A stretch of DNA of 64,000 nt, from assembly GCA_945872795.1 (NCBI GenBank), contig CAMCAZ010000009.1, positions 1-64,000 on the forward strand, read 5' to 3'. The notes under the pieces are model-generated. The model saw only the letters and a program-made list of their open reading frames with translations, did no database searches and was not told the DNA's origin. Made by a program: the position numbers and the translations under genes. Below, in pieces: positions 1 to 64,000 of this stretch (positions are counted from its first letter, which is position 1; each line of letters opens with the position of its first letter). The stretch comes from Chryseobacterium gleum. Lineage in GTDB: Bacteria; Bacteroidota; Bacteroidia; Flavobacteriales_F; PHOS-HE28.

Positions 1-642
1 GATCTCATACTCCTTCACACCGGGCTTGAGGAAGCCGCACACCCGCTGGAATGCCTTGCCCGTGATGGCCACCGCCTTCCGCATCTGCGCCACTTCTTCG
101 GCCGTCTTCACACTGCGGATGCGGTGCATGATCGGTGCGCTGCGCTTCAGTTCGTGGAGCGGGTAACGCTCGCGCAGCACCTTGTTCAGGCGTTCTTCGC
201 GCGTCTCCACCTCGTTGCCCTGGCGCAGGTGCTCGTTGCTGTTCAGGTAGAGTTTCTCGGCCTGCGGCATCAGCCGTTTCACCGTGGCCTCGTAGGCGCT
301 GGTCCACAGCACGGTGGCGATGCCGCTCAGGTCCGTGGCTTCCTTCTGCGTGAACTTGGCGCCCTCCCAGATCGCGATGTGCTCGTTGGTCTCGCGCACA
401 AAGAGGATCTCGCGGTCCTTCGCATCCACCGCATCGGGGAAGATCAGCAGCACCGTCTCCTCCTGGTCGATGCCCGTGAGGTGCAGGATGTCCGTGGCCT
501 GCTTGAACGGCAGGTGCCCGTCGGCGCTGGTGGGCATCACGTCGTTGCTGTGGAAGATGGCGAGCCCGCCTTTCTCCATCTGCTGGCGGAAACGGGCGCG
601 GTGCTCGCGGTAGGTGGCGGCGGAAAGGGGCTGGTAACGCAT
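1..642 (-). CDS. Aminopeptidase P family protein (Xaa-Pro aminopeptidase), N-terminal part
   Basis: This gene runs off the left edge; 214 residues are visible from an ATG at 642 (protein starts MRYQPLSAATY) with no stop. Family members remove an N-terminal residue that precedes proline, using two metal ions in a C-terminal pita-bread domain that lies outside the window. What is visible matches the non-catalytic creatinase-type N-terminal domain: the AIFHSNDVMPTSADG stretch near residue 30, a DILHLTGIDQEE segment near 50, and the helix KRSAPIMHRIRSVKTAEEVAQ that leads into the catalytic domain. It reads away from the sdh operon, so the roughly 300 bases between them hold both upstream regions. 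Family assignment is fairly sure; the metal ligands cannot be checked. Confidence 0.85.
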   Translation of the reverse strand, partial: MRYQPLSAATYREHRARFRQQMEKGGLAIFHSNDVMPTSADGHLPFKQATDILHLTGIDQEETVLLIFPDAVDAKDREILFVRETNEHIAIWEGAKFTQKEATDLSGIATVLWTSAYEATVKRLMPQAEKLYLNSNEHLRQGNEVETREERLNKVLRERYPLHELKRSAPIMHRIRSVKTAEEVAQMRKAVAITGKAFQRVCGFLKPGVKEYEI

Positions 643-673
643 CTGGGAAATGGATGAAGTGCGAAGGTAGGAG

Positions 674-707
674 GGTGAGTGCGGTGAATGCGGTGAATGG
701 CGAATGG
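674..707. repeat. Short imperfect tandem repeat (ggtgaatgc-like units)
   Basis: Three consecutive 9-base units resembling ggtgaatgc (ggtgagtgc, ggtgaatgc, ggtgaatgg) lie just upstream of the aminopeptidase gene. They are non-coding and of unknown role. The gap 643-944 otherwise holds the REP-like element at 752-808 and the sdh promoter. Confidence 0.5.
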
Positions 708-751
708 GAGTTGGTGAATTGGGCGTGCCGGCGCCAAATGCGCGCCGTCGG

Positions 752-808
752 GCTATCCGCAGTAGTCCTCGCTCGCAAAGCCTCGCTGTGGGCTACTTGC
801 TGCTATCC
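752..808. repeat. REP-like intergenic element with nested direct and inverted repeats
   Basis: The element is bracketed by direct repeats gctatcc (752-758 and 802-808). It contains a second direct pair cctcgct (767-773 and 781-787) and a near-perfect inverted pair agtagtcc (761-768) and gggctact (790-797). It lies between divergent genes and has no coding potential. The architecture is that of a dispersed extragenic palindrome, but only one copy is visible here, so dispersal is an inference. Confidence 0.45.
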
Positions 809-898
809 CTCACGCAGACTTTAGGCCCGTTCTCCGGTCAGAACAACTCCGAACAAGCCCTGGTTAACGCTTCGTTTCCTTCCCAACGGCCCACCCCG

Positions 899-906
899 TA
901 AGTTTG
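899..906 (+). promoter_or_regulatory. -7 promoter element for sdhC (TAAGTTTG)
   Basis: The sequence matches the Bacteroidota -7 consensus TAnnTTTG exactly and lies 38 bases before the sdhC start. No TTG is seen at the expected 19-21 base spacing, so the -33 side is weak. It probably drives sdhCAB. Confidence 0.55.
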
Positions 907-944
907 CGGCCGAACGAACATCCCCCGTTCGCTGTTAAACGGTC

Positions 945-1619
945 ATGGCACGATCAGCTCTACTCGGTTCCTCCCTGGCAAAGAAATACTGGATGGCCCT
1001 GACGGGCCTTTTCCTTTGCGTCTTCCTGATCGCCCACCTCGCGGGGAACCTGCAACTGTTGGATATGAGCCCCGAAGGGCAGCTCAAGTTCAACGCCTAC
1101 GCCAAGTTCATGACCACTTTCCCCTTGGTGAAGGTGGTGAGCTACCTGCTGTACGCCAGCATCCTGTTCCATGCGTTCGACGGCTTCCTGCTGACGATCC
1201 AGAACCGCAAGGCGCGTCCGGTGAAGTACGCCTATGAGAAGCCCGGAGCGAACAGTGCTTGGTACGCACGCCAGATGGCCCTGCTGGGCACGCTGATCCT
1301 GGTGTTCCTGGTGATCCATATGAAACATTTCTGGTATGAGATGCATTGGGGTGAGCTGGGCATGGACGCCGATGGCAACAAGGACCTCTACACCCTGGTG
1401 GCGGCAGCCTTCACCCAGACCTGGTATGTGGCACTGTACGTGGTGATGATGGGCGTCCTGGCCTTTCACCTGCTGCACGGGTTCTCCAGCTCCTTCCAGT
1501 CGTTGGGCCTGAACCACCCGCGCTACACGCCGATCATCAAGAACGTGGGCGTCTTCTTTGCCGTGATCGTTCCCATCTTCTTTGCCCTCATCCCGGTGTG
1601 GATGTTCATCAATGCGTAA
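945..1619 (+). CDS. sdhC: Succinate dehydrogenase cytochrome b558-type membrane anchor
   Basis: This is the membrane subunit (224 aa) of succinate:quinone oxidoreductase (complex II). It anchors the SdhAB head and carries haem b and the quinone site, most likely for menaquinone in this phylum. The protein has about five hydrophobic segments. Histidines in membrane contexts fit di-haem ligation: LIAHLAGNLQ near residue 30, ILFHAFDGF near 72, a VIHMKHFWYE segment near 125 and FHLLHGFSSS near 168. Single-subunit anchors of this length are typical of the Bacteroidota/Bacillus b558 type, which explains the absence of a separate sdhD. The next gene, sdhA, follows after 114 bases that contain a hairpin. 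Confidence 0.95.
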   Translation: MARSALLGSSLAKKYWMALTGLFLCVFLIAHLAGNLQLLDMSPEGQLKFNAYAKFMTTFPLVKVVSYLLYASILFHAFDGFLLTIQNRKARPVKYAYEKPGANSAWYARQMALLGTLILVFLVIHMKHFWYEMHWGELGMDADGNKDLYTLVAAAFTQTWYVALYVVMMGVLAFHLLHGFSSSFQSLGLNHPRYTPIIKNVGVFFAVIVPIFFALIPVWMFINA

Positions 1620-1672
1620 GCATCGGCCCGCATCCACGCGCATGTCCAGCGCACGCCATCTGTACGATGGAC

Positions 1673-1710
1673 GATGTCCGATGCGGAGCGCGCATTCGGC
1701 ATTGGACATC
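1673..1710 (+). other. Hairpin in the sdhC-sdhA gap
   Basis: The arms gatgtccgatgc (1673-1684) and gcattggacatc (1699-1710) pair over 12 positions with one G-U wobble, around a 14-base loop. The sequence just upstream (gtacgatggacgatgtccgatg) is itself a run of short acgatg-like units. It may be an mRNA processing or stability element within the sdh transcript, or a dispersed intergenic repeat. Confidence 0.5.
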
Positions 1711-1733
1711 GGACCTAAGACCATCCTGCACTC

Positions 1734-3749
1734 ATGAGCACCCTCGACAGCAAGATCCCACCCGGCCCCATCGACAAGAAGTGGACGGATCACAAGGGCC
1801 ACATCCGCATCGTAGCACCAGCGAACAAACGCCGCATCGACATCATTGTGGTAGGCACGGGCCTGGCCGGTGGTGCCGCCGCGGCTTCCCTGGCCGAGCT
1901 GGGTTACAACGTGAAGGCCTTCTGCTTCCAGGACAGCGCCCGGCGGGCACACTCCATCGCCGCGCAGGGCGGGATCAATGCCGCCAAGAACTACCAGAAC
2001 GATGGTGACAGCACCTACCGTCTGTTCTACGATACGGTGAAGGGAGGCGATTACCGTGCGCGTGAGGCCAACGTCTACCGACTGGCCGAGGTGAGCGCCA
2101 ACATCATCGACCAGTGTGTGGCGCAGGGTGTACCCTTCGCCCGCGACTACGGCGGATTGCTGGACAACCGCTCCTTCGGCGGTGTGCAGGTGAGCCGCAC
2201 CTTCTACGCACGTGGGCAGACCGGCCAGCAGTTGCTGCTGGGTGCCTACAGTGCGCTGATGCGCCAGGTGGGCAAGGGCGCGGTGAAGATGTACGATCGC
2301 CATGAGATGCTCGATGTGGTGGTGGTCGATGGCAAGGCGCGCGGCATCATTGCCCGCAACCTGATCACCGGCGAGATCGAACGGCACGGTGCGCACGCGG
2401 TACTGCTCTGCACCGGTGGCTACGGCAACGTGTTCTTCCTGAGCACGAATGCCATGGGCAGCAACGTCACCGCAGCGTGGAAAGCACATAAGCGCGGTGC
2501 CTACATGGCCAATCCCTGCTACACGCAGATCCATCCCACGTGCATCCCGGTGAGCGGCACACACCAGAGCAAGCTCACGCTGATGAGCGAATCGTTGAGG
2601 AACGACGGCCGCATCTGGGTGCCTGCCAAGTTGGAGGATGCCAAGGCGATCCGCGACGGCTTGAAGAAGGGCGGCGACATCCCCGAAGCGGACCGCGACT
2701 ACTACCTGGAGCGCCGATACCCGGCCTTCGGGAACCTGGTGCCACGCGATGTGGCCAGCCGCGCCGCAAAGGAGCGTTGCGATGCAGGTTACGGCGTCAA
2801 CAAGACCGGCGAAGCGGTGTATCTCGATTTCGCTGCGGCGATCGAGCGCTACGGAAAGCTGGAGGCCAACGTGAAGAAGGTCGACAACCCCAGCAAGGAG
2901 CTCATCTGGGAACTGGGCCAGAAGGTGGTGAGCGAGAAGTATGGCAACCTCTTCGACATGTACGAGAACATCGTCGGCGAGAACCCTTACATGGACGCCA
3001 TGAAGATCTATCCGGCCGTGCACTACACCATGGGCGGTCTATGGGTGGATTACAACTTGCAGACCACGGTCCCCGGCCTCTTTGCGTTGGGTGAGGCCAA
3101 CTTCAGCGATCACGGCGCCAACCGCCTCGGTGCCTCAGCCCTGATGCAGGGTCTGGCCGATGGCTATTTCGTGATCCCCTATACGGTGGGCGACTACTTG
3201 GCCGATGATATCCGTACCGGACCGATCGACACCAAGCGTCCGGAATTCGATGCTGCCGAGAAGGATGTGAAGGACCGCATCAACCACTTCCTGAACAACA
3301 AGGGCACAAAGCCAGTGGATGATTTCCACCGGGCCTTGGGCAAGGTGATGTGGGACAAGTGCGGCATGGCCCGAAACGCCGAAGGCTTGAAACAGGCGAT
3401 CCGGGAGATCCGGGCCATCCGCGAGGATTTCTGGCAGAACGTACGCGTTCCCGGCAGTGGCAACGCCTTCAACCAGGAGCTGGAAAAAGCAGGTCGTGTG
3501 GCCGACTTCATCGAGCTGGGCGAACTGATGTGCATCGACGCGTTGGACCGCAATGAAAGCTGTGGAGGCCACTTCCGGGAGGAATACGCGGAGATGGATG
3601 GTCCACAAAAAGGCGAGGCCAAACGCGATGATGAGAACTACGCATACGTCGCCGCATGGGAATGGTTAGGCGAGGCAGGAAAGGCACAGCTGCACAAGGA
3701 GCCGCTGGTATTCGAGGAGGTGAAGTTGACGCAACGTTCGTACAAGTAA
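1734..3749 (+). CDS. sdhA: Succinate dehydrogenase / fumarate reductase flavoprotein subunit
   Basis: This is the catalytic subunit (671 aa) that oxidises succinate to fumarate with covalently bound FAD and passes electrons to SdhB. The FAD-binding loop [13 protein letters not shown] lies at residues 39-51. The motif [13 protein letters not shown] contains His73, the expected site of covalent FAD attachment. Downstream are the substrate-site stretch [10 protein letters not shown] near residue 268 and the second FAD segment [20 protein letters not shown] near residue 450. The length matches the long Bacteroidota form. It sits between sdhC and sdhB on the same strand, and the order C-A-B is the usual one. 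Nothing in the sequence suggests loss of function. Confidence 0.97.
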
Positions 3750-3762
3750 GATCGAAGCACCT

Positions 3763-3793
3763 GTAGCGTCGACCCACTGGGTCGACCAGCTAC
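3763..3793 (+). other. Hairpin in the sdhA-sdhB gap
   Basis: The arms gtagcgtcgaccc (3763-3775) and gggtcgac-ca-gctac (3779-3793) form a 13-bp stem with a 2-base bulge and a 3-base loop. There is no T-run, so it is more likely an intra-operon processing or attenuation structure, or a dispersed palindrome, than a strong terminator. Confidence 0.5.
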
Positions 3794-3806
3794 CAACAAT
3801 AGGCAG

Positions 3807-4565
3807 ATGGGCAACATGAAATTGAACCTGAAGATCTGGCGCCAGAAAGGCCCGAACGACAAAGGTCAACTGGTGACCTACCCGGTCAACAACGTCTCGG
3901 AGGACATGTCCTTTCTGGAGATGTTGGACGTGCTGAACGATGACCTCGTGCGCAAGGGCGATGACCCCGTTGCGTTCGACCACGACTGCCGCGAAGGCAT
4001 CTGTGGTTCGTGCAGTTTGTTCATCAATGGCGAGGCGCACGGCCCCGGTCGGATGATCACCACCTGCCAGCTGCACATGCGCAAGTTCAAGGACGGCGAC
4101 ACCATCCATGTGGAGCCCTGGCGCGCCGAGGCCTTCCCGGTGATCAAGGACCTGGCGGTGAACCGCAGCGCCTTCGACCGTATCCAGGCAGCAGGCGGCT
4201 TTGTGAGCGTGAACACCAGCGGTAACCTAGTGGATGGCAATTCGGTTCCCATTCCCAAGGACGACGCCGACAAGGCTTTCGATGCCGCCACCTGCATCGG
4301 GTGCGGTGCCTGCGTGGCCACCTGCGTCAACAGCAGCGCCATGCTCTTCGTGGCCGCCAAGGTGAGCCAGTTCGCACTGTTGCCCCAAGGCCGCCCTGAG
4401 GCCAAGCGCCGCGTGCTGGCCATGGTGGAGCAGATGGACAAGGAAGGCTTTGGCAACTGCAGCAACACCGGTGCCTGTGAGGTGGAATGCCCCAAGGGTA
4501 TCAGCCTGGAGCACATCGCCCGCATGAACAGGGAGTACCTGGCCGCGAGCGTGACCAAGGAGTGA
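3807..4565 (+). CDS. sdhB: Succinate dehydrogenase iron-sulfur subunit
   Basis: This subunit (252 aa) carries electrons from the SdhA flavin to the quinone through three Fe-S clusters. The N-terminal ferredoxin-like domain has the [2Fe-2S] cysteines in [13 protein letters not shown] and a later TTCQ. The C-terminal domain has [11 protein letters not shown] and [15 protein letters not shown], which ligate the [4Fe-4S] and [3Fe-4S] clusters. The start could be the ATG at 3807 or the one at 3816 (MKLNLKIW); neither affects the domains. The last 65 bases overlap the 3' end of the convergent hydrolase gene, so the sdh transcript runs antisense into that gene and no separate terminator is visible. 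Confidence 0.96.
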
Positions 4566-5379
4566 CGACCCCGTCAGGGTGTCGACCTCGATCCTTTTCC
4601 GGTGTGAGTAGAAAGCGGATAAGGGCTCGGTTGAACGCGTCAGGCTGTTCAACGTTGGCCAGGTGAGCCGCATTGGGTAGCACGACCAGATGTGCGCCCT
4701 GCCAGTGTGCGGTCATCTCCAAGGCCATGGAAGGCGGTGTGGATGGGTCCTGCGCGCCCACCAATACCATCGCCTGATGGCGGAGAATCCCAAGTTGATC
4801 CACGGTATCAACCTGGGCAACGGCTGCGCAACAGCCCGCATAGCCTTCGGGGGGGGTGCTTGCGATGATGGCGCCGATCCGCGCCATGAGTTCCTGCTCG
4901 CGATGACGGAAGGCATCGGTGAACCATCGACCCAGCGTGGGCTCCACAAGAACGGACATGCCGGTCTCCAGCGCTGCCTGTCCGCGTTCAGTCCAGGTAC
5001 GTGCCAGATTCGCAGGGAGCCGTGCGGTCGTGTCAGCGAGCACCACCCGGTCCAGTCTCGTTGGGCTTTGGATGGCGAGCACCTGCCCGATCATACCACC
5101 CATGGAGAGCCCTATCCAGTGTGTGCGTTCAATTCCCAGATGGTCCAACAGGCCCAGGGCGTCCCGGGCCAGTTGCTTCAGTGTGTAGGGGCCTGCCGTG
5201 GAGGTGGTGCCGCCATGTCCTCGCGTATCGTAGGTGAGCACTGTGAAGTGCTCGCGTAATGCGGCCACCTGCGCTTCCCAGATGACGGATGACGCGGCCA
5301 GTGAATGGGAGAGCGTGACCCACGGCCCATGCCCCTCGATGGTGTATGCGACGGTGATGTCCCCGATCTGAGCTTTCAT
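4501..5379 (-). CDS. Alpha/beta hydrolase, 3-oxoadipate enol-lactonase-like
   Basis: This 292-residue alpha/beta-hydrolase shows the complete triad: nucleophile Ser92 in GLSMGG, Asp211 in [10 protein letters not shown] and His239 in [11 protein letters not shown]. It also has an oxyanion region near HSLAAS. Overall motifs, especially YDTRGHG and the short cap, resemble PcaD (3-oxoadipate enol-lactonase). However, no other beta-ketoadipate gene is nearby, so the substrate is uncertain. The family normally ends about 5-10 residues after the segment [10 protein letters not shown] (near residue 258). Here the frame continues for about 30 more residues, rich in Arg, Pro, Gly and Cys, across the end of sdhB. 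That tail looks like a lost stop codon rather than a domain. A TATGTTCG box at 5404-5411 on this strand could be its promoter. Confidence 0.85.
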
Positions 5380-5478
5380 CCGATGTTCCTACTTAGGTCC
5401 TGCGAACATAGGGCAATGCATGGCCCTAGGGGGTGGTCGGTCTTCGCATACGGTCGATCGGTCGAATGCCCCAGGGAT

Positions 5479-5486
5479 TAGCTTCG
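5479..5486 (+). promoter_or_regulatory. -7-like element TAGCTTCG for the aminotransferase gene
   Basis: This matches TAnnTTTG at seven of eight positions, with C for the third T. It ends six bases before the ATG at 5493, which would make the mRNA almost leaderless and argues against the longer start candidates at 5433 and 5466. Confidence 0.4.
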
Positions 5487-5492
5487 CGGTCT

Positions 5493-6635
5493 ATGCCCAT
5501 CACGTCCAAGCTCCCCCACGTCGGCACCACCATCTTCACGGTGATGAGCAGGCTCGCTCACGAGTGCGGTGCCATCAACCTCAGCCAGGGATTCCCGGAT
5601 TTTCCCATCGACATCAAGCTGATCGAGCTTGTGGACAAGGCCATGCGCGCAGGCCACAACCAGTATGCGCCCATGCCCGGTCTTACCCCCCTGCGCGAGG
5701 CCATTGCGGCCAAGGCGCTGCGGCTTTATGGCTTCTGCTACGACCCGGAGACGGAGGTGACGGTAACGTCGGGTGGTACACAGGCCATTTTTACGGCCAT
5801 CGGGGCGGTCGTTCATCCCGGCGATGAGGTTATCATCATCGACCCTGCTTACGACTGCTACGCACCGACAGTTGAGCTCTTCGGTGGCGTGCCGGTGCAT
5901 GTGCGTCTGGGGCGTGACATGAAGTTCGATGCCGATGCGGTAAGGCAGGCCATCACGCCACGGACGCGCATGCTCATGATCAATACGCCGCACAATCCGG
6001 CGGGGACCATCATCCGTGATGCGGACATGAAGCACATCGCGGACATGTTGCGGGGGACGGACATTCTCCTCTTGAGCGACGAGGTGTACGAGCATCTCGT
6101 CTTCGATGGTGAACCCCATGCCTCGGTGATCAACTACCCTGAGCTGCGCGATCGGGCCTTCGTGATCTTCAGCTTCGGAAAGGTCTTCCACACCACCGGT
6201 TGGAAAATGGGCTATGCGCTCGCGCCCAAGGCGTTGATGGCGGAGTTCCGCAAGGTGCACCAGTTCAATGTCTTCAGCGCGAACACGCCGATGCAACACG
6301 CGCTGGCGACATACATGCAGGACCCTGCGAACTACGAGAACGTGCCCTCCTTCTACCAGACCAAGCGGGACCGTTTCGCGTCCGGCATGAAGGGTTCGCG
6401 CTTCACCCTGTTGCCCTGCGAAGGGTCCTACTTTCAGGTGGCGGACTACAGCGCCATCAGCCACGAAGCGGACCGTGTCTTTGCCGAGCGGGTGGCTCGG
6501 GAGTTCGGTGTGGCGGCCATACCCTTGTCGCCGTTCTACAAGGCCCCCCCTGCGGACCAGCACCTGCTCCGCTTCTGTTTTGCCAAGCAGGACGTTACCT
6601 TGGACGCAGCCATCGAAAAGCTATGCAAGATCTGA
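5493..6635 (+). CDS. Pyridoxal-phosphate aminotransferase, methionine / glutamine transaminase K type
   Basis: This is a class I/II aminotransferase (380 aa from the ATG at 5493, protein MPITSKLPHVG). The pattern NLSQGFPDFP near residue 29 and the NTPHNPAG loop near 164 are typical of the kynurenine aminotransferase / YbdL group. So are SDEVYEH near 195, with the cofactor-pairing Asp196, and SFGKVFHTTGWK, with the cofactor lysine Lys230. Members prefer methionine, glutamine or aromatic amino acids. The stop codon lies inside the next gene, an omega-amidase (13-base overlap). That pairing points to glutamine-dependent transamination of 4-methylthio-2-oxobutanoate, the last step of methionine salvage. 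An upstream in-frame extension to 5433 exists but does not look conserved. Confidence 0.9.
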   Translation: MPITSKLPHVGTTIFTVMSRLAHECGAINLSQGFPDFPIDIKLIELVDKAMRAGHNQYAPMPGLTPLREAIAAKALRLYGFCYDPETEVTVTSGGTQAIFTAIGAVVHPGDEVIIIDPAYDCYAPTVELFGGVPVHVRLGRDMKFDADAVRQAITPRTRMLMINTPHNPAGTIIRDADMKHIADMLRGTDILLLSDEVYEHLVFDGEPHASVINYPELRDRAFVIFSFGKVFHTTGWKMGYALAPKALMAEFRKVHQFNVFSANTPMQHALATYMQDPANYENVPSFYQTKRDRFASGMKGSRFTLLPCEGSYFQVADYSAISHEADRVFAERVAREFGVAAIPLSPFYKAPPADQHLLRFCFAKQDVTLDAAIEKLCKI

Positions 6636-7396
6636 GGGTGACGTTGGTACAGAGCATGCTCCACTGGGAGGATCCGGCGGCGAACCGGGCGATGTTCGCA
6701 CAGAAGTTCCTTCCGCTCAAGGGTGCCACGGACCTGATCGTCCTGCCGGAGATGTTCACCACCGGGTTCAGCATGCGCGTTGAACTGGCCGAAGCGATGG
6801 ACGGCCCCACCGTGCAATGGATGAAGGAACAGGCGGGGATCTTGGATGCGGCCATCTTCGGCAGCCTCATCATCCGTGAAGGCCACAAGGTCTACAACCG
6901 GGGGGTGTTCGTCACACCTGACGGCCGGGTGGATCACTACGACAAGCGGCACCTCTTCCGCATGGCCGAGGAGTACCGGCATTACACCTGCGGCACACGC
7001 CGGGTGGTGGTGGAATGGCGCGGCTGGCGTTTGCTGCTGCAGATCTGCTACGACCTCCGCTTTCCGGTGTTCTCGCGCAATCGGGAGGACTACGACGCGA
7101 TCCTGTATGTGGCCAATTGGCCGGAGCTGCGCCGTTATCCCTGGAGCCAGTTGCTGATCGCACGCGCCATCGAGAACCAGAGCTATGTGATCGGGGTGAA
7201 CCGCGTGGGCATGGACGCCATGGGGCACCACTATTCAGGCGATTCCGCGTCCGTGGACCCCCGGGGAGATGCGGATGAGATGGAGCCCTCCAAGGAAGGC
7301 ATGCTCCAGACCGTGCTCCATCGCCTGGCGCTGGATGACTTCCGTTCGAAGTTCCCCGTGGGACTGGATGCCGACCCCTTCGAGCTGAAGGACTGA
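6623..7396 (+). CDS. Omega-amidase, nitrilase superfamily (YafV/Nit2-like)
   Basis: This is a 257-residue nitrilase-fold hydrolase with the full triad: Glu43 in VLPEMFTTGFS, Lys108 in YDKRHLF and Cys142 in QICYDLRFP. The PEMFTTGFSM and DKRHLFRM motifs are those of YafV/Nit2, which deamidate 2-oxoglutaramate to 2-oxoglutarate and ammonia. The start is the ATG at 6623, 13 bases inside the upstream aminotransferase gene, so the two are probably translationally coupled. Functionally the amidase removes the 2-oxoglutaramate that the transaminase makes from glutamine and so pulls the reaction forward. It ends only 6 bases before the convergent 1669-residue gene. Confidence 0.92.
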   Translation: MQDLRVTLVQSMLHWEDPAANRAMFAQKFLPLKGATDLIVLPEMFTTGFSMRVELAEAMDGPTVQWMKEQAGILDAAIFGSLIIREGHKVYNRGVFVTPDGRVDHYDKRHLFRMAEEYRHYTCGTRRVVVEWRGWRLLLQICYDLRFPVFSRNREDYDAILYVANWPELRRYPWSQLLIARAIENQSYVIGVNRVGMDAMGHHYSGDSASVDPRGDADEMEPSKEGMLQTVLHRLALDDFRSKFPVGLDADPFELKD

Positions 7397-7402
7397 AGGG
7401 CT

Positions 7403-10400
7403 TCAGTGCAGCACCTGGATCTGGCCGATCTGGCTCTGTTCCATGCCCATCGTACCATCCTCGTCGGTGAAGAACGTGTAGGTCATCCGCCAGACGTACA
7501 TGTCGTTCTTGACCAGCTCTCCGCGGTAGGTGCCGTCCCAGCCCGTTTCCAGGTCGTTGCTCTGGAAGAGGAGCTCGCCCCAGCGGTCGAACACACGGAA
7601 CTGGATCTCGGCGATGCTCTTGCCGACCGGAAGGAAGAGGTCGTTCAACCCATCACCGTTCGGGGTGAAGGTGTTCGGCACGAAGACCGTGGCCGGGCAG
7701 AACTCATGGACCTGTGCCGAGTCCCTGACGGAGCAGTCATACTGGTTGGTGACCTGCACATAGTAGGTGCCGTAGGCGCCCGCCTTGATCACCTGGGAGG
7801 AGGCTCCGGTGGACCAGTCATAGCGTGAGCCTGGATTGCCGGCATCGAGCACGACATAGCGCGGTTCATCGTCCAGGCAGGTATGGAACTCGGTCACGGC
7901 CATCCGTGCCGGAGAAGGGTTGAAGAACACAGCGATGGAATCGCTGCGCACGCAGCCGTTGTTGACCGTCACCGCATAGGTTCCCGTCTCCCGCACGTTC
8001 ACCTGTCGCGTGGTGGCTCCCGTATTCCAGAGGTAGGAGGAACCCGGGTTGCCGGCGTTCAGTTGAAGCACTTCGCCTTCGCAGAGCACGGTATCCGAAC
8101 CGAGCTGAACGACCGGCGGCAGGGTGAGCTGCACAACGGCATCGTATGTCGCTGTACAACCACTGCTGCCCGTGATGGTCACACTATAGGTGCCACCGGT
8201 GCTGACAGGCAGTGTGGCCGTGGTGGCGCCGGTGTTCCATAGGTAGGTGCTGCCGACGTTACCGGCATTGAGGACAAGGGGGATGTCGATGCACTGTGTG
8301 ACGTTGGTGAGCACATCCACAGGTGCTGCGATGAGCGCGACCTGAACGTCATCCGTCACGGTGCAGGGTCCGTTGGTGACCGTGAGGCTGTAGGTCCCCG
8401 CTTGGTCGACAGTGATGGTGGGAGTGCTGGCCCCAGTGCTCCAGAGGTACTGCAGGCCCGCGCCAGTAAGGGCCCCGACCAGTTCGATCGAAGTGCCTGA
8501 ACAGATCGCTGTGTCGGGACCAAGTTCCACCACCGGAGGTTCGACCAGAGCGACATCGGCCGAAGCGGTGCTCGAGCAGCCCTGTGCCGAGGTGATGGTC
8601 ACGGTGTACGTTCCGCTGGTGCCCACCTCCACCGTCTGCGAGGTGGCTCCGTCGTTCCACAGGTAGGTCGATCCCGGATTCCCGGCATCCAGCATGACCG
8701 GAGCAGTGGCGCAGGCCGTAACATCCTGCAGCACATCCGTGGGTAGGGAATTGAACACCACGTTCACGGCATCACTTGCCGCGCAGTTGTTGATGTTGGT
8801 CACCAGCACGCTGTAGGTGCCGTTGTTGGTCACGGAGATGGTCTGCGAGGTGGCTCCGGTGCTCCAGAGGTAGCTCGAACCGCTGTTCGCTGCGTTCAGC
8901 ACCTGAGGCGTGGAGCCGCAGATCGCCAGATCGGGTCCGAGGTCGATCACGGGCAGCGGGTTGAGCAGCACGTTGAACGTGGTGAAGGCCTCACATCCCT
9001 GTGCATCCGTCATGGTCACAGTAAATGCCCCACTGGCGCTCGGTACGATGCCCGCAGTGGTCGCACCCGTATTCCATGCGTAACCGTCCGCCGTTGCAGG
9101 GGCCGTCAATGTGGGTGGTACGTTGGCGCAGGCCACCATGGATTGTTGGGTCGGCACGTTCTCGAAGGCGCGGGTCGCGGTGATCTGGTCCATGGCCGAA
9201 CAGCCGTTCACATCGGTAACGGTGACCGTGAGCACCGTGCTTTCATCCACCAGGATCGTCGGGGATTGGATGTTGGCCGCATTCAGGTGGCTTGCCGGCG
9301 TCCAAGAGTAGGTCGGGTTCGGGATGTTGTGCGTCACGTTCAGCTCCTGGCCCAACAAACTGCATTCGCTCAGGTCCGGTCCGGCGTTCACCACGTAGCC
9401 CGTGGTGACAACGATGGTGGTGGAGCCGGAAAGGGAGCAGCCACTGGCCATGTGTGTCACCGTGCAGGTGTAGGTCGTGGTGGCGTTGGGTTGTGCAGTT
9501 GGTGTCGCCGAACCGGGGTTGCTGATCGTTCCACCGGTCCATGTATAACTCAGGCCCGTGCCACCCGTGGCGATCGCAGTGAGGGCAACGGACTGTCCCT
9601 GGCAGATGGTGTCCTGATCGGCGTTGACCACCAGGTCCAACAATTGTCCCACGGTGATGGTGATGGCGTCACTGTCCGCGCAGCCGCTGGCCGTAGTGGC
9701 CTGCACGGTGTAGGTGGTGGTGGTCTGCGGCGTGGCGATGGTGGTACCCGAGGTGGTGCTGCTCAGCGACCCGTTGTTCGGTGTCCAACTGTAGGTGATG
9801 TCCGTGGCGAAGGAGGGGATCGCTTGCAGGGGCATGCCGTTCACCGCGCACAGGGTCGTGTCGTTCGGAAGGCTGATCGAGAACGCCGGGTCGACATGGA
9901 TGTAGATCGAATCCGAATAGATGCAGCCTGCCGTGGGGTCTGTGCCGGATAGGGTGTACCAGCCTGATGTGGTGGGGGTGGCCGATGAGGTGAACGCAGC
10001 CGGGGAGGCGACACCGGTGCCCGACCATGCATAGCTGAGCCAGGCGCTGTCGTAGCGGGTCACGAAGAACTCATCGATCGCCCAGTTGTCCTGGTCCACA
10101 CCGGAGTTGGCGAGCTGGCGGATGCGGAACATGGTGTTGCCGCTCTGTGCCGGTGCGGGGATGACCGCTTCGATCGGCGTGAAGGCGCCATAGCCGTCCT
10201 GACCGAAAGAGGCCATGTTCGACCAGTTGAGCCCGTTGTTGGTGGAGTATTCCAGCACCACCCCTTCGCCGGGGTCGGCATTGTCGCAGGGGGCGGTGCC
10301 TTGTGCGATCATCAGGCGGAACCGGACCTCGCCACCTCCGCTCGTGTTGATCCCCACGGTCTGTGCATAGCGTGCACCATTCCCATTGAAGCGCAGGGCG

Positions 10401-12412
10401 AGGCCGCTGTGGCTTCCGCAGATGTTGGAGGGTGTTCCTCCCTGAATGGCGGTCCAGGTGGGGGATGACCCACCATCGAAGTTGTCGGAGGCCATCACCC
10501 GCAGGGCCTGACTGTTCAACTGCGCCGATGTTCCCTGGCAGATGGTGTCGGGTGTGGCTGTCACATCCAACTGGATGATCTGCGCGGGTGCGACGGTAAC
10601 GAGGATGCTGTCCAGCATGGTGCCGCAACCGCTGGGGCTCGTCACCGAGACCTTGTACCAGGTGGTGGCCTGTGGGGTGGCGATCGGGGTGGTACTGTTC
10701 GGATCGCTCAGTGAACTGGCCGGCCACCATTCAATGTCGAACCAGGCCGGATCGGGCGGCGGGTCCAGCGCGAGCTGAACGGCCTCATATTGGCAGACGG
10801 AGATGCTTGGCTGGTCGTTGGCGGTGAGCAGCGTGGGCAGGGTCAGCGGGATACCTACGTGAAAGGTGAACGTACGTGGACAACCGCTCACGGCCAGTTC
10901 GCCGCTGACCACATAACTATCACTGGCGGTCGGGGTCACTGTTAACGAGAGGCCGGTACCGATGACGGTCCCTGGATCGCTCAGCACGGTCCAGGTGGCG
11001 TTGTTCAAGGGGATGGGTGCCTGCAAGGTGATGCTGCCACCCCCGCAGACGATGGAGTCCTGCTGCACCGGGGGGGCGCTGATGCTGTTCACCGAGCTCG
11101 CGTAGCTCTCCCCATAACCGATGCCGAAGAGGTAGGCCTGGAAACCAGCGGGTGATGCCAGGCGATGAACGCCCGAGCCCATCGGGATCTTGGCGTGGGA
11201 CCGGTCGGTGCAGCCGGCATAGGCTTGGAACAGGGACGAGCTGACCACCGTTCCGTCCAGCGTCAACTGACCGATGCTGTTCGTGGGGACGACCACACTG
11301 ACGCTGTACTGGTTCACCTGGGCTGTTCCCGAGGCATGGAAGGAGGCCGTTCTCGAAATGCGGTCCGCGGGAGATAGCACCATCAGCGATGGGTCGCCGT
11401 TGCCCGCACAGAGGTAGCCCTCCAGCAGTTGCACCACACTGACCGGCGCGCTGGCCTCGATGCAGACGGGAACATTGCTGCCGTTCACTTCGTGGCGCTG
11501 ACCGGCGTTCAGCGTCACGGTCGTGTTGCCGTCAATGGTCACGGTGGTGTTGTCCACATCGGCCATGATGCGGTAGGTGGCGGTGATCACGCCATTGATG
11601 GGCACGGTGAAATAGCGCGTACCCCATGCGGACCGGGGCAGCAGTTGGTCGAAGATGGCATCACACGCCGAGCAGCTCCCCGGGGCGGAGGCGCACATCG
11701 ATCCACCGATGACGACGAAGGGCCTGCAGGCGCCACTGGCCTCTGTCGCCTCCACGGTCGATCCCGTAAGGTCGGCAACGTCCAAGGCGGCCTGCACTTG
11801 GTAGCTCTCTCCGGCGTTCAGGTCCACGGTGAACGGCACGTTCGCGGGCCTACCATCGGCGGTCAAGGCCGCTGGGGTGATCCTTACCTGGGTGCCGTCA
11901 GCCGTGGCCACCACCAGGAATTCACTGCGGTGCAGGTTGTTGAAGTTGGGAAGACCCTGATAGGCGTCCACGCGATAGGATGATCCCAAGGAGGTCTCCG
12001 GCAGCAACTGGCTGAGGTCGTGCGTGTAGTTCTGGAAGCTGCTCGAGTACAGGTCGATGCTGTCCTGACTGGTGACCAGGATACCCTTGGCCGCCACTAC
12101 ACCCGATCCGGCGCTTTCGGCGAATAGGGGGACATTGATGACGGAAACGGAATTCGCCCCCACCGTGAAGCTCGTGCTCCAGCCATTGCCGGGGATGCTG
12201 ATCGTCCCCTGCGTGGCCACGGTGCTCATGATGTGGAGCTTCAGGCTCTGTGCCCCGAACCCGTTCTGCATGAATCCGGTCCAGAACCGGGTTCCGCGCG
12301 TGGGCAGCGAACCATCCTGGGCATGGACGGTCGTTCCGCACAGGGCAGATACCAGCAGGAATGCCAGGACGGACAGGAACTGTGGGGCCGGTTTGATCGA
12401 GCGTTCTTGCAT
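7403..12412 (-). CDS. Giant T9SS surface protein: IgGFc-binding-like, Ig-like and reelin-like modules, gliding-type C-terminal domain
   Basis: This 1669-residue protein begins with a signal peptide ending near residue 31 (CGTTVHAQ). The N-terminal region (about 35-440) resembles the IgGFc-binding domain found in bacterial surface proteins (GTRFWTGFMQNGFG near 40, DVDNTTVTIDG near 288). Ig/PKD-like domains follow. One of them is interrupted by a reelin-like module (about residues 640-790; CGSHSGLALRFNGNG, then VVLEYSTNNGLNW). Seven related units of about 70 residues, with the core YLWNTGATT and GTYSVTVT, lead to the C-terminal domain. That domain starts VFVPNTFTPNGDGLNDLF and contains FDRWGELLF, the type B T9SS sorting domain. 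The protein should be exported through the outer membrane and attached to the surface. The ligand is unknown; adhesion is the likely role. The Fc-binding name comes from the family and need not apply here. Confidence 0.88.
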   Translation of the reverse strand: MQERSIKPAPQFLSVLAFLLVSALCGTTVHAQDGSLPTRGTRFWTGFMQNGFGAQSLKLHIMSTVATQGTISIPGNGWSTSFTVGANSVSVINVPLFAESAGSGVVAAKGILVTSQDSIDLYSSSFQNYTHDLSQLLPETSLGSSYRVDAYQGLPNFNNLHRSEFLVVATADGTQVRITPAALTADGRPANVPFTVDLNAGESYQVQAALDVADLTGSTVEATEASGACRPFVVIGGSMCASAPGSCSACDAIFDQLLPRSAWGTRYFTVPINGVITATYRIMADVDNTTVTIDGNTTVTLNAGQRHEVNGSNVPVCIEASAPVSVVQLLEGYLCAGNGDPSLMVLSPADRISRTASFHASGTAQVNQYSVSVVVPTNSIGQLTLDGTVVSSSLFQAYAGCTDRSHAKIPMGSGVHRLASPAGFQAYLFGIGYGESYASSVNSISAPPVQQDSIVCGGGSITLQAPIPLNNATWTVLSDPGTVIGTGLSLTVTPTASDSYVVSGELAVSGCPRTFTFHVGIPLTLPTLLTANDQPSISVCQYEAVQLALDPPPDPAWFDIEWWPASSLSDPNSTTPIATPQATTWYKVSVTSPSGCGTMLDSILVTVAPAQIIQLDVTATPDTICQGTSAQLNSQALRVMASDNFDGGSSPTWTAIQGGTPSNICGSHSGLALRFNGNGARYAQTVGINTSGGGEVRFRLMIAQGTAPCDNADPGEGVVLEYSTNNGLNWSNMASFGQDGYGAFTPIEAVIPAPAQSGNTMFRIRQLANSGVDQDNWAIDEFFVTRYDSAWLSYAWSGTGVASPAAFTSSATPTTSGWYTLSGTDPTAGCIYSDSIYIHVDPAFSISLPNDTTLCAVNGMPLQAIPSFATDITYSWTPNNGSLSSTTSGTTIATPQTTTTYTVQATTASGCADSDAITITVGQLLDLVVNADQDTICQGQSVALTAIATGGTGLSYTWTGGTISNPGSATPTAQPNATTTYTCTVTHMASGCSLSGSTTIVVTTGYVVNAGPDLSECSLLGQELNVTHNIPNPTYSWTPASHLNAANIQSPTILVDESTVLTVTVTDVNGCSAMDQITATRAFENVPTQQSMVACANVPPTLTAPATADGYAWNTGATTAGIVPSASGAFTVTMTDAQGCEAFTTFNVLLNPLPVIDLGPDLAICGSTPQVLNAANSGSSYLWSTGATSQTISVTNNGTYSVLVTNINNCAASDAVNVVFNSLPTDVLQDVTACATAPVMLDAGNPGSTYLWNDGATSQTVEVGTSGTYTVTITSAQGCSSTASADVALVEPPVVELGPDTAICSGTSIELVGALTGAGLQYLWSTGASTPTITVDQAGTYSLTVTNGPCTVTDDVQVALIAAPVDVLTNVTQCIDIPLVLNAGNVGSTYLWNTGATTATLPVSTGGTYSVTITGSSGCTATYDAVVQLTLPPVVQLGSDTVLCEGEVLQLNAGNPGSSYLWNTGATTRQVNVRETGTYAVTVNNGCVRSDSIAVFFNPSPARMAVTEFHTCLDDEPRYVVLDAGNPGSRYDWSTGASSQVIKAGAYGTYYVQVTNQYDCSVRDSAQVHEFCPATVFVPNTFTPNGDGLNDLFLPVGKSIAEIQFRVFDRWGELLFQSNDLETGWDGTYRGELVKNDMYVWRMTYTFFTDEDGTMGMEQSQIGQIQVLH
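7690..9130 (-). repeat. Seven tandem Ig-like coding repeats of about 210 bases
   Basis: Seven units lie inside the giant T9SS gene. Their recurring core (for example ttccagaggtagga on the plus strand) appears near 7813, 8025, 8233, 8434, 8648, 8861 and 9070, a period of 201-214 bases. Protein cores are YLWNTGATT, YLWSTGATS, YLWNDGATS and similar. Units are diverged enough to be stable but similar enough for occasional recombination. Confidence 0.8.
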
Positions 12413-12515
12413 GGGCCATCACCTCCGGAGCAGGGGAGGTGGCGACCGTTCTACGGCACGAATGAAGCCAGGGTTCCGGTCGATGGATCGGCGACCCGCA
12501 ACGACGAAGGCAGGG

Positions 12516-14117
12516 CTACGGAAGCACCCAATCCACGCGGAGGTCCCAGCCGGCCCGCACGTTCACCGGTTCCGGATGTCGAAAGACCATTTCCGGCATG
12601 CGCCGCGCGGCCAAGGACCCTTCATCCCAACGCCCGTTCAGGTCCGCATCAGCGATGCATCGCACCTCGTAGGTGCCTGGTGGAATGCGTTCCCAGGTCA
12701 GCGTTGTTCCCCCGTTGCTCAGCACATCGCTGCGCACCGCACGGCCTTGAGCATCCATCAATGCCAGGATGTAGGAACCGGAGGTTTCAGTAGGCGTGAC
12801 GATGGCGATCCGGAGCGTTCCGGTCGCTTTATCGGCTGCGCGGCCCAAGGAGCTGACCAGGGTGTCGTTGCTCCCACCATAGATGTCGCGCACCGCCTTG
12901 GGAAGCAGCGTCAGGCGAGCGTTGTCACCGGCCCGCAGGGCACTGCGGAGCTTGAGGGTACGCTGGTCAACACTGTCCCGTTCCACGGTGAAGGCGAGGG
13001 GAACACTGTCCACGCTCAACGTCATGCGCGCGGTGTCATACGAGACGATCGGGCGGGAGCTGATCATCTTCACCAGTGCATCCCTGCCCTCATCGATGGT
13101 GCGCACACGCACAGAGGTGTTGAACGGCATCCTGCCCAGGGGTCGATAGCGCAGGGTATCCACCGCCACCCCATCAAGGGCGAGCTCATAGTTACCCTCC
13201 TTCAGCGCCGTGGTATCCGAAGGCCACAGCATCACCGTATCCCTGCGGGTGCTCCATTCCGTTGTCCAGTTCAGGGAGCCGCCTGTGCGAGCGATATCCC
13301 GCAACTTGGCCTGCTGGGCTGGCAAGGCCAGGGTCACCCGAAAGGCACCATCCGGCTCCACCCGGTATTCCCGGACACGCTGTGTGGTACTGGGTTCCGG
13401 AAAGAGGCGTAGAACGTGGGCGGTGATGGTGCTGTCCAGCGGACCGGAGACCACTGCACGATCGAGCAGTGCGATCTCCTCGTTCGGCAGGTCATAGCGG
13501 TAGTTCGTGTTCTGATCACGCAAGGCATGAAGCTCATAGCTCCCAGCGCGCAGGTGCCGGAGAACGAACTGCCCCAGCTGGTCCGAGCGGGTGGCATACA
13601 AGGGTCTGCCGCTGCGGAACGAGGCGGTATCGCCTTGGAGGTAGGCGACCACGAGCGCGTCCTTCTCCGGTCTGCCACTGAAGGCATTGAGCACGGATCC
13701 CGCGAGGTTCAGGCTGTCCAGCACATCGCCAGTAGAGAACACGAGGTCAAGGCCCGATGCCTGGTTCCCTTCCGTGAGGTCCTTCACGGCCTCACCGATG
13801 CTGAAGGTGTAGGTCCGGTCCTCCTCCAAGGGAGCGTTCAACAGGATCTCCACGGAACGAGCCCCGGATAGACGCACGGTCGGGGCGGTGCTCAACGGTG
13901 GGGAGACCAGCAGGCGGTCCCGGACCCGGTCCAGTTGGATCCGTTCATCGAACTCCAGCAGGATGCGGTCGCCGCTGAATCCGGTACCGGCCTGCTCGGG
14001 GATCGAGCGCAGCAGGCGGGGTGCACTGCTGTCCTTTTCTCCTCCGCTCAGTTCGCCCACTTGGGCGCAGGCGGTGAGCAGGAGGGTGGGGATCAGCAGG
14101 CGGGCTGTGGCGCGCAT
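12516..14117 (-). CDS. Ig-like domain lipoprotein (SbsA/Big_5-type N-terminal domain)
   Basis: A lipoprotein of 533 residues starting at the ATG at 14117. A signal sequence with lipobox LTAC places the lipidated Cys at 17, followed by AQVGELSGGEKD; this supports 14117 over the longer frame start at 14171. An Ig-like domain of the type found after bacterial lipoprotein signals comes first (APRLLRSIPEQAG, then ILLEFDERIQLD near 55). A region resembling a carboxypeptidase-regulatory beta domain follows (SYELHALRDQNTNYRYD near 215). The C-terminus has another beta-domain with AQGRAVRSDVLSNGG. Family members are abundant in Bacteroidota and usually surface-exposed; their function is unknown. The gene starts 4 bases after the msrC stop codon, so the two are likely cotranscribed. 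Confidence 0.8.
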   Translation of the reverse strand: MRATARLLIPTLLLTACAQVGELSGGEKDSSAPRLLRSIPEQAGTGFSGDRILLEFDERIQLDRVRDRLLVSPPLSTAPTVRLSGARSVEILLNAPLEEDRTYTFSIGEAVKDLTEGNQASGLDLVFSTGDVLDSLNLAGSVLNAFSGRPEKDALVVAYLQGDTASFRSGRPLYATRSDQLGQFVLRHLRAGSYELHALRDQNTNYRYDLPNEEIALLDRAVVSGPLDSTITAHVLRLFPEPSTTQRVREYRVEPDGAFRVTLALPAQQAKLRDIARTGGSLNWTTEWSTRRDTVMLWPSDTTALKEGNYELALDGVAVDTLRYRPLGRMPFNTSVRVRTIDEGRDALVKMISSRPIVSYDTARMTLSVDSVPLAFTVERDSVDQRTLKLRSALRAGDNARLTLLPKAVRDIYGGSNDTLVSSLGRAADKATGTLRIAIVTPTETSGSYILALMDAQGRAVRSDVLSNGGTTLTWERIPPGTYEVRCIADADLNGRWDEGSLAARRMPEMVFRHPEPVNVRAGWDLRVDWVLP

Positions 14118-14121
14118 GGGG

Positions 14122-14607
14122 TCACAGCAGGGTTTCCAGTCGTCGGCATAGGGCTGCGAGCTGCTCGGCATCGTCGTGGTCGAAGTCGTTCAGGTGTGCG
14201 CTGTCAACGTCCAGTACGGCTTCCACCTTGCCCGCTTTACCGATCAGGGGGATCACGATCTCCGAACGGGAAAGGGCACTGCAGGCGATATGTCCGGGGA
14301 ACAGGTCCACATCCGGCACCACCTGGGTGCGCCCTTCGGACCAGGCCGTTCCGCAAACACCCTTACCGAACGCGATACGGTTGCAGGCCACCGGCCCTTG
14401 GAAAGGCCCAAGGACCAGTTCCTCACCGATCACCCGGTAGAAGCCCACCCAGTGCCAGCCGAAGGCTGTGTGCAAGGCAGCGGAAAGGTTGGCCATGGCG
14501 GCGATCGCGTCGGTCTCTCCCGCCATCAGCGCCTCCACTTGGGGGAGCAGTGCTGCGTAGCGTGATCGACGGTCGAGCGCCTCGGGGATGATGATGGTTC
14601 CGGACAT
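14122..14607 (-). CDS. msrC: Free methionine-(R)-sulfoxide reductase (GAF domain)
   Basis: This 161-residue protein is a single GAF domain. It contains the three cysteines of the fRMsr family: Cys75 in PVACNRI, Cys85 in GKGVCGTAW and Cys109 in HIACSALSRSEI. Their spacing, 10 and then 24, matches the E. coli enzyme. It reduces the R-epimer of free methionine sulfoxide with thioredoxin as electron donor, in the cytoplasm. Its length fits the family. A TACTTTTG box lies 12 bases upstream of the ATG, inside the comF-like gene, so it may have its own promoter. It probably shares a transcript with the downstream Ig-like lipoprotein. Confidence 0.93.
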   Translation of the reverse strand: MSGTIIIPEALDRRSRYAALLPQVEALMAGETDAIAAMANLSAALHTAFGWHWVGFYRVIGEELVLGPFQGPVACNRIAFGKGVCGTAWSEGRTQVVPDVDLFPGHIACSALSRSEIVIPLIGKAGKVEAVLDVDSAHLNDFDHDDAEQLAALCRRLETLL

Positions 14608-14618
14608 GGGGGAGCGCG

Positions 14619-14626
14619 CAAAAGTA
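14619..14626 (-). promoter_or_regulatory. -7 element TACTTTTG for msrC
   Basis: Exact match to TAnnTTTG on the minus strand, 11 bases before the msrC ATG; no TTG at the expected -33 position. Confidence 0.45.
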
Positions 14627-14631
14627 CCCCC

Positions 14632-15339
14632 TCAGGCACACGCCGCAGTGAACAGGCTGATCCGGATCCCCGGAACCCCGCTCAAGGCCTTCACGCAACC
14701 CTCGATGGTGGCACCGGTCGTCACCACATCATCCACGAGCAGCACATGGCGGTCGCGCAGGGCCTCCGGGTCGGGCAGATGAAAGGCCTCCTTTACGTTC
14801 ATCCAGCGGTCCATGCGGCCGCGCCTGGTCTGTGATGGGGTCTTCACCACGCGCATGAGGTCGCGACCGGCCACTTCCAAGGGCCACACCTCGCACATGC
14901 CGTCCACCAGCACCTGGCTTTGGTTGAATCCCCGTTTGCGCTCCTTTTTGGGGTGCAGGGGCACAGGCATGAAAGTGTCCACATCCTGGAAGCGGGTCGA
15001 CTCGCGCAGTTCCTGCGCCATGAGCTTCCCCAGGAAGAGCCCCACCTTCCGGTCCTGCGCATATTTCAGTTGGTGAAGCATGTGCTGCACCTTCCCGGAG
15101 CGTGAGAACTGCAGGAACGCACTGGCGGCCACCAGCGGCACCTTGCCCCAGAAGAGCTGTTCCACCTTGTTGTTCGGGTCGTCGTGGAAGCGCGTGCGGG
15201 GCAGGTCGGAAAGGCAGTTCAGGCACACTACCTCCTCGAAGCCCATCAGGGCATCGTCGCAGCCGGGACAGAGCCGGGGGATGAACAGGCCGATCAGGTC
15301 ATCGACCCAGGTGGCAATGGTGGCCTTCTGCGGGTTCAA
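14632..15339 (-). CDS. ComF family phosphoribosyltransferase-like protein
   Basis: The N-terminus has the ComF zinc-ribbon cysteines (RLCPGC and, about 15 residues later, VCLNC). The C-terminal half has the phosphoribosyl-pyrophosphate binding signature VLLVDDVVTTGATI. Between them lies the conserved PVPLHPKKERKRGFNQSQ. Relatives (ComF, GntX) take part in handling imported DNA in naturally competent bacteria; the biochemical role is unsettled. No ATG precedes the zinc ribbon: the first is at 15246 and would remove the first CxxC. I place the start at the TTG at 15339 (235 aa), which gives the expected family N-terminus. An upstream in-frame stretch continues but has no family resemblance. Confidence 0.88.
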   Translation of the reverse strand: MNPQKATIATWVDDLIGLFIPRLCPGCDDALMGFEEVVCLNCLSDLPRTRFHDDPNNKVEQLFWGKVPLVAASAFLQFSRSGKVQHMLHQLKYAQDRKVGLFLGKLMAQELRESTRFQDVDTFMPVPLHPKKERKRGFNQSQVLVDGMCEVWPLEVAGRDLMRVVKTPSQTRRGRMDRWMNVKEAFHLPDPEALRDRHVLLVDDVVTTGATIEGCVKALSGVPGIRISLFTAACA

Positions 15340-15423
15340 TACTTTGTTGATAAGCGCCCCGTTCCTTGGGATGGGGCCGGAATGGTGCCCGTAATTTAGC
15401 GGACCCAACCGATATCTCGACCC

Positions 15424-16344
15424 ATGGACCAGAACAGCAGCACCAGCCCTCAGGGTGAAAAGAAGAACCGCTCGAACACCGGCCTGCTCCTCTTGGTGGT
15501 ATTGCTGTTGATCAGCAACGTCGTCATGCTGTGGATGTTGATGCAGCGCGGCAAGGAGGTGGAGCAGACCCAGGAGCAGGTCCAGGCCATCTCCAGTGAG
15601 AAGGACAATGTGACGCACCTGTTGGAGAACATGCTCGCCAGCTACGACACGCTGAAGACCGAGAACGACCAGCTCACCACCGAGATGGAGGCCCAGAAGG
15701 CCCAGATCGGTGAGCTGTTGGACCGTGTGAAGCGGGGCAACTACGACCTCTCCAAGGCCAAGAAGGAAGCAGAGACCCTGCGGAAGATCATGAAGGGCTA
15801 TGTGGCCACCATCGACTCCCTGAACCAGGCCAACCAGCTGCTCACCGCAGAGAACCTGACCATCAAGCAGGAGCTGGGCGAGGAGAAGGCCCAGAAGGAC
15901 GCCCTCACCACCCAGAAGCAGGAACTGGAGGGCAAGATCTCCAAGGGCAGTGTGCTGCACACCACCACCATCAACGCCGGCGCGCTGTTCATGCGCAACA
16001 ATGGCAAGCAGGTGGAGACCGACCGCGCGAACAAAGCCGAAATGGTGAAGTGCTGCTTCACCCTGGGCGAGAACCGGGTGACCAATGCGGGCGACAAGAC
16101 CTTGTACATGCGGGTGATCAGCCCCGATGGCACCGTGCTGCCCGCTACCGACGGCGACAATCGCTTCAAGTTCAATGGGGTGGAAGGGGAGTTCAGCGCC
16201 CGGCGTGAGGTGAACTACCAGAACCAGCCCGTGGATGTGTGCATCTTCTGGACCGGCACCAGCGAACTACGCACCGGCCAGTACATCGTGGAGGTCTATG
16301 AGGCGGGAGCCCTGGTCTCCAAGGCGAACTTCAATCTGAAATAG
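15424..16344 (+). CDS. Membrane-anchored coiled-coil protein, function unknown
   Basis: A 306-residue protein with a short polar N-terminus and one transmembrane helix at about residues 20-40 (GLLLLVVLLLISNVVMLWML). A long coiled coil at about 42-180 is rich in Glu, Lys and Gln. A compact beta-rich domain follows (about 180-306; TTINAGALFMRNNGK, VDVCIFWTGTSELRTGQYIVEVYE). The topology suggests an inner-membrane anchor with the coiled coil reaching into the periplasm. I do not recognise the family by name; similar proteins occur in Bacteroidota. A TAATTTAG box at 15392-15399 (7 of 8 matches to the -7 consensus) lies 24 bases upstream. It is convergent with the next gene, with 9 bases between stops. 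Confidence 0.75.
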   Translation: MDQNSSTSPQGEKKNRSNTGLLLLVVLLLISNVVMLWMLMQRGKEVEQTQEQVQAISSEKDNVTHLLENMLASYDTLKTENDQLTTEMEAQKAQIGELLDRVKRGNYDLSKAKKEAETLRKIMKGYVATIDSLNQANQLLTAENLTIKQELGEEKAQKDALTTQKQELEGKISKGSVLHTTTINAGALFMRNNGKQVETDRANKAEMVKCCFTLGENRVTNAGDKTLYMRVISPDGTVLPATDGDNRFKFNGVEGEFSARREVNYQNQPVDVCIFWTGTSELRTGQYIVEVYEAGALVSKANFNLK

Positions 16345-16353
16345 GATCAGGTT

Positions 16354-19300
16354 TCAGAAGAAGGCCCTGACCTGTGCACCACCCACGTGGATGATGGGCA
16401 CATCGTCCGATCGTCGACCGTTGTAGGTGATGTCCACCTGGAGGTTGTTGCTCAGGTTGCGCTGCACGCTGAGGCTCCAGGTCATGTTGGTCCCGGGCTT
16501 CAACCCTCCAAGCAGCTCGTTGCCCAAGGGCGAGTTGGCCTCTCCTTCGAAGGTGATGTCGACATAGTTCACTGTTCCCAGTATGCTGCCTTTTCCGGCG
16601 GTATTGTAGCGCAGTTCCACCCCCAGGTCCTGCAGCGTGGCCTGCTCGTTGCCGAACTCGGGCCGGTTCTGTTTTTCCGTGTACTTGAAGGTCAGGATGG
16701 CTCTTAGCGAGGTGTTCGGCTGCCAGGTGAGCTTGGGTTTCAGGCCCTCCTGGTCGATGGCATAGGTGCGTCCCGCCAACAGGTCTGAGCTGTTGCTGAT
16801 GCGTCCACGTTCGCCCTCCATTTCGAGGGTCCACTGGCGGGTGGTGTTCCAGCGGACGTGCACCGTGTTCAGGTTGCGCGATCGCGATTCGTAGCCATTG
16901 AGCAGCAACGATCGGCTCTGGTCACGTTGCCAGGCGTGGTCGATGCTCCAGTTTCGGCTGGTCCGGTCGTAATAGAAGTTGTTCCGTGCGGATGAACTGT
17001 AGGCCGTGAGTGCAGTGTCCAGAATGTCGGCGATGAAGGGGTTCAGCGCCGTGCCCACCTCCGATGTGCCGGTGCGGCGGTCCACGCGGAAGGACGCCAG
17101 GTCGGAGAACTTCCCGATGAAGCGCCGCAGTCCCTCCGCATCGGCCCAGATCACGCCCGGCCTCAGGTCCAGCGCACTGCTGAACTGGTTGCTGAACGAG
17201 CGCACATAACTGTTGCTGGGAACGAAGACGCGCAGGTAGTTGGCCTCATAGCTGAAGTTGGCCAGTTCGAACTCGTTCAGGTCCTTGATGCCGTTTCCGT
17301 TGTAATCGTTCCAGATGTAAAGCCCCTGGCCGCTGGGCACTTCCACATAGATGTATTCCCGCCGTTGTTCCAGCCCCGACCCGAACTCATAGAAGAGGTC
17401 GAAGACCGCCACACCTTTCCACAGGGTGGCATCGTAGTCCAACTGCACCAGGTAGGTGTTCTCGGGCTCTTGTGCGGTCAGTAGCGAGTCCAGGACCTCC
17501 AGACGCCGGTAGGTGAAGCGCGTGGCCACGCGGTTCCGGGGGTCTTTGCCCAGGCCCAGGTCAAGAGCGTACGCGGTGGCCTCGGTACTGGGCGCCAGTG
17601 CTCCGTTGCTCAGCGCCTGCTCATAGCGCTGTCCACCGCTCAGACGCCATCGGTTCCGGGCACTGTCGGGGCTCTGCGCGAAGGCCTCCCAATCGTGAAA
17701 ACGATAGCTCCCTGGGAGGAGCACCGCGCTGGTATCCGGCTTGAAGCGGTTGTACTCATACTCGTCCAGGAACCCCAAGGTGACCTTCTTGAACCGCTGC
17801 CTGATCTGCGCCTTGTGACGGATGAAATCACTGGCACGATCGCCCGAGGTGAGCAGTCGACTGGCCTGTCCGGTGAGGTCGGTGTGCTTCCAATGGAGAT
17901 CGCTTTGGGCCTGCTGCATCCAACCCTCAAAGCCTTCGCCGATGTACAGGGTGCCAAGGCCGATCCGCGCACTGCCGAGCTTTTTCCCGCGGATGCCCGC
18001 ATAGGTGCTGGCCAGCAGTTGGTCACCAGGCAACGTCGCACCCAGGATGTTCCAGTTCCGCTCGAACTCCACGGGCCGGTAACGCTCCACGAACTGGAAA
18101 TCCCGGCTGATGGCCTCCACGTCACCGTTGATGGTCCACTGCAGGGTGGTATCGCGACCTCCAGTGGGAATGGCATGCTCGAAGCCGGCCATGAAGCCAA
18201 GGCCCTGGTCGTCGGCCTCATCCAAGGCGCTGAAGGTGTTCCTGTCGTTGTTGCTGAAGGCCACCTCAACCCTGGCCTTGGTGCGGTCGCTGAAGCGGTG
18301 GTCCGCACCGAGCGTGATCAACTGCTGCGAACGGGGGGCGATCAGCACCCGGAGCGGCACATGGTCGCCGCGTCGCACGATGATGCCGTTGATCGTATCC
18401 GGCGCCACCCACCGGAAGACCCTTCCGTTCGGGGTGAATTCCTGCTGCACATAATCACCGTTCCCCGTTCCCACAGCGGTGAACGTGATACGCAGGTAGG
18501 CACTGTCCGGCGAGGTGGAATAGACGTACACCGGGGAATAGCCCAGCGAATCCCGTTGTCCGTAAAGCACCTGGTCCGTGAGGAATCCCGTGCTGTCGAC
18601 GCCGTTCACGGTGGCGGCGAGCGGATCGTCCCCGGCCAGACGCAACACTTCGCGCTCCTCCTCGCTCAACTGTTGCTGCAGGGGCTGGTTGCGATGGTCC
18701 TGCTCGCTGAACAGGTTGAAGCGGATGGTGCTCTTCCCGATCTCCGTATCGCTGTTGACGCGGACCATGGACCGGGCGTAGTTCTTGTCCGAATACTGGA
18801 ACTCCACGGTGATCCGACGATCCTTGGTGATCAGGCGTTTGGCCGTGAAGGTCAGCTCCGCGGTGTTGTAGTCGATGACATAGTCGTTCTCCTGTCCGCG
18901 GATAAGCAGTTGGCCATCGACGAACACGCGCTCGGTGCCGGAAAGGACGATGACGAAGAGCTCGCCCTCGTTGCCGCGTAGCCGGTAGGGGCCCTGGACG
19001 CCCTCGACGCCCTGGATCACGTTGCGGGCGAATTTGCCCTTGCTGATGGCGATGCTGGTGCCGGCCTTGCCCGTGGCCTTCCCCATCCTCGTCCGGCTGT
19101 CGAAGCTCAGGCCCTTGCTTTTCTTGAGGTAGGTGAGGAAGTGACTGGTCGGACGTTGGAGAACGAAGTCCCCCGCGATCAGTTCCCAGGCATTTCCCGG
19201 GGCGCCTTCCTGCTCCTCGAAGAGCTTGATGAAGACCTGGTCGAAGTCCTGAAGCTCGGCCGTATTCCCCCCGGCCTGGATCGGAATGTTGTTGTCCGTG

Positions 19301-19845
19301 ACGGAGGCCACCACCCCGATCCTGTCGCTCAGTCGACCGCTCAGTTCAAGGTTCAGCGTGGAGTTCACGGACAGGTCCTGGTTGTTCCCGAAAAGCACGC
19401 CGCGCGAGATGCTGCCGGATCGCTGCAGGCCGCGCATCCCGATCAGGTCGTCCGTGGCCTTGGGAGGTTCGTACTTGAAGGGGTCAATGCGGTCGGTGCT
19501 CTGGGTGAGCAGTCGGTTCGGGTCCTTATGGTTCCGCACACCGCCCAACAACAAAGGCATCACCCGGTACCGGATCAGCACCGAATCCGGGGCGCCGGGC
19601 CATACCACCATGGAATGGTAGGAATCGGTCCAATAGGTGTCGGGGTCCACCACCGAATCGCCGTGCATCAGCTGAACGCTGCCAGGGACGAGGCTCAGCG
19701 TATCGATCCGCAGGGTGTCCCCTTGCGGTCGCACCCATCGCTCGCGCAGGTTGGATGGCTGTTGAGCCCATAACAGGGGGGCCATCAGCACCCCACATGC
19801 CATGGTCCATATCCTGATCCAGTTCAAGACGGATCGGGGAACCAT
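16354..19845 (-). CDS. Large predicted outer-membrane beta-barrel protein
   Basis: A 1163-residue protein from the ATG at 19845, which gives a clean signal peptide (MVPRSVLNW, cleavage near LLWAQQ); the frame upstream of this has no signal character. After an Ig-like N-terminal part come a plug-like segment (GSISRGVLFGNNQDLSVNS, TDNNIPIQAGGNTAELQDFD) and then a very long run of alternating amphipathic strands. A calcium-binding-like loop WNDYNGNGIKDLNEFE lies near residue 865. The protein ends in an aromatic residue (VRAFF), as beta-barrel substrates of the BAM machinery do. No TonB box, peptidase or transporter motif is recognisable. An outer-membrane barrel is the best inference; the function is unknown. 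Confidence 0.7.
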   Translation of the reverse strand: MVPRSVLNWIRIWTMACGVLMAPLLWAQQPSNLRERWVRPQGDTLRIDTLSLVPGSVQLMHGDSVVDPDTYWTDSYHSMVVWPGAPDSVLIRYRVMPLLLGGVRNHKDPNRLLTQSTDRIDPFKYEPPKATDDLIGMRGLQRSGSISRGVLFGNNQDLSVNSTLNLELSGRLSDRIGVVASVTDNNIPIQAGGNTAELQDFDQVFIKLFEEQEGAPGNAWELIAGDFVLQRPTSHFLTYLKKSKGLSFDSRTRMGKATGKAGTSIAISKGKFARNVIQGVEGVQGPYRLRGNEGELFVIVLSGTERVFVDGQLLIRGQENDYVIDYNTAELTFTAKRLITKDRRITVEFQYSDKNYARSMVRVNSDTEIGKSTIRFNLFSEQDHRNQPLQQQLSEEEREVLRLAGDDPLAATVNGVDSTGFLTDQVLYGQRDSLGYSPVYVYSTSPDSAYLRITFTAVGTGNGDYVQQEFTPNGRVFRWVAPDTINGIIVRRGDHVPLRVLIAPRSQQLITLGADHRFSDRTKARVEVAFSNNDRNTFSALDEADDQGLGFMAGFEHAIPTGGRDTTLQWTINGDVEAISRDFQFVERYRPVEFERNWNILGATLPGDQLLASTYAGIRGKKLGSARIGLGTLYIGEGFEGWMQQAQSDLHWKHTDLTGQASRLLTSGDRASDFIRHKAQIRQRFKKVTLGFLDEYEYNRFKPDTSAVLLPGSYRFHDWEAFAQSPDSARNRWRLSGGQRYEQALSNGALAPSTEATAYALDLGLGKDPRNRVATRFTYRRLEVLDSLLTAQEPENTYLVQLDYDATLWKGVAVFDLFYEFGSGLEQRREYIYVEVPSGQGLYIWNDYNGNGIKDLNEFELANFSYEANYLRVFVPSNSYVRSFSNQFSSALDLRPGVIWADAEGLRRFIGKFSDLASFRVDRRTGTSEVGTALNPFIADILDTALTAYSSSARNNFYYDRTSRNWSIDHAWQRDQSRSLLLNGYESRSRNLNTVHVRWNTTRQWTLEMEGERGRISNSSDLLAGRTYAIDQEGLKPKLTWQPNTSLRAILTFKYTEKQNRPEFGNEQATLQDLGVELRYNTAGKGSILGTVNYVDITFEGEANSPLGNELLGGLKPGTNMTWSLSVQRNLSNNLQVDITYNGRRSDDVPIIHVGGAQVRAFF

Positions 19846-20008
19846 CACACGTGGAGGAACAAAGCACACATGGGACATACGGAGAGGGAGCGCGAAAATT
19901 ATCCGAAGGGCACCCACCGGTCGAGCTTCTTCACCAAAGGGTTGTTGATGGTCCACAAGATACCGGTGGGAGCCACATCCGGGCTCCGGATACATTTACC
20001 CCTCAGCC

Positions 20009-21745
20009 ATGGGCATGCACACAAAGGGGGTACTGGGAATAGTGTTGATGGGCCTCCTTCCCGCGGCCTGCACGGAGGGCCCTGTCGAGGTCCGGTCGCG
20101 CGAAGGCGTTGGTGGAAAGACCTACGGCGGGGTGTTCAACATCAACGAGGCCGCCGAGGTGAGAGGGTTGTTCCCGCTGAGCCTGACCCAGTTGCCGGCA
20201 CACCGCATCGGTGCCCAGATCTTCGAAGGGCTCGTGCGCCTCGACCCCACGGACCTCTCCATCAAGCCAGCGTTGGCCACCGAATGGGAGGTGGATGTCA
20301 CTGGTACCCGATACACCTTCACGCTGCGGAAGGGGGTGCGTTTCCACGATGATCCGTGTTTCGTCAATGGCGAAGGTCGGGAGGTGAAGCCGGAGGACAT
20401 CGTTGACTGCTTCACGGCCTTGAGCACGCCCGGCGAGATGAACCTGTTGGATTGGCTCTTTCAGGATCTCGTGGTGGGTGTCAGCACAAGGGTCAATGCC
20501 GTGGCCCGCGGAGAGCCGGCCCCACCGGTGAAAGGCCTGGAAGTGACCGATGACGGGCGGGTCCGCATCACATTGAATTCCCCGACCCCGGGTTTCCTTC
20601 AAGTGCTTGCCCACCAAGGTTGTTGGATCTATCCGGCGGAGATGGTGGCGCACTATGGCAAGGAGGTCCCATGGCACCCCGTGGGCACAGGCGCCTTCCG
20701 GGTGAAGTCCTTCAAGCATGGAACATCGTTGATCCTGGAGCGGAACGAGCGATACTGGGGCAGTGATGAACTGGGTAACACGCTCCCTTTTCTCGACGCG
20801 GTGAGGTACACCTTCGAGAAGGACAAGAACGTGGAGCTGGATGGGTTCGAGAAGGGGCGCCTGTCCATGGTCAGCGAGTTGCCGGTTGAACGCACGCAGG
20901 TACTGGATACTTACGCCGACGGTCGTTACGTGGTGCAGTCCACGCCGGGCTTGTCCGTACAGTTCTATGGATTCAACCGACGGATGGCACCTTTCCAGGA
21001 GCTCAGGGTACGCCAGGCGTTCTCCATGGCCATCGACCGGCGGACCTTGGTTGACAGCGTGCTCAATGGTCTTGCGGTGGCCGCGGAGCATGGGGTGGTG
21101 CCTCCGGGATTCGCCGATTATCCCTACGATTCCGTCCCCAGGACCGCCTATGACCCCGAAGCAGCGCGGTCCCTATTGGCGGCTGCCGGATACCCCGATG
21201 GCAGGGGCCTTCCATCGGTCTTCCTGCAGGTGAACAGTGATGGTTTTGGTTACGTGCGGGTGGCGGGTGTGGTGCAGACCATGTTGGAGAAAGTGCTGGG
21301 TGTCAGTGCCGTCATCACCGTGCTTCCTGCCGACCAGCATTTCGAACGGGTAGATCGCTCACAGTCCCAGTTCTGGCGGGAGGGATGGGTGGCGGATCAT
21401 CCGGACCCTGAGAACTTCCTCGCCATGTTCTATGGACGCAATGCGCCGGCGGACAGTACGGCACCTTCCTACCTCAACAGCACCCGTTACGCCGACGAAC
21501 GCTTCGATGCCTACTTCGCCAAGGCCCAGATCACTGCGGACCGCACCGAACGAATGGGCCTGCTGGCCAAGGCCGAGCGCCAGCTCATGGAGGATATGGT
21601 GGTGATCCCGTTGTACCACGAGCGGACGGTGCGTGTGTTGCAGCCCTGGGTGCGGGATCTGCCGATCAACGGCATGGATTTCATCGAACTGCGTGGTGCC
21701 TGGTTCGACCGGTCCGTCATGGGCTCGCAGAAGAACCTGCCGTAA
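20009..21745 (+). CDS. Peptide-type ABC transporter substrate-binding lipoprotein
   Basis: A family 5 extracellular solute-binding protein (578 aa) similar to DppA/OppA. The signal ends in a lipobox (LPAAC, Cys21) followed by TEGP. Typical family segments are GLVRLDPTDLSIKPALATEW near residue 75, FTLRKGVRFHDD near 108, VGTGAFRVKSF near 227 and RQAFSMAIDR near 337. No permease or ATPase genes are adjacent, so it either serves a transporter encoded elsewhere or, like several family members, has another role. Its last 29 bases overlap the convergent gene. A TACATTTA box, 7 of 8 to the -7 consensus, lies about 15 bases before the start. It is divergent from the barrel gene across 163 bases. Confidence 0.9.
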   Translation: MGMHTKGVLGIVLMGLLPAACTEGPVEVRSREGVGGKTYGGVFNINEAAEVRGLFPLSLTQLPAHRIGAQIFEGLVRLDPTDLSIKPALATEWEVDVTGTRYTFTLRKGVRFHDDPCFVNGEGREVKPEDIVDCFTALSTPGEMNLLDWLFQDLVVGVSTRVNAVARGEPAPPVKGLEVTDDGRVRITLNSPTPGFLQVLAHQGCWIYPAEMVAHYGKEVPWHPVGTGAFRVKSFKHGTSLILERNERYWGSDELGNTLPFLDAVRYTFEKDKNVELDGFEKGRLSMVSELPVERTQVLDTYADGRYVVQSTPGLSVQFYGFNRRMAPFQELRVRQAFSMAIDRRTLVDSVLNGLAVAAEHGVVPPGFADYPYDSVPRTAYDPEAARSLLAAAGYPDGRGLPSVFLQVNSDGFGYVRVAGVVQTMLEKVLGVSAVITVLPADQHFERVDRSQSQFWREGWVADHPDPENFLAMFYGRNAPADSTAPSYLNSTRYADERFDAYFAKAQITADRTERMGLLAKAERQLMEDMVVIPLYHERTVRVLQPWVRDLPINGMDFIELRGAWFDRSVMGSQKNLP

Positions 21746-22448
21746 AGACCTCATAAACCCGTTCCTTGGCCAAGGGAATGAACGTTTCCATGCAGGGCAG
21801 GGGGACCGGACATTCCAGCGCGAAGGTCGCGGCCAGTGGGAGATGATGGTGGCCACGGAGCAGTTCGCTGCGGATGTGCTCGTAGGAACAGCTCAGCCCC
21901 AGTGGAAAGGTGCTGACATAGTTCGTTCGCACGGCCTGCTGACCATCCCAGCTGGTGGTGGCCTGTACCCAGGGGATCGTATAGGCATATACGCGTACCT
22001 CCTCCAATGTCCGCATCATCAGCCAGCCTGTACGCAGGTCCAGCGGCTGTACCCCGATCGGGACAAATTGGATCTGTTGGGCGAGCTCCTGGTGCAATTG
22101 CACGCCCCGCGTCAGGGATCGCTCCAATTTCGGGATGGCCAGGTCAAGTATGTCATCGATCACCTTTAGCGGCACCTCGTCTTTCAACCGTTCATGTTTT
22201 GGAGCGCCTGTCTCCGGATCGAATCCGATCAGTGCACCTTGAAGGGCCCATTGCATATCGTCCTTGCTGCGGCGCAAGGCCACCAGTTCGGCATGTCGTT
22301 CACGCAGGTCCTGCAGGTAGGGGTACAACTTGCACTGGCCAAAGTGTTCCTGCACGCGTTTCAGATACCCCAGGAGGAGGTATCGTTTGAGTTCGAGGTC
22401 GAATGCGGGCATGGTGGCCCAATCCTTGGAAAGTCCTGTTGGTCCCAT
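21717..22448 (-). CDS. Conserved hypothetical protein, Bacteroidota-type
   Basis: A soluble protein of 243 residues from the ATG at 22448, or 231 from the ATG at 22412 (MPAFDLELKRYL). It has no signal peptide and no membrane segment. The N-terminal third is helical (KRYLLLGYLKRVQEHF, then YPYLQDLRERHAELVALR). A more beta-rich part follows with GWLMMRTLEEVRVY and ECPVPLPCMETFIPLAKER. I do not recognise a catalytic motif. A TATTTTTG box (22485-22492, minus strand) just upstream rules out the longer frame start at 22487. The 3' end overlaps the substrate-binding protein gene by 29 bases. It reads away from the OmpA-like gene. Confidence 0.75.
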   Translation of the reverse strand: MGPTGLSKDWATMPAFDLELKRYLLLGYLKRVQEHFGQCKLYPYLQDLRERHAELVALRRSKDDMQWALQGALIGFDPETGAPKHERLKDEVPLKVIDDILDLAIPKLERSLTRGVQLHQELAQQIQFVPIGVQPLDLRTGWLMMRTLEEVRVYAYTIPWVQATTSWDGQQAVRTNYVSTFPLGLSCSYEHIRSELLRGHHHLPLAATFALECPVPLPCMETFIPLAKERVYEVFTAGSSASP

Positions 22449-22484
22449 GGCCGTCCGTCTCTTCAATAGGCTGAACGCACTGTT

Positions 22485-22492
22485 CAAAAATA
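22485..22492 (-). promoter_or_regulatory. -7 element TATTTTTG for the hypothetical gene
   Basis: Exact TAnnTTTG match on the minus strand, 36 bases before the ATG at 22448. It overlaps the longest possible frame start and so argues for a downstream start. Confidence 0.5.
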
Positions 22493-22563
22493 ATGTTGCG
22501 TTGCGCCCTCTGGTCCGGTGACCACCGCCACCTTTGATCGTCCCACTTCAACCACGTTCCTCA

Positions 22564-23538
22564 ATGGCCTCAGCATCTCGCACACTGCCCACATTCCTGC
22601 TCCTGTCCATCACACTGATGGCCTGCGTCCCGGCCCGTAAGTTCCAGGAGTCCGAGAATAAGGTCCGCGCCATGCAGGCCGAAGTGGATGCCTCCAATGC
22701 CAGGGCGCGCGATGCCCAGTCGGCCATGGACGAGATGAAGGCCCGTGATGAGGCGAACACGAAGCGGGTGGGCGAGCTCATGCGAGACACGACCGTGCTC
22801 GGCGGGTCGCTGCGCCAGATGACCGTCCAGTACGACAAGATCAACCTGCTGAACAATGAGCTGCTGGACAAATACAGCAAGCTGATGGCGGGCGATCGCA
22901 GTGAGAACAGGAAGTTGCTCACCGACCTGGAGGCAGTGCGCCTTGACCTGATGAACAAGGAGGATTCCTTGAGCGCGCTGGCTTTGGAGATCAGTGCGAA
23001 GCAGGCTGCCTTGGCCGACCGCGAGGCACTCCTGGCCGAACTGCAGGCCGAGCTGGCCGCCAAGGATGCGGCCATGAAGGCGCTCAAGGAACGGGTCAGT
23101 CAGGCCCTCACCGGCTTCGAGGGCAAGGGCCTTACGGTCGAGCAGCGCAACGGTCGGATCTACGTGAGCATGGACAACAAGCTCCTTTTCCCCAGCGGCA
23201 GCTATGCGGTGGATGGCAAGGGCCGTGAGCTCATCGGCAAATTGGCCAAGGCGGTCGAGAACGAGAAGGACCTGAACGTCCTGGTGGAAGGCCATACCGA
23301 TACGGACAAGGTGATGTCCTCTGGTGCCGTGAAGGATAACTGGGACCTCAGTGTCATGAGGGCCACCAGTGTGGTGCGCATCATGCAGGAGACCAGCTCG
23401 ATGGACCCGCTTCGGATGACCGCGGCCGGACGCAGCGAGTACATGCCGGTGGATGCAGCGGACAAGTCCAAGAACCGGCGTATCGAGATCATCCTCGCAC
23501 CCGACCTCAAGGAGCTGTACAACATGGTGAAGGACTGA
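22564..23538 (+). CDS. OmpA-family lipoprotein with coiled coil
   Basis: A lipoprotein of 324 residues (lipobox LMAC, Cys21). A long helical coiled coil spans about residues 25-190 (ESENKVRAMQAEVDASNARA and on). A C-terminal OmpA-type peptidoglycan-binding domain follows (LLFPSGSYAVDGKG, then VEGHTDTDKV near 248 and SKNRRIEIIL near 306). The Asp and Arg of the domain that clamp diaminopimelate (in NWDLSVMRA and KNRRIE) are present. The product should tether the outer membrane to the cell wall, with the coiled coil as spacer. The start at 22564 is chosen because it gives a proper lipoprotein signal. Confidence 0.92.
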   Translation: MASASRTLPTFLLLSITLMACVPARKFQESENKVRAMQAEVDASNARARDAQSAMDEMKARDEANTKRVGELMRDTTVLGGSLRQMTVQYDKINLLNNELLDKYSKLMAGDRSENRKLLTDLEAVRLDLMNKEDSLSALALEISAKQAALADREALLAELQAELAAKDAAMKALKERVSQALTGFEGKGLTVEQRNGRIYVSMDNKLLFPSGSYAVDGKGRELIGKLAKAVENEKDLNVLVEGHTDTDKVMSSGAVKDNWDLSVMRATSVVRIMQETSSMDPLRMTAAGRSEYMPVDAADKSKNRRIEIILAPDLKELYNMVKD

Positions 23539-23568
23539 CCCCGGCGGTCGGTGGACCCTGACCAATGA

Positions 23569-23799
23569 TCAGGACAGGGAAGGCTGCGGTGCCGCGGTGG
23601 TGAGCCAGGCCCGGGCATCCGCGACCTCCAGGAACACCGCTGTGGGATGCGGTTGCGGATGGTAGCGGAAGAAGAGGTTGGCCATGCGCTCATTGAACGG
23701 GCTCTGAGCCGCGAAGGCCAAGCGGCGTGAATGCCCGCAGGTGTGGTACAGCGCTTCGCCCTTGTTCCGCTTTGCGCCATGGTGTGAATGCAGCAGCAC
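23569..23799 (-). CDS. Small hypothetical protein (GTG start)
   Basis: A possible 76-residue protein starting at a GTG at 23799 (LLHSHHGAKRNKGEALYH) and ending at 23569. It has no ATG in range. Reasons to treat it as real: the composition is protein-like, with evenly mixed charged and hydrophobic residues (SPFNERMANLFFRYHPQPH, PTAVFLEVADARAWL). It also fills exactly the gap between the OmpA-like gene and the divergent flavoprotein gene. Against it: no recognised family, a rare start codon, and a short upstream gap of 18 bases to the flavoprotein ATG. The frame stays open upstream, but that part is a shadow of the flavoprotein gene. Confidence 0.5.
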   Translation of the reverse strand: MLLHSHHGAKRNKGEALYHTCGHSRRLAFAAQSPFNERMANLFFRYHPQPHPTAVFLEVADARAWLTTAAPQPSLS

Positions 23800-23817
23800 T
23801 GGGATAGCTTCGCCGCC

Positions 23818-25002
23818 ATGACACAGGTGGCGATCATTGGCGGTGGACCGGCAGGCCTCATAGCTGCGGGGGCTCTTGCGGCAATGCATGAGGTGCACCT
23901 CTACGAGCAGGGCCGTCTTTTGGGCCGAAAGTTCCTGGTGGCCGGTGATGGTGGGCTGAACATCACCAACCAGGCGGTGGGAGAGGAACTGTTCGATCAC
24001 TTCACACCGAAGGCGTTCATGCAGCCCATGCTGGAAGCCTTCGGGTCTGCGGACCTTCGGAAATGGTTGGCGGAGCTCGGTGTTCCCACCTACGTGGGCA
24101 GCAGTGGCCGGGTGTTCCCCGAGCGGACCATCAAGCCGGCCGAGGTCCTCGCGGCCATGCGCGAACGCCTGGAGAAGCGTGGTGTCCAGATCCACCTGCA
24201 GCACACCTTCGTGGGCTTTGACGAGCAGGTCCGCCCGTTGGTGGAGCGAGAGGGGGAACGGATCCCCGTCGAGGCGCAGGCAGTCCTGTTCGCGCTGGGT
24301 GGGGCCTCATGGCCGAAGACCGGTTCCACGGGTGGCTGGCGTGCCCACTTCGAAGCCATCGGTGTCAGCACTGTACCCTTCGTCGCCAGCAACTGTGGTG
24401 TGGAGTGCCAGCTGCCGGGTTCCCTGCAGCCGCATGCGGGAAAACCCTTGAAGAACGTGGTGTTGCAGACCGCAGGGCGCACCGTTCGTGGCGAGGTCAC
24501 CATCACCGATCACGGTCTGGAAGGCAATGCCATCTATCCGCTGGTGCCAGCGCTGCGGGAGGCCCTGGCGAAGGGGCGCGCGGAGCTTTTCATCGATCTG
24601 AAACCCGATCTGTCGGAAGAGCAGATCGACCGCAAGATCAGCGATGCGGCGTGGAAGGAGCGCCCTGCCGCGTTGCGCTTGGACCGCCCGGCCCTTGCGC
24701 TCTTCAAGGCCTTCACACCGCTGGACCGCTATCTGGACGGACGCACCTGGGCGCATGATATCAAACACGTCCGCATTCCGATCACGGCCCTTCGGCCGTT
24801 GGACGAGGCCATCAGCACGGTGGGCGGCATCGCGCTATCCGAGGTGGCTCCGGACCTGTCATTGGTGGGGCATCCGCATCTTTTTGTTGCTGGAGAAATG
24901 CTGGATACGGATGCTCCTACGGGAGGCTTCCTATTGCAGGGTGCTTTTGCCATGGGGCTGTGGGCTGCCCGTGGCATGGAGGCACGGGTGAGCCAAGCGT
25001 GA
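23818..25002 (+). CDS. HI0933/BaiN-type flavoprotein (TIGR03862-like)
   Basis: A FAD-binding oxidoreductase of 394 residues starting at the ATG at 23818 (MTQVAIIGGGPAGL, the dinucleotide-binding loop at residues 5-12). The family signatures GRKFLVAGDGGLNITN near residue 40 and SSGRVFPERTIKP near 96 are present, and the C-terminal FAD segment VAGEMLDTDAPTGGF appears near 356. Characterised relatives reduce C=C bonds; the substrate here is unknown. The gene stands alone with an intergenic region of about 220 bases downstream in which I see nothing recognisable apart from the region just before the next gene. Confidence 0.9.
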   Translation: MTQVAIIGGGPAGLIAAGALAAMHEVHLYEQGRLLGRKFLVAGDGGLNITNQAVGEELFDHFTPKAFMQPMLEAFGSADLRKWLAELGVPTYVGSSGRVFPERTIKPAEVLAAMRERLEKRGVQIHLQHTFVGFDEQVRPLVEREGERIPVEAQAVLFALGGASWPKTGSTGGWRAHFEAIGVSTVPFVASNCGVECQLPGSLQPHAGKPLKNVVLQTAGRTVRGEVTITDHGLEGNAIYPLVPALREALAKGRAELFIDLKPDLSEEQIDRKISDAAWKERPAALRLDRPALALFKAFTPLDRYLDGRTWAHDIKHVRIPITALRPLDEAISTVGGIALSEVAPDLSLVGHPHLFVAGEMLDTDAPTGGFLLQGAFAMGLWAARGMEARVSQA

Positions 25003-25220
25003 TCCCATTGAGCGGGGAACCGGGGCGGTTGGTCGGAATTCCCCCCGATCGGACAGAACCATGCATTTGCCGGACAAGGCCGGGGCACTTCCCGATGAAT
25101 CGGCCAGATGGCCCGCTGAAAGGTGCTCAATAGCTAGTCCCGCAAGGGTTTTGGAGCATTTTGCGGGGCTCGCAATGCGGAACTTTGGTTCTCACCAGGT
25201 ACTCGGACAGACTTCCACGC

Positions 25221-28200
25221 ATGAACGCATCTTCCCTGAACGACTCTTTTCCGGATCGTCGCACCGGCTCCGTTCACCCAAGCAGGCCCGCTCTTCCGTT
25301 CTCACGTGGCAAGGGTCTCCTCTCAGACTTCCATTCGGTCCTTCAATGGTCCACCTTCCTGGTGGTCTTCCTGTTTTCAGGAACGGCGTTCGCACAGACC
25401 AGTTCGGAACGGGCGGCGGTCCAGTTGTCGGCAACGGTCCAAGCGTCCCCTGCGCGGATCACGATCAATTGGACGAGCATGGCGAGCACCAGCTCCATCA
25501 CGATCTACCGAAAGACGCTGGCCGCCAATACCTGGGGTAGCGCCCTGGCCACCGTATCCTCGACGGCCACGCAGTACCAGGACAACGGTGTGTCGGTCGG
25601 CACCGCCTACGAATATCGTGTCGTGCGCGTGGCAGGTGGCGTCACGGGCAATGGATACATCGCCACGGGCATCGAAGTGCCGGCGATCGACCATCGGGGT
25701 AAGATGGTCCTGTTGGTGGACAATACCGTGGCCTCCTCGCTCTCCAGTGAGATCCAACAGTTGGAGCGTGACCTGCGTGCCGATGGCTGGTCCGTGGTCC
25801 GGACCGATGTGAGCCGCACCGCTTCCGTGAGCAGCATCCGCAGTATCGTGGCGGGCCACTACAATAGTGACCCGACCAATGTGAAGGCCCTCTTTCTGTT
25901 GGGTCACGTTCCCGTTCCCTACTCCGGCAACCAAGCTCCCGATGGTCACTCCGAGCACACGGGCGCCTGGCCGTGCGATGGGTATTACGGAGAGCTGAAC
26001 GGCACATGGACGGACAATACCGTGAACAACTCCGCCGCCCAGCGCGCAGAGAACCGTAACGTGCTGGGTGATGGCAAGTTCGATCAGACCCAGTTCCCGT
26101 CAGACCTCGAACTGCAGGTGGGTCGCGTGGACATGTATGACATGCCGGCCTTCGGTCAATCCGAAGTGGAGCTTCTCCGGGCATACCTGAACAAGGTGCA
26201 CAGCTTCAAGGTGAAAGGCTTCACGCCGCAGGAGCGCGGCCTCGTGTTCGACAACCTGCAATGGGTATCGAATCCGCTCGCGGCCAGTGCTTGGCGCAAT
26301 TTGGCGCCATTGGTGGGGTCCTCCAACATCACTACTGCCTATCCCTATGGTGAAGCGTTCCACACCTATGTGAACGGACAGAGCTACCTCTGGACCTATT
26401 CGAGCGGTGGCGGTTCACAGGCTTACGTGGGCAGCACGCTCACCTTCAACGGCGCCAATAACGTGGCCACTACAGAGACCTATGCAGGTGGCGTACAGAA
26501 TAACGGCGTGTTCAACATGTCCTTCGGAAGCTATTTCGGTGATTGGGACAACAAGAACAATTTCCTGCGTGCACCGCTGGCCAGCGGTCAGGCACTGACG
26601 AACTGCTGGGCGGCCATTCCGGCGTGGTACTTCCACCACATGGGCATCGGCCAGAACATCGGCTACAGCGTGCAGCGCACCATGAACAATGCCAGCCTCT
26701 ATACGCCGCTCACCGACGGATGGCAGGGCTCCATCGGACGGGTGCACCTGGCCCTGATGGGTGACCCCTCGCTCCGCATGCAGATGGTGGCTCCGCCGAC
26801 CAACCTGGCCGTCAACAATGTGGGTGGCACAGCCTCCTTCTCGTGGAGCGCCAGCCCTGAAACGGTCGCTGGTTATTACCTGTATTCCATCGATGCCACC
26901 AGCGGTGTAGCCACCCGATCGGTCACCTCGCCCGTGACGGGCACCTCCTTCCAGGACGGATCGATCCCCTATGTGCAAGGGCGCCAGTACATGGTGCGTG
27001 CGGTAAAGCTCCGGGTGACCCAGAGCGGCAGTTATTACGATCTCTCTCTGGGCGCCTTGGCCACTGCTTCGGCATCGGGCTCACCCGTGCTGGATTGCGC
27101 CGGAGTTGCCGGAGGCAGCGCTCTTCCAGGCACAGCCTGTAACGATGGCAATGCCTGCACGACGAACGACGTCTACAATGCGAACTGCCAGTGCGCAGGT
27201 ACCGCCGTAACCAGCACCGTGACCATCACTGCAGCAGGAAGCACCGCGTTCTGCACCGGTGGAAGTGTGGTGCTGAACGCGACCACGGGTGCGGGTTCCT
27301 CCTATGCATGGTACCGCAATGGTACCGCCATCAGCGGAGCCACGGCCGCGAGTTACGCGGCCTCCCTGGCAGGCAGCTACACGGTGCAGCGCACCGTCAG
27401 TGGTTGTTCAGCGAGCTCCAGCGCGGTCACGGTCACCGTGGGTTCAGCGCCGACCGCTTCGATCTCGGCGGGTGGTGCCACCACGTTCTGCTCGGGCGGC
27501 AGTGTGGTGCTGAATGCCACCGCAGGTTCGGGTTCATCCTACGAGTGGTATCGTAATGGTGCCGTGATCAGTGGCGCCTCCTCCGCCAGTTACACGGCCA
27601 CGTTGGCCGGTAGCTACACGGTAAGGCGCACTGTCTCCGGGTGTGCGGCCACCTCCAGTGCGGTCTCTGTCACGGTCACGGCCGGTCCATCGGTGTCCAT
27701 CGCGGCAGGTGGTGCCACCACGTTCTGTTCCGGTGGCAGTGTGGCATTGAGCGCGTCCACGGGAACAGGGTCGACCTATGTGTGGTACCGCGACGGTGCA
27801 GTGGTCAGTGGAGCGACCGCCGCCAACTATACCGCATCCCTTGCAGGAAGCTATACTGTCCAGCGGACCGTTTCGGGTTGCTCGGGGACGTCCAGCGCAC
27901 TGACGGTCACGGTCACTGCGGGACCAACGGTGTCGATCACTGCCGGTGGACCCACGGCATTCTGCAGTGGTGGTAACGTAGTGCTGAATGCCACCACGGG
28001 CACCGGGTCCACCTACACGTGGTACCGCGATGGTGCAACGATCTCGGGCGCCATATCCTCCAGCTACACGGCTGCGCTGGCTGGAAGCTATACGGTGCGT
28101 CGCACGGTCTCCGGTTGTTCCACGACATCCAGTGCCGTGGCAGTGACGCTCGGTACGGCTCCAGCGACCACGATCACACCGGATGGCCCCACATCGTTCA

Positions 28201-29699
28201 ACCAAGGGGGTAGTGTTCCGCTCTATGCGACCTGGACCAACGGTTCCACCTTTGTTTGGTACCGCAATGGAACGGCCATCACCGGTGTCACCGGATCGAA
28301 CACGATCACAGCCACAACGGCTGGAAGCTACACGGTGGTGCGAACGGTCTCCGGTTGCAGTTCCACTTCACCGGCGGTGAATGTGGTCGTGGGAGGAACC
28401 ACGGCTGTGACGATCAGCCCCAACGGGCCGACCACCTTCTGTTCCGGAGGAAACGTTGTCCTGACCTCCAGTACGGTCAGTGGAGCCACCTACCAATGGC
28501 AACGCAACGGTACCGACATCACTGGTGCGACATCAACGAGCTACACGGCAAGCCTTGCAGGAAACTACACGGTCCGTCGCACACTTTCGAATGTGTCGAC
28601 CACCTCTGCAGCTGTTACGGTCACCGTTTCCGCTCTTCCTGTTCTGACCATGAGCGCGTCTCCGGCCAGCGGTACGGTCTCGGTCTCCGTATCGGGCGGA
28701 ACCGCCCCTTACACCTACGCCTGGAGCACCACCCCGGCCCAGACGACGGCGACGGCCACGGTCACCGCATCCGGTTCCTATAACGTATCGGTCACCACCG
28801 CCACTGGATGTCGCTCGAACGGTACGGTGAGCATCACCTTGCCCACGACCGTTGTTTGCACAGGGATCCGTGGCGAATCGCAAGGCTCATGGGGCGCCGT
28901 ATCCAATGGTTATGATCCTGCGGCTTACATGAACAGCAATTTTGCCGCTGCCTTCCCCGCTTCCACCTACCTCACCATCGGTTGTGGAAGCCGCTTGATG
29001 CGATTGTCCAGCGCATCGGATGTGGCTGCATTCCTTCCCACCTACGGCAATGTGGCGGTGTTGCCCTCAGGAACGCTCACGAACCCCGGGACAAGCTATA
29101 GCAACACGCTGGCCGGCGAGTTGGTCGCGTTGAAACTGTCCATCCGGTTCGATGAACTGAATGCTGCCTTCAGCCCTGCATCCGCGCTGTTGAAGAACAT
29201 GGTCATCGCTTCCGGGGCCTTCGCCGGATGGACCGTGCAGCAATTGGTGAACCAGGCGGACCAGGCGATCGGTGGGTGCTCCAGCGCGTACGGGATCAAC
29301 ACCTTGAACGATGCGCTCATGACCATCAACCTGAACTATTACCAAGGATCCCCAGGCAACGGTTACCTGGTCTGTCCGGCTTCCGGAATGCAGGTGGAAG
29401 TGCCCGTTGAAGAGGATGCGGACATCCTTCTGGAGGATGCACTTGAGGTCACCGTGTTCCCGAACCCTGTCATGGATGCAGCCACCATGGTCCTGACCGG
29501 TCTTTCGGAGAACGAAGCGCTGAGCGTGACACTGATGTCCCTGGACGGCCGGACAGTATCAACCGTGCAGGAGAACATGATCACGGAAGCCACTGAACTG
29601 CGCTTGCCGCTGAACGTGCAAGTGCTTGCTCCGGGCGTGTACCTCTACCAGGTCATCCACGGCGAGCGGACCCAGGCGGGAAGGATCGTGGTGCAGTAG
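25221..29699 (+). CDS. T9SS-secreted protein with a degenerate gingipain-like (C25) fold, six Ig-like repeats and a sorting domain
   Basis: A 1492-residue protein with an unusually long signal n-region (43 residues before the hydrophobic part STFLVVFLFSG; cleavage near FAQ59). A fibronectin-III-like domain (about 60-150) precedes a region (about 157-520) with the layout of peptidase family C25: KMVLLVDNTV, KALFLLGHVPVPYSG, DGYYGELNG, LQVGRVDMYDMP and the terminal LALMGDPSLRM. At the expected catalytic positions it reads YSSGGGSQ (no His) and NMSFGSYFGDW (no Cys), so it is probably inactive. Six Ig-like repeats of 79 residues follow, then a PKD-like domain and a conserved unnamed region (GESQGSWGAVSNGYDP, GWTVQQLVNQADQ). 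Last is a type A T9SS sorting domain (VTVFPNPVMDAATM to the end). Probably a surface or secreted binding protein. Confidence 0.85.
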   Translation: MNASSLNDSFPDRRTGSVHPSRPALPFSRGKGLLSDFHSVLQWSTFLVVFLFSGTAFAQTSSERAAVQLSATVQASPARITINWTSMASTSSITIYRKTLAANTWGSALATVSSTATQYQDNGVSVGTAYEYRVVRVAGGVTGNGYIATGIEVPAIDHRGKMVLLVDNTVASSLSSEIQQLERDLRADGWSVVRTDVSRTASVSSIRSIVAGHYNSDPTNVKALFLLGHVPVPYSGNQAPDGHSEHTGAWPCDGYYGELNGTWTDNTVNNSAAQRAENRNVLGDGKFDQTQFPSDLELQVGRVDMYDMPAFGQSEVELLRAYLNKVHSFKVKGFTPQERGLVFDNLQWVSNPLAASAWRNLAPLVGSSNITTAYPYGEAFHTYVNGQSYLWTYSSGGGSQAYVGSTLTFNGANNVATTETYAGGVQNNGVFNMSFGSYFGDWDNKNNFLRAPLASGQALTNCWAAIPAWYFHHMGIGQNIGYSVQRTMNNASLYTPLTDGWQGSIGRVHLALMGDPSLRMQMVAPPTNLAVNNVGGTASFSWSASPETVAGYYLYSIDATSGVATRSVTSPVTGTSFQDGSIPYVQGRQYMVRAVKLRVTQSGSYYDLSLGALATASASGSPVLDCAGVAGGSALPGTACNDGNACTTNDVYNANCQCAGTAVTSTVTITAAGSTAFCTGGSVVLNATTGAGSSYAWYRNGTAISGATAASYAASLAGSYTVQRTVSGCSASSSAVTVTVGSAPTASISAGGATTFCSGGSVVLNATAGSGSSYEWYRNGAVISGASSASYTATLAGSYTVRRTVSGCAATSSAVSVTVTAGPSVSIAAGGATTFCSGGSVALSASTGTGSTYVWYRDGAVVSGATAANYTASLAGSYTVQRTVSGCSGTSSALTVTVTAGPTVSITAGGPTAFCSGGNVVLNATTGTGSTYTWYRDGATISGAISSSYTAALAGSYTVRRTVSGCSTTSSAVAVTLGTAPATTITPDGPTSFNQGGSVPLYATWTNGSTFVWYRNGTAITGVTGSNTITATTAGSYTVVRTVSGCSSTSPAVNVVVGGTTAVTISPNGPTTFCSGGNVVLTSSTVSGATYQWQRNGTDITGATSTSYTASLAGNYTVRRTLSNVSTTSAAVTVTVSALPVLTMSASPASGTVSVSVSGGTAPYTYAWSTTPAQTTATATVTASGSYNVSVTTATGCRSNGTVSITLPTTVVCTGIRGESQGSWGAVSNGYDPAAYMNSNFAAAFPASTYLTIGCGSRLMRLSSASDVAAFLPTYGNVAVLPSGTLTNPGTSYSNTLAGELVALKLSIRFDELNAAFSPASALLKNMVIASGAFAGWTVQQLVNQADQAIGGCSSAYGINTLNDALMTINLNYYQGSPGNGYLVCPASGMQVEVPVEEDADILLEDALEVTVFPNPVMDAATMVLTGLSENEALSVTLMSLDGRTVSTVQENMITEATELRLPLNVQVLAPGVYLYQVIHGERTQAGRIVVQ
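27219..28643 (+). repeat. Six tandem Ig-like coding repeats of 237 bases
   Basis: Six consecutive units of 79 residues (one of 80), each with FCSGG near the start, a WYRNG or WYRDG core and the ending AGSYTVRRTVSGC. They begin at 27219 and repeat every 237 bases. Unit five lacks the usual first Cys (SFNQGG), and unit six lacks the second (LSNVST). Units 1-4 are also similar at the DNA level (ttctg..cggtggcagtgtg), so copy number could vary by recombination. Confidence 0.88.
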
Positions 29700-29739
29700 G
29701 GGGTATTGGGGCGGTTGTTCGAACGGTCGATCGGGCCGT

Positions 29740-31122
29740 TCATCCGAACAACTGCCCCAGCACCTCGTTCACCATGCCGACCTGAACGAGTTCGATGCCT
29801 TTGGTGGCGCCCGTTCCCTTGGTCCCTTTGGGAATGAAGATCCGGGCGAAGCCCAATTTCTCGGCCTCTGCGATGCGTTGCTCGGTGCGCGTCACCGGCC
29901 GGATCTCGCCGCTCAGACCCACCTCTCCGCAGAACACGGTATCCATGGGGATGGCGATGTCCGCATTGCTGCTCAGCACGGCACAGACCACGGCCAGGTC
30001 GATCGCGGGCTCCTCCACTCGGAAGCCGCCGGCGAGGTTGAGGAACACATCCTTCTGGCCCAGCCGGAACCCGCAGCGCTTCTCCAGCACAGCCAGCAGC
30101 ATGTTCATCCGGCGTAGATCGAAGCCCGTGGCACTGCGCTGCGGAGTGCCATAGACGGCAGTGCTCACCAAGGCCTGCACCTCGATCAACAGGGGACGTT
30201 GACCTTCGAGCGTGGCGCTCACCGCCACACCGCTGGGCCGCTCGCGCCGTTCTCCCAACAGCACCTGGCTGGGGTCCTCCACGGCGCTCAGGCCGGTGCC
30301 CTGCATCTCGTAGATCCCCAGTTCGTTGGTGCTGCCGAAGCGGTTCTTCAAGGGGCGCAGCAGCCGGTAGGCATGGTCGCGGTCGCCTTCGAACTGGAGT
30401 ACGCAGTCCACCATGTGTTCCAGCACCTTCGGACCGGCGATGAAGCCGTCCTTGGTGATGTGGCCGATCAGCACCATGGGCACATCGGTGGCCTTGGCGA
30501 AGCGCATCAGTTCCGCGGTGCATTCCCGCACCTGGCCCACACTTCCCGGACTGGCATCCAGTGTCGCCGTGTGCAGGGTCTGCACACTGTCGATCACCAC
30601 CAATCCGGGTTTCAGGGCTTCGATGTGTTTGAAGATGTTCTGCGTGTTCGTCTCGGTGAGGACAAAGCACCCACCATGGCCTCCTGAAGAGGTCGCATGG
30701 CCTTCCTGCAGTCGTTCGGCCCGCATTTTCACCTGGTGCTCGCTCTCCTCGCCGGAGACGTACAGGGTCTTCAGATGCGGGTTGCGCAATGCGGTCTGCA
30801 GTAGGAGGGTGCTCTTTCCGATGCCGGGTTCACCACCGATGAGCGTGATGCTGCCCGGTACCAGACCACCGCCCAGGACGCGGCTCAGTTCACGGTCGCT
30901 CAGTGGGATGCGCGGGCCGTCCTGCGCAGGAATGTCATCGATCGCGATGGGCTTGGGATGGCGTCCCTTCACACTGGCCGGTGTTCCGCGCTTCTCCTCC
31001 ACGCGGTCCAGCACCTCCTCCACCAGGGTGTTCCATTGTTTGCACTGTGCGCATTGGCCCAGCCATTGCGGATGACCTGCTCCGCAACTTTGGCAGACGT
31101 AATGGGAGCGGACCTTAACCAC
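29740..31122 (-). CDS. radA: DNA repair protein RadA
   Basis: A RecA-like ATPase (460 aa) that helps branch migration and processing of recombination intermediates. An N-terminal zinc finger has Cys10, Cys13, Cys24 and Cys27 (CQSC and CAQC). Walker A is [10 protein letters not shown] at 96-105. The RadA-specific KNRFG motif appears in [12 protein letters not shown], and a Lon-like C-terminal domain includes [15 protein letters not shown]. The first 8 bases overlap the rfaE2 gene, which places radA at the end of the panC/panD transcription unit. The length is normal for the family. Confidence 0.97.
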
Positions 31123-31618
31123 GACGGATGCGTTCCACCAGGGAGGTGGTGGAGAAGCCCTCCACGAGCTTCAGGCTGCGCACATCGCCGCCCATGGAAC
31201 GGACATAGCCTGCGCCCACGATCTTGTCCTCCGTCCAATCCCCCCCCTTCACCAGCACATCCGGCCCGATGGCCTGGATCAGTTCCAGCGGGGTGTCCTG
31301 GTCGAAGATCACCACGGCATCCACGAGACGCAGTGCGGAGAGCACCTTGGCCCGGCTGTCCTGGTCGTTCAATGGACGCTCGGGGCCCTTGTTCTGCCGG
31401 CGTACGCTCTCATCGCTGTTCAGGCCGATCACCAGCCGGTCGCCCAGCGCTGCAGCCTCCTGGAGGTACTCCACATGGCCGCGGTGCAGGATGTCGAAAC
31501 AGCCGTTGGTGAACACGATGCGGTCACCCTTCATGCGCCATATGTTGCACAGGCGCTGCACCTGCACCATGTCCACGATGCGTTTGTCGGCACTGGTAGG
31601 AACGGCTTCAACGGTCAT
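31115..31618 (-). CDS. rfaE2: D-glycero-beta-D-manno-heptose 1-phosphate adenylyltransferase
   Basis: A cytidylyltransferase-fold protein (167 aa) matching the C-terminal half of HldE/RfaE. The nucleotide-binding signature [17 protein letters not shown] holds the HxGH motif at His45-His48. The ISSSS-type position reads [10 protein letters not shown] at the C-terminus. It activates heptose-1-phosphate with ATP to ADP-heptose for LPS or S-layer glycans. The kinase half is not in this window, so here the two activities are separate genes. It overlaps radA by 8 bases and the membrane protein gene by 4 (ATGA). A heptosyltransferase-like GT9 gene at 55578 could be a user of the product. Confidence 0.93.
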
Positions 31619-32646
31619 GCTCGGTCGGGTTTGCCCTTGCGGGAGATCAAAAGTAGGGATAGGCCACCGAGCACGATGACCATCAGGGTCTGTGCCACCC
31701 AGAGCAGCCAGCCCATGGCCAGGGCGTCAGGACGGATCAGTCCACTTCCCTCGGGAACGTCCATGTAGATCCCCATCATCAGGGCCACAAAGGCCGGGTA
31801 CACGCCCACGCCGCCCTGCACCAGCATGATGCCGATGGAACCTGCGATGAACCCGGCCATCACACCGGCGAAGGGTACCTCCCGTGTGCCCGGGAGTGCC
31901 ATGAAGCCCACCCAGAACATGGCGACGTACAGCACCCAGATCAGTACCGTATGGAACAGGAACGCCCACTTATGCGGCGTGCGGAACACGACCATACCGC
32001 CGTCATAGAAACCGCGAACGGTACTTTTCAGACGGGCTTGCAGAGCGGGACGTGTCCAGAGCAGATAGGCCCCTGTTATCGCGGCCAGCACGCCCACAAC
32101 GACCCCTGCGATCAACCACCATGGCCAACCCGTGGTAGTTCCGGTGGGGTCACCCTGCTCCGCCCGGAATGCGGCGATGCGTGCCTGGAACAGGTCCAAC
32201 TTGTCCAATTGGAGCAGCACGGTGAGGCCAGCGATGCCCAGCAGCATCATCATGTCCACGGCGCGCTCGCCGAGGATGGTGCCGAAGCCTTTCTCGAAGG
32301 GCACTTTTTCCGCGCGGTCCAGCAACACGGCGCGGCTCACTTCACCGGCACGTTGGATCAGCATGTTCATGAAGTAGCCGGACATCACCGCGTTGAAGGC
32401 ATTCCAGAAGCCCACGTTGTGGCCCAAAGGCGAAAGCAGGTAGCGCCAGCGCCAGGCACGGCTCATGTGGCTGAGCACACCGAGGGCCACGCTCAGCAGC
32501 AGCCAGCCCCATTCGGCCTGGCGGAAGGCCATGAAGAGCTGGCTGCGCTGTTCAGCATCCAGCTGGCGGTAGAAGTAGAGGACAAGCCAGATCCCAAGAC
32601 CCAGAGGGACCAGCACCTTCAGTGCGCCGATCACCGCCTTTCGCAT
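31615..32646 (-). CDS. Lysylphosphatidylglycerol synthase TM-region / flippase-like membrane protein
   Basis: An integral membrane protein of 343 residues with about seven or eight hydrophobic helices. It shows the family segments [13 protein letters not shown] near residue 62, [21 protein letters not shown] near 91 and a [16 protein letters not shown] segment near 283. The family includes the flippase domain of MprF and the YbhN group. Members without the synthase domain move lipids or lipid-linked sugars across the membrane. Start and stop couple tightly to rfaE2 (4-base overlap) and panD (3-base gap). Confidence 0.88.
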
Positions 32647-32649
32647 GGT

Positions 32650-33003
32650 TCAGCCGCGGAGCATGTTCGTGCGTTCGTCGGGGAAGATGATGGTGGGACG
32701 GAAGGCCCTGGCCTCGTCCAGCGTCATGCGCGCATAGGCCACCACGATCACGATGTCACCCACGGTGGCCTTGTGTGCGGCCGGACCGTTGAGGCAGATG
32801 CGTCCAGTGCCCCGCTCTCCCTTGATCACGTAGGTCTCCAGCCGCTCGCCGTTGTTCACGTTCAACACCTGCACCTTCTCGCCCTCCACGAAGCCCACGG
32901 CGTCGATCAGGTCCTCGTCGATGGTGATGCTGCCGATATAGTTGAGGTCCGCTTCAGTGATGCTCACCCGGTGGAGCTTGGCGCGGAGCACTTCAATGGT
33001 CAT
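32650..33003 (-). CDS. panD: Aspartate 1-decarboxylase
   Basis: A pyruvoyl enzyme (117 aa) that makes beta-alanine from aspartate for pantothenate. The self-cleavage site is Gly24-Ser25 in NYIGSITID; Ser25 becomes the pyruvoyl group. Lys9 in RAKLHR and the Tyr in VVAYARM are also conserved. The length is typical. It lies directly downstream of panC, which uses its product. A TAATTTTG box in the 71-base gap suggests panD also has its own promoter that drives the membrane protein, rfaE2 and radA genes. Confidence 0.97.
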   Translation of the reverse strand: MTIEVLRAKLHRVSITEADLNYIGSITIDEDLIDAVGFVEGEKVQVLNVNNGERLETYVIKGERGTGRICLNGPAAHKATVGDIVIVVAYARMTLDEARAFRPTIIFPDERTNMLRG

Positions 33004-33043
33004 CCTGCAAGGTGCCGTAAGGCTGGATGCCGAACGGGGAGTG

Positions 33044-33051
33044 CAAAATTA
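33044..33051 (-). promoter_or_regulatory. -7 element TAATTTTG for the panD-radA unit
   Basis: Exact TAnnTTTG match on the minus strand between panC and panD, 40 bases before the panD start. No TTG at the expected distance. Confidence 0.5.
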
Positions 33052-33074
33052 CATGCCTTTCAGCGAACCGCCGA

Positions 33075-33923
33075 TCACGGCCTCATCAAGGTGATGTTGT
33101 CGATCAAGCGCACGGGACCCACCTGGGCGGCCACCAAGGCCACGGCCTGCTTCCGGTCGCCCCAAGAGTCGAGCGGTGCCAGCGTATCCACATCTGCGAT
33201 GCCGAAATGGTCCAGCACCACGCTCGGCTCAGTGTCGAGGACGACCATGGCGGCGGCTTGGACCTCCTGAACGGTCCCCGTGAAGGCCAGCTCCGCTGCC
33301 CGGCGCAAGGCCCGGTTCAGCACGGTGGCCTGCGCGCGTTCCTCAGGGGAGAGCCGCTGGTTGCGGGAGCTCAGGGCCAGGCCTTCCGACGTGCGCACCG
33401 TGGGGCAGGGGACGATGTCCTCCGGCCAGCGATGCGTGCGGCCTATGTGGCGGATGATGGCCAGCTGCTGCCGGTCCTTCTCGCCGAAAAAAGCCTTGTC
33501 CGGTCGCACGTAGAAGAACAGGCGTTCCACCACGTTGACCACCCCTTGGAAATGGCCCGGGCGGGAAGGACCCTCCCAATACTCATCCAGACCACCGAGG
33601 GCATAGGTGCTGGGGGTGAAGGAGTCAAAGAGCTCTTCCCGGGAGGGACTGAACAGCACGGTGCATCCCGCATCGGTCAGCAGGGCGCTGTCCTTTTCCA
33701 GCTGCCTGGGGTAGCGCTCCAGGTCACGTGGGTCGTTGAACTGCAGGGGATTGACGAAGATGCTGCACATCACCTGACCACAACCTTCCCGGGCACGCCG
33801 GATGAGGTCCAGATGGCCCTCATGCAAGGCCCCCATGGTGGGCACGAAACCCACGGTGGCACCGGCTCTGCGCGCCTGGGCGGAACGCTCCGCCATGAGC
33901 GCGGGAGAGGAGATGGTTTCCAC
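33075..33923 (-). CDS. panC: Pantothenate synthetase
   Basis: This enzyme (282 aa) joins pantoate and beta-alanine using ATP. The ATP-binding motif FVPTMGALHEGH is at about residues 26-37. FVNPLQFNDPRDLERYP near 57 contacts pantoate, FFGEKDRQQLAIIRHI lies near 146, and SSRNQRLSPEER near 186 takes the KMSKS-like position. It transcribes toward panD and away from the starch-synthase-like gene; the divergent region is about 110 bases and contains a strong promoter on the other strand. Confidence 0.97.
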   Translation of the reverse strand: METISSPALMAERSAQARRAGATVGFVPTMGALHEGHLDLIRRAREGCGQVMCSIFVNPLQFNDPRDLERYPRQLEKDSALLTDAGCTVLFSPSREELFDSFTPSTYALGGLDEYWEGPSRPGHFQGVVNVVERLFFYVRPDKAFFGEKDRQQLAIIRHIGRTHRWPEDIVPCPTVRTSEGLALSSRNQRLSPEERAQATVLNRALRRAAELAFTGTVQEVQAAAMVVLDTEPSVVLDHFGIADVDTLAPLDSWGDRKQAVALVAAQVGPVRLIDNITLMRP

Positions 33924-33975
33924 GATCGGCGCGGGGTTCAGAACAGGGTGAAGGGGGCTAATCTAGGGTGCCGGG

Positions 33976-34006
33976 TTGAAGTTTGGCGGAAAAGTCTATA
34001 TTTTTG
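33976..34006 (+). promoter_or_regulatory. Consensus Bacteroidota promoter for the starch-synthase-like / DUF4270 / glmS unit
   Basis: A TTG at 33976-33978 is followed by 20 bases and then TATTTTTG at 33999-34006, which fits the TTG-N19-21-TAnnTTTG pattern exactly. The element ends 26 bases before the ATG at 34033. Confidence 0.75.
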
Positions 34007-34032
34007 TACTCTCTTAGCCCCCAACCCATCCG

Positions 34033-34857
34033 ATGAGTTTGAAGAACGCGAAGGTCCTTACCATCTCCCAGTCGATCCACCCTTTCATGGACGGCCCCGA
34101 GGAAATGGCCAAGGCCGCTCGCCAGTTGCCCCAGGGCATCATGGAGTGCGGAAATGAAGTCCGGGTGTTCATGCCGAAGTTCGGTTGCATCAATGAACGA
34201 CGTCATCAACTGCATGAGGTGATCCGCCTCAGCGGGATGAACCTGATCATCAACGACACCGATCATGCCCTGTTGATCAAGGTGGCCAGCGTGCCCAACG
34301 CACGGATGCAGGTCTACTTCATCGACAACGATGAGTACTTCAAGCGGAAGTCGGCCACCCACGACGCAGAGGGGGGCTTCCACGGCGATAATGACGAGCG
34401 TGCCCTCTTCTTTGCACGCGGCGTGCTGGAGACGGTGCGCAAACTGGGTTGGACGCCGGACATCATCCATTGCCATGGGTGGATGACCGCCTTTGTGCCC
34501 ATGATGGTGCGGAACCAGTTCTCGGACGATCCGCATTTCGAGAATGCCAAGCTCATCATGAGCGTCTACGACGACAAGTCGGAGACATTGGACAAGGACC
34601 TTGCCAAGAAGCTGGCGCTGGACGGAATTTCCAAAGACCTCCTCAAGGGTCTGGCCAAGCCGTCCACCGATGAGCTCTACAAGTTCGGAATGAGCATGAG
34701 CGACGCGGTCGTGAAGGCGAGCCCCAAGCTGAGCAAAGGGCTGGAGACCGCGATCAAGGCCTGGGAGAAGCCCGTGCTGGGCTACACCCCGGAGGCGGAG
34801 AGCGTCAAAGCGCACGCTGAGTTCTATCACACCGTGCTCGAAGAGGCACTCGTCTGA
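34033..34857 (+). CDS. Starch/glycogen synthase-like protein, N-terminal GT5 domain only
   Basis: A 274-residue protein that resembles only the N-terminal half of GT5 glycogen synthases. VLTISQSIHPFMDGPEEMAKAARQLP at the N-terminus corresponds to the sugar-nucleotide loop, and NEVRVFMPKFG and DIIHCHGWMTAFVPMMV (near 147) are clear. The second Rossmann domain, with its E-x7-E catalytic motif, is absent, so glycogen synthesis by this protein alone is unlikely. The canonical KxGGL is replaced by SQSIHPFMDG. Short homologues sit next to a DUF4270 gene and glmS in many Bacteroidota, as here. The true role is unknown; a regulatory or binding function for an NDP-sugar is possible. Confidence 0.85.
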   Translation: MSLKNAKVLTISQSIHPFMDGPEEMAKAARQLPQGIMECGNEVRVFMPKFGCINERRHQLHEVIRLSGMNLIINDTDHALLIKVASVPNARMQVYFIDNDEYFKRKSATHDAEGGFHGDNDERALFFARGVLETVRKLGWTPDIIHCHGWMTAFVPMMVRNQFSDDPHFENAKLIMSVYDDKSETLDKDLAKKLALDGISKDLLKGLAKPSTDELYKFGMSMSDAVVKASPKLSKGLETAIKAWEKPVLGYTPEAESVKAHAEFYHTVLEEALV

Positions 34858-34870
34858 TCCCTTGTTCACC

Positions 34871-36217
34871 GTGAGCGGGTACATTTCGGCAGGCGCCCTG
34901 CGCGGCCTCCTGATCGTTGGCATTGTCCTGTCGCTTGTTGCGTGCAAGAAACCCGATGAGGACCTCGGTCTGGACCTGTTGCCGGGCAACCCGCTCGGAA
35001 CGACCGTGGAGACCACCTCGCTGCGGGCCTTCACCGTGGAGGATACCGTGGTGCGGACCAGTGGTCTTTCGCGTCAGCTCCTGGGCTCCTATGTCGATCC
35101 CCAGTTCGGCACCGTAAAGGCCGGGCTTGTGGCGCAGATCCGCTTGAGCGTGAACAATGTGGGCCTCGGACAGGACAATTCCGGTCTGGTGGCCGATAGC
35201 ATTGTATTGGCTCTTCCTTTCGACGGTGCCAATACCTATTACGGTAACCTCGACCCCCAAGTGTTCGAGGTCTATGAGATCACCGATGACCTGTCGGTGG
35301 ACAGCCTCTATTATAGTGATAGGGTCCCCGCGTTCAGTGCGGATGATCTGGTGGCCGACCGCGGTGGCAGCATCACGCCACGACCGACGTTGCGACCGGT
35401 GGTGGGCAGCGATACCCTTGCGCCACAGTTGCGCATCCGCCTGAGCAACGAATTGGCGGGGCGCTTCCTGGCGGCCTTCGGTACGTCGGTGATGACGGAT
35501 AACACCTCCTTCCTGCAGTTCTTCAAGGGTCTGTACGTCACCGTGAACAACGGGCCTCAGTTGCCTTTCGAACAGGGAGTACTGTACTTCAATCTCCTGA
35601 ACACGGCCAGCAAGGTCACCTTGTACTACAAGGACACGGTGTCCTCCGATCCGGAGCTGCCCCGCAAGTTCGATCTCCCGATCAACCAGAACAGCGTGCG
35701 CTATTCGGTGACGGAGTTCGATCGCAGCACGGCGGTCGATCCGGGGTTGAACGCGGCCTTGGCGGACACCTCCCTTCCGGCACCAGCCACCTACGTGCAG
35801 GCCATGGGCGGGCTCCGTACCGGCATCCTTTTGCCCAACATCATGGAGTTCGCCAACACGAACAAGACACTGGCCAAGGCCGAGCTGGTGTTGCCGATCT
35901 CCGGCACCTACAATGCCTTTCTCGGCCCTCCCACGCAGCTGTTCATCTTTCGGCGCGACAGTCTTGGCAAGGATGTGTTCCTGCCCGACCAGCTCGCCGG
36001 CATCGGTGCCATCAATGGGAATTATTCGGCCAGCGAGCGGTCTTACCGCTTCAATATCACGCGCTACGTTCAAGGGCTGCTGAACGGCTCCATTCCCAAC
36101 ACCGGCCTGGAGCTGGTGCCTGGCAGCAGCGGGGTGAGCGTGAACCGTTCGGTGCTGGCAGGTCCCGCGCAGGCGGAAGGAGCAATGCAGCTGCAACTTA
36201 CATTTACCACATACTGA
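34871..36217 (+). CDS. DUF4270 family lipoprotein
   Basis: A lipoprotein of 448 residues from the GTG at 34871 (a TTG at 34862 would add three residues; no ATG fits). The signal has a hydrophobic core LLIVGIVLSL and lipobox LVAC (Cys25), followed by KKPDEDLGLDLLPG, a hallmark start of DUF4270 proteins. The rest is beta-rich: DSIVLALPFDG near 110, a YFNLLNTASKVTLYYKD segment near 240, RFNITRYVQGLLNG near 396. It begins 13 bases after the starch-synthase-like gene and ends 7 bases before glmS, so the three are one operon. Family function is unknown. Confidence 0.88.
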   Translation: MSGYISAGALRGLLIVGIVLSLVACKKPDEDLGLDLLPGNPLGTTVETTSLRAFTVEDTVVRTSGLSRQLLGSYVDPQFGTVKAGLVAQIRLSVNNVGLGQDNSGLVADSIVLALPFDGANTYYGNLDPQVFEVYEITDDLSVDSLYYSDRVPAFSADDLVADRGGSITPRPTLRPVVGSDTLAPQLRIRLSNELAGRFLAAFGTSVMTDNTSFLQFFKGLYVTVNNGPQLPFEQGVLYFNLLNTASKVTLYYKDTVSSDPELPRKFDLPINQNSVRYSVTEFDRSTAVDPGLNAALADTSLPAPATYVQAMGGLRTGILLPNIMEFANTNKTLAKAELVLPISGTYNAFLGPPTQLFIFRRDSLGKDVFLPDQLAGIGAINGNYSASERSYRFNITRYVQGLLNGSIPNTGLELVPGSSGVSVNRSVLAGPAQAEGAMQLQLTFTTY

Positions 36218-36224
36218 ACGAGCG

Positions 36225-38055
<1,831 letters not shown>

Positions 38056-38069
<14 letters not shown>

Positions 38070-38451
38070 CCGCGGCCGCGTGCCGTTCGCTCCACATGAT
38101 CACCTGTCCATTGTTCCGGTAATGGTCGGTATCCTTGGCGAAGATGATGTGCCCGAGGTCGATCAGGGCAAGCACGCCGAAACCACCGAAGGTCAGTCCA
38201 TAGATGATGGCCACCTTGGGCGTGGTGCCCAGGTACAGGCGATGCGCACCGAAGGGACCGAGCACGGCCGCCAGTGCACCGGCCACCAGACGGGTGTTCT
38301 CTCTTCCGGTCACACTGCTATCGACAACGGATGGCTCACTTGGGTCCATTGCGATCACCTTCGCCACATAAGGTCCACTGGCCTGTGAGGAAAGTGCCAT
38401 CATCAAGCTGAGGACGATCGCCAAGCAGTACCGCGCGAAAGGTCCGGGCAT
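38056..38451 (-). CDS. TM2 domain-containing membrane protein
   Basis: A 131-residue protein from the ATG at 38451 (MPGPFARYCLAIVL). A first hydrophobic segment at about 7-24 looks like a signal or anchor. The TM2 module at about 62-110 has two helices around the conserved GPFGAHRLYLG turn, and GGFGVLALIDLGHIIF follows. TM2 proteins are widespread and of unknown role; the linking turn is the family signature. The start is chosen because the upstream frame is not hydrophobic in a consistent way. It overlaps glmS by 14 bases at the 3' end. Confidence 0.82.
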
Positions 38452-38561
38452 GGTCCAAAGGTAAACGGGCGCCATGGCCACGACCATGACGCCCGTTCTA
38501 GTGTCGCAACCCGTAAGTTGGTTCACTGAAGGTCTGCCACTATTTCGCCTTCATGCAAGGA

Positions 38562-38602
38562 GGAACATGTACGGCGTAGCGGGCGCTACGACGAAATGTT
38601 CC
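38562..38602. other. Nested inverted repeat between TM2 and superoxide dismutase genes
   Basis: The outer arms ggaacat (38562-38568) and atgttcc (38596-38602) enclose inner arms cgtagc (38575-38580) and gctacg (38585-38590). It lies in a 228-base gap downstream of the dismutase gene. It may be the dismutase transcript terminator or a dispersed palindrome; there is no T-run. Nothing else is recognisable in the gap except an acgggcg/cgcccgt pair near 38465-38496. Confidence 0.45.
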
Positions 38603-38679
38603 AACGCGGCAGGAAGGTGAAAGAGGGGCGGAGATGGTTAAGGAACTTACGGGTTGCGCCAATAACTTGGTGGTGCCGC

Positions 38680-39288
<609 letters not shown>

Positions 39289-39327
39289 GTTGATCGGTCG
39301 TTGATTTCGTGTAGTTCGTCGGAGGTA

Positions 39328-39335
39328 CAAAGATA
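39328..39335 (-). promoter_or_regulatory. -7 element TATCTTTG for superoxide dismutase
   Basis: Exact TAnnTTTG match on the minus strand, 39 bases before the dismutase ATG. A TTC rather than TTG lies about 18 bases further upstream. Confidence 0.6.
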
Positions 39336-39359
39336 TTCACTCCATAAAGGGCTGAACAC

Positions 39360-39389
39360 TTGGAGGTTATCAGAATAGGATTACCTTTG
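39360..39389 (+). promoter_or_regulatory. Consensus promoter for the twin alanine-rich lipoprotein genes
   Basis: TTG at 39360-39362, 19 bases, then TACCTTTG at 39382-39389: an exact fit to TTG-N19-TAnnTTTG. It is back-to-back with the dismutase promoter, and the first start codon follows 28 bases later. Confidence 0.75.
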
Positions 39390-39417
39390 CCGCCACTTTC
39401 ACCAAAACATTACCAAC

Positions 39418-39663
39418 GTGTTCAAGAAAATCGCCCTCGTTGCCGCAATGGCCGCCTTCGTGGTAGCCTGCGGTCCGTCACAAGCTGAGATCGAAGCAAA
39501 GGCCCAGGCCACTGCTGACAGTCTCGCTGCCATCGCCACCGCTGACAGCATCCGCATGGCTGAAGAAGCTGCTGCTGCTGCTGAAGCTGCTGCTGCTGCC
39601 GCCGCTGCTGCTGCCGCCGATAGCGCTGCTGCTGCCGCTGCTGCCATGCCAGCCAAGAAGTAA
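39418..39663 (+). CDS. Small alanine-rich lipoprotein, copy 1
   Basis: An 81-residue lipoprotein starting at a GTG (protein MFKKIALVAAMAAFVVACG; lipobox VVAC, Cys18). The mature part is a short helical stretch (SQAEIEAKAQATADSLAAI) followed by long alanine runs broken by single Glu or Asp residues. It ends MPAKK, like a basic tail. Codons for the alanine runs alternate gct and gcc. The composition suggests one long straight helix, recalling the E. coli Lpp lipoprotein, although no sequence homology is visible. The second copy follows after 28 bases. Function unknown; an abundant structural lipoprotein is the best guess, supported by the strong promoter and terminator. Confidence 0.78.
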   Translation: MFKKIALVAAMAAFVVACGPSQAEIEAKAQATADSLAAIATADSIRMAEEAAAAAEAAAAAAAAAAADSAAAAAAAMPAKK

Positions 39664-39691
39664 TCGACCACTAGCGCAACACACAACCACG

Positions 39692-39940
39692 ATGATCAAG
39701 AAGTTCGCCCTGCTCGCCACCATGGCGGCCCTGTTCGTTGCCTGCGGAAGCAGCAACACCGAGGCCATGGAACAACAAGCCACCGAAGCTGCTACGGAAG
39801 CTGAGGCTGCTGCTGCCGCCGCCGCTGCTGAAGCTGAGGCCGCTGCCGCTGCTGCTGCCGCTGCAGTGGAGACCGCAGTTGACAGCACTGCTGCTGCCGC
39901 TGAGGGCGCCGTGGAAGAGGTGAAGGAGGCTGTGAAGTAA
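39692..39940 (+). CDS. Small alanine-rich lipoprotein, copy 2
   Basis: A paralogue (82 aa) of the preceding gene: MIKKFALLATMAALFVACGSS, lipobox FVAC with Cys18 at the same position. The mature part again is Ala/Glu-rich (TEAATEAEAA, then VETAVDSTAAAAEGAVEEVKEAVK). It differs from copy 1 in having a mixed-charge C-terminal helix instead of a lysine tail. A 12-bp hairpin terminator lies 20 bases downstream, so the two genes form a closed two-gene operon. Confidence 0.78.
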   Translation: MIKKFALLATMAALFVACGSSNTEAMEQQATEAATEAEAAAAAAAAEAEAAAAAAAAAVETAVDSTAAAAEGAVEEVKEAVK

Positions 39941-39960
39941 TTCACACCATCCACTGTACC

Positions 39961-39988
39961 AGAGAAGGGGCCGCGAGGCCCCTTCTCT
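39961..39988 (+). terminator. Terminator of the alanine-rich lipoprotein operon
   Basis: A perfect 12-bp stem, agagaaggggcc (39961-39972) and ggccccttctct (39977-39988), with a gcga loop. Only a weak T-tract (catttcc) follows. From here to 40148 I see no gene. Confidence 0.75.
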
Positions 39989-40148
39989 CATTTCCGCCTG
40001 TGGGACGCAGGTCCGCAGCTGTGGTCGGGCCTCTTGGCCCGGCCGGTTTGCGCGATACCATCGGTGTTGCCGCAGGCCTTTCCCCATGAATGGCACAGGT
40101 GCAGGCAGCTTGCAGCGAATGCCCGGAGGAAGGGATGGCCCAGGTCGA

Positions 40149-41774
40149 TCAGCCCTGGGTCGGGGCTCCCAGCTCGCGGAGCGCGCGCATGTAGATGCTG
40201 TCGGTTTCCAGCATGATGCGGTAGAAACCGGAGTTCCCCCAAATGTTGCGGGCGATGCCGGCTTTCAGGCGAACGCTGATCTGTCGTTTGGATCGCTGGG
40301 CGTCCACCGGGTCCATCTCGATCCCTTGTTCCCCGGCAAAGCGCTCCAGCTCACGGAGCAGGGACTCGCTCACCTGGTACCTGCTCGCGAACACCTGCTC
40401 GGAACCCATGCCGCTCAGTCGATCCCGTTCCCGGTCGGCCACATTGAAGGCGAAACTGTTCAGCGCACCGCTGAAGAAGAGCTCGGTAAGGTAGTTCGAG
40501 CCTTCGGCCGTATCGGTGGGCACGAAGATGTCGGGCATGATGCCTCCGCCGCCATAGACCGTGCGTCCCTTGGTGGTGGTGAAGACCTGGCTCGAATCGA
40601 TGCGCACACTGTCCGCGGAGAGGAATTCACCGTGTTCGTAACGGGCCTCCAGGTCCTCTTCGTAGGCGATCCCCTGGCCATAGGGCCGCTGGATGGACCG
40701 ACCGCTGGGGGTGTAGTAGCGGGCGGTGGTGAGGCGCACGGCGCTTTCATCGGGCAGGTCCACATGTTCCTGGACCAGGCCTTTGCCGAAGGAGCGGCGC
40801 CCCACGATCACGGCCCGGTCATGGTCCTGCATCGCCCCGGCGATGATCTCACTGGCGCTGGCCGATCCTTCGTCGATCAGCACGGCCAGCGGGATATCCT
40901 CATAGCGTCCCGTGCGGGTGGCGGTGATATCGCGACGGGGCGAGTTGCGGCCTTCGGTGTACACGATGGTGCGCCCGTCCGGCAGGAACTCGTCCGCCAG
41001 TTCAATGGCCGAGTTCAGGAAGCCGCCACCGTTGCCGCGGAGGTCCAGCACCATGCGCTGCATGCCTTGGGCCTTCAGTTCATCCGCTGCCTTCAGGAAT
41101 TCCTGGTGGGTGTTCTTCGCGAAGCGCACCAGCTTGATGTAGCCGGTTCCGTCGCTGCCCAGGATCGCTGCGGCCACACTGTTGATGGGCACCTTGCCCC
41201 GGGTGATGGTCACCTCGAAGGGTTCCTTGCGGTTGCCGCGCAGGATGGAGACCGTGACCGGACTGCCCTTCGGTCCGCGCAGGTTCTTCATCACATCGTC
41301 GTTCGTCACGTTCACCCCCGCCAGCTGGATACTGTCCGCCTTGAGGATGCGGTCTCCCGCCCGGATGCCCAAGGCCTCGCTGGGGCCACCCTCCACGGGG
41401 GTGATCACCACCACCGTATCGCGCTGGATGGCGAACTCCACCCCGATGCCATCGAAGCTGCCCTCCAATGGCTCCTGGGCCGCCCGGAGCTCGGCCGCGC
41501 TGATGTAGTAGCTGTGCGGGTCCAGGCGTTGCAGGATGTCCTGCAGCACCTCATCCACCAAGGCGTTCTTCTCTACGGTGTCCACGTACTGCCGGTCGAT
41601 CAGGTCCAGCACTTGGCTGATCTTGTCACCGGCCGAAGGTTGCCGCATGCGGAACACCGTCAGGGGTCCGGAGGATGAGCTCCCCATGTCCTGCCCGATG
41701 AACAGACCGGCCACCAGGGCCAGGGCGAGCATCAGGGGATAGAAGGGGGAGACGGGGCGGCGTTCGTGGGCCAT
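40149..41774 (-). CDS. S41 family C-terminal processing peptidase (first of two)
   Basis: A Tsp/CtpA-type periplasmic protease (541 aa). One N-terminal hydrophobic segment (residues 13-27) acts as signal or anchor. A PDZ domain spans about 100-185 (GIGVEFAIQRDTVVVI, GIRAGDRILKAD). The catalytic domain has the nucleophile Ser in DEGSASASEIIAG and the general base Lys in VGRRSFGKGLVQ, with LDLRGNGGG before them. The product should degrade or trim periplasmic proteins in a PDZ-gated way. It begins 3 bases after the dCMP deaminase stop, so the two are cotranscribed. A paralogue lies at 58175-59845. Confidence 0.94.
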   Translation of the reverse strand: MAHERRPVSPFYPLMLALALVAGLFIGQDMGSSSSGPLTVFRMRQPSAGDKISQVLDLIDRQYVDTVEKNALVDEVLQDILQRLDPHSYYISAAELRAAQEPLEGSFDGIGVEFAIQRDTVVVITPVEGGPSEALGIRAGDRILKADSIQLAGVNVTNDDVMKNLRGPKGSPVTVSILRGNRKEPFEVTITRGKVPINSVAAAILGSDGTGYIKLVRFAKNTHQEFLKAADELKAQGMQRMVLDLRGNGGGFLNSAIELADEFLPDGRTIVYTEGRNSPRRDITATRTGRYEDIPLAVLIDEGSASASEIIAGAMQDHDRAVIVGRRSFGKGLVQEHVDLPDESAVRLTTARYYTPSGRSIQRPYGQGIAYEEDLEARYEHGEFLSADSVRIDSSQVFTTTKGRTVYGGGGIMPDIFVPTDTAEGSNYLTELFFSGALNSFAFNVADRERDRLSGMGSEQVFASRYQVSESLLRELERFAGEQGIEMDPVDAQRSKRQISVRLKAGIARNIWGNSGFYRIMLETDSIYMRALRELGAPTQG

Positions 41775-41777
41775 GGT

Positions 41778-42227
41778 TCAGGGCAGCTCCAATTTACGGA
41801 CCAGCAAGCCACCTTTCTCCAACAAGGCGAGACCGGAGGTGTCCTTGTAGGCATCGAGGTACACCAGCCGCTTGATGCCGGCCTGGAGGATCAGCTTGCT
41901 GCATTCCTTGCAGGGGGAGTGCGTGAGATACAACGTTGCACCGCGCGCATTGTTGGTGCTGCGGGCCACCTTCAGGATGGCGTTGGCCTCCGCATGCAGC
42001 ACATACCAGTGGGTAAGGCCCTCGGCATCCTCACAATCATTGGGGAAACCGGTGGGCGTGCCGTTGTATCCGTCGCTGATGATCATGCCCTCCTTCACGA
42101 TGATGGCCCCCACCTGCTTGCGGGTACAGTGGCTCAGGCGGGCCCACTCGGTGGCCATGCGCATGTAGGCCGCATCGTAGCGGTCCTGCTTGGCCTGTTC
42201 GGGATAGACGAGGTGATCGTGCTGCAT
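41778..42227 (-). CDS. Deoxycytidylate (dCMP) deaminase family protein
   Basis: A zinc-dependent cytidine-deaminase-fold enzyme of 149 residues from the ATG at 42227 (MQHDHLVYPE; another ATG at 42251 would add eight). The zinc site is His78 and Glu80 in YVLHAEANAI and Cys106 and Cys109 in SPCKECS. The segment ISDGYNGTPTGFPN near 50 is typical of dCMP deaminase/ComEB, which makes dUMP for thymidylate synthesis. It fits with the ribonucleotide reductase genes a few kilobases away. tRNA-Leu lies upstream on the same strand. Confidence 0.93.
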   Translation of the reverse strand: MQHDHLVYPEQAKQDRYDAAYMRMATEWARLSHCTRKQVGAIIVKEGMIISDGYNGTPTGFPNDCEDAEGLTHWYVLHAEANAILKVARSTNNARGATLYLTHSPCKECSKLILQAGIKRLVYLDAYKDTSGLALLEKGGLLVRKLELP

Positions 42228-42292
42228 GTGCCCGGTCGGGCAGGTGCTCATGTGCACATGGTCGCATGTTCACATGACCACATGCTCTGAAG

Positions 42293-42317
42293 TGCCCAGG
42301 GCGGGACTCGAACCTGC
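42293..42317 (-). repeat. Partial duplicate of the 3' end of tRNA-Leu
   Basis: The 25 bases here differ at two positions from 42365-42389, which is the T-arm and 3' acceptor arm of the tRNA-Leu gene. The direct repeats start 72 bases apart. A short hairpin (cctgcc ttc ggcagg, 42313-42327) overlaps the copy. This is what an attachment-site remnant or a decayed second tRNA gene would look like; no integrase gene is present. Confidence 0.6.
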
Positions 42318-42364
42318 CTTCGGCAGGCAGGCCCGCCGAACTCCGAACTGGATCATTACATCAG

Positions 42365-42446
42365 TACCCAGGGCGGGACTCGAACCCGCACGAATTGCTT
42401 CACTGGTGTTTGAGACCAGCGCGTCTACCGATTCCGCCACCTGGGT
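42365..42446 (-). tRNA. tRNA-Leu (anticodon CAA)
   Basis: Reading the minus strand, the acceptor arm ACCCAGG pairs with CCTGGGT and is followed by discriminator A. The D-arm region GGCGGAATCGGTAGACGC is typical of leucine tRNAs. The anticodon stem CTGGT/ACCAG holds the loop CTCAAAC, giving anticodon CAA. A short variable arm and the T-arm GCGGGTTCGAGTCCCGC follow. The 3' CCA is not encoded. The gene lies between glyQS and the dCMP deaminase gene. Confidence 0.95.
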
Positions 42447-42460
42447 AGGTCTTGGGGCGG

Positions 42461-42468
42461 CAAAGATA
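42461..42468 (-). promoter_or_regulatory. -7 element TATCTTTG for tRNA-Leu
   Basis: Exact TAnnTTTG match on the minus strand, 14 bases upstream of the mature tRNA 5' end. A TTG lies 17 bases further upstream, overlapping the end of glyQS. Confidence 0.6.
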
Positions 42469-42473
42469 ACGGC

Positions 42474-44015
42474 CTACAGCTTCCGCAACAGCCCCCTCAG
42501 GTCCACCTTCTCGCCCACGATGCGTTCCAGGTCGGCGATGGGCACGCGTTCCTGCTTCATGCTGTCGCGCTCACGGATGGTCACCTGCTCGTCCACCAGC
42601 GTCTCGTGGTCCACGGTGATGCAGTAGGGCGTGCCGATGGCGTCCTGGCGGCGGTAGCGTTTGCCGATGCTGTCCTTCTCGTCGTACTGGCAGTTGTGGT
42701 CCAGCTTCAGACGGTCCATGATGGCGCGCGCCTTCTCGGGCAGGCCGTCCTTCTTGATCAGGGGCAGCACGGCCACCTTTACGGGTGCCAGCGGCGCGGG
42801 GATGCGGAGTACCACGCGCTCTTCGCCGCCCTCTAGCTTCTCCTCGTCGTAGGCCGCGCTGAGGATGGCGAGGAACATGCGGTCCAGGCCGATGCTGGTC
42901 TCCACCACGTAGGGCACGTAGCTCTCGTTGGCCTCGGGGTCGAAGTAGGTGAGCTTGCGGCCGCTGTGTTTCTCATGGCTGCTGAGGTCGAAGTCCGTGC
43001 GGCTGTGGATGCCCTCGAGCTCCTTGAAGCCCATGGGGAACTGGAACTCGATGTCGCAGGCCGCGTTGGCGTAGTGCGCCAGCTTGATGTGGTCGTGGAA
43101 GCGGTAATGGTCCGTGGGCAGGCCCAGGGCGCTGTGCCAGGCGATGCGTTTCTCCTTCCAGGCGGTGTACCACTCCATTTCGGTTCCGGGGCGCACGAAG
43201 AACTGCATCTCCATCTGCTCGAACTCGCGCATGCGGAACACGAACTGCCGCGCCACGATCTCGTTTCGGAAGGCCTTGCCGGTCTGCGCGATGCCGAAGG
43301 GGATCTTCATCCGCGCGCTCTTCTGCACGTTGAGGAAGTTCACGAAGATGCCCTGCGCCGTTTCGGGACGCAGGTAGATGGTGCTGCTCTCGCCGCTCAC
43401 GCTGCCGAGCTCGGTGGCGAACATCAGGTTGAACTGCCGTACCTCGGTCCAGTTGGCGGTGCCGCTAACCGGGCACTTGATCTCCTCGTCGATGATCAGC
43501 TGGCGAACGGCCTCCAGGTCGCTGTTGTTCAGGGCCTCCTTCATGCGCCCTTCCACCGCATCGATGCGGTCCTGGCTGCGCTTCACGTTGGGGTTGGTGG
43601 CACGGAACTGTGCCTCATCGAAGGCATCGCCGAACTTGCCGCGCGCCTTCTCGATCTCCTTGGCGATCTTCTGCTCGTACTTGCCGATGTGCTCCTCCAG
43701 CAGCACGTCCGCCCGGTAGCGCTTCTTGCTGTCCTTGTTGTCGATCAGCGGATCGTTGAAGGCATCCACGTGGCCGCTGGCCTTCCACACGGTTGGGTGC
43801 ATGAAGATGGCCGCGTCGATGCCCACGATGTTCTCGTTGAGCTTCGTCATCGACTCCCACCAGTATCGGCGGATGTTGTTCTTCAGTTCCACACCGTACG
43901 GCCCGTAGTCGTAAGTGGCGCTGAGGCCGTCGTAGATCTCGCTGCTGGGGAACACGAAGCCATACTCCTTGGCATGGCCGATGAGGGTCTTTAGGCGGTC
44001 TTCTGGATTGCTCAT
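42474..44015 (-). CDS. glyQS: Glycine-tRNA ligase (alpha2 type)
   Basis: A class II aminoacyl-tRNA synthetase (513 aa) from the ATG at 44015 (MSNPEDRLKTLIGHAKEYGF). The family N-terminus VFPSSEIYDGLSATYDYGPYG is clear. Motif 2 reads FRNEIVARQFVFRMREFEQME and motif 3 ETSIGLDRMFLAIL. The C-terminal anticodon-binding domain has APVKVAVLPL and KRYRRQDAIGTPYCITVD. This is the dimeric form also found in eukaryotes and archaea, not the alpha2beta2 enzyme. The longer frame start at 44060 lacks conservation. A CATCTTTG box (44058-44065) is a likely promoter. Confidence 0.97.
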   Translation of the reverse strand: MSNPEDRLKTLIGHAKEYGFVFPSSEIYDGLSATYDYGPYGVELKNNIRRYWWESMTKLNENIVGIDAAIFMHPTVWKASGHVDAFNDPLIDNKDSKKRYRADVLLEEHIGKYEQKIAKEIEKARGKFGDAFDEAQFRATNPNVKRSQDRIDAVEGRMKEALNNSDLEAVRQLIIDEEIKCPVSGTANWTEVRQFNLMFATELGSVSGESSTIYLRPETAQGIFVNFLNVQKSARMKIPFGIAQTGKAFRNEIVARQFVFRMREFEQMEMQFFVRPGTEMEWYTAWKEKRIAWHSALGLPTDHYRFHDHIKLAHYANAACDIEFQFPMGFKELEGIHSRTDFDLSSHEKHSGRKLTYFDPEANESYVPYVVETSIGLDRMFLAILSAAYDEEKLEGGEERVVLRIPAPLAPVKVAVLPLIKKDGLPEKARAIMDRLKLDHNCQYDEKDSIGKRYRRQDAIGTPYCITVDHETLVDEQVTIRERDSMKQERVPIADLERIVGEKVDLRGLLRKL

Positions 44016-44192
44016 GGTGTGTTGCGAACGCCTTGGAAAGCTTTGGCGACGCGGGCGCAAAGATGCGGAGTTGGCGGTGTTCTGTTCAGTCGTGCGCTAA
44101 ATGGACCCCTATGGACACGGTTGGAGGCCGTGTTCATAAGGGTCCATAACGCGTCCACTTGTTGCCACCGCCAAGCAATTGTTCCACCCCCG

Positions 44193-44200
44193 TAGCTTCG
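44193..44200 (+). promoter_or_regulatory. -7-like element TAGCTTCG for the DUF3109 gene
   Basis: Seven of eight matches to TAnnTTTG. It ends six bases before the ATG at 44207, the same geometry as the aminotransferase gene, and implies a nearly leaderless mRNA. Confidence 0.4.
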
Positions 44201-44206
44201 CCCCGA

Positions 44207-44794
44207 ATGATCGAACACCGCGGTACCCTCATCTCCGAAGACCTCTTCGAGAAACGTTTCGTGTGCGACCTGAACGCTTGCAAGGGTGCCTGTTGCGTGG
44301 AGGGCGCCAGCGGCGCGCCCCTGGACCCCGAGGAGGACCAGTTGCTCAAGGAGCTGTGGCCGAAGATCCGGCCCTACATCCCTGAGAAGGGCCAGCGCGC
44401 CATCGATGAACATGGCGTGAGCGAGGTGGACGAGGACGGCGACCTGGTGACCACCCTGGTGGAGGGCCGCGGGGAGTGCGCCTTCACGGTGTTCGATGAC
44501 AAGGGTATCGCGCTGTGCGGGGTGGAGAAGGCCTGGAAGGATGGCGCCATCCCCTTCCGCAAGCCCATCAGCTGCCACCTGTACCCCATCCGCATCGCGA
44601 AGCTGAAGTTCCACGACGGGCTCAACTACCACCGCTGGCCCATCTGCAAGCCGGCCTGCGCGTGCGGCGCCAAGCTGGATGTGCCCGTGTTCCGCTTCCT
44701 GAAGGACTCCCTGACCCGCAAGTACGGCGCGGACTGGTACGCCGAGCTGGAGGAGGTGTACACCGCGTGGCTGGCGGACAAGGCGGGGATGTAG
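44207..44794 (+). CDS. DUF3109 family protein (cysteine-rich, YkgJ-like)
   Basis: A 195-residue protein starting at the ATG at 44207 (MIEHRGTLISEDLFEKRFVCD). Its cysteines are arranged as CDLNACKGACC near residue 20, GECAF near 87, ALCGVEKAW near 101, KPISCHLYPIRI near 122 and ICKPACACGAKLD near 145. This pattern matches DUF3109 and is related to the YkgJ CxxCxxCC proteins, thought to bind zinc or an Fe-S cluster. Function is unknown. It stands alone, with a near-leaderless promoter and a hairpin terminator. Confidence 0.9.
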   Translation: MIEHRGTLISEDLFEKRFVCDLNACKGACCVEGASGAPLDPEEDQLLKELWPKIRPYIPEKGQRAIDEHGVSEVDEDGDLVTTLVEGRGECAFTVFDDKGIALCGVEKAWKDGAIPFRKPISCHLYPIRIAKLKFHDGLNYHRWPICKPACACGAKLDVPVFRFLKDSLTRKYGADWYAELEEVYTAWLADKAGM

Positions 44795-44801
44795 CACCCG
44801 G

Positions 44802-44818
44802 CCCGGCCCAAGGCCGGG
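44802..44818 (+). terminator. Terminator of the DUF3109 gene
   Basis: A 7-bp GC-rich stem, cccggcc (44802-44808) and ggccggg (44812-44818), with loop caa, 7 bases after the stop codon. No T-run follows. Confidence 0.55.
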
Positions 44819-45317
44819 GTGCCGCTCAACGGAATGGCCCCGCAGCGAACCCCGATGGAACAGATCGCGCCATCGACGGCCTTCGCAGCTGGCACCAAGC
44901 GTTGCAGCATGCACCGACCGGATGCTTTGTGCGGGCCTTCGCGCTGTAACGCATCAACTTGTGCTTGGCCCCACGATGCGTGTGACGCGCAATCGGGCGT
45001 TGGCGCATGCTGTGGCGTTCTTCCGTCGTACGGATGCCCTGCGGCCGCGGGCTGCAGACGTTGTTAATGGATCGTGAAAAGAATTGTCTTGCACGGGTGC
45101 CCATCGGGTCCATCCCGCGCCGTTGCTGAGGAACTTGGCCGTGTTGAAAACTCCGGAAACATAGCCGCCCCCGATCCTTGTGAGAGCATCCCATCCGATC
45201 CAATTTTGTAACCCGACGACGCCGCTTTCCTCGACGCCGGCGGGAACCACAGACAGTCCGAATAAATTTTGAACGGGGCCTTCCCCGAACGGTCAACCCT
45301 TCCCCCAGCCGAACCCC
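44819..45317 (+). other. Non-coding leader region upstream of nrdB
   Basis: About 500 bases without a convincing gene on either strand. Two loosely similar motifs lie here: tgttaatggatcgtgaaaag (45062-45081) and tgttgaaaactccggaaaca (45142-45161), which agree at 11 of 20 positions. A TAAATTTTG sequence at 45262-45270 is one base longer than the -7 consensus and is the best promoter candidate for nrdB. A small inverted repeat (ggggccttcccc) follows at 45274-45285. The length suggests transcriptional control of ribonucleotide reductase. I see no match to an NrdR box or a cobalamin riboswitch. Confidence 0.4.
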
Positions 45318-46358
45318 ATGAGCAGCAGCCAGAAGCCCACCCAGATGAGCATGGAGGACATCCTTCCCGCCAACGTCGACGCGGCCAACGAGCCCCTCCT
45401 GAAGGAGAACAAGGACCGCTTCGTGATCTTCCCGATCCAGCACAACGACATCTGGCAGTACTACAAGAAACACGAGGCCAGCTTCTGGACCGCCGAGGAG
45501 ATCGACCTGCACGCCGACCTGGTGGACTGGGCCGAGAAGCTCAACGATGACGAGCGCTACTTCATCAAGCACGTGCTGGCCTTCTTCGCCGCCAGCGACG
45601 GCATCGTGAACGAGAACCTGGCCGAGAACTTCCTGCATGAGGTGCAGTACACCGAGGCGCGCTTCTTCTACGGTTTCCAGATCGCCATGGAGAACATCCA
45701 CAGCGAGACCTACAGCCTGTTGATCGACACGCTGATCAAGGATCCCATGGAGAAGGACAAGCTCTTCCATGCCGTGGACACCCTGGAATGCGTGAAGAAG
45801 AAGGCCGACTGGGCCCTGCGCTGGATCGACAAGGGCAGCTTCGCCGAGCGCCTGGTGGCCTTCGCCGCCGTGGAGGGCATCTTCTTCAGCGGCAGCTTCT
45901 GTAGCATCTTCTGGCTGAAGAAGCGCGGCCTGATGCCCGGCCTCACCTTCAGCAACGAGCTCATCAGCCGCGATGAGGGCCTGCACTGCGACTTCGCCTG
46001 CATGCTCTACACCAAGCACCTGATGAACCGCCTGAGCAAGAAGACGGTGGAGACCATCATCCGCGATGCCGTGGAGATCGAGAAGGAGTTCGTGACCGAT
46101 GCCCTGCCCGTGAACCTCATCGGCATGAACGCCAAGCTCATGCAGCAATACATCGAGTTCGTGGCCGACCGCCTGCTGGTGGAACTGGGCAACGAGAAGA
46201 TCTACAACGCCACCAACCCCTTCGACTTCATGGAGATGATCTCCCTGCAGGGCAAGACCAACTTCTTCGAGAAGCGCGTGGGCGAGTACCAGAAGGCCGG
46301 CGTGCTGAACCAGAGCGACAAGAACGAGGCGAAGTTCACGCTGGATGCAGATTTCTGA
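45318..46358 (+). CDS. nrdB: Ribonucleotide reductase class Ia, beta (radical) subunit
   Basis: The small subunit (346 aa), which houses the di-iron centre and the tyrosyl radical that starts ribonucleotide reduction. All ligands are present: Asp63 (WTAEEIDL), Glu125 and His128 (MENIHSETY), Glu186 (AAVEGIFF), and Glu220 and His223 (RDEGLHCDF). The radical Tyr132 is intact, so this is a conventional Fe-Y enzyme rather than a radical-lacking type. The C-terminal FTLDADF is the tail that docks into NrdA. It is upstream of nrdA with two hairpins between, which suggests separate or attenuated expression. Confidence 0.97.
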
Positions 46359-46410
46359 GTTCCCGCCGCAAGGCGGGAACGAGGCCCGCTGAGGGTCGTC
46401 GACCCTCAGC
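46359..46410 (+). terminator. Two tandem hairpins after nrdB
   Basis: The first is a 9-bp stem gttcccgcc/ggcgggaac (46359-46367, 46372-46380) with loop gcaa, one base after the nrdB stop. The second is a 10-bp stem gctgagggtc/gaccctcagc (46388-46397, 46401-46410) with loop gtc. Neither has a clear T-run. They may partly terminate transcription or protect the nrdB mRNA end. The rest of the 219-base gap to nrdA shows no clear promoter. Confidence 0.6.
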
Positions 46411-46577
46411 GTCCTTCCTCCCACAATTCACATCGACCGGTTGACGATCCCCCGACCAACGACCGACGCAACCCACCCCGCAGGCCCCCATCTTGGGAGT
46501 CCTGCCATTGACAGGAAAACCAACCAACCGCAAGGCGGGAGCCGAGCGGTCCACAAACATCAAAGCATCGACAAAGC

Positions 46578-49124
46578 ATGTATGTAATCAAGCGCGACGG
46601 ACGCCGGGAGGCGGTGAAGTTCGACAAGATCACCGCCCGGGTGAAGAAACTCTGCTACGGACTGGATCCCATGGTGGATGCCACGCAGGTGACCCTCAAG
46701 GTCATCGACGGCATCTTCGATGGTGTGACCACCACCGAGCTGGACAACCTCACCGCCGAGGTGGCCGCCACCATGACGGTGAAGCACCCGGACTACGCGC
46801 AGCTCGCCAGCCGGATCGCCGTCAGCAACCTGCACAAGAACACCAAGAAGTCCTTCAGCGAGACCATGAAGGACCTCTACTTCTATGTGGACCCCAAGAC
46901 CGGTGAGCGCGCCAGCCTCATCGCCGACGATGTCCACAAGATCATCCAGGACAACGCCGACCAGCTGGACAGCGCCATCATCTATGACCGCGACTTCAGC
47001 TACGACTTCTTCGGCTTCAAAACCTTGGAGCGCAGCTACCTCCTGCGCCTGCACGGCCAGGTGGTGGAGCGCCCCCAGCACATGCTGATGCGCGTGGCCG
47101 TGGGCATCCACAAGAACGACCTGGAGGCCGCCATGGAGACCTACAACTCCCTGAGCGAGGGCTGGTACACCCACGCCACCCCCACGCTCTTCAACGCCGG
47201 CACCCCCAAGCCGCAGATGAGCAGCTGCTTCCTGCTGCAATTGAAGGATGACAGCATCAACGGCATCTACGACACCCTGAAGCAGTGCGCCCAGATCAGC
47301 CAGAGCGCCGGCGGCATCGGCCTCAGCGTGCACAACCTGCGCGCCAAAGGCAGCTACATCAAGGGTACCAACGGCACCAGCAACGGCATCGTGCCCATGC
47401 TGCGCGTGTTCAACGACACCGCCCGCTACGTGGACCAGGGCGGCGGAAAGCGCAAGGGCAGCTTCGCCATCTACCTGGAGCCCTGGCACGCCGACGTGTT
47501 CGACTTCCTGGAACTGAAGAAGAACCATGGCAAGGAGGAGATGCGCGCCCGCGACCTGTTCTACGCCATGTGGATCCCCGACCTGTTCATGAAGCGTGTG
47601 GAGCAGGGTGCCGACTGGACCCTGATGTGCCCCAACGAGTGCCCCGGCCTGGCCGACACCTGGGGTGCCAAGTTCGAAACGCTGTACGAGGGCTACGAGG
47701 CCGCAGGCAAGGGCCGCGGCACCATCAAGGCACAGGACCTGTGGTTCAAGATCCTGGAGAGCCAGATCGAGACCGGCACGCCCTACATCCTCTTCAAGGA
47801 CGCCGCCAACGGCAAGAGCAACCAGCAGAACCTGGGCACCATCAAGAGCAGCAACCTCTGCACGGAGATCATCGAGTACACCAGCCCCGATGAGGTGGCC
47901 GTGTGCAACCTGGGCTCCATCGCACTGCCCAAGTTCGTGGAGCGTGGTAAGTTCGACCACGACATGCTCTTCAAGGTCACCTATGAACTGGCGCGCAACC
48001 TGAACCGCGTCATCGACCAGAACTACTACCCCATCCCCGAAGCCCGCCGCAGCAACATGCGCCACCGCCCCATCGGCATCGGCGTGCAGGGCCTGGCCGA
48101 TGCCTTCATCCTCATGCGCTATCCCTTTGATAGTGTGGAGGCCAAGGTGCTGAACCGCGAGATCTTCGAGACCATCTACTACGCCGCCATGACCGCCAGC
48201 AAGGACCTGGCCAAGGAGGAGGGTGCCTACGAGACCTATGAGGGCAGTCCCATCAGCCAGGGCGTGTTCCAGTTCGACATGTGGGGCGTGAAGCCCAGCG
48301 ACCGCTGGGAGTGGGACGTGCTGCGTGAGGAGGTGAAGAAGCACGGCGTGCGCAACAGCCTGCTGCTGGCCCCCATGCCCACCGCCAGCACCGCCCAGAT
48401 CCTGGGCAACAACGAGTGCTTCGAACCCTACACCAGCAACATCTACACCCGCCGCGTGCTCAGCGGTGAGTTCGTGGTGGTGAACAAGTACCTGCTGCGC
48501 GACCTGGTGAAGCTCGGCCTCTGGGGCGAGGACCTCAAGAACAAGATCATCAGCTCCAACGGCAGCGTGGCCCACATCCCGGAGATCCCCCAGAACCTCA
48601 AGGACCTCTACAAGACCGCGTGGGAGATCAGCCAGAAGGTCATCATCGACATGGCCGCGGACCGGGGCGCCTACATCTGCCAGAGCCAGAGCCTCAACAT
48701 CTTCATGGAGAACGCCAACTTCGGCAAGCTCACCAGCATGCACTTCTACAGCTGGAAGGCGGGCCTGAAGACCGGCATGTACTACCTGCGCACCAAGGCC
48801 GCCACGGACGCCATCAAGTTCACCGTGGACAAGAGTAAACTGGCCCAGCCTACGGAGGAAGTGCGCAGCGCAGCACCCGCACTGAGCGGTGTGGCACCAC
48901 GCACCGCAATGGAAGCAGCACAGCCCACCGAAGTGGTCATGAGCGCACCCATGGTCACCCGCACGGTGGCCGCCGTGGCCGCCGAAAGCGATGAACTGCC
49001 CATGAGCGCCGTGGAACTGCAGAACGCCGAGCGCATGGCCGTGCTCAGCAAACAAGCACAAGCCCAGGCTGAGATCAGCTGCTCGCTGGATGATCCCGAG
49101 GGATGCGAGATGTGCTCGGGCTAG
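46578..49124 (+). CDS. nrdA: Ribonucleotide reductase class Ia, alpha (catalytic) subunit
   Basis: The catalytic subunit (848 aa). An N-terminal ATP-cone ([18 protein letters not shown]) senses ATP/dATP. The barrel contains the redox Cys in QMSSCFLLQ and its partner in VCNLGSIAL. The active-site trio is in [11 protein letters not shown]. The C-terminal CEMCSG holds the CxxC that re-reduces the active site. An Ala/Pro-rich linker of about 60 residues ([19 protein letters not shown] and on) precedes that tail. A 9-bp hairpin with a following T-rich stretch lies downstream. Together with NrdB it supplies deoxynucleotides under aerobic conditions. Confidence 0.97.
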
Positions 49125-49148
49125 GACTTGAGTATCGACACCGATAGA

Positions 49149-49184
49149 CGCAGGGTCCGCGAAAGCGAGACCCTGTGTTTATTT
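49149..49184 (+). terminator. Terminator of nrdA
   Basis: A 9-bp stem cgcagggtc (49149-49157) and gaccctgtg (49169-49177), one G-U pair, followed by tttattt. The remaining bases to 49300 show nothing else. Confidence 0.75.
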
Positions 49185-49303
49185 AGAACTTGCCCTTCCC
49201 GAGCCTTGCGCTGCTGTGCTCGCCTCCCTTGGCCTTCCCATCCGCAGCGCCATTCATGACGCGGGTGTGACAGGATGCACCGTGCCGGGAACCGTGGGTG
49301 CCC

Positions 49304-49311
49304 TATGTTTG
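49304..49311 (+). promoter_or_regulatory. -7 element TATGTTTG for the first subtilase gene
   Basis: Exact TAnnTTTG match. Transcription should start near 49316, which excludes the upstream frame start at 49298 and favours the ATG at 49331 (or 49322). Confidence 0.55.
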
Positions 49312-49330
49312 TTGTAAGCGCATGACCCTG

Positions 49331-52108
49331 ATGAAGCACCTGTACGCCCTTCCCCTGCTCCTGCTTTCGCTGTGGAGCCCCCTTGTTGCCACGGCCCAAG
49401 GCCCCGCCTACCTGCCCGGCGAAGTGCTGGTGATGCTGAAGCCCGGCGAGGTGGCCCAGTACGTGGCGGACGACCTGCAGCTGCTGAACGGCCAGCGCAC
49501 GGGGCTGGCGGTGGCACAGGAGCTGAGCGCCCCGATGCGCACCTGGCTGCTGCGCTTCGATGCCACGGTGATGGCGCAGCAGGAGGTGCTGCGCGCGGTG
49601 AGCGCCCACCCGGCGGTGATGCTGGCGCAGAACAACCACGTGGTGACGGAACGCCAGGTTCCCAACGACACGCAGTACGGCCAGCAGTGGCACCACCAGA
49701 ACATCAACAGCGAGGCGGCGTGGGAGATCAGCACCGGCGGGGTGACGGCCACGGGCGACAGCATCGTGGTGTGCATCATCGAAACGGCGGACCTGCCCCA
49801 CGCGGACCTTACCGCCAACGCCTGGAGGAACCTGGGCGAGGTGGCGGACAACAACATCGACGATGACCAGAACGGCTATGTGGACGACCGCCTGGGCTGG
49901 AACCCACCGGGCAACAACGACGCGGTGTTCGGCGGTGGCCACGGCACGCAGGTGGCCGGCATGATCGGTGCGAAAGGCAACAACGCGAGCGGTGTGGCCG
50001 GTGCCAACTGGAACGTGAAAATGATGGTGGTGAACTACGGCGGCACCAGCGAAGCACAGGTGGTGGCGGCCTACACCTACCCCCTGGTGATGCGGCGCCT
50101 CTACACCAGCACCGGCGGTGAGAAGGGCGCCTTCGTGGTGGCCACCAACGCCAGCTGGGGCATCGACAACGGCGACCCGGCCGATTCACCGATCTGGTGC
50201 GCGATGTACGATACGCTGGGCACGGCGGGCATCCTGAGCTGCGGCGCCACGGCGAACAACAACGTGAACGTGGACGTGGTGGGCGACCTGCCCACGGCTT
50301 GCGCGAGCGATTTCATGATCAGCGTGACAGCGACCAACAATGCCGACGTGCGCACCTTCAGCGGATACGGCATCACCACCATCGATGTGGGCGCACCGGG
50401 TGAGAACGTGCGCACCACCAGCATCGGCGGTGGCTATGGCAGCACCAGCGGCACCAGCTTCGCCAGCCCGCTGACGGCCGGGGTGATCGGCCTGCTGTAC
50501 AGCGCTCCCTGCCCCTCGCTGATGGCCCTGGTGAACGCGGACCCGGCGGCTGGTGCGTTGTACATCCGCCAGATGCTCTTCGAGGGCGTGGACGCCGTGG
50601 GCAACCTGGGCGGTCAGACGGTTACAGGCGGCCGCATCAACGCGGGCACCAGCATGGAACTGCTGATGGCCGGATGCTCCGACTGCGCGCCGCCCTTCGG
50701 TGCGGCACTGAGCGTGGAGAGCGCGACCAGCGCCACCTACACCTGGAACACGGCCGCCGATGGCCCCTACAGCGTGCGCTACCGCCCCCAGGGCACGACC
50801 GAATGGTCGGTGGTGGAAGGCCTGACGGGCACCAGCTACACCGCCACGGACCTGGAGGCCTGCACAGCCTATGAGTTCCAGGCCGAGGCCGCCTGCAGCG
50901 AAGGCAGCAGCGGGTTCAGCCCCAGCACCCTGCTGGTCCCGGAACTGGTGGCCGTGCCCACGGTGAGCCTCAACGGTCGCCTGCAATTCTGCGAGGGCGG
51001 CACCCGCATCCTGAGCTCCAGCGCCCCCACCGGGAACGTGTGGAGCACCGGCGACACGGGCAGCAGCCTGACAGTGAACAGCGGCGGCACCTACACGGTG
51101 ACGGTGAGCGGCGCGTGCAACAGCGAGACCTCGGCACCCGTGACGCTGGAGATGCTGCCCACTCCCACGCCCGTGGCGACGGATGTGGTGCTGACGGAAC
51201 CCGGCACCGCCACACTGACCGCCGAGGGTGACAGCATCCGCTGGTATGCCAACGAGACGGGCGGTGCGTCGCTGGGCAGCGGCAGCCCCTGGCAAACGCC
51301 CTTCCTGAACAGCGGCACCACCTACTGGGTCAGCAACACGGTGGTGAGCCCCACCACGCCGGTGTTCGGCGCCAAGGAGGACCGCACCACCACCGGTGCC
51401 TTCCACACCAACGGCAGCTTCTGGGTGGTGTTCACGGCCACGGAGGCCTTCACCATCCGCAGTGTTAAGGTGTATGCCAACGGTGCGGGCAGCCGCCCCA
51501 TCGGTCTGGTGAACATGCCCAGCGGGGGCGTGGTGACCCAAGGCAGCTTTGCGCTGCCCAACGGCGAGAGCCGCGTGGACCTGAATTTCCAGGTGCCGGG
51601 TCCGGGCCAGTACGGTCTGCGGATCATGAGCGGCGACCCACAGCTGTGGCGCGATGGCATCGGCAGCAACCCCGGCTTCCCCTTTGCGCTGGGCACGGTG
51701 GGCACCATCACGGGTACCACCGCGACAGGCTCCAACGCCACCGCGCTCTACTACTTCTTCTATGATTGGGAGGTGGAGCCCCTGCCGTTGGTCTGTGAAA
51801 GTCCACGGGTGCCGGTGAACGTGGACCTGCAGGTGGGCATGACCGAGGCAACGAACACCAGCGGAGTGATCGTCTACCCCCACCCTGCGGACAACGAGCT
51901 CACCTTCGAACTGAATGGCAGCACTGCCGGCCAGACCATGCAACTGATGGTGACCGACAATGCCGGGCGACGCGTGGCCACCCGCTCCCTGGAAGGTGCA
52001 CGCACGGTGGTGAGCACCAGCGCACTGGCCAACGGTCTGTACACCTATCGCGTGGCCGGGCCGGGCGGTGAAGTGGCGCGCGGGACCTTCGTGGTGGCGC
52101 ATCCTTAG
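49331..52108 (+). CDS. S8 (subtilase) family T9SS cargo protein, copy 1
   Basis: A secreted protein of 925 residues from the ATG at 49331 (signal MKHLYALPLLLLS, cleavage near ATAQ23); an ATG at 49322 would add three. A propeptide-like region precedes PNDTQYGQQWHHQNI. The subtilase domain (about 140-440) has His204 in GGGHGTQVAG, Asn273 in ATNASWG and Ser376 in SGTSFASP. The position of the catalytic Asp is Glu151 (VVCIIETADLPH). A fibronectin-III-like domain (about 460-540), an Ig-like domain and a beta-domain follow. Last comes a type A T9SS sorting domain (VIVYPHPADNELTFEL to TFVVAHP). It should be released or anchored at the surface; activity with Glu for Asp is uncertain. A close paralogue follows directly. 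Confidence 0.88.
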   Translation: MKHLYALPLLLLSLWSPLVATAQGPAYLPGEVLVMLKPGEVAQYVADDLQLLNGQRTGLAVAQELSAPMRTWLLRFDATVMAQQEVLRAVSAHPAVMLAQNNHVVTERQVPNDTQYGQQWHHQNINSEAAWEISTGGVTATGDSIVVCIIETADLPHADLTANAWRNLGEVADNNIDDDQNGYVDDRLGWNPPGNNDAVFGGGHGTQVAGMIGAKGNNASGVAGANWNVKMMVVNYGGTSEAQVVAAYTYPLVMRRLYTSTGGEKGAFVVATNASWGIDNGDPADSPIWCAMYDTLGTAGILSCGATANNNVNVDVVGDLPTACASDFMISVTATNNADVRTFSGYGITTIDVGAPGENVRTTSIGGGYGSTSGTSFASPLTAGVIGLLYSAPCPSLMALVNADPAAGALYIRQMLFEGVDAVGNLGGQTVTGGRINAGTSMELLMAGCSDCAPPFGAALSVESATSATYTWNTAADGPYSVRYRPQGTTEWSVVEGLTGTSYTATDLEACTAYEFQAEAACSEGSSGFSPSTLLVPELVAVPTVSLNGRLQFCEGGTRILSSSAPTGNVWSTGDTGSSLTVNSGGTYTVTVSGACNSETSAPVTLEMLPTPTPVATDVVLTEPGTATLTAEGDSIRWYANETGGASLGSGSPWQTPFLNSGTTYWVSNTVVSPTTPVFGAKEDRTTTGAFHTNGSFWVVFTATEAFTIRSVKVYANGAGSRPIGLVNMPSGGVVTQGSFALPNGESRVDLNFQVPGPGQYGLRIMSGDPQLWRDGIGSNPGFPFALGTVGTITGTTATGSNATALYYFFYDWEVEPLPLVCESPRVPVNVDLQVGMTEATNTSGVIVYPHPADNELTFELNGSTAGQTMQLMVTDNAGRRVATRSLEGARTVVSTSALANGLYTYRVAGPGGEVARGTFVVAHP

Positions 52109-52136
52109 GCAAGCTTCCAAGTACGACCCACATGCT

Positions 52137-52163
52137 ACCGCCCCGGCCAACCGCCGGGGCGGT
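52137..52163 (+). terminator. Terminator of subtilase copy 1, abutting the next promoter
   Basis: A perfect 11-bp stem, accgccccggc (52137-52147) and gccggggcggt (52153-52163), loop caacc, followed by acttttg. The last stem base is the first base of a TACTTTTG -7 element for the next gene. Confidence 0.7.
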
Positions 52164-52170
52164 ACTTTTG
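52163..52170 (+). promoter_or_regulatory. -7 element TACTTTTG for the second subtilase gene
   Basis: Exact TAnnTTTG match, 17 bases before the ATG at 52188. It shares its T with the terminator stem; the T-rich part could instead be only the terminator tail. Confidence 0.45.
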
Positions 52171-52187
52171 TGTGGATATCCATGCCC

Positions 52188-54803
52188 ATGAAACGCTCGT
52201 TCCCCTTCTTCGTCCTTGCTGTTGCACTCTTCTTCGGCCCTGCGGTCCAGGCGCAAGGCCCGGCCTACGTGCCCGGAGATGTGCTGGTGATGCTGCGCGA
52301 AGGCAGCAGCCCCCAGGAACTGGTGCAGGACCTGCGCCTGGTGAACGGTGTGCTTACGGGCCTGGAGGTGAAGCGCGAACTGAGCGCCCCCCTGCGGTCG
52401 TGGTCGCTGCACTTCAATGCCGATGCCCTGCACCAGGCCGACATGCTGCGCGCCGTACGCGGCCACCGCAGCGTGCAACTGGCCCAGAACAACCACCTGG
52501 TGGAATGGCGCCAGGTACCCAACGATGTGCAGTACACCGAGCAGTGGCACCACCAGAACATCGGCAGCGAGGCGGCGTGGGACCTCAGCACCGGCGGGCT
52601 CACGGCCACGGGCGACACCATCGTGGTGTGCATCATCGAGAACAGCGACCTGCCCCACGTGGACCTGATCGACAACGCGTGGTTCAACTTCGGCGAGGTG
52701 CCCAACAACGGCGAGGACGATGATGCCAACGGCTACGTGGACGACTTCCGCGGTTGGAACCCGGCGAACAACAACGACAACGTTTACGGCGGCGGGCACG
52801 GCACCCAGGTGGCCGGCATGATCGGTGCAAGCGGCAACAACGGTGCGGGCGTGGCCGGTGCCAACTGGAACGTGAAGATGATGGTGGTGGACTATGCCAG
52901 CGTGGACGAGGCCGATGTGGTGAGCGCCTACACCTATCCCTGGGTGATGCGCCGCCTCTACAACGAGACCAACGGTGAGAAGGGCGCCTTCGTGGTGGCC
53001 ACCAACGCCAGCTGGGGCATCAACAACGGGCAACCGGCGGATTCGCCCCTGTGGTGCGCGGTGTACGATTCACTGGGAACGGTGGGCATCCTGAGCTGCG
53101 GCGCCACCTCCAACAGCAACGTGAACATCGATGTGGTGGGTGACCTGCCCACGGCCTGCGCCAGCGACTTCATGGTGAGCGTGACCGCCACGGACATCAA
53201 CGACCAGCGCACCTTCAGCGCTTACGGTGCCACCATGGTGGATGTGGGCGCGCCGGGTGATGACGTGCTGACCACCAGCATCGGTGGGGGCTTCGGCACC
53301 ACCAGCGGAACCAGCTTCGCCAGCCCGCTCACCGCCGGGGTGATCGGCCTTCTCTACAGCGCGCCTTGCGCCTCCCTGATGGCGCTGGTGGATGCCGACC
53401 CGTCGGCCGGCGCCCTGTATGTGCGCAACAAACTGTTCGAAGGCGTGGACGAGGTGGGCAACCTGCCCGGCCAGACGCTGACCGGCGGACGCATCAACGC
53501 GGGCAGCAGCATGCAGCTGATCATGAACAACTGCGGCGCCTGCCCCGGAGCCTATGCGCTGAGCGCCACCAGCCCTGAACTGGCCACCAGCATCCTGAGC
53601 TGGAACTCGCCCACCGCCAGCACCTTCGATGTGCGCCACCGCGCCGTGGGAGCCACCGACTGGACCGAAGTGAGCGGCCTGGGCACCAACAGCCTGTATC
53701 TGAACGGGCTGGACCTGTGCACGGCCTACGAGTTCCAGGTGCGCCCGCTGTGCGAAGGCGAGGAGAGCGACTACGGCATGAGCTTCGTGTGGACCAGCGA
53801 AGGCTGCTGTACCGCACCGCTGAACGTGATGCCAGGCTTCGTGGGCGAGAACATCGCCAACGTATCGTGGGGCACGGTGCTGGTCGCTGAAGCGTACACC
53901 GTGCGCTACCGTGTGCAAGGCAGCGCCACATGGACGGAGATCACGGGGTTCACCGGCAACTCTGCGGAGATCCCTGGTCTGGAGCCCTGCACGGCCTACG
54001 AGGTGCAGGTGACGAGCACGTGCAATGGCGTAGGCGCCGAGTGGTCGCCCAGTGTGGACCTCACCACCCTGGGTTGCGGCTGGTGCGTGGACAATGCGTA
54101 CTGCCCATCGTCCGGCGACGATAGCTCCTCGGAATGGATCGCGGGCGTGTCCTTTGCAGGCCTCAATAACACCTCCGGTGATGATGATGGCTACGGTGAT
54201 TACACCGGTCAGGCCACCCTGCTGGTGGCGGGCAACAACTATCCCATCACCCTCACTCCGGGCTTCTCCTTCATCGCCTTCTCCGAAGCCTGGCGCGTAT
54301 ACCTGGATGCCGATCAGGACGGTCAGTTCGCGGAGACCGAGGTCGTGTTCGCCAGCCCCACGGCCAGCAATGCCGTGGTGAACGGTACCATGAACGTGTC
54401 GGCGGATGCCCTGCCCGGCGTGACCCGCCTGCGTGTGGTAATGAGCTACCAGAACCCGGTGACCGAGGCCTGTGGCGGATTCGACTACGGGGAGACCGAG
54501 GACTACTGCGTGGAGCTGCAGGGCACCGTGGGTGTGCAGGACCTGGCGAACGAACGGGTGGTGAGCGTATTCCCCTCGCCGGCCGACCGTACCATCTTCT
54601 TCGACCTGACCGAGGTGGTGAACGGACCGCTGACCATCACGGTGCTGGACGAGAGCGGACGGGTGGTGGCCCGCAAGCCCTTGCAGAACGGTCACGCCAC
54701 ACTGACCACCGCCGACCTGGCCGATGGCCTGTACATCTACCGCATCACCGGCACGGACCGCGAGGTGGCCACCGGCCGCTTCATGGTGAGCCACCTGTGG
54801 TAG
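52188..54803 (+). CDS. S8 (subtilase) family T9SS cargo protein, copy 2
   Basis: A paralogue (871 aa) of the preceding gene, aligned without gaps for the first 380 residues (MKRSFPFFVLAVALFF; signal end near VQAQ23). His204, Asn273 and Ser376 are conserved. Glu151 (VVCIIENSDLPH) again replaces the catalytic Asp. Over residues 261-330 the two copies agree at 59 of 70 positions. The C-terminal half differs: two fibronectin-III-like domains (DWTEVSGLGTNS near 490, TWTEITGFTGNS near 580) and a GEVED-type domain (WRVYLDADQDGQFAETEV and ending GETEDYCVEL). A type A T9SS sorting domain (VSVFPSPADRTIFFDL) ends the protein. Possibly a different target specificity. Confidence 0.88.
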   Translation: MKRSFPFFVLAVALFFGPAVQAQGPAYVPGDVLVMLREGSSPQELVQDLRLVNGVLTGLEVKRELSAPLRSWSLHFNADALHQADMLRAVRGHRSVQLAQNNHLVEWRQVPNDVQYTEQWHHQNIGSEAAWDLSTGGLTATGDTIVVCIIENSDLPHVDLIDNAWFNFGEVPNNGEDDDANGYVDDFRGWNPANNNDNVYGGGHGTQVAGMIGASGNNGAGVAGANWNVKMMVVDYASVDEADVVSAYTYPWVMRRLYNETNGEKGAFVVATNASWGINNGQPADSPLWCAVYDSLGTVGILSCGATSNSNVNIDVVGDLPTACASDFMVSVTATDINDQRTFSAYGATMVDVGAPGDDVLTTSIGGGFGTTSGTSFASPLTAGVIGLLYSAPCASLMALVDADPSAGALYVRNKLFEGVDEVGNLPGQTLTGGRINAGSSMQLIMNNCGACPGAYALSATSPELATSILSWNSPTASTFDVRHRAVGATDWTEVSGLGTNSLYLNGLDLCTAYEFQVRPLCEGEESDYGMSFVWTSEGCCTAPLNVMPGFVGENIANVSWGTVLVAEAYTVRYRVQGSATWTEITGFTGNSAEIPGLEPCTAYEVQVTSTCNGVGAEWSPSVDLTTLGCGWCVDNAYCPSSGDDSSSEWIAGVSFAGLNNTSGDDDGYGDYTGQATLLVAGNNYPITLTPGFSFIAFSEAWRVYLDADQDGQFAETEVVFASPTASNAVVNGTMNVSADALPGVTRLRVVMSYQNPVTEACGGFDYGETEDYCVELQGTVGVQDLANERVVSVFPSPADRTIFFDLTEVVNGPLTITVLDESGRVVARKPLQNGHATLTTADLADGLYIYRITGTDREVATGRFMVSHLW

Positions 54804-54832
54804 GCCCGCAGGTCACTGCGCGGGGCGCTGTG

Positions 54833-54840
54833 TAGCTTTC
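54833..54840 (+). promoter_or_regulatory. -7-like element TAGCTTTC for the GT2 gene
   Basis: Seven of eight matches to TAnnTTTG, ending four bases before the ATG at 54845; transcription would begin at or next to the start codon. Confidence 0.35.
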
Positions 54841-54844
54841 GGCC

Positions 54845-55606
54845 ATGCAAGCGCTGTCGGCCGTCATCATCACCCGCAACGAGGAACACAACATCGTGCG
54901 CTGCCTCGAGGCCCTGGGTGGCGTGTGCGAGGAGGTGATCGTGGTGGATGCCGAGAGCACGGACCGCACCGCGGCCATCGCCACAGCGCTGGGTGCCCGT
55001 GTGGTGCTGCGCCGCTGGACCGATTACAGCGACCAGAAGAACCACGCCAACAGCCTGGCCACGCATCCCTGGATCCTGAGCCTGGACGCCGACGAGGAGC
55101 TCAGCGCCACCCTGCGCGATTCCATCCTGGCCCAAAAGCAACGCGGGTTCAGCGGTGCCTACAGCATGCACCGGCTCACCAACTACTGCGGCAGCTGGGT
55201 GCGCCACGGTGGCTGGTATCCCGACACCAAGGTGCGCCTCTTCGCCCGCGACACTACACGCTGGGAAGGCAGCCATGTGCACGAGACGTTGGCCCTGGCA
55301 CCAGGCACCACCATCACCCTGCTCGCCGGTGACCTGCTGCATTACAGCTACCCCACCATCGCCTCGCACGAGGAGCGCATCGACCGCTACAGCGAGCTGC
55401 ACGCCCGCAAGATGATGGAGGCCGGCAAGGACGCCGGCCTGGTGAAACGCTGGCTATCGCCCGTGGCCAAGTTCGTGCAGGGCTATGTGTTCCAACTGGG
55501 CCTGCTGGATGGTCGGGCGGGCTGGGACATCGCGCGCCTCTCCGCCCGGGCCGTGCACCTGAAGTACGCCAAGCTCCATGCCCTCCACCGTGCCCAAAGC
55601 GCCTGA
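54845..55606 (+). CDS. Glycosyltransferase family 2 (LPS-core WaaE/KdtX-like)
   Basis: A GT-A fold glycosyltransferase of 253 residues. VIITRNEEHNIVRCL at the N-terminus and VVDAESTDRT near 38 bind the nucleotide. SLDADEEL near 79 holds the DxD metal motif. RWTDYSDQKNHA near 58 and the C-terminal half (GGWYPDTKVRLF, WEGSHVHE) match the WaaE/KdtX beta-1,4-glucosyltransferase group that decorates LPS core. The substrate is inferred. It overlaps the GT9 gene by 29 bases, so both act in one pathway. Confidence 0.9.
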   Translation: MQALSAVIITRNEEHNIVRCLEALGGVCEEVIVVDAESTDRTAAIATALGARVVLRRWTDYSDQKNHANSLATHPWILSLDADEELSATLRDSILAQKQRGFSGAYSMHRLTNYCGSWVRHGGWYPDTKVRLFARDTTRWEGSHVHETLALAPGTTITLLAGDLLHYSYPTIASHEERIDRYSELHARKMMEAGKDAGLVKRWLSPVAKFVQGYVFQLGLLDGRAGWDIARLSARAVHLKYAKLHALHRAQSA

Positions 55607-56597
55607 GCACATCCTGCTGAGCCGGCCGGACAGCATCGGCGACGTGATGCTGACGCTGCCCCTGGCCGGTCTGCTGAAGGCCCGCTTTCCCGGCGTGCGC
55701 ATCACCTTCCTAGGCCGCAGCTACACCGCACCGGTGCTGCGCTGCTGCCCGCATGTGGACGAGGTGTTGACGCTGGAGGAACTGAAGGGCCCGGGCGATG
55801 CCGCAGCGGTGGAACGGATCCGTGCCCTGCGGGCCGATGCCGTGGTGCACGTGTTCCCGCACCGGGCCGTGGCGCGCTGGTGCAAGCAGGCGGACATCGC
55901 GCAGCGCATCGGCACCAGCCATCGCTGGTGGCACTGGACCACCTGCAACGAACGTGTGTCCTTCAGCCGCCGCAAGAGCGAGCTGCACGAGGCACAGCTG
56001 AACGTGAAACTGCTGGGACCATTGGGCTTCCGCGAGATCCCCTCGCTGATCGTGCTGGCCGAAGCCATCGGCTTCCGGGTACCGACGATGCCTGAGGCCG
56101 TGCGTGCCTTGCTGCGACCGCAGCGGGTCCATGTGATCCTTCACCCGCTGTCCAAGGGCAGTGCCGTGGAATGGGGTGCGCCGCGCTTCACCGAGCTGAT
56201 CCGCCACCTGGACCCGGCACGCTACCAGGTGATCATCACCGGCACGGCAGCCGAGGCCGAGCGCTATCGCCCCGGCCTGCCCATGGACCTGCCGCAGGTG
56301 ACGGATGCCGGGGGCCGCCTTTCGCTGGATGAACTGATCGCGCTGATCGCCGGTTGTGATGCACTCGTCGCCGCAAGCACCGGTCCGCTGCACATCGCAG
56401 CGGCCTGTGATATCCGGGCCATCGGGCTCTATTCACCCAGGCGTCCCATCCATCCCGGTCGCTGGGCGCCCATCGGCCGTGATGTGCACGCGCTGGTGGC
56501 CGAGAACGTGGACCCCGAAGGCGATCCGGTGCAGCACATCCAGGCGATCACACCGGAACGAGTGATCAGGCTGCTGGAGCCGCTGCCGGTGCGGTGA
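55578..56597 (+). CDS. Glycosyltransferase family 9 (ADP-heptose:LPS heptosyltransferase-like)
   Basis: A GT-B fold glycosyltransferase of 339 residues. The N-terminus ILLSRPDSIGDVMLTLPLAG is the acceptor-side signature of GT9. HPLSKGSAVEWGAPRFTEL near 191 and AGCDALVAASTGPLHIAAA near 258 form the ADP-heptose site. It probably adds heptose to LPS or a related surface glycan. rfaE2 at 31115 supplies the ADP-heptose branch. The last 32 bases overlap the convergent O-antigen-ligase-like gene. Confidence 0.92.
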   Translation: MPSTVPKAPEHILLSRPDSIGDVMLTLPLAGLLKARFPGVRITFLGRSYTAPVLRCCPHVDEVLTLEELKGPGDAAAVERIRALRADAVVHVFPHRAVARWCKQADIAQRIGTSHRWWHWTTCNERVSFSRRKSELHEAQLNVKLLGPLGFREIPSLIVLAEAIGFRVPTMPEAVRALLRPQRVHVILHPLSKGSAVEWGAPRFTELIRHLDPARYQVIITGTAAEAERYRPGLPMDLPQVTDAGGRLSLDELIALIAGCDALVAASTGPLHIAAACDIRAIGLYSPRRPIHPGRWAPIGRDVHALVAENVDPEGDPVQHIQAITPERVIRLLEPLPVR

Positions 56598-58143
56598 CGG
56601 CGCGTGGTGCCGCGAAGACCAGCAGGGCGTAGTAGAAGCCGAAGAAGGTGGCGCCGGCCTGCGTCTCGATGGTATCATCCGTGAGGCAGGAGATGGCGAA
56701 GATGAGGGCCCAGGCCACGAAGAGCGGTGTGCGCCATGCCCCCAGCGCCCACGCGGGCCACCACCAGCTGAGCAGCGACCACAGCAGGCCGAAGACCCCG
56801 AAGGAGATCCACAGCGTCAAATACTGGTTATGTGCGCGGTGCCGCCATTCCGGGGCCAACGACGTGCGCTGTCGTTCATAGGCCTCGTTGAAGGCCAGCT
56901 GGGTGTCACCGGTGCCCACACCCGTGTCCCAATGCTCCCGCGCGATGGACCAGCCCATGCGCCAGAACTCCAGCCGCATGGCCATGGAGTGCCCCCCCGC
57001 GGTGCCCTTGTCGCGGTAGTTCTGCAATTCGAAGAGCACCTCGTCGAAGCGTGCCTGCACCATGCTGCGTTCGCCTTCCTTCCAATTGGGCACACCGCGT
57101 TCGATGGCCCGGACATCCTCGTCCGTGAGGGCCATCACGCCCACACTGTCCTTGGTAAGGCCACGGCTGGCGAGGTAGCGAAGGGCCGTGGATTCCAGTG
57201 AATGGCCCCGGCCGTCCTTATCATTGAATCGCATCGCACTACGACGGGCCCAGGTGCGCCGCAGTTCCTTCCACGCGATGTGGGTCCAGACATGCGTGCC
57301 GTTCTCCTGCTGGGCGTTCAGAAGGTCGTGTTCGTAACGCTCGCCATCGGCGCTGTGCGGAGTGAGGGCCAGGACGGCGGGGTCGGGCAGGGCGGTGCGC
57401 ACGCGGACCTCTCGCAGCAGGATCACCAACAGCACGAGCGGTACCAGCACCAGTGCCCCGCGAACTGACCAGCGCAGCATCGGCTTCACGTTCTTCAGCC
57501 AAGACCAGAGAGCGACGGCCGTCAATACCGCCAGGATGAAGAAACCCTGTATGCTGCCCAGACGGTTGATGAAGTAGAGCGACCAGCCGATGGCGAGCAA
57601 GCGACCCACCATGGCCCATCGCGGCCCGCGGCGGAGGTCCCACAGCAGCACTACGATGGCGAAGCAGAGCAGGAGCACTAGCCGGATGTGGCTGATGAAC
57701 ATGGACAGGCCGCGGTAATCCTCGGCACTGGCGCGGCTGAAGAGCGCGCCGAACACGGTGCTGGCCACGGCGCTCCAGGCCCCGAGCACGAGGATGCTGC
57801 GGTAGGACGTGGCGTTCAGCCGTTCAGAGCCCGCGAGCACCGCCCCGAAGCTGAGCACGGGCAGCAGGATGCGCACGAGATCGCTGCCCCAGCCCAGCTC
57901 GGTGGTCCACAAAAGGCCCACGATGTGCAACAGGAAGAAGGAGAGGAAGACGAGCGATGGCGCCTTGGTGAAGGCGGCCGACCAGCGTTGCGGGGCTGTA
58001 CGTGTGACCACCCCGGCCACGATCCAGTTGGCCACCAGCAGCATCTGCGCCAGGCTCAGGAGGGCGGTGCTCCACGGCAGGAACACGGCACACAGCACCA
58101 AGGCACCGACATGGACCCTGTAGAACAGTTCACGCGAGGCCAT
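56566..58143 (-). CDS. O-antigen ligase / polymerase family (WaaL/Wzy-like) membrane protein
   Basis: A polytopic membrane protein of 525 residues with about ten to twelve hydrophobic helices. A large periplasmic loop lies between about residues 260 and 415. That loop carries the Wzy_C/WaaL pattern RLEFWRMGWSIAREHWDTGVGTGD and then HRAHNQYLTLWISFGVFGL, with the conserved Arg and His. It could ligate O-antigen to lipid A-core or polymerise a surface glycan. The long loop has an extra Asp/Glu-rich region (NDKDGRGHSLEST) not typical of the family. It follows the S41 gene on the same strand by 31 bases. Confidence 0.87.
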   Translation of the reverse strand: MASRELFYRVHVGALVLCAVFLPWSTALLSLAQMLLVANWIVAGVVTRTAPQRWSAAFTKAPSLVFLSFFLLHIVGLLWTTELGWGSDLVRILLPVLSFGAVLAGSERLNATSYRSILVLGAWSAVASTVFGALFSRASAEDYRGLSMFISHIRLVLLLCFAIVVLLWDLRRGPRWAMVGRLLAIGWSLYFINRLGSIQGFFILAVLTAVALWSWLKNVKPMLRWSVRGALVLVPLVLLVILLREVRVRTALPDPAVLALTPHSADGERYEHDLLNAQQENGTHVWTHIAWKELRRTWARRSAMRFNDKDGRGHSLESTALRYLASRGLTKDSVGVMALTDEDVRAIERGVPNWKEGERSMVQARFDEVLFELQNYRDKGTAGGHSMAMRLEFWRMGWSIAREHWDTGVGTGDTQLAFNEAYERQRTSLAPEWRHRAHNQYLTLWISFGVFGLLWSLLSWWWPAWALGAWRTPLFVAWALIFAISCLTDDTIETQAGATFFGFYYALLVFAAPRAVTAPAAAPAA

Positions 58144-58174
58144 GTGCAGCGCCCTCTATCCCTGCTGGCCAGGC

Positions 58175-59845
58175 TTACTTCCCGGCCAGGATGGTGCTGT
58201 AGGTGCCGCCGTTGAGGACCTCCAGTGCCTTGATGATATACGGGTCGGTGTTCAGGGAGGCCTTGGCCCGACCGGTCTGGAAGTGGTAGCGGGACACGAT
58301 CTCGTTCTTCAGCACCTCCTCGATGTCGCTGCGGAAGCGCACGAGCTCCTCGCTGCGGTCGGGGCTCAGCTCCTTGCGCAGCGCTTCGATCTGCTCCTTG
58401 GTGTGCTCGTAGTAGCGCTCCTTCTTCGCCGTCTCGATCAGCTCGTCCAGTTTGTCCATGCTCTCGGTCTCGTAGTCGAACTCGTGGGTGTTCACGTAGT
58501 TCACGAACTCGGTGTAAAGCGCATCGGAGATGGCGAAGGTGGCGGGGTCGGCGAGCTCCGCGTTCTTCGTGCGGTAGTCCGTCGCGAAGTCGAAGAAGAT
58601 GTCCTCCTGGTAGAGTCCGCCCACCACCTTGGCCAGCTCGGGATCCACCACGGCCTGATCGGGCAGGATACCCCGGCCATCGAACACCGGACGACCGTTG
58701 CGGGTCTTGAATGCGGCGATCTTCTGTTCCTCCACCTCCACGGCTTTGCCGGCACTGTCGCGGTGGGCGTAATCCAGCTTCTGGATGCAGCGGCCGCTGG
58801 GGATGTAGTACTTGGCCACGGTGACCTTCAGCTTGCTGTTGTAGTAAAGGTCACGGGTCTGCTGCACCAGGCCCTTGCCGAAGGTGCGCTCACCGATGAT
58901 CACGGCACGGTCCAGGTCCTGCAGCGCACCGCTCACGATCTCGCTGGCACTGGCGCTCTGGCCATCCACCAGCACCACCAGGGGGATCTCCGCATCCATG
59001 GGATCGCTCAGGGTCTTGTAGGTCTTGTCCCACTCGGGGATGCGGCCCTTGGTCTCCACCACCAACTGGTTCTTGGGAACGAAGAGGTTCACGATGTTCA
59101 CGGCCTCGCGCAGCAGACCACCGCCGTTGCCCCGCAGATCGAGCACCAGCTTGGTGGCGCCCTGATCCTTCAGTTCCTTGATGGCGGTACGCACCTCCTG
59201 GCCGGCGGTCTGGGTGAAGCTGTTCAACTTGAGGTAGCCCACACCGTTCGCCTGGTCGATGATGCCCTTGTAGGGCACATCGGGGATCTTGATCTCCTCG
59301 CGCACCAGGGTGTGGATCACCGGCTCGGCATCGCCGCGCTTCAGCATGACCTTCACCGATGATCCCGCCTGGCCCTTGAGCAGCTTGCTGACCTCATCGG
59401 TCTCCATGCCCTGGATCTTGCGGCCCTCCACCTCCACGATCTCATCGCCAGCCCAGATGCCCGCCTTCATGGCCGGAAAGCCCTCGTAGGGTTCGCTGAT
59501 GAAGACCTTGTCGTCCTTGCGTTTGATCAGCGCGCCGATGCCGCCGTACTGTCCGGTGGTCATGAAGCGGTAGTCCTCCATGTCGCTCTCCGGGATGTAC
59601 TGCGTGTACGGGTCCAGGGAGGCGAGCATGGCATCGATGCCCGTCTTCATCAGCTTGCCGGGCGCCGTATCGTCCACGTAGTAGACGTTCAGTTCCTTGT
59701 AGAGCTCGGTGAAGATCTCCAGGTTCTTGCTGATCTCGAAGTAGCTGTCGCCTGCCGCCACGGTGACCAGGCCGCCACCGACCACGGCACCGGAGATCAG
59801 GAGGGTCTTCCAGGTGGATGCTTTACGCACGTTGAACGTTTCCAT
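58175..59845 (-). CDS. S41 family C-terminal processing peptidase (second of two)
   Basis: A Tsp/CtpA-type protease (556 aa) with an N-terminal hydrophobic anchor (TLLISGAVVGGGLVTVAA). The PDZ domain (GIGALIKRKDDKVFIS, GIWAGDEIVEVEGRKI) and catalytic core carry Ser in DGQSASASEIVSG and Lys in GERTFGKGLVQQ. It has a longer C-terminal helical region (about 400-556) than the paralogue at 40149. It sits in the conserved block hemD-rnpA-yidD-S41, where it is probably cotranscribed. A periplasmic protein-processing role is likely. Confidence 0.94.
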   Translation of the reverse strand: METFNVRKASTWKTLLISGAVVGGGLVTVAAGDSYFEISKNLEIFTELYKELNVYYVDDTAPGKLMKTGIDAMLASLDPYTQYIPESDMEDYRFMTTGQYGGIGALIKRKDDKVFISEPYEGFPAMKAGIWAGDEIVEVEGRKIQGMETDEVSKLLKGQAGSSVKVMLKRGDAEPVIHTLVREEIKIPDVPYKGIIDQANGVGYLKLNSFTQTAGQEVRTAIKELKDQGATKLVLDLRGNGGGLLREAVNIVNLFVPKNQLVVETKGRIPEWDKTYKTLSDPMDAEIPLVVLVDGQSASASEIVSGALQDLDRAVIIGERTFGKGLVQQTRDLYYNSKLKVTVAKYYIPSGRCIQKLDYAHRDSAGKAVEVEEQKIAAFKTRNGRPVFDGRGILPDQAVVDPELAKVVGGLYQEDIFFDFATDYRTKNAELADPATFAISDALYTEFVNYVNTHEFDYETESMDKLDELIETAKKERYYEHTKEQIEALRKELSPDRSEELVRFRSDIEEVLKNEIVSRYHFQTGRAKASLNTDPYIIKALEVLNGGTYSTILAGK

Positions 59846-59853
59846 GAGAGGGG

Positions 59854-60078
59854 TTATTCGGGAACGGGATCATGACCATGACCGCCCCAGGGATGACAAG
59901 ATAGAACGCGCTTGAGGGTGAGCCAGCCGCCGCGGAACGCACCATGGCGCCGCAAGGCCAGCAGACCGTATTCCGAACAGGTGGGAGAATAGCGGCAGGC
60001 ACCGGGCAACAGCGGGGAGAGGAGGTACTGATACAACCGCACCAACGCGATCAACGGCCAGGCCAGCAGCTTACCCAT
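59854..60078 (-). CDS. yidD: Membrane protein insertion efficiency factor
   Basis: A 74-residue YidD protein with the family signature [15 protein letters not shown] and an N-terminal amphipathic segment ([18 protein letters not shown]). It helps YidC insert membrane proteins. It overlaps rnpA by 8 bases, the same order (rnpA-yidD) seen widely in bacteria. Confidence 0.96.
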
Positions 60079-60454
60079 GTTCCTTCATCCAACGGTCCAA
60101 GGACCGGGATATTTTCTGCTCGGTCACCTCCCAGGTGGTGAGGCCCTTGCCTTGGTAGATGAACAACCAGGCCACCTGCTGTGTGCGCCCGGCCAGGCGC
60201 TCGTAAAGCCGGGCCTTGCTCAGGCGGTAGGCTTCGCGCATCAGGCGTTTCATGCGGTTGCGGTCCACGGCACGGCGCAGGTGTTTGCGGGGCACGGAGA
60301 AGGCCACCTGCGCGGGGGCCTTGGTGGGGAGCTCCATGAACTTGCCCACCAGGCGGAAGGGAGCGTCGGAGAAGCCGCGCCCGGTACGGAACACCTCCTG
60401 GATGCGCAATTGGCCGCACAGATGCTCATGCTTGCGAAAGGTGGCGCGTTCCAT
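60071..60454 (-). CDS. rnpA: Ribonuclease P protein component
   Basis: A 127-residue protein from the ATG at 60454 ([19 protein letters not shown]). It has the RnpA signature [13 protein letters not shown] near residue 70 and the central cleft strand AFSVPRKHL. It binds the RNase P RNA for tRNA 5' maturation. The usual upstream neighbour rpmH is absent; hemD is there instead, as in many Bacteroidota. The frame start at 60562 lacks conservation. Confidence 0.93.
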
Positions 60455-60528
60455 GCCTGTTCCGTTCGATGATCGCCACGGATGGGTGGATCCATGACGT
60501 AGCGCTCCCGCCACCGGGCCGTGGAGCA

Positions 60529-61278
60529 TCACTTCTTCTTGGCCTCGCGCTTCACGAACCACTCGATGGCGCCGGTCATACTGGGGGCTTCGGGCATGGG
60601 GGCCTCCAGGTCCAGGCGGAAACCGTTCTCCACCACCGCCTTGGCCGTGGTGGACCCGAAGGCGGCGATGAACACCTTGTCCTGCTTGAACTTCGGAAAG
60701 TTCTTCTTCAGGCTCTCGATGCCACCCGGGCTGAAGAACACGAGCATGTCGTAGTTGAGCTCCTTGATGTCACTGAGGTCGCTGGCCACCGTGCGATAGA
60801 ACACCGCGTTGGTGTACTTCACGCCCGACTTGTTGAGCAGGGCGGGGATGTCGCCCGCCTGGATGTCGCTGCAGGGCACGAGGTACTTCTCTTCCTTGTG
60901 CTTCTTGATCACGTCCATCAGGTCGGCGAAGGTCTGCTTGCCGATGAAGACCTTGCGCTTGCGGTAGACGATGTACTTCTGCACGTAGTAGGCCACGCTT
61001 TCGCTGACGCAGAAGTACTTCATCGTCTCGGGAACGGTGAGGCGCAGCTCCTTGCACATCCGGAAGAAGTGGTCCACCGCATTGCGGCTGGTGAGGACGA
61101 TCGCCGTGTGATCAAGGATGTTGATCCGTTCCTGGCGGAAATCCTGACCGGAGACCGCCTCCACCTTGATGAACGGGCGGAACTCGAACTTCAGCGCGTA
61201 CTTCTTCGCGAGTTCGTGATAAGGCGATTTCTCGTCCGTTGGGGCGGGCTGCGAAACGAGGATGGACTTGATCTTCAA
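60529..61278 (-). CDS. hemD: Uroporphyrinogen-III synthase
   Basis: A 249-residue HemD-fold enzyme that closes hydroxymethylbilane to uroporphyrinogen III on the way to haem. The sequence ILVSQPAPTDEKSPYHELAKK, VLTSRNAVDHFFRMC and FFSPGGIESLKKNFPKFK match the Bacteroidota HemD type. No ATG fits; the family N-terminus starts at the TTG at 61278 (giving MKIKSILVSQP). The longer frame to 61668 is the shadow of the DUF4271 gene. It is downstream of DUF4271 by 35 bases. Confidence 0.9.
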   Translation of the reverse strand: MKIKSILVSQPAPTDEKSPYHELAKKYALKFEFRPFIKVEAVSGQDFRQERINILDHTAIVLTSRNAVDHFFRMCKELRLTVPETMKYFCVSESVAYYVQKYIVYRKRKVFIGKQTFADLMDVIKKHKEEKYLVPCSDIQAGDIPALLNKSGVKYTNAVFYRTVASDLSDIKELNYDMLVFFSPGGIESLKKNFPKFKQDKVFIAAFGSTTAKAVVENGFRLDLEAPMPEAPSMTGAIEWFVKREAKKK

Positions 61279-61313
61279 GGCCGATCGGCTTAGGGATGAA
61301 GGACGAGGGACAC

Positions 61314-61964
61314 CTACCGCAATGCACTGATCAACAGCAGAACAGGCAGAATTTCGGCGGCGCAAAGGTAGATAATAATATGCCGGAGCGGGGTGCCCAC
61401 GACCCAGCCGACCCAGCCCCCCCTGACCCAGCGGTAGATGAGCAGCAGCACCAGGAGCACCGCGCCCACCGGCAGTGCGCTCCAACGCCACTCGGCCCGG
61501 TAGGCCACTACGGCCACCACGGGAAGCAGCACCAGCCCCCCCAGCACGAAGAGCAGCAGGCCCGTGTAGATGTGTTCCGCCAAGCCACCGTCCGTGCGGA
61601 GCAAGCCTCCCAGCACGGCCAGCACCAGCAATTGCACCAGCACCACGGCCGCCACCAGCCCCAACCATTCAGTATAGTTCATGCCCGGGCCACCGGCGGA
61701 AAGCGTGTCCGCCTGCCAGCCGAACATGGCCAGCACGGCCACCGCCAGCAACAGCAGGCCCACCAGGGTGCGGTCACGCAGGTCCACCTCGTCACGCAAG
61801 GTCTGGCGGCCCAGCCGCATCCGGAAGGTGGCCTGGGCCAGCAGGCGCCATTTCCGCGGCGAGCTCACATTGGTCAGTGCCAGCACCAACACCACGGCCA
61901 GGAGAACGATCGTGACCCATTCGGCGTTGAGTGGGTCGATGGTCCGCAGCTGGTCCGTTGACAT
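61314..61964 (-). CDS. DUF4271 membrane protein
   Basis: A 216-residue polytopic membrane protein with about six helices (WVTIVLLAVVLVLAL, TLVGLLLLAVAVLAMF, LVAAVVLVQLLVLAVL and others). It ends in HIIIYLCAAEILPVLLLI, a motif typical of DUF4271. It lies directly upstream of hemD in many Bacteroidota and is proposed to belong to the same transcript; its function is unknown. A TACTTTTG box ends five bases before its ATG. Confidence 0.88.
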   Translation of the reverse strand: MSTDQLRTIDPLNAEWVTIVLLAVVLVLALTNVSSPRKWRLLAQATFRMRLGRQTLRDEVDLRDRTLVGLLLLAVAVLAMFGWQADTLSAGGPGMNYTEWLGLVAAVVLVQLLVLAVLGGLLRTDGGLAEHIYTGLLLFVLGGLVLLPVVAVVAYRAEWRWSALPVGAVLLVLLLIYRWVRGGWVGWVVGTPLRHIIIYLCAAEILPVLLLISALR

Positions 61965-61969
61965 GTGGA

Positions 61970-61977
61970 CAAAAGTA
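61970..61977 (-). promoter_or_regulatory. -7 element TACTTTTG for DUF4271-hemD-rnpA-yidD-S41
   Basis: Exact TAnnTTTG match on the minus strand, ending five bases from the ATG at 61964, so the transcript should start at or next to the start codon. No TTG at the expected -33 position. Confidence 0.5.
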
Positions 61978-62013
61978 GGTTCACCATGCAGCCCGTCCCG
62001 GTCATTGCTTTCC

Positions 62014-62021
62014 TAATTTTG
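62014..62021 (+). promoter_or_regulatory. -7 element TAATTTTG for the acyl-CoA dehydrogenase gene
   Basis: Exact TAnnTTTG match, 37 bases before the ATG at 62059; a TTG is only 8 bases upstream, so the -33 side is unclear. Confidence 0.5.
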
Positions 62022-62058
62022 CCGCCCCTTAGGCGGTTGACACCGCACCGAACGCCCC

Positions 62059-63270
62059 ATGAGCACTTCCACCACGACCAAAAGATCCGCCACCGACCTC
62101 TATCAGAGCCCTGACCATTACCTGATGGACGAGCTGCTCACGGAGGAACACCGGCTGATCCGTGACACGGCCCGCAAGCACGTGAGCGCGCACCTGAAGC
62201 CGATCATCGAGGAGCGCTTCGAGAAGGGTGAGTTCAACCATGACATCATCCCCGGGCTGGCGGAGATCGGTGCCTTCGGACCCATGGTCCCCGTGGAATA
62301 CGGCGGCATGGGCCTGGACCAGATCAGCTACGGCCTCATCATGCAGGAGATCGAGCGCTGCGACAGTGGCCTGCGCAGCCTGTGCAGCGTGCAGGGTAGC
62401 CTGGTGATGTACCCCATCTGGAAGTACGGCAGCGAGGAGCAGAAGAAGAAGTGGCTGCCCCAACTGGCGGCCGGCACCAAGATCGGCTGCTTCGGCCTCA
62501 CCGAACCCGACCACGGCAGCAACCCCGGCGGCATGGTCACCACCTTCGTGGACAAGGGCGACCACTACCTGCTGAACGGCGCCAAGATGTGGATCAGCAA
62601 CAGCCCGCTGGCGGACATCGCCGTGGTGTGGGCCAAGGCCGAGAACACCGAAGGCCGCATCCATGGCCTGATCGTGGAGCGCGGCATGGAAGGCTTCACC
62701 ACCCCTACCACCCACGGCAAGCTGAGCCTGCGCGCCAGCCCCACCGGCGAGCTGGTGTTCGACAACGTGAAGGTGCCCAAGGCCAACCTGCTGCCCAACA
62801 AGAGCGGACTGGGTGCACCCCTGGGCTGCCTGGACAGCGCCCGTTACGGCATCGCCTGGGGCACGCTGGGCGTGGCCATGGAATGCTACGACGTGGCCCT
62901 GCGCTACAGCCAGCAGCGCATCCAGTTCGGCAAGCCGATCGGTCAGTTCCAGCTCACGCAGAAGAAGCTCGCCGAAATGATCACGGAGATCACCAAGGCG
63001 CAATTGCTCACCTGGCGTCTGGGCGTGCTGCGCAACGAAGGCCGCGCCACCACCGCGCAGATCAGCATGGCCAAGCGCAACAACGTGGCCCTGGCCATGA
63101 GCGTGGCCCGCGAAGCCCGCCAGATCCTCGGCGGCATGGGCATCACCAACGAGTACCCCATCATGCGCCACATGATGAACCTGGAGAGCGTGGTGACCTA
63201 CGAAGGCACGCACGACATCCACCTGCTCATCACCGGCATGGAGGTGACGGGGCTGGCGGCGTTCAAGTAG
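62059..63270 (+). CDS. Acyl-CoA dehydrogenase, glutaryl-CoA dehydrogenase-like
   Basis: A FAD-dependent acyl-CoA dehydrogenase of 403 residues. The catalytic base Glu382 in TYEGTHDIHLL is at the position used by glutaryl-CoA dehydrogenase. The nearby ERCDSGLRSLCSVQ (near residue 98) carries the Arg that in GCDH helps bind the gamma-carboxylate. FAD-binding segments GCFGLTEPDHGSNPGG near 145 and the WISNSPLADIAVVWAK region near 180 are typical. It probably takes part in lysine/tryptophan degradation through glutaryl-CoA to crotonyl-CoA; a general short-chain role is possible. It is a single-gene unit with a terminator. Confidence 0.92.
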   Translation: MSTSTTTKRSATDLYQSPDHYLMDELLTEEHRLIRDTARKHVSAHLKPIIEERFEKGEFNHDIIPGLAEIGAFGPMVPVEYGGMGLDQISYGLIMQEIERCDSGLRSLCSVQGSLVMYPIWKYGSEEQKKKWLPQLAAGTKIGCFGLTEPDHGSNPGGMVTTFVDKGDHYLLNGAKMWISNSPLADIAVVWAKAENTEGRIHGLIVERGMEGFTTPTTHGKLSLRASPTGELVFDNVKVPKANLLPNKSGLGAPLGCLDSARYGIAWGTLGVAMECYDVALRYSQQRIQFGKPIGQFQLTQKKLAEMITEITKAQLLTWRLGVLRNEGRATTAQISMAKRNNVALAMSVAREARQILGGMGITNEYPIMRHMMNLESVVTYEGTHDIHLLITGMEVTGLAAFK

Positions 63271-63297
63271 GATCGATAACCGCTGTTATCCTTGCTC

Positions 63298-63319
63298 AGG
63301 GCCTCCCAACGGAGGCCCT
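63298..63319 (+). terminator. Terminator of the acyl-CoA dehydrogenase gene
   Basis: A 9-bp stem agggcctcc (63298-63306) and ggaggccct (63311-63319), loop caac, 28 bases after the stop, followed by cagtacttt. Confidence 0.7.
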
Positions 63320-63366
63320 CAGTACTTTCCAACAGTGCTTACACTAGATACCTTGGTGGCCGCCCC

Positions 63367-63807
63367 ATGGAACCGACCGACCTTAGCAACGCACAGCAGC
63401 TTCCGTTCAACCCGGTCTGGTTCGCGCTCGCTTTCCCGTTGTTCTGGTGCTCGATATCCTATGTCATCAGCCGAATGAGCGGTTGGGGAGAAATGCATGC
63501 ACGGTATGGCGGCCCAACGGCGACGGCCCCACCAGGAAGGTCTCTACAGGCCGGGCATATCGGCATCGCACGATACAAGGGGGTGCTCAACATCGCCCAT
63601 GACCAAGTCGGCCTGTACCTGTCCGTGATGGTGCTTTTCCGGGTCGGTCATCCGCCGCTGTTCATCCCGTGGAGCGAGGTCGGAAACGTGACGAAGAAGA
63701 AGGTGCTCTGGAGCGATCGGGTGGGCTTTTCGGTCGGTCACCCTGTGATCACAACGCTGGACCTGCCGCTTGCCGCCGTGAAAGGGAGCGTGCTGGACCG
63801 GGCATAG
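63367..63807 (+). CDS. Hypothetical protein with one N-terminal membrane helix
   Basis: A 146-residue protein starting at the ATG at 63367 (MEPTDLSNAQQLPF). One hydrophobic helix lies at about 17-34 (VWFALAFPLFWCSISYVI). A soluble part follows with VGLYLSVMVLFRVGHPPLFIPWSEV. The FIPWSEV motif recurs in small bacterial membrane-associated proteins of unknown role. I do not recognise a family. It begins downstream of the acyl-CoA dehydrogenase terminator, so it has its own promoter, not visible here. Confidence 0.6.
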   Translation: MEPTDLSNAQQLPFNPVWFALAFPLFWCSISYVISRMSGWGEMHARYGGPTATAPPGRSLQAGHIGIARYKGVLNIAHDQVGLYLSVMVLFRVGHPPLFIPWSEVGNVTKKKVLWSDRVGFSVGHPVITTLDLPLAAVKGSVLDRA

Positions 63808-63851
63808 CCCTCATCAGCGATCTGCCGATCGCGTCAACCCCATGCAAAGCC

Positions 63852-64000
63852 TTAGTCCTCGCTGACAATGGCCGGTCCGTCCGCCACCACCCGCAGATCA
63901 TGCCGCACCTTCATGGTGCCGGTACCGTTGACGAAGGTGATGCTGCCCACGGAGCCATCGTAGCGGCGGCCGGGGCGCTGCTCCTCGGATTCCAGCACGA
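63852..64000 (-). CDS. C-terminal end of an unknown gene (runs off the right edge)
   Basis: About 48 residues of a protein whose start lies outside the window; the visible end reads RYDGSVGSITFVNGTGTMK to the end VADGPAIVSED, with stop TAA at 63852-63854. The coding character (no stops, mixed composition) is good but the family cannot be told. It is convergent with the small membrane-protein gene, leaving about 45 bases between stops. Confidence 0.5.
   Translation of the reverse strand, partial: VLESEEQRPGRRYDGSVGSITFVNGTGTMKVRHDLRVVADGPAIVSED

Follow-up and report, generated by a model that had tools for sequence, protein, structure and literature searches.

Two adjacent genes in the window, by which we mean the whole 64,000-nucleotide stretch of DNA that was analysed, code for subtilase-like proteins (S8a and S8b; Table 1) with a glutamate where the catalytic aspartate is expected. 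The Asp-His-Ser triad is the textbook active site of subtilases, and most descriptions of family S8 require the aspartate. The locus therefore raises the question that the original prediction left as an either-or, namely whether a Glu-His-Ser triad works here or whether these are binding proteins built on a dead protease. The acid swap is real, family-wide and old, and it is found in an otherwise intact active site. The evidence described below favours the first half of that either-or and does not favour the second, and with a probability of about 80% we predict, from sequence comparisons, a structural model and analogy with a known enzyme, that S8a and S8b are active Glu-His-Ser proteases and not pseudoproteases.

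Table 1. Coordinates in the window of the two genes, their domains and the residues with predicted catalytic roles (residue counts among the matches listed)
Feature	Coordinates	Strand	Remarks
S8a	49331..52108	+	925 aa; signal peptide (by eye), prodomain, S8, fn3, Ig_7, T9SS tail
S8a prodomain	49397..49654	+	residues 23-108; beta-alpha-beta-beta-alpha-beta, propeptide-like
S8a catalytic domain	49643..50695	+	residues 105-455; AlphaFold2 model
S8a Glu151 codon (GAA), catalytic-acid position	49781..49783	+	
S8a His204 codon, catalytic base	49940..49942	+	207/207 His
S8a Asn309 codon, oxyanion-hole Asn	50255..50257	+	207/207 Asn
S8a Ser376 codon, nucleophile	50456..50458	+	207/207 Ser
S8a T9SS type A sorting domain	51872..52096	+	residues 848-922; TIGR04183 28.9 bits, cut-off 23
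S8b	52188..54803	+	871 aa; prodomain, S8, fn3, GEVED, T9SS tail
S8b Glu151 codon, catalytic-acid position	52638..52640	+	gap-free alignment to S8a
S8b His204 codon	52797..52799	+	alignment to S8a
S8b Asn309 codon	53112..53114	+	alignment to S8a
S8b Ser376 codon	53313..53315	+	alignment to S8a
S8b T9SS type A sorting domain	54567..54788	+	residues 794-867; TIGR04183 35.0 bits, cut-off 23

Both proteins belong to family S8, given a subtilisin fold and a match to the Pfam Peptidase_S8 profile (PF00082) that spans residues 142-392 in each and scores 87.5 bits for S8a and 77.2 bits for S8b (cut-off 21.8). Glu151 occupies the catalytic Asp position in both copies, as had been proposed: it directly follows the strand IVVCII in an alignment without gaps and is the equivalent of subtilisin Asp32 (CIIETADLPH in S8a, CIIENSDLPH in S8b). 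The two accompanying changes noticed at the outset are also present, in that the glycine at position 153 has given way to Ala or Ser and His157 lies at Glu+6, where +7 is usual. With Glu151 and no Gly153, neither protein has the Asp and D-x-G of a classical D-H-S subtilase, and both show the combination that defines an E-H-S subtilase, with Glu at the Asp position together with His and Ser.

The rest of the catalytic machinery was largely, but not wholly, identified correctly in the original prediction. His204 and Ser376 are intact in both copies and are each invariant in the relatives (207/207 among the matches listed). The third residue named, Asn273, is not the one of the oxyanion hole. Located in the segment VATNASW, it is variable, with 190 Asn, 9 Thr, 7 Ser and 1 X in the 207 rows (among the matches listed), and this Asn273-Ser275 segment is the counterpart of Asn123-Ser125 of subtilisin and savinase, a zone described in PMC11593635. 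The oxyanion residue is Asn309, whose motif GATAN aligns with AAAGN of deseasin; Asn309 and Ser275 are both unchanged in 207/207 rows, again among the matches listed. The replacement also differs from that of the S53 sedolisins, in which Glu takes the place of the catalytic His, as His204 is invariant here and the Glu stands at the acid position.

In the alignment used for these counts, identical or contained rows were collapsed to give 207 non-redundant domains, one of which (L464) lacks position 151. Two fragments were dropped, a Glu-type sequence cut by a contig end (L137) and the first copy at L016, which lacks its N-terminal half. The class sample consists of 395 genomes drawn evenly from the larger group, with at most five candidates scored per genome; matches of the class search were taken down to about E = 1e-67, and counts hold among the matches listed. 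Four S8 loci in the genome from which the window comes (contigs 49, 7, 15 and 39) stand outside the alignments. Another S8 locus of the same genome, on contig 100, is of the Asp type.

Among the matches listed, position 151 is Asp in 146 domains, Glu in 60 and a gap in one, and is thus acidic in 206/206 readable relatives. The identity of the acid is linked to the length of the loop that follows. All 146 Asp rows have His157 at +7, and the 60 Glu rows place it at +6 in 54 cases, +8 in four and +7 in two (among the matches listed), such that the main Glu lineage has a spacing of +6 or +8. A control set of unrelated S8 proteins from viral contigs has Asp in 83/83 of the rows that cover the acid position (among the matches listed; 126 further rows do not cover it), and the 36 rows that cover all three triad columns are all Asp-His-Ser with +7 spacing. 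These control genes were picked by their serine motif and aligned to a profile that included Glu sequences, and their uniform Asp indicates that Glu151 is not a product of chance.

Whether Glu151 marks a clade, as the original prediction asked, can be answered with a qualified yes. Of the 60 Glu rows, 58 fall in one main lineage, and on a 170-row tree built with the motif columns removed, 57 of the Glu sequences group together in a single clade (SH-aLRT 84, without a support star), with a further Glu row (L169) just outside six Asp rows. A careful 55-row tree was built from 34 of the 58 Glu rows in the main lineage and 21 of the 110 Asp rows; it takes two changes to account for the Glu rows, which form a single clade in only 4% of 200 bootstrap trees. 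The best tree places the six Asp sequences inside the Glu lineage, and forcing one Glu clade costs 1.28 log units, which is not rejected on this same sample (p-AU 0.217). Judged from these trees, the main Glu lineage reflects either one gain with a possible reversal or two gains, and in both cases its members descend from Asp-type homologues, which still share as much as about 65% identity.

The tandem duplication is much younger than the gain of Glu. It had been argued that an identical change in two otherwise different copies must predate the duplication, and this conclusion is right, but the argument is weak by itself: in codons 121-150, the sites with the same residue in S8a and S8b have identical codons in 25/25 cases, as gene conversion would give. 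Stronger proof that Glu is older than the duplication is that the whole family has it.

We considered whether Glu is a neutral equivalent of Asp, so that the swap has no functional consequence and these proteins are active subtilases of the usual sort. Such neutrality falls within the active-protease reading, with overlapping estimates, and we consider it unlikely. Asp relatives exist at 63-65% identity, and the two Glu rows with +7 spacing (L228 and L274), which lie elsewhere in the tree, retain Glu-x-Gly and the usual loop. Their Glu residues probably reflect separate single-step changes, and they indicate that Glu can arise without a loop change; L274 sits on a long branch. Set against this are the strict link between the acid and the length of the loop and the absence of any change at position 151 in the 57-tip Glu clade, even though Asp and Glu codons are one base apart. 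This clade has accumulated 10.5 substitutions per site, with a mean of 7.8 parsimony changes per site and only 79/341 sites unchanged. Positions 151, 204, 309 and 376 are among those with no changes, and loop residues 152-156 have changed 10, 16, 7, 9 and 15 times, respectively. Together, the constancy of position 151 and the loop coupling suggest that Asp and Glu are not interchangeable in this lineage.

An extension of the active-protease reading, which we offer tentatively as a possibility somewhat short of even odds, is that the acid swap became fixed together with a change in the length of the acid-to-His39 loop from seven residues to six or eight. The result would be a separately evolved E-H-S lineage in which one acid can no longer stand in for the other and the geometry of the loop is specific to each, with the Glu form differing in kinetics or pH behaviour and being used by a T9SS-exported enzyme of the genus core. 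When the Glu lineage is compared with the 22 Asp relatives nearest to it, further differences appear at the mostly conserved positions V225A, L329M, H381L, T/A385V and I416L; these could represent either retuning or an altered function, and they count against the active-protease reading.

A more drastic alternative is that S8a and S8b are pseudoproteases, whose subtilisin fold has ceased to cut and instead binds partners or acts as a scaffold at the surface. The loss of the catalytic Asp and the next Gly is in keeping with this proposal, as are the fn3, Ig and GEVED modules downstream of the S8 domain. Active-site conservation can persist in some binding proteins, and this counts against the active-protease reading. 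Nevertheless, we find the pseudoprotease explanation improbable, because the swap is of one acid for another and never drifts, because His, Ser and the oxyanion Asn are each retained in 207/207 relatives (among the matches listed), and because an active E-H-S enzyme, SprP, is known. Subtilase pseudoproteases do exist, and CspC and CspA resemble S8a and S8b in having a subtilase fold with an altered triad, but the pattern in CspC is the reverse, with Asp kept and His and Ser lost (PMC6636752). Loss of His and/or Ser, by which a CspC-type pseudoprotease is recognized, is seen in none of the 207 rows.

Selection on the sequence and the predicted structure both bear on this choice. The dN/dS ratio of the S8 domain is 0.11, 0.13 and 0.18 against orthologues and 0.375 between the two copies (NG86 only), values which indicate that the domain is under purifying selection. 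An AlphaFold2 model of the S8a domain (66 sequences) has a pLDDT of 96.0 and a pTM of 0.94, and its closest solved structure is that of the active enzyme deseasin MCP-01 (3vv3; Z 47.2, rmsd 1.5 over 311 residues, 34% identity), with malarial SUB1 matching at Z 41-42. In the model, position 151 comes straight after strand 144-150, and the helices that carry His204 and Ser376 each start one residue before them. The prodomain of S8a has no match to Pfam I9 and ends in a conserved NNHxVxxR ahead of VPND. Its fold matches the PC1/3 prodomain (Z 9.2 over 73 residues) and the BPN' prosegment (Z 7.6 over 65), as judged from an earlier and poor model (alignment A1, 23 sequences, mean pLDDT 45) of which only residues 23-104, at pLDDT of about 65-93, are trusted. 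Thus, a working triad is favoured by an acid-only position 151 with invariant machinery in 207 sequences, by purifying selection, by the propeptide-like fold and by the precedent of SprP.

We also considered whether another acid, Asp154 or Asp159, is catalytic and Glu151 is structural. Both copies in the window have Asp154, and Asp159 is conserved, but we judge this arrangement highly improbable. Glu151 follows IVVCII without a gap, and does so likewise in the model. Asp154, which had been named beforehand as an example of a residue that could overturn the assignment, can be ruled out in the role of conserved catalytic acid: among 58 Glu-lineage rows it is D in 41, N in 13, S in two, V in one and E in one, and so provides no replacement acid. 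Asp159 (205/207 rows, with one E and one gap) is equally conserved in the Asp-type relatives and therefore has a role of its own. A sequencing or assembly artefact, rightly doubted in the original prediction, can be dismissed, because Glu occurs in all 42 gene-bearing genomes of the genus (one read from a contig-end fragment) and in other families, in reading frames without stops.

Those 42 genomes are among 45 searched for the genus, and include 30/30 of those that are at least 90% complete; the three without the gene are 72-84% complete. A search at the order level gave the same 45 genomes as one at the family level. The locus is stable: in 17 of the 22 loci of a public genome scan, as in the window, the gene is followed directly by a homologue of GT2 glycosyltransferases, and two of the other five loci are cut by a contig end. 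Beyond the genus, the class sample holds Glu homologues in two further families (f52 and f19), and one genome of another family (G164, f9) has both the Glu and Asp forms. Glu is also found in L027-L029, which come from Flavobacteriales and Crocinitomicaceae records. Scans of viral contigs with alignment A1 and with an Asp relative returned no relatives. A plasmid search yielded 28 records with distant S8 genes.

Under the active-protease reading, S8a and S8b would be serine endopeptidases of the subtilisin fold with a Glu151-His204-Ser376 triad and an oxyanion hole that includes Asn309. Glu151, which comes where the strand that carries Asp32 in subtilisin ends, would orient and charge His204, and its longer side chain might be accommodated by the re-set loop, in which the equivalent of Gly34 is gone and there is one residue fewer or more before His157. 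Each protein would be made as a zymogen whose propeptide-like domain is probably removed during maturation, presumably by autoprocessing. Export would be by the type IX secretion system (T9SS), with action at or outside the cell surface. Both proteins have the C-terminal sorting domain expected of T9SS cargo (the score for the related Pfam PF18962 domain is 26.4 in each, just below the cut-off of 27), and each was assigned a signal peptide by eye. The genome encodes a SprA homologue (TIGR04189), split over two contigs into pieces that score 2136.8 and 412 bits, and this homologue indicates that the system is present. In this scheme, the residues and their conservation, the link of loop length to the acid, the fold, the tail and the SprA homologue are observed, and we infer the catalytic activity, the autoprocessing, the contact between Glu and His, the location and the substrates.

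Two practical consequences follow. A large natural Glu lineage, with Asp relatives that are about 35% different, offers the chance to probe the identity of the acid and the loop through paired swaps. For annotators, failure to match D-x-G is no ground for calling such proteins dead, or for missing them.

Among known systems, the Asp-type Bacteroidota homologues L162-L167 mostly share 62-65% identity with S8a across the S8 domain and, in loci with flanking sequence, have a like prodomain end and C-terminal tail. These homologues differ in having D-D-G with +7 spacing, and HGI or HGV where S8a and S8b have HGT. Deseasin MCP-01 has Asp in a canonical D-T-G. A survey by Siezen, Renckens and Boekhorst in 2007 reportedly described a subset of prokaryotic subtilases in which Asp is replaced by an equivalent Glu (Glu-His-Ser), and this subset could include the lineage of S8a and S8b. 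No paper that deals with Glu-type subtilases from Bacteroidota came up in our literature search, and the 2007 survey lay outside its scope, which bounds the novelty of our findings.

SprP (PA1242) of Pseudomonas aeruginosa, for which E262-H299-S499 is the predicted triad, has been placed in the E-H-S family of that survey, and this enzyme clears skim milk and cleaves Suc-AAPF-pNA, with S499A being inactive (PMC3937732). SprP was later purified (PMC4618607). No report of a mutation of its Glu was found. Like S8a and S8b, SprP is a secreted, multi-domain subtilase with a predicted Glu-His-Ser triad. It is a distant enzyme, compared by description, with a Glu-His spacing of 37 as against 53 in S8a and S8b; it has an N-terminal DUF in place of the prodomain seen here, no T9SS tail is reported for it, and it is largely confined to Pseudomonas. 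The apparent descent of the Glu lineage from Asp-type Bacteroidota homologues suggests an origin separate from that of SprP. Ser-His-Glu triads also occur in other hydrolase folds, for example in glucuronoyl esterases (PMC6069808). Given the precedent of SprP, the E-H-S kind is already known, and the Glu lineage is a moderately interesting natural experiment and not a new category; what seems to be new is the combination of a conserved lineage with predicted T9SS export, nearest relatives that have Asp, and a change of acid that is coupled to a change in loop length.

Across the catalytic domain (residues 105-455) of the tandem T9SS subtilase genes S8a and S8b (window 49331-54803), 208 of the 267 codons at sites encoding the same amino acid are identical, including all 25 such codons within residues 121-150. 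The corresponding value for S8a and its orthologue in L015 is only 194 of 306, despite a protein tree in which S8a and S8b are each placed with their own orthologue rather than with each other, and therefore this pattern of codon sharing looks like the product of gene conversion between the two copies. Another tandem pair of subtilases with Glu at the catalytic-acid position is present in genome G038 (Table), and its members are distant from each other in the tree, which indicates that the tandem pairs of this genus do not all share a single history.

Table. Locations of additional features
Feature	Location	Details
Tandem pair of Glu-type subtilases	G038 contig 1, 2284203-2288098	Members L108 and L150
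S8a C-terminal region	Window 51185-52105	Residues about 619-925; Pfam matches cover part of this stretch
More distant S8 group	Contig 100 of the window's own genome (one member)	L136, L138-L145

The portion of S8a extending from residue about 543 to the C-terminus, including residues 671-847 that lack a Pfam match, is found again in many Bacteroidota loci. For most of loci L032-L087, the match is to the C-terminal part of S8a, with the protease domain outside the matched stretch. Judging from these matches, this part is possibly a T9SS cargo module common to many proteins.

Glu also replaces Asp in homologues L228 (G250) and L274 (G374), where both the canonical spacing (acid to His157 at +7) and the Gly are retained, and these changes are apparently separate events. 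L274 additionally carries HGD where HGT is usual. Both forms occur together in genome G164 (Asp in L164, Glu in L181). The nearest Asp-type relatives (L162-L167) exhibit HGI or HGV after the catalytic His, compared with HGT in subtilases. Members of the more distant S8 group, whose open frames reach up to 3129 residues, carry Thr at the Asn273 position, and some lack the Gly after Asp; their Ser motif is GNSFA(I/V)P, as opposed to GTSxAxP.
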